This document shows positions 1-5,745 of a stretch of 5,745 bases of DNA, in pieces. The DNA is from Patescibacteria group bacterium. GTDB taxonomy: Bacteria > Patescibacteria > Microgenomatia > Daviesbacterales > UBA10151. The notes below the pieces were generated by a model, which was given only the letters and a program-made list of their open reading frames with translations, searched no databases and was not told the origin of the DNA. Every line of letters begins with the position of its first letter. Position 1 is the stretch's first letter. The stretch covers positions 1 through 5,745 of the forward strand of contig JAMDBX010000060.1 of the NCBI GenBank assembly GCA_023487645.1. Direction: 5' to 3'. The translations under genes were made by a program, and so were the position numbers.

Positions 1-57
1 ATCAAAGATCAGGGAAGAGTTGAGGATCTAGCACAACTGAAATTGTTTGAGCTTTGA
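1..57 (+). CDS. C-terminal end of a truncated gene, possibly nucleotidyltransferase-like
   Basis: Frame 1 is open from the window edge to TGA at 55-57 and gives IKDQGRVEDLAQLKLFEL, the last 18 residues of a protein whose body lies outside the window. The pattern of basic residues, then GRxxDLAxLKxLE, resembles the C-terminal helix of minor nucleotidyltransferase-fold proteins (AbiEii/DUF6036-like), which often end in GRPKDLADIxxLE. This is similarity by eye only. A good hairpin with a T-rich tail follows 8 bp after the stop, which supports a real gene end here. The family call is weak; the existence of a gene end is more secure. Confidence 0.5.
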   Translation: MKDQGRVEDLAQLKLFEL

Positions 58-59
58 CT

Positions 60-383
60 CTAACGCCCTGCGGTCTCTGCCGCAGGGTATTTTACGAGAG
101 CAGCCCTAAAAGGTCTCTCTTCCCGAATAAATGGATACTCAATTTTTCTATATGGCTCCGGAGGATAAAATTCAGGTTGCCTATCTCTTAAGGGAATAAT
201 TCCATCATAAACATAAAGTGGCCTCTTTTGTTCTGGAGTATTATGAGAAATAATCTTTTTATTAAACTTGATTTTGTTGATTCTATTTTCAATCAAAATC
301 TCATTCTTTAATAAGAAATTCTCTTTTATAAAAAATTCTTCTATAAAAAATTCTTCTGGTACGAATTCTCGTTCTGCTATCAT
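60..383 (-). CDS. Hypothetical 107-residue protein (doubtful)
   Basis: An uninterrupted minus-strand frame runs from ATG at 383-381 to TAG at 62-60. The protein is not recognised. Its N-terminal half is rich in Glu, Phe, Ile and Lys and contains a direct repeat EEFFI-EEFFI made by a perfect 15-bp tandem duplication (327-356). The C-terminal half is rich in Pro, Arg and Tyr (QPEFYPPEPYRK), with no membrane segment or signal peptide. In favour of a gene: 107 sense codons without a stop in AT-rich DNA, and a protein-like C-terminal half. Against it: no Shine-Dalgarno site, no convincing promoter, and its last codons are formed by the terminator hairpin of the opposite gene. It could equally be chance or a decaying gene. 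Confidence 0.4.
   Translation of the reverse strand: MIAEREFVPEEFFIEEFFIKENFLLKNEILIENRINKIKFNKKIISHNTPEQKRPLYVYDGIIPLRDRQPEFYPPEPYRKIEYPFIREERPFRAALVKYPAAETAGR
66..93 (+). terminator. Rho-independent terminator of the truncated first gene
   Basis: A perfect 8-bp stem, CCCTGCGG (66-73) with CCGCAGGG (80-87), encloses a 6-nt loop and is followed by TATTTT. It starts 8 bp after the stop of the gene entering from the left. The T-rich tail lies only on the plus-strand side, so it should act on plus-strand transcription. Confidence 0.65.
327..356. repeat. Perfect 2 x 15-bp tandem repeat
   Basis: The unit TATAAAAAATTCTTC occurs twice head to tail, at 327-341 and 342-356. It keeps the reading frame of the minus-strand ORF and encodes its EEFFI repeat. 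Slippage is the likely origin. Confidence 0.85.
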
Positions 384-648
384 ATTAATTTAAGACCCAT
401 AGTTTATCACAAATATGGCTATACTGCAACCTTAAGTATAGGTTAGAGCTTATTAGCCCCCTATTTTACTTCAAAATGCAGTTATTGAGTACCTGTTTAT
501 TGCTAAATCCAGCTCGTAACAAACATAAGTTAAGGAGTAACAGTGGAGTGTCACAGGTTTTAGCTTCAAAGCGAACAAGTGGACACATATAAGCGAAGCT
601 TGCGACCTTTGGTCTTAAGCAGAGCTTGCTTTTTCTTTGAAAAAGTAA
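384..648. other. Intergenic stretch without a convincing gene
   Basis: No frame of useful length is seen on either strand. AAGGAG at 532-537 lies before GTG codons at 543 and 548, but those frames close after 6 and 14 codons, so I do not call a gene. The pair AACCT (428-432) and AGGTT (440-444) can form a weak hairpin. The right end holds three small hairpins (591-627), described separately. Confidence 0.5.
590..629. repeat. Row of three 11-nt mini-hairpins with an imperfect direct repeat
   Basis: Three perfect 4-bp stems with 3-nt loops follow each other at 13-bp steps: AAGC-GAA-GCTT (591-601), GACC-TTT-GGTC (604-614) and AAGC-AGA-GCTT (617-627). The first and third lie in a 14-bp direct repeat (590-603 and 616-629) identical at 12 of 14 positions. 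The third is followed by GCTTTTTC, so it might act as a weak plus-strand terminator. No function is known. Confidence 0.6.
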
Positions 649-870
649 AAAAGATATTTAATAAAAGCTGGTGGAAAAACAAAGAAGGTTAATCAGGCTC
701 ATGTTGATACCCTAACCAAACCTTTCCAGAGAATTGCTGAGATTGTAGAGTACGCCAACAGTTCGAAAGTAGAGGAAGTTTATCAGAAAACGCCTGAAAT
801 ATTCGAACTACTGGAAAAGGTTAATATAGCAACCCAAACACCCTTATTTTTACCTGCTTATTCCGAATTG
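649..870 (+). pseudogene. Probable decayed gene end without a start codon
   Basis: After TAA at 646-648 this frame stays open and, from 664 on, reads like a real protein: KAGGKTKKVNQAHVDTL, then a helix-rich part with FQRIAEIVEYANSSKVEEV and TPEIFELLEKVNIATQTP. It has no ATG or GTG start. It runs on through the antisense of the tRNA-Ser and stops at 967-969, so the natural C-terminus is also lost. The codons near 649-692 overlap another frame (564-692, ending FFFEKVKKIFNKSWWKN) that may hold the other side of a frameshift. I do not recognise the family. A recombinase or integrase tail beside a tRNA is possible but unproven. The boundary at 870 is simply the tRNA edge. Confidence 0.4.
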
Positions 871-957
871 CGGAGAGGGTGGGATTCGAACCCACGGTCG
901 TCTTACGGCGACAGATCGTTAGCACCGATCCGCACTAGGCCACTATGCGACCTCTCC
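871..957 (-). tRNA. tRNA-Ser(GCT)
   Basis: The 87-nt minus-strand gene folds as a class II tRNA. It has a fully Watson-Crick acceptor stem GGAGAGG/CCTCTCC, a D-arm with GCA/TGC, anticodon stem GATCG/CGATC, loop GTGCTAA with anticodon GCT (complement of 921-923), a long variable arm of about 18 nt, and T-arm GTGGG-TTCGAAT-CCCAC. It reads AGC and AGU serine codons. The discriminator is G and the next bases are CAA, so CCA is not encoded and must be added after transcription. No usable -10 box lies directly upstream. The best promoter is about 115 bp away, beyond a duplicated copy of its own first 14 bp, so the transcript probably has a long structured leader. Confidence 0.95.
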
Positions 958-1055
958 TTATATTACTAAGAGGTCCATAGCTTGCATTAGATAGTTACTA
1001 CACCGACAAAGTCGGTGGAACTATCGCAAGGTTCTCCGCCGCAGGCGGAGGTTCT
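958..1055. mobile_element. 98-bp hairpin-rich insert flanked by a 14-bp duplication of the tRNA-Ser 5' end
   Basis: The segment lies between two identical copies of TATGCGACCTCTCC (944-957 and 1056-1069), the pattern left by an insertion with target-site duplication. It has no coding capacity. It contains a long imperfect hairpin at 981-1030 with paired arms CTTGC/GCAAG, GATAGTT/AACTATC and CACCGAC/GTCGGTG around an AAA loop. A second hairpin follows at 1034-1050, CTCCGCC-GCA-GGCGGAG. AGAGGTCCATAG (969-980) is an inverted copy of the tRNA 5' end lacking one base, and can pair with 1056-1067 to close a three-way junction. I see no terminal inverted repeats of its own. It could be a MITE-like element or the product of a local replication error. 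Confidence 0.5.
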
Positions 1056-1069
1056 TATGCGACCTCTCC
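1056..1069 (-). repeat. Detached copy of the first 14 nt of tRNA-Ser(GCT)
   Basis: On the minus strand these bases read GGAGAGGTCGCATA, identical to the start of the tRNA gene (957-944). The acceptor strand GGAGAGG differs from that of the window's other tRNA-Ser, so the copy derives from this tRNA. The remaining tRNA parts do not follow it. Confidence 0.8.
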
Positions 1070-1078
1070 AGTGTGCAT

Positions 1079-1107
1079 ATTTTACCAGAACATATGGTTT
1101 GTATCCA
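1079..1107 (-). promoter_or_regulatory. Probable tRNA-Ser(GCT) promoter
   Basis: Read on the minus strand, TAAAAT (1084-1079) is a 5/6 match to the -10 consensus, preceded by TGG as an extended -10. TGGATA (1107-1102) is a 4/6 -35 match with a 17-bp spacer. The predicted start near 1072 lies 3 nt before the detached GGAGAGG copy. This is the same short distance seen between promoter and tRNA for both tRNA-Arg genes here, so I infer this was the original tRNA promoter. Confidence 0.6.
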
Positions 1108-1162
1108 GCTTTTGATATCCACCTGAATTTTCAGTACCTATAACTAGTATACAAGTTTGCGG

Positions 1163-1168
1163 TATAAT
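1163..1168 (+). promoter_or_regulatory. -10 box of the histidine phosphatase operon
   Basis: A perfect TATAAT ends 10 bp before the ATG at 1179. The expected transcription start near 1175 leaves at most a few leader bases, and no Shine-Dalgarno site is present (TTCTTAAG before ATG). No good -35 box is seen. The operon mRNA is probably leaderless or nearly so. Confidence 0.6.
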
Positions 1169-1178
1169 CATTCTTAAG

Positions 1179-1913
1179 ATGACTGAGGAAAGTGTTGACT
1201 CTAGAGAAAAATCACCACAGCCTCGAAAAAGAAATATTATTCTTTATTTTGTTCGCCATGGTGCCGCTGGTTACTCTAGTCGTCAGGACATGGCGGGATA
1301 CTTGACAGAAACAGGCCGTGAACAGGCCAGGGAAGCAGCGAAAACTCTTTATCAAGAATTACCAGAAGGAGCAGTCGTTGAGTTTCTTTCAAGTGACCTC
1401 AATAGAGCGGAAGAAACTACTGAGGAGATGAAAAAAGAGACGGAGAGATTAAATGATGATCCTCAAAATTCAAAGAAAGTATTTATTCATCATGGTAAGG
1501 TTATCAAAGATGAAGGGGAAGAAAGAGAGAAGATAAAAACTTACGCGCGGCTTGCAATATCAGATGATCATACTCGCGAGTTTTTTAGCTTGTCTAAGGA
1601 TGAATCTGGCAAAGAACAAGATGCAGTTAAGGTTTGGTTAGATAACCCGAACCAAAATGTAATAGAAATGGAGGATAATTTCCGCAGTTTCCTTCGTCAT
1701 TTTAATAGATTTAGCCGGCATGTTTCTCCTGGCCCGGATATCTACATTGTGTCAACTGTGCACGGTGGGGCTTCTGATGTGGCTATAGGAAGGTTTTTGG
1801 GTGAAAATGCGTTAGGAAGACTAATAAATTGCGAAGCTTTTAAGATTTCTTTGTTGACTGATGGTCAGACAACCCTAACTTTTAGGGATGAAACCAAAAC
1901 TATATCCCTATAA
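1179..1913 (+). CDS. Histidine phosphatase (phosphoglycerate mutase-like)
   Basis: This is a 244-residue cytoplasmic protein of the histidine phosphatase superfamily. The signature LYFVRHGAAG places the nucleophilic His at residue 27 with Arg26. LTETGREQA follows at 42-50, SSDLNRAEET gives the second phosphate-binding Arg (76), and STVHGG gives the second catalytic His (195). The acid residue is probably one of the Glu near 112-115. About 20 residues precede the first strand. The stretch between Arg76 and His195 is long, charged and unlike that of small SixA-type enzymes, so the substrate cannot be read from the sequence; sugar phosphate, nucleotide or phosphohistidine are all open. The first ATG is chosen because the -10 box lies just upstream. 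The stop codon abuts the next ATG, so the gene leads a coupled operon that also holds a phosphohistidine swivelling domain. Confidence 0.9.
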   Translation: MTEESVDSREKSPQPRKRNIILYFVRHGAAGYSSRQDMAGYLTETGREQAREAAKTLYQELPEGAVVEFLSSDLNRAEETTEEMKKETERLNDDPQNSKKVFIHHGKVIKDEGEEREKIKTYARLAISDDHTREFFSLSKDESGKEQDAVKVWLDNPNQNVIEMEDNFRSFLRHFNRFSRHVSPGPDIYIVSTVHGGASDVAIGRFLGENALGRLINCEAFKISLLTDGQTTLTFRDETKTISL

Positions 1914-2975
1914 ATGAAAAATGGCGACCCTGTTATTGAAAACTACCTTCGAGCTATTGAAAAGCTAATTGAGCGGGGAGGAGAAAAAAAATTTTGGCCG
2001 TTTGCTCCCGGTCAGGTAGACTCTTATTTTATCGATGTATTTTCAGTTAATCTTTTTGAGAAATTTAAACGTAATCGGGAAAAATTTAAAGATGCCTTTG
2101 CTACCCTTAACACCACAGTTATACGGTGGTTTGGTCTGCCTTATGTAATCCTTGGCTTAAAACTGGCGAACAATTATGAGGGCTATTGTGCTTCCCAAGA
2201 GGAGATGACAGATTATATTCGGGCAGTGGATGAGGTATTAAGTAAAAAAGTCTATTCTGATCCTTTCTGTCTGGATGGACAAAACAAAACAATGTTGGAT
2301 CAGGAAGCAAAAGATAAATTTGAAAAAATCCATCGTTTTGACGCTAGGGATAAAAAGGCCATAAATATTTTTAGTTCTATTTTGCAATCCTACCTTTGGT
2401 CGATTGAATTTGATGCCTTTACTTATGGAGCATCTTGGCATGGACCATACACGGTTGACTCTAAAAAAATGATTTGCAAGACCTACAGTGACTTAAATGC
2501 GCAGATATGGAAAATACAAAACCTTCCGGATAGAGTGGATATATTTTATCTTTTTGAAGGAGATATTGATTGGAGAGTAGGCTTGATGGAACTTGCTGTC
2601 TTTCAACCAGATCTTTGGGATAGATTGGATTCAATAGGGATTTTGGTAGACAATAAAACTGTTGATAATTTAGACAATGTTCAAAAGTTGTCGGAGCAAT
2701 TTTCTCAAGTTCGGGATCAACAAGTAAGTTTGATTGATGGGTTGCCGCCTGAAGAAATTATTAAAAAGGGTATAGAAATTTATTATTTTATGTTCAGAAA
2801 CTTTTTTGAGTTCTACCAAGAAAGTTCAAAACCGCCAGAAGTATGTTACCAGCGAATCAAAGATGATGGCCTAAAGTATTGGAATGCTTTTAAACAGGAA
2901 TCAGTTAAGGAATTAATGCCTGGAAAAGATTTTTTCAAAAGACTCTATGATCCAAGCAATAACTTTACCGGATGA
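1914..2975 (+). CDS. Unrecognised 353-residue soluble protein, partner of a swivelling domain
   Basis: I do not recognise a family. The protein has no signal peptide or membrane segment. It looks mostly helical and rich in aromatic residues, with patches such as KKFWPFAPGQVDSYFIDVF (about 25-43), a central SWHGPYTVDSKK followed by YSDLNAQIWK, FEGDIDWRVGLMEL, and a helical C-terminal third with many Phe and Tyr. The start abuts the upstream stop codon with no Shine-Dalgarno site, so it is probably translated by coupling. Its own stop overlaps the start of the swivelling-domain gene by 4 bp. In PEP synthase and rifampicin phosphotransferase, a mobile phosphohistidine domain shuttles between two catalytic domains in the same chain. 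By position this protein may supply a catalytic or substrate-binding partner for the separate mobile domain. That is inference from gene order; no ATP-grasp or TIM-barrel motif is seen. Confidence 0.85.
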   Translation: MKNGDPVIENYLRAIEKLIERGGEKKFWPFAPGQVDSYFIDVFSVNLFEKFKRNREKFKDAFATLNTTVIRWFGLPYVILGLKLANNYEGYCASQEEMTDYIRAVDEVLSKKVYSDPFCLDGQNKTMLDQEAKDKFEKIHRFDARDKKAINIFSSILQSYLWSIEFDAFTYGASWHGPYTVDSKKMICKTYSDLNAQIWKIQNLPDRVDIFYLFEGDIDWRVGLMELAVFQPDLWDRLDSIGILVDNKTVDNLDNVQKLSEQFSQVRDQQVSLIDGLPPEEIIKKGIEIYYFMFRNFFEFYQESSKPPEVCYQRIKDDGLKYWNAFKQESVKELMPGKDFFKRLYDPSNNFTG

Positions 2976-3343
2976 ATAAATTTTTGCTTCACAACAAAGA
3001 TGAAAAAAAGAGGGTCGTTAAAGGCGTTGTTGCGTCAAAAGGTTCCGCTCAAGGTAGTGTGAGAGTTATTACTGACCTTAAGGAGGTAAGTAAATTTATA
3101 GAGAGGGAAGTACTAGTATCAGAGTACACAAATCCGTCGTATGTTAAAGCTATGATTAAAGCTTCGGCAGTAGTCACGGATTTTGGAGGAATAACTTCCC
3201 ATGCAGCAATAATTTCCCGTGAGTTAGGTATACCCTGTATAGTTAGTGCTAAAAATGCTACAAAGATCTTTAAAAATGGTGATGTTGTAGAAGTTGATGC
3301 AAATCAAGGAATAGTAAGTATAATAAAAAGGGGTGATGAATGA
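2972..3343 (+). CDS. Stand-alone PEP-utilising enzyme mobile domain (phosphohistidine swivelling domain)
   Basis: The 123-residue protein consists almost only of the PEP-utilisers mobile domain. KGVVASKGSAQGSVRVI (17-33) forms the first strands. VTDFGGITSHAAIISRELG (68-86) is the signature loop with the phosphorylatable His at residue 77. GIPCIV and then GDVVEVDANQGIVSII form the closing strands. In PPDK, PEP synthase and PTS enzyme I this domain carries phosphate on His between active sites. Here neither an ATP-grasp domain nor a PEP/pyruvate TIM barrel is attached, so the partner must be another protein, most simply the 353-residue neighbour. The start overlaps the upstream stop as ATGA, without a Shine-Dalgarno site. 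The domain call is firm; what phosphorylates it is unknown. Confidence 0.92.
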   Translation: MNKFLLHNKDEKKRVVKGVVASKGSAQGSVRVITDLKEVSKFIEREVLVSEYTNPSYVKAMIKASAVVTDFGGITSHAAIISRELGIPCIVSAKNATKIFKNGDVVEVDANQGIVSIIKRGDE

Positions 3344-3543
3344 TGAATAATATTTTAGGAACACCAAATGGTGGTTTAATCCTGTTACTGGTGGTTGTTT
3401 GGGAATTTATCTGGAAGGGGATTGCTTTGTGGCATAGTGCCCGAAACAGTCAAAGAAACTGGTTTATAGCCATGTTGATTTTAAATACCCTAGGTATTTT
3501 GCCCATTGTTTATCTGAGATTTTTCCAGAAGAAACAAGGTTAA
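3340..3543 (+). CDS. DUF5652-like small membrane protein
   Basis: This is a 67-residue integral membrane protein with two predicted helices: about residues 11-31 (GGLILLLVVVWEFIWKGIAL) and 41-62 (from WFIAMLILNTLGILPIVYL). The pattern VWKGIALW-x-SARNxQxxWFI and NTLGILPIxYLxFF matches DUF5652, a family I know from CPR bacteria and some archaea, distantly like the PLDc_N two-helix module. The function is unknown. The start overlaps the preceding stop as ATGA, and a second in-frame ATG follows directly at 3343. AAGGGGTGA at 3328-3336 is the best Shine-Dalgarno-like site in the operon and suits either ATG. Being last in the operon, it may anchor the soluble phosphotransfer proteins at the membrane, or may only share their promoter. 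Confidence 0.85.
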   Translation: MMNNILGTPNGGLILLLVVVWEFIWKGIALWHSARNSQRNWFIAMLILNTLGILPIVYLRFFQKKQG

Positions 3544-3551
3544 ATTTGGTG

Positions 3552-3557
3552 TATACT
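3552..3557 (+). promoter_or_regulatory. -10 box of the 194-residue membrane protein gene
   Basis: TATACT, a 5/6 match, ends 7 bp before the ATG at 3565, so transcription would begin at or next to the start codon. No Shine-Dalgarno site or clear -35 box is present. The arrangement again points to a leaderless mRNA. Confidence 0.5.
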
Positions 3558-3564
3558 GATATCA

Positions 3565-4149
3565 ATGCCCACAGTTTTTGAAAAACCTATTCCTGACGAA
3601 CAAAATCTTCCGGTCCCCGAAGAAAAGCACCATGTTGTCTCAACCGAAGATAGTGACCCGGTAAAAACCCATCTTTCCTGGATTGCTCCGGCCCGGCCTT
3701 ACCGCAAAAAAGACCGCTCTTATTACACCACCATTGCCACTTTGGTGATTTTACTCATTTTAATTGCCCTGCTGGCCCGGGAAATTTTGCTCATTGGAGT
3801 ACTTTTGGCCTTGGGCTTTGTAGCTTATGTTTTAGGCTTTGTTCCCCCTGAGGATATTGAGTATAAAATTTCCGATCAAGGAGTAACCATTGGCAATCAT
3901 TTCTATTTTTGGGGGGATTTGGACAGTTTTTGGCTTTCAGAAAAAGAGGGCCACGGGCTGATGCATATTGTCACCCATTACCATTTTCCGGCCCAGTTGA
4001 TTTTGGTGTTAGGTAAGGATAATGAGGCCGAGGTCAAAAAAGAGGTGGCTCATTATTTGCCTTTCCATGAAATTCCTCCCAAAAGTTTGATAGACAGCTG
4101 GGCTGAAAGTTTGCAAAAACATTTTCCTCTGGAAAATCCCCACCGGTAA
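3565..4149 (+). CDS. Conserved-looking two-helix membrane protein of unknown function
   Basis: The 194-residue protein has a hydrophilic, Pro- and acid-rich N-terminus (1-35), then WIAPARPYRKKDRSYY as a basic juxtamembrane segment. Two closely spaced membrane helices follow at about 55-71 and 74-93. The C-terminal soluble domain of about 100 residues begins EYKISDQGVTIGNHFYFWGD and goes on with a His-rich VTHYHF. The positive-inside rule suggests that the N-terminus and the C-terminal domain both face the cytoplasm. The soluble part resembles the small PH-like domains that follow membrane pairs in DUF5673-type proteins, but this is tentative. I believe close relatives occur in Microgenomates genomes. 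Its codons are somewhat more GC-rich than those of the operon before it, and it has its own -10 box, so I treat it as a separate unit. The tRNA pair follows 52 bp later. Confidence 0.85.
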   Translation: MPTVFEKPIPDEQNLPVPEEKHHVVSTEDSDPVKTHLSWIAPARPYRKKDRSYYTTIATLVILLILIALLAREILLIGVLLALGFVAYVLGFVPPEDIEYKISDQGVTIGNHFYFWGDLDSFWLSEKEGHGLMHIVTHYHFPAQLILVLGKDNEAEVKKEVAHYLPFHEIPPKSLIDSWAESLQKHFPLENPHR

Positions 4150-4159
4150 TTGTCAGTTT

Positions 4160-4190
4160 TTGGGCAAATGAGACCCCTTTGTGCTAAAAT
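4160..4190 (+). promoter_or_regulatory. Promoter of the tRNA-Arg/tRNA-Ser pair
   Basis: TAAAAT (4185-4190) is preceded by TGC as an extended -10 and ends 11 bp before the mature tRNA 5' end. TTGGGC (4160-4165) is a weak -35 candidate with a long 19-bp spacer. The predicted leader is about 5 nt. Confidence 0.6.
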
Positions 4191-4201
4191 TAGGCAGGTA
4201 A

Positions 4202-4274
4202 GCGCTCGTGGCGCAATGGATAGCGCTCCAGATTGCGGATCTGGTGGTTGTGGGTTCGAATCCCGCCGAGCGCG
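4202..4274 (+). tRNA. tRNA-Arg(GCG)
   Basis: The 73-nt gene has acceptor stem GCGCTCG/CGAGCGC, D-stem GCGC/GCGC, anticodon stem CCAGA/TCTGG with loop TTGCGGA and anticodon GCG at 4235-4237, a 5-nt variable loop, and T-arm GTGGG-TTCGAAT-CCCGC with one wobble pair. It reads CGC and CGU. Most bacteria use ACG, converted to ICG by TadA, for these codons, so a genomic GCG anticodon is unusual. The discriminator is G and CCA is not encoded. tRNA-Ser(CGA) follows after 7 nt and is probably on the same transcript. Confidence 0.95.
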
Positions 4275-4281
4275 CATTTTT

Positions 4282-4368
4282 GGTGGGGTCGCATAGTGGC
4301 CGAGTGCGCTGGTTTCGAAAACCGGTGTCGCCGAAAGGCGACCGTGAGTTCGAATCTCACCCCCACCG
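4282..4368 (+). tRNA. tRNA-Ser(CGA)
   Basis: This is an 87-nt class II tRNA with acceptor stem GGTGGGG/CCCCACC and anticodon stem CTGGT/ACCGG. The loop TTCGAAA has anticodon CGA at 4316-4318. The variable arm GTCGCC-GAAA-GGCGAC is capped by a GNRA tetraloop, and the T-arm is GTGAG-TTCGAAT-CTCAC. It reads UCG. The D-arm region is nearly identical to that of tRNA-Ser(GCT) in this window, as expected for seryl-tRNA synthetase recognition. The discriminator is G and CCA is not encoded. Confidence 0.95.
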
Positions 4369-4377
4369 CAGGTTCGG

Positions 4378-4396
4378 CAGTCGCCTGAGGCGACTG
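4378..4396. repeat. 8-bp perfect hairpin with 3-nt loop after tRNA-Ser(CGA)
   Basis: CAGTCGCC-TGA-GGCGACTG lies 9 bp after the tRNA, in the gap before the convergent small membrane gene. It sits where a terminator for both units is expected, but neither side has a T-run, so it may instead protect 3' ends or belong to the small palindromes scattered in this window. CGGCAG (4375-4380) and CTGCCG (4406-4411) offer an alternative outer pairing. Confidence 0.6.
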
Positions 4397-4418
4397 AGAT
4401 TCATCCTGCCGCCTCCGC

Positions 4419-4628
4419 TTATCCTTTAAACAGAGTACCCAGCCGAAAGGCCAGCAGTAGTAGTAAGAACAATAAAGTTATCGGAAGCAGGGTGACAAAT
4501 ATTTTGATTATTTTTGGCCATTTGGTCCAAACCCACATTAAGATGATTCCCAAGGGTGGAGCTAAAAACAATAAGAGGAAAGTAAGGGCAGATTGAAGGT
4601 GGTCGGAGCTTTTGCTATGCGCGCGCAT
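4419..4628 (-). CDS. Small two-helix membrane protein
   Basis: The 69-residue protein has a short polar N-terminus and two hydrophobic helices, about 13-34 (TFLLLFLAPPLGIILMWVW) and 42-62, joined by the basic loop TKWPKIIK. The loop suggests both ends lie outside and the loop inside. The motif PPLGIILMWxxTKWPKxxK is one I associate with small CPR membrane proteins of unknown function. It lies opposite to the flanking tRNA genes. A perfect TTGACA -35 and a -10-like GATCAT place the transcription start at about the A of the ATG at 4628, so the mRNA is probably leaderless. No Shine-Dalgarno site is present. A 14-bp palindrome (4616-4629) covers the start codon. Confidence 0.75.
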   Translation of the reverse strand: MRAHSKSSDHLQSALTFLLLFLAPPLGIILMWVWTKWPKIIKIFVTLLPITLLFLLLLLAFRLGTLFKG

Positions 4629-4629
4629 A
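4616..4629. promoter_or_regulatory. Perfect 14-bp palindrome over the start codon
   Basis: TATGCGCGCGCATA reads the same on both strands and covers the ATG and probable transcription start of the small membrane protein gene. It could be an operator half-site pair or a chance alternating CG tract. Confidence 0.4.
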
Positions 4630-4634
4630 TATTA

Positions 4635-4663
4635 ATGATCCGGTAATTCCTAATTGCTGTCAA
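4635..4663 (-). promoter_or_regulatory. Promoter of the small membrane protein gene
   Basis: On the minus strand, TTGACA (4663-4658) is a perfect -35 box. After a 17-bp spacer, GATCAT (4640-4635) matches the -10 consensus at 4 of 6 positions, including A2 and T6. The start would fall near 4628, the first base of the ATG. Confidence 0.6.
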
Positions 4664-4669
4664 GTGAGG

Positions 4670-4675
4670 TAGAAT
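4670..4675 (+). promoter_or_regulatory. -10 box of tRNA-Arg(CCG) and the downstream genes
   Basis: TAGAAT, a 5/6 match, ends 9 bp before the mature tRNA 5' end. No -35 box at normal spacing is seen. It lies back to back with the minus-strand promoter of the small membrane protein gene. It is the only promoter candidate I see for the deaminase and Nudix genes. Confidence 0.5.
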
Positions 4676-4684
4676 TAACACCAA

Positions 4685-4756
4685 GCCCTCGTAGGCTAAT
4701 GGATAGACCACGAGATTCCGGATCTTGATATGTGGGTTCGATTCCCGCCGAGGGTG
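4685..4756 (+). tRNA. tRNA-Arg(CCG), slightly irregular
   Basis: The 72-nt gene has anticodon stem CGAGA/TCTTG, loop TTCCGGA with anticodon CCG at 4718-4720, and T-arm GTGGG-TTCGATT-CCCGC. It reads CGG. Several features are weaker than in the other tRNAs: the first acceptor pair is G-T (4685 with 4755), the D-stem GGCT/GACC contains a C-A mismatch and a wobble, the anticodon stem has one G-T pair, and the variable loop has 4 nt. The overall fold is intact and I believe it functional, but early decay cannot be excluded. CCA is not encoded. The next ATG is 6 nt downstream. Confidence 0.88.
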
Positions 4757-4762
4757 CTAGTA

Positions 4763-5251
4763 ATGAGAAGTTTAGAAATTGGAGAAGTAAATAAAATTCA
4801 GTTTATTATTGATGCCGCAACAGAAGAGGCCAAACGTTCTCCTTGTGCTAAATCAAAACGCGGGGCAATAGTTTTTAAAGATGGACAAATATTAGGGAGG
4901 GATCATAACCACCCAAATATTCCCCATACTTGTGTCCCTGATGTATGCATGAGTTATTGTTCTGTTTATACTACCCATGCAGAACGTGGAGCTTGCCAGG
5001 ATGCAATTTTTAAGGGCAATAATCTTGATGGGGCTTCAATATTACATATGAAAGTAAAAAAAGGTTTGGTCATGCCAGTGGAACAAGCCCAGTGTTTGGA
5101 TTGCAGCAGTTATTTGATGAAATTAAGATCAAGTGGAATTTATATTATAGAATTGATTTTAATGCATGTAGGTGAGGATAATCGGATTATATTTAAAGGT
5201 CATACTATTGATGAGTTTTTTCAAAACAGCATCTCTAGTTTGGAACTATGA
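4763..5251 (+). CDS. Cytidine/deoxycytidylate deaminase-family protein
   Basis: This is a 162-residue zinc-dependent deaminase of the cytidine/dCMP deaminase fold. SKRGAIVFKDGQILGRDHN (31-49) gives the first strands. HAERGACQDAI (72-82) holds the zinc ligand His72 and the proton shuttle Glu74. QCLDC (110-114) gives the zinc-binding Cys111 and Cys114; the usual Pro before the first Cys is Gln. Between them lies HTCVPDVCMSYC (55-66), a Cys/His cluster like the extra zinc site of dCMP deaminases. I chose ATG 4763 because the in-frame ATG at 4730 lies inside the tRNA. There is no Shine-Dalgarno site and no promoter of its own, so the mRNA probably arises from the tRNA-Arg transcript. The stop overlaps the Nudix start as ATGA. 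The substrate is uncertain; a nucleotide-salvage role is the plain reading. Confidence 0.85.
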   Translation: MRSLEIGEVNKIQFIIDAATEEAKRSPCAKSKRGAIVFKDGQILGRDHNHPNIPHTCVPDVCMSYCSVYTTHAERGACQDAIFKGNNLDGASILHMKVKKGLVMPVEQAQCLDCSSYLMKLRSSGIYIIELILMHVGEDNRIIFKGHTIDEFFQNSISSLEL

Positions 5252-5658
5252 AAAGAGAATTTTCTGCTGGGGGAATAGTTTTTAACAGTCAAGGCCAGGT
5301 TTTGCTGACCCAAAATTCAGCCAATAAATATTGGGGTTTTCCCAAAGGTTGGGTTGATAAAGGGGAAAGCACCAAAGAGGCGGCTTTAAGGGAGGTTAAA
5401 GAAGAGGGAGGAGTGGAGGCTGAAATTGTTGATAAAATTGCTGATTCAAGGTATGTTTTTACCTCCAAAGAGAGTGGGGAAAAAGTTTTTAAGGTAGTAA
5501 CTTTTTATTTGATGAAATACCTTTCTGGTGATCCCCAAAACCATGATTGGGAAGTGGAGGAAGCCGGTTGGTTTGAACCTGAGGAGGCTTTTAAAAAGCT
5601 CAGTTTTTCACAAGACAAATCCCATCTCAAAAAAGCTTTGGAAATGTATAAAAGTTAA
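5248..5658 (+). CDS. Nudix hydrolase
   Basis: The 136-residue protein carries a complete Nudix box GX5EX7REUXEEXGU at residues 34-56: Gly34, Glu40, Arg48-Glu49, Glu52-Glu53, Gly55 and Val56. This is the metal-binding site for hydrolysis of nucleoside diphosphates linked to another moiety. The lead-in SAGGIVF and YWGFPKGWVDKGES, and the later HDWEVEEAGWFEPEEA, resemble diadenosine polyphosphate hydrolases (MutT/Ap4A-Ap6A type) more than ADP-ribose pyrophosphatases. That substrate guess is only by eye. The length is typical of a single-domain Nudix protein. The start overlaps the deaminase stop by 4 bp with no Shine-Dalgarno site, so translation is probably coupled. Together the two genes suggest nucleotide-pool cleaning. 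Confidence 0.93.
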   Translation: MKREFSAGGIVFNSQGQVLLTQNSANKYWGFPKGWVDKGESTKEAALREVKEEGGVEAEIVDKIADSRYVFTSKESGEKVFKVVTFYLMKYLSGDPQNHDWEVEEAGWFEPEEAFKKLSFSQDKSHLKKALEMYKS

Positions 5659-5745
5659 AGAAAATGTTTGTTTGAAAAAGCTCTTCCTGAACCAGATTTT
5701 AAATATTTTTCAAAATTAAATGCTTTGTATTTATCTGTAAAAGCA
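5655..5745 (-). CDS. Possible C-terminal end of a minus-strand gene
   Basis: A minus-strand frame is open from the window edge to TAA at 5657-5655. It gives about 29 residues beginning FTDKYKAFNFEKYLKSGSG and ending RAFSNKHFL, which look protein-like. The stop would overlap the Nudix stop within the shared TTAA, a tight convergent arrangement. Other frames on this strand close within about 15 codons. The piece is too short to recognise, and open reading over 87 nt is weak evidence. Confidence 0.35.
   Translation of the reverse strand, partial: AFTDKYKAFNFEKYLKSGSGRAFSNKHFL

Follow-up and report, generated by a model that had tools for sequence, protein, structure and literature searches.

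Two small dispersed hairpin elements probably make up a composite insert at the start of a tRNA-Ser gene in a Patescibacteria genome

The 98 bp lying between two copies of the 5' end of a tRNA-Ser(GCT) gene probably form a composite, made when two small hairpin elements of a dispersed, REP-like kind inserted at the beginning of that gene. The gene belongs to a stretch of 5,745 nucleotides from a Patescibacteria group bacterium, hereafter called the window; other loci and genomes carry L and G numbers. The window is a metagenome contig whose proteins have their matches in Ca. Daviesbacteria and other Microgenomates. A first-pass annotation of this DNA had proposed that a single 98-bp element inserted here, duplicated its target and left the tRNA whole. 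The repeat behind this proposal is exact: the 14-mer TATGCGACCTCTCC occurs at 944-957 and at 1056-1069, and 0 of 200 dinucleotide shuffles contained a match with 2 mismatches or fewer. It is the only direct pair found by the repeat search, and its spacing of 112 leaves 98 bp between the copies. The inner copy coincides with the 14 nt that open tRNA-Ser(GCT), and a third copy, with 2 mismatches, forms the 5' end of tRNA-Ser(CGA) at 4282. With T for a copy of the target edge and T' for its inverted copy, the parts of the locus are the following:

1079..1107, minus strand: outer promoter-like site, TGGATA-17-TAAAAT with TG before the second hexamer (pattern match; box and spacing in L008; block common to L009 and L048)
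1056..1069, minus strand: outer target copy T, a decoy of the tRNA 5' end, GGAGAGGTCGCATA (repeat search)
1027..1057, minus strand: hairpin module A, TAAGAACCTCCGCCTGCGGCGGAGAACCTTG, its first two bases being the last two of T (fold, contexts, dispersal)
987..1026, minus strand: hairpin module B, CGATAGTTCC-hairpin-GTAGTAACTATCTAA, adjoining the foot of A (dispersal and sequence)
968..981, minus strand: T', an imperfect inverted copy of T, plus strand AAGAGGTCCATAGC (leader fold, sequence)
958..967, minus strand: spacer from T' to the intact tRNA (sequence; spacers of about 10 nt in relatives)
944..957, minus strand: inner target copy T, the first 14 nt of the intact tRNA (ARAGORN, repeat search)
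870..957, minus strand: tRNA-Ser(GCT) gene, intact (ARAGORN; Rfam tRNA, 49.6 bits)

Module A starts directly behind base 14 of the gene, and T ends in ATA. At the gathering score, Rfam finds tRNAs alone in the window, and within 800-1180 no match at E values up to 5 falls inside the leader (958-1069); a sub-threshold match to sX4 (E 0.054) covers 825-967, mostly tRNA. A known riboswitch, ribozyme or T-box was therefore rejected as an account of the leader.

We then asked whether relatives carry the same arrangement. A conserved neighbour of the tRNA (3565-4149) served to gather 17 loci, of which 15 contain tRNA-Ser(GCT); L007 and L012, without that tRNA, were left out of the count, so that 16 loci including the window were compared. 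In five of them (the window, L002, L004, L005 and L006) a leader opens with a copy of the tRNA 5' end, and in the other 11 the tRNA has no leader; in L001 and L014 the tRNA-Ser(GCT) itself differs in sequence. Two more leaders, in L048 and L049, were found by searching for the leader itself and for this reason do not enter its frequency. Locus L048 with a leader and L009 without one form a filled/empty pair, the upstream block being common to both. A search with the decoy pattern was positive in nine of the 45 family genomes, one of which (G038, L050) has no tRNA in the fetched stretch. A phylogeny of gain and loss (18 rows, 156 columns; L007 and L012 coded empty though without tRNA-Ser(GCT), L048 and L049 left out because they gave no protein) resolves little, 12 of its 15 inner branches being open; it says little on whether the empty state is ancestral, and no count was taken from it.

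The 98-bp segment does recur elsewhere, but as two modules dispersed separately rather than as the single element first proposed. The short leaders (about 50-55 nt plus spacer) of L048, L049, L002, L005 and one of L004 fold alike, and a covariance model built from these five (R1) matches the window over 1017-1069 with 43.5 bits. R1 also matches places other than serine leaders, and these revealed what module A has as its core, TAAGAACC-hairpin-GAACCTTG. Searched for as AAGAACCN{5,35}GAACCTTG, the core has 47 matches in 23 of the 45 family genomes, and the reversed pattern has 3; with a leading T, 44 matches in 21 genomes remain, and the control gives 0. Scanned across the class with the leading T, the pattern has 117 matches in 31 of 281 genomes, 58 of them in two genomes (33 in G087, 25 in G251); with 9 control hits in the same 281 genomes, some single matches may be due to chance. 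The pattern of module B (CGATAGTTCC-hairpin-GTAGTAACTATCTAA) has 28 matches in 16 of the 45 family genomes and 0 in the control. Module B is absent from the short leaders of L048, L049 and L002 before tRNA-Ser(GCT): in these, CTTG is followed directly by AGCT, whereas in the window B stands between the two, so that B was apparently added to a leader that already had A. Solo copies of B near tRNAs are mostly in the opposite orientation, which fits a separate insertion event. Two modules thus seem to make up the 98 bp, with B set against the foot of A. On insertion and target duplication, with the tRNA left whole, the first-pass reading was supported: with leaderless loci among relatives and modules recurring elsewhere, neither of the genomic patterns that it had named as contrary to insertion, an arrangement common to all relatives or a segment confined to this locus, was found. 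One insertion confined to one tRNA, on the other hand, was rejected, as leaders and modules are both widespread.

The contexts of A and B often have a common order, T-hairpin-T'-spacer-T, that is, a copy of the target edge, the hairpin, the inverted copy, a spacer and the intact target. It is found at tRNA-Gln (L090, two units), tRNA-Thr (L164; L197, two units), tRNA-Ala (L154) and tRNA-Ser (L153, L196), and at the 3' ends of tRNA-Pro (L057), tRNA-Ala (L078) and tRNA-Phe (L088). Translated starts point to further, putative examples at the beginnings of rpsM (L160), rplK (L163), dnaK (L110), ndk (L097), valS (L122), fusA (L109) and tpiA (L062); L182 is a clean array. Measured by eye, the duplicate varies from about 8 to 30 nt, unlike in ordinary transposition.

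To quantify this order we used 106 distinct A cores with TAAGAACC and 150 nt on both sides, comprising 43 of the 44 family matches (the core in L062 was dropped because its flank is too short), the window and 62 others, a sample of the class matches in which hit-rich genomes are represented by the first places listed. Related copies are not independent, so the statistics for both modules overstate certainty. In 25 of the 106 cores, against about 0.7 expected, a downstream copy of the left flank scores above the 99% level of a null of mismatched pairs, and some of these 25 stand in tandem arrays; the mirror test exceeds its 99% level in 6 (about 1 expected), five of these in arrays; 81 cores have no target copy above that level. 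Among the 86 solo cores, 18 are T-positive. The foot of the solo cores continues into T', with 3.33 against 2.18 Watson-Crick pairs in 8 positions (0 of 5000 shuffles). The 18 T-positive cores pair more strongly here (5.56 against 4.35; 0 of 3000 shuffles), and the pairing persists without the tRNA-Ser leaders; 46 T-negative cores pair more weakly, 13 of 3000 shuffles reaching their value. A test for inverted copies in a wider window gave no excess at the 99% level (1/48), so that the signal is confined to the foot, and the narrower inverted-copy tests (8/106; the 86 solo cores; the T-positive cores) were made after this wide one. In L165 and L198 a target copy is present and T' is not clear. 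Module B, read as TTAGATAGTT...AACTATCG in 26 copies (25 of the 28 matches and the window), behaves similarly: above the 99% level are 7 direct copies, 1 mirror and 5 T', and of 2000 shuffles 0, 63 and 0, respectively, reach the mean.

Forward-inverse-forward copies of this kind could also arise with no mobile element at all, if replication switched template at hairpin-prone sites without any transposase. The order T, T', T, the variable copy length and the stronger T' in T-positive cores would all fit such switching. However, the fixed feet of A and B recur in many genomes, which needs a donor, and the junction is a preferred one, since A precedes TAAG in 68 of the 86 solo A cores; we therefore hold this explanation to be improbable. 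For module B, TTA precedes the element by eye. From these sequences we infer that A and B would be mobile elements, and the comparison supports an insertion broader than one tRNA, apparently extending to other tRNA genes, RNase P RNA and protein-gene starts. The apex stems vary between copies, which is odd for recent transposition.

As to how the modules might enter, a tentative scheme combines one-ended joining, foldback synthesis and a template switch. One end of a hairpin strand would be joined 3' of AT(A) for module A or of TTA for module B; the other end would fold back and copy T into T'; synthesis would then switch back to the chromosome and recopy T. Joining 3' of a short target is what a Y1 HUH enzyme would be expected to do, and Y1_Tnp (PF01797) is found in 41 of 45 and in 8 of 8 genomes searched. 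This near-ubiquity means that the family does not discriminate element-bearing genomes, and a RAYT as the machine was set aside on that ground. G013 has A cores and no Y1 match, and one close pair was seen (G007:C1, core at 2465 and Y1 at 3397). More speculatively still in its reach, and held with no greater confidence than the scheme itself, A and B may exemplify a new insertion mode, in which unrelated hairpin families are joined by one end and leave forward-inverse-forward target copies. Such a mode would favour tRNA genes, RNase P RNA and gene starts, would keep the gene whole, and could recur at one site, building arrays that lengthen through target duplication in the manner of CRISPR arrays.

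The placement of the elements is polar. A tRNA lies within 130 nt of 29 of the 106 A cores, and it is downstream in 27 of them, presenting its 5' end to the element in 17 and its 3' end in 10; in the other 2, both in one array, it lies upstream. In the family cores, window excluded, the proportion is 15 of 43; if placement were random, we would roughly expect about 1% of the genome to qualify, or more if only intergenic DNA is considered. RNase P is the enzyme expected to trim tRNA leaders. An RNase P RNA gene reaches the Rfam gathering score in L082, L194 and L222; the element lies within the matched stretch in L222 and just past its 3' end in the other two. A further hairpin module, in L217, lies at an RNase P RNA recognised by sequence likeness only, with no Rfam match. 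A raw count that includes weak cases places 12 of the 106 cores in frames open for at least 40 aa on both sides, with 13 open readings. Apparent in-frame copies of module A were noted in L167, L173 and L113 (comF-like, GTPase-like and a protein without assignment), and the translated reading of L150 gives a prepilin-like start.

Does the insert separate the tRNA from its promoter, as the first-pass annotation held? The site TGGATA-17-TAAAAT with TG (1107-1079, minus strand) is the only promoter-like site within 700-1300, although the pattern alone occurs no more often than by chance (shuffle mean 1.2). In L008, without an insert, the box TGGTAAAAT stands about as far from tRNA-Ser as the site in the window stands from the outer copy; the upstream block common to empty L009 and filled L048 has the same -10 region, and a -10-like box lies, by eye, shortly 5' of the tRNA in the 11 leaderless loci. 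Transcription of the tRNA would start at the outer promoter and first cross a leader of some 115 nt, which would have to be trimmed, presumably by RNase P.

The annotation had further suggested that the inverted copy pairs with the decoy and so spares the tRNA. The first half of this agrees with the predicted fold of the window leader, in which T', although imperfect, is paired to the outer copy; the energy of this fold is -49.1 kcal/mol, and shuffles average -27.6 (z -5.9). The second half fares less well. Short leaders are predicted to sequester the decoy before the tRNA is complete, and in nascent RNA the decoy is paired inside the leader with a probability of at least 0.80 in 8 of 12 leaders (0.39 in the window). 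In the complete window transcript, however, ViennaRNA places the decoy on the 3' strand of the tRNA at 0.98 and the native acceptor at 0.01. This swapped form exceeds 0.6 at equilibrium in 8 of 12 leaders (the window, L049, L005, L004, L006, L025, L197, whose folded stretch contained two units, and L164), and sequestration as a general protection of the tRNA was rejected on this account; the native acceptor is favoured in L048, L002 and L153, and neither form in L014. The folding model leaves out tertiary structure, proteins and early cutting by RNase P. A protective role of the inverted copy is weakly supported, and inverted copies also occur at protein-gene starts (L160, L163), so that T' may be a by-product of insertion.

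That folding predicts two competing forms invites another interpretation, namely that serine tRNAs have a conserved regulatory or processing leader in which the decoy strand and the hairpin act as a selected switch or tRNA mimic, whatever their origin. Several observations agree with it. The same decoy, GGAGAGGTCGCAT, stands unchanged in the leaders of several genomes, even where the downstream tRNA differs (L006, second leader), and in the L014 leader of tRNA-Ser(CGA) both P1 strands match that tRNA instead. L153, outside the sampled order, has 13 of 15 spacer bases as in L049 (by eye). In seven short leaders 96.4% of cells are paired and 4 pairs have double changes, each reached by 0 of 500 shuffles; however, L014 alone supplies all four double changes, the tested structure was derived from the same sequences, and the excess of pair types is not significant (61 of 500 shuffles). 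The tRNA does without the leader in most of the loci compared, and the same architecture stands at unrelated genes and at tRNA 3' ends. We consider this interpretation unlikely, if somewhat less so than template switching without an element. Under the preferred reading of an inserted composite, the tRNA-Ser leaders look retained and partly conserved and were possibly domesticated; alternatively, gene conversion with the tRNA may account for these features.

A decayed tandem tRNA duplicate, of which only the acceptor strands are left around a hairpin, would also give a leader that opens with an acceptor strand and contains the complementary one, and L004 does have two tandem units before tRNA-Ser(GGA). 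Yet the interior belongs to a dispersed hairpin family with fixed foot sequences that is found at non-tRNA genes as well, and no remnant of an anticodon or T-arm was seen in the leaders inspected, so we give this origin very little credence. Insertion of the two modules thus stays the preferred reading.

Among known systems, A and B fit best under small palindromic mobile DNA, set apart by the unusual forward-inverse-forward order of their target copies. Elements of the IS200/IS605 type insert 3' of a short fixed sequence and do not duplicate it; A and B likewise have preferred bases before them, but target copies are present. A classical MITE differs in that the target duplication of A and B is not of fixed length. 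With the REP elements (GTAG and CGTC families) and their RAYTs, A and B share short imperfect hairpins that are dispersed, sometimes paired or arrayed and sometimes in coding genes, and Y1_Tnp is common in these genomes. In contrast, the feet are TAAG/CTTG for A and TTAG/ATCG for B, with no GTAG or CGTC foot by inspection, the apex stems vary freely, and target copies are accompanied by an inverted one; in the main text of a paper on GTAG and CGTC REPs, the word 'duplication' is absent (PMC3733652). The sections of PMC2229807 on such elements describe Rickettsia palindromic elements of 105-146 bp in intergenic DNA, in frame in protein genes, and in tmRNA and M1 RNA, with target duplication marked '?' in a table. 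The occurrence of cores in open frames and at RNase P RNA recalls them in behaviour only; the modules are about 20-55 nt long and their target copies are seen. The same sections give YPAL/RU-2 of Yersinia as about 168 bp long, lying at or near dyad symmetry, with target duplications of 3 to 26 bp; these are variable like those of A and B, and no inverted target copy is mentioned there for YPAL (PMC2229807). Dispersed repetitive hairpin-forming elements, also within genes without frameshift, are described in sponge mitochondria (PMC2800124); they are organellar, and the corresponding passages do not describe the target-copy pattern. A search of the open-access literature found no report of the forward-inverse-forward pattern.

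Patescibacteria have small genomes, yet the hairpins occur within or beside genes that rank among the most constrained, and these genes seem to stay whole. Their signature offers a testable fingerprint of an insertion route unlike cut-and-paste transposition, and the tRNA leaders raise a question of maturation, that is, how a transcript with a competing copy of the acceptor strand is folded and trimmed.

Several minor observations concern the tRNA loci. In L184 (547-760, plus strand) at least three A cores follow one another with CCACTAGTGTGG links before tRNA-Arg(CCG), then T' and T, part of the array reading N. The leaders of tRNA-Ser(CGA) and tRNA-Arg(CCG) in L005 (10835 and 11019) have a decoy that resembles a tRNA other than the one now downstream, and there the tRNA or the leader may have been exchanged. 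L024 (1501, plus strand) has a bare decoy, GGAGAGGTCGCATAAG, with no hairpin, between a promoter-like box and an apparent tRNA-Ser(TGA) with a different 5' end; it is perhaps the remnant of a lost insert. Three proteins are encoded head to tail at 1179-3343 (plus strand) of the window: one with a histidine-phosphatase domain, one of 353 aa that has no match in Pfam, and a free-standing swivelling domain of a PEP utiliser. Together they may be the parts of a split phosphotransfer system; used as a query, the phosphatase returned two relatives besides itself, and a scan of viral contigs returned none. Finally, a similar trailer, TTCG-TCGCC...GCGA-CTTCGGCGGA...TCCGC...AAGGAGA, lies 3' of tRNA-Ser(GCT) in L002, L003, L004 and L009 and is perhaps a further hairpin module.
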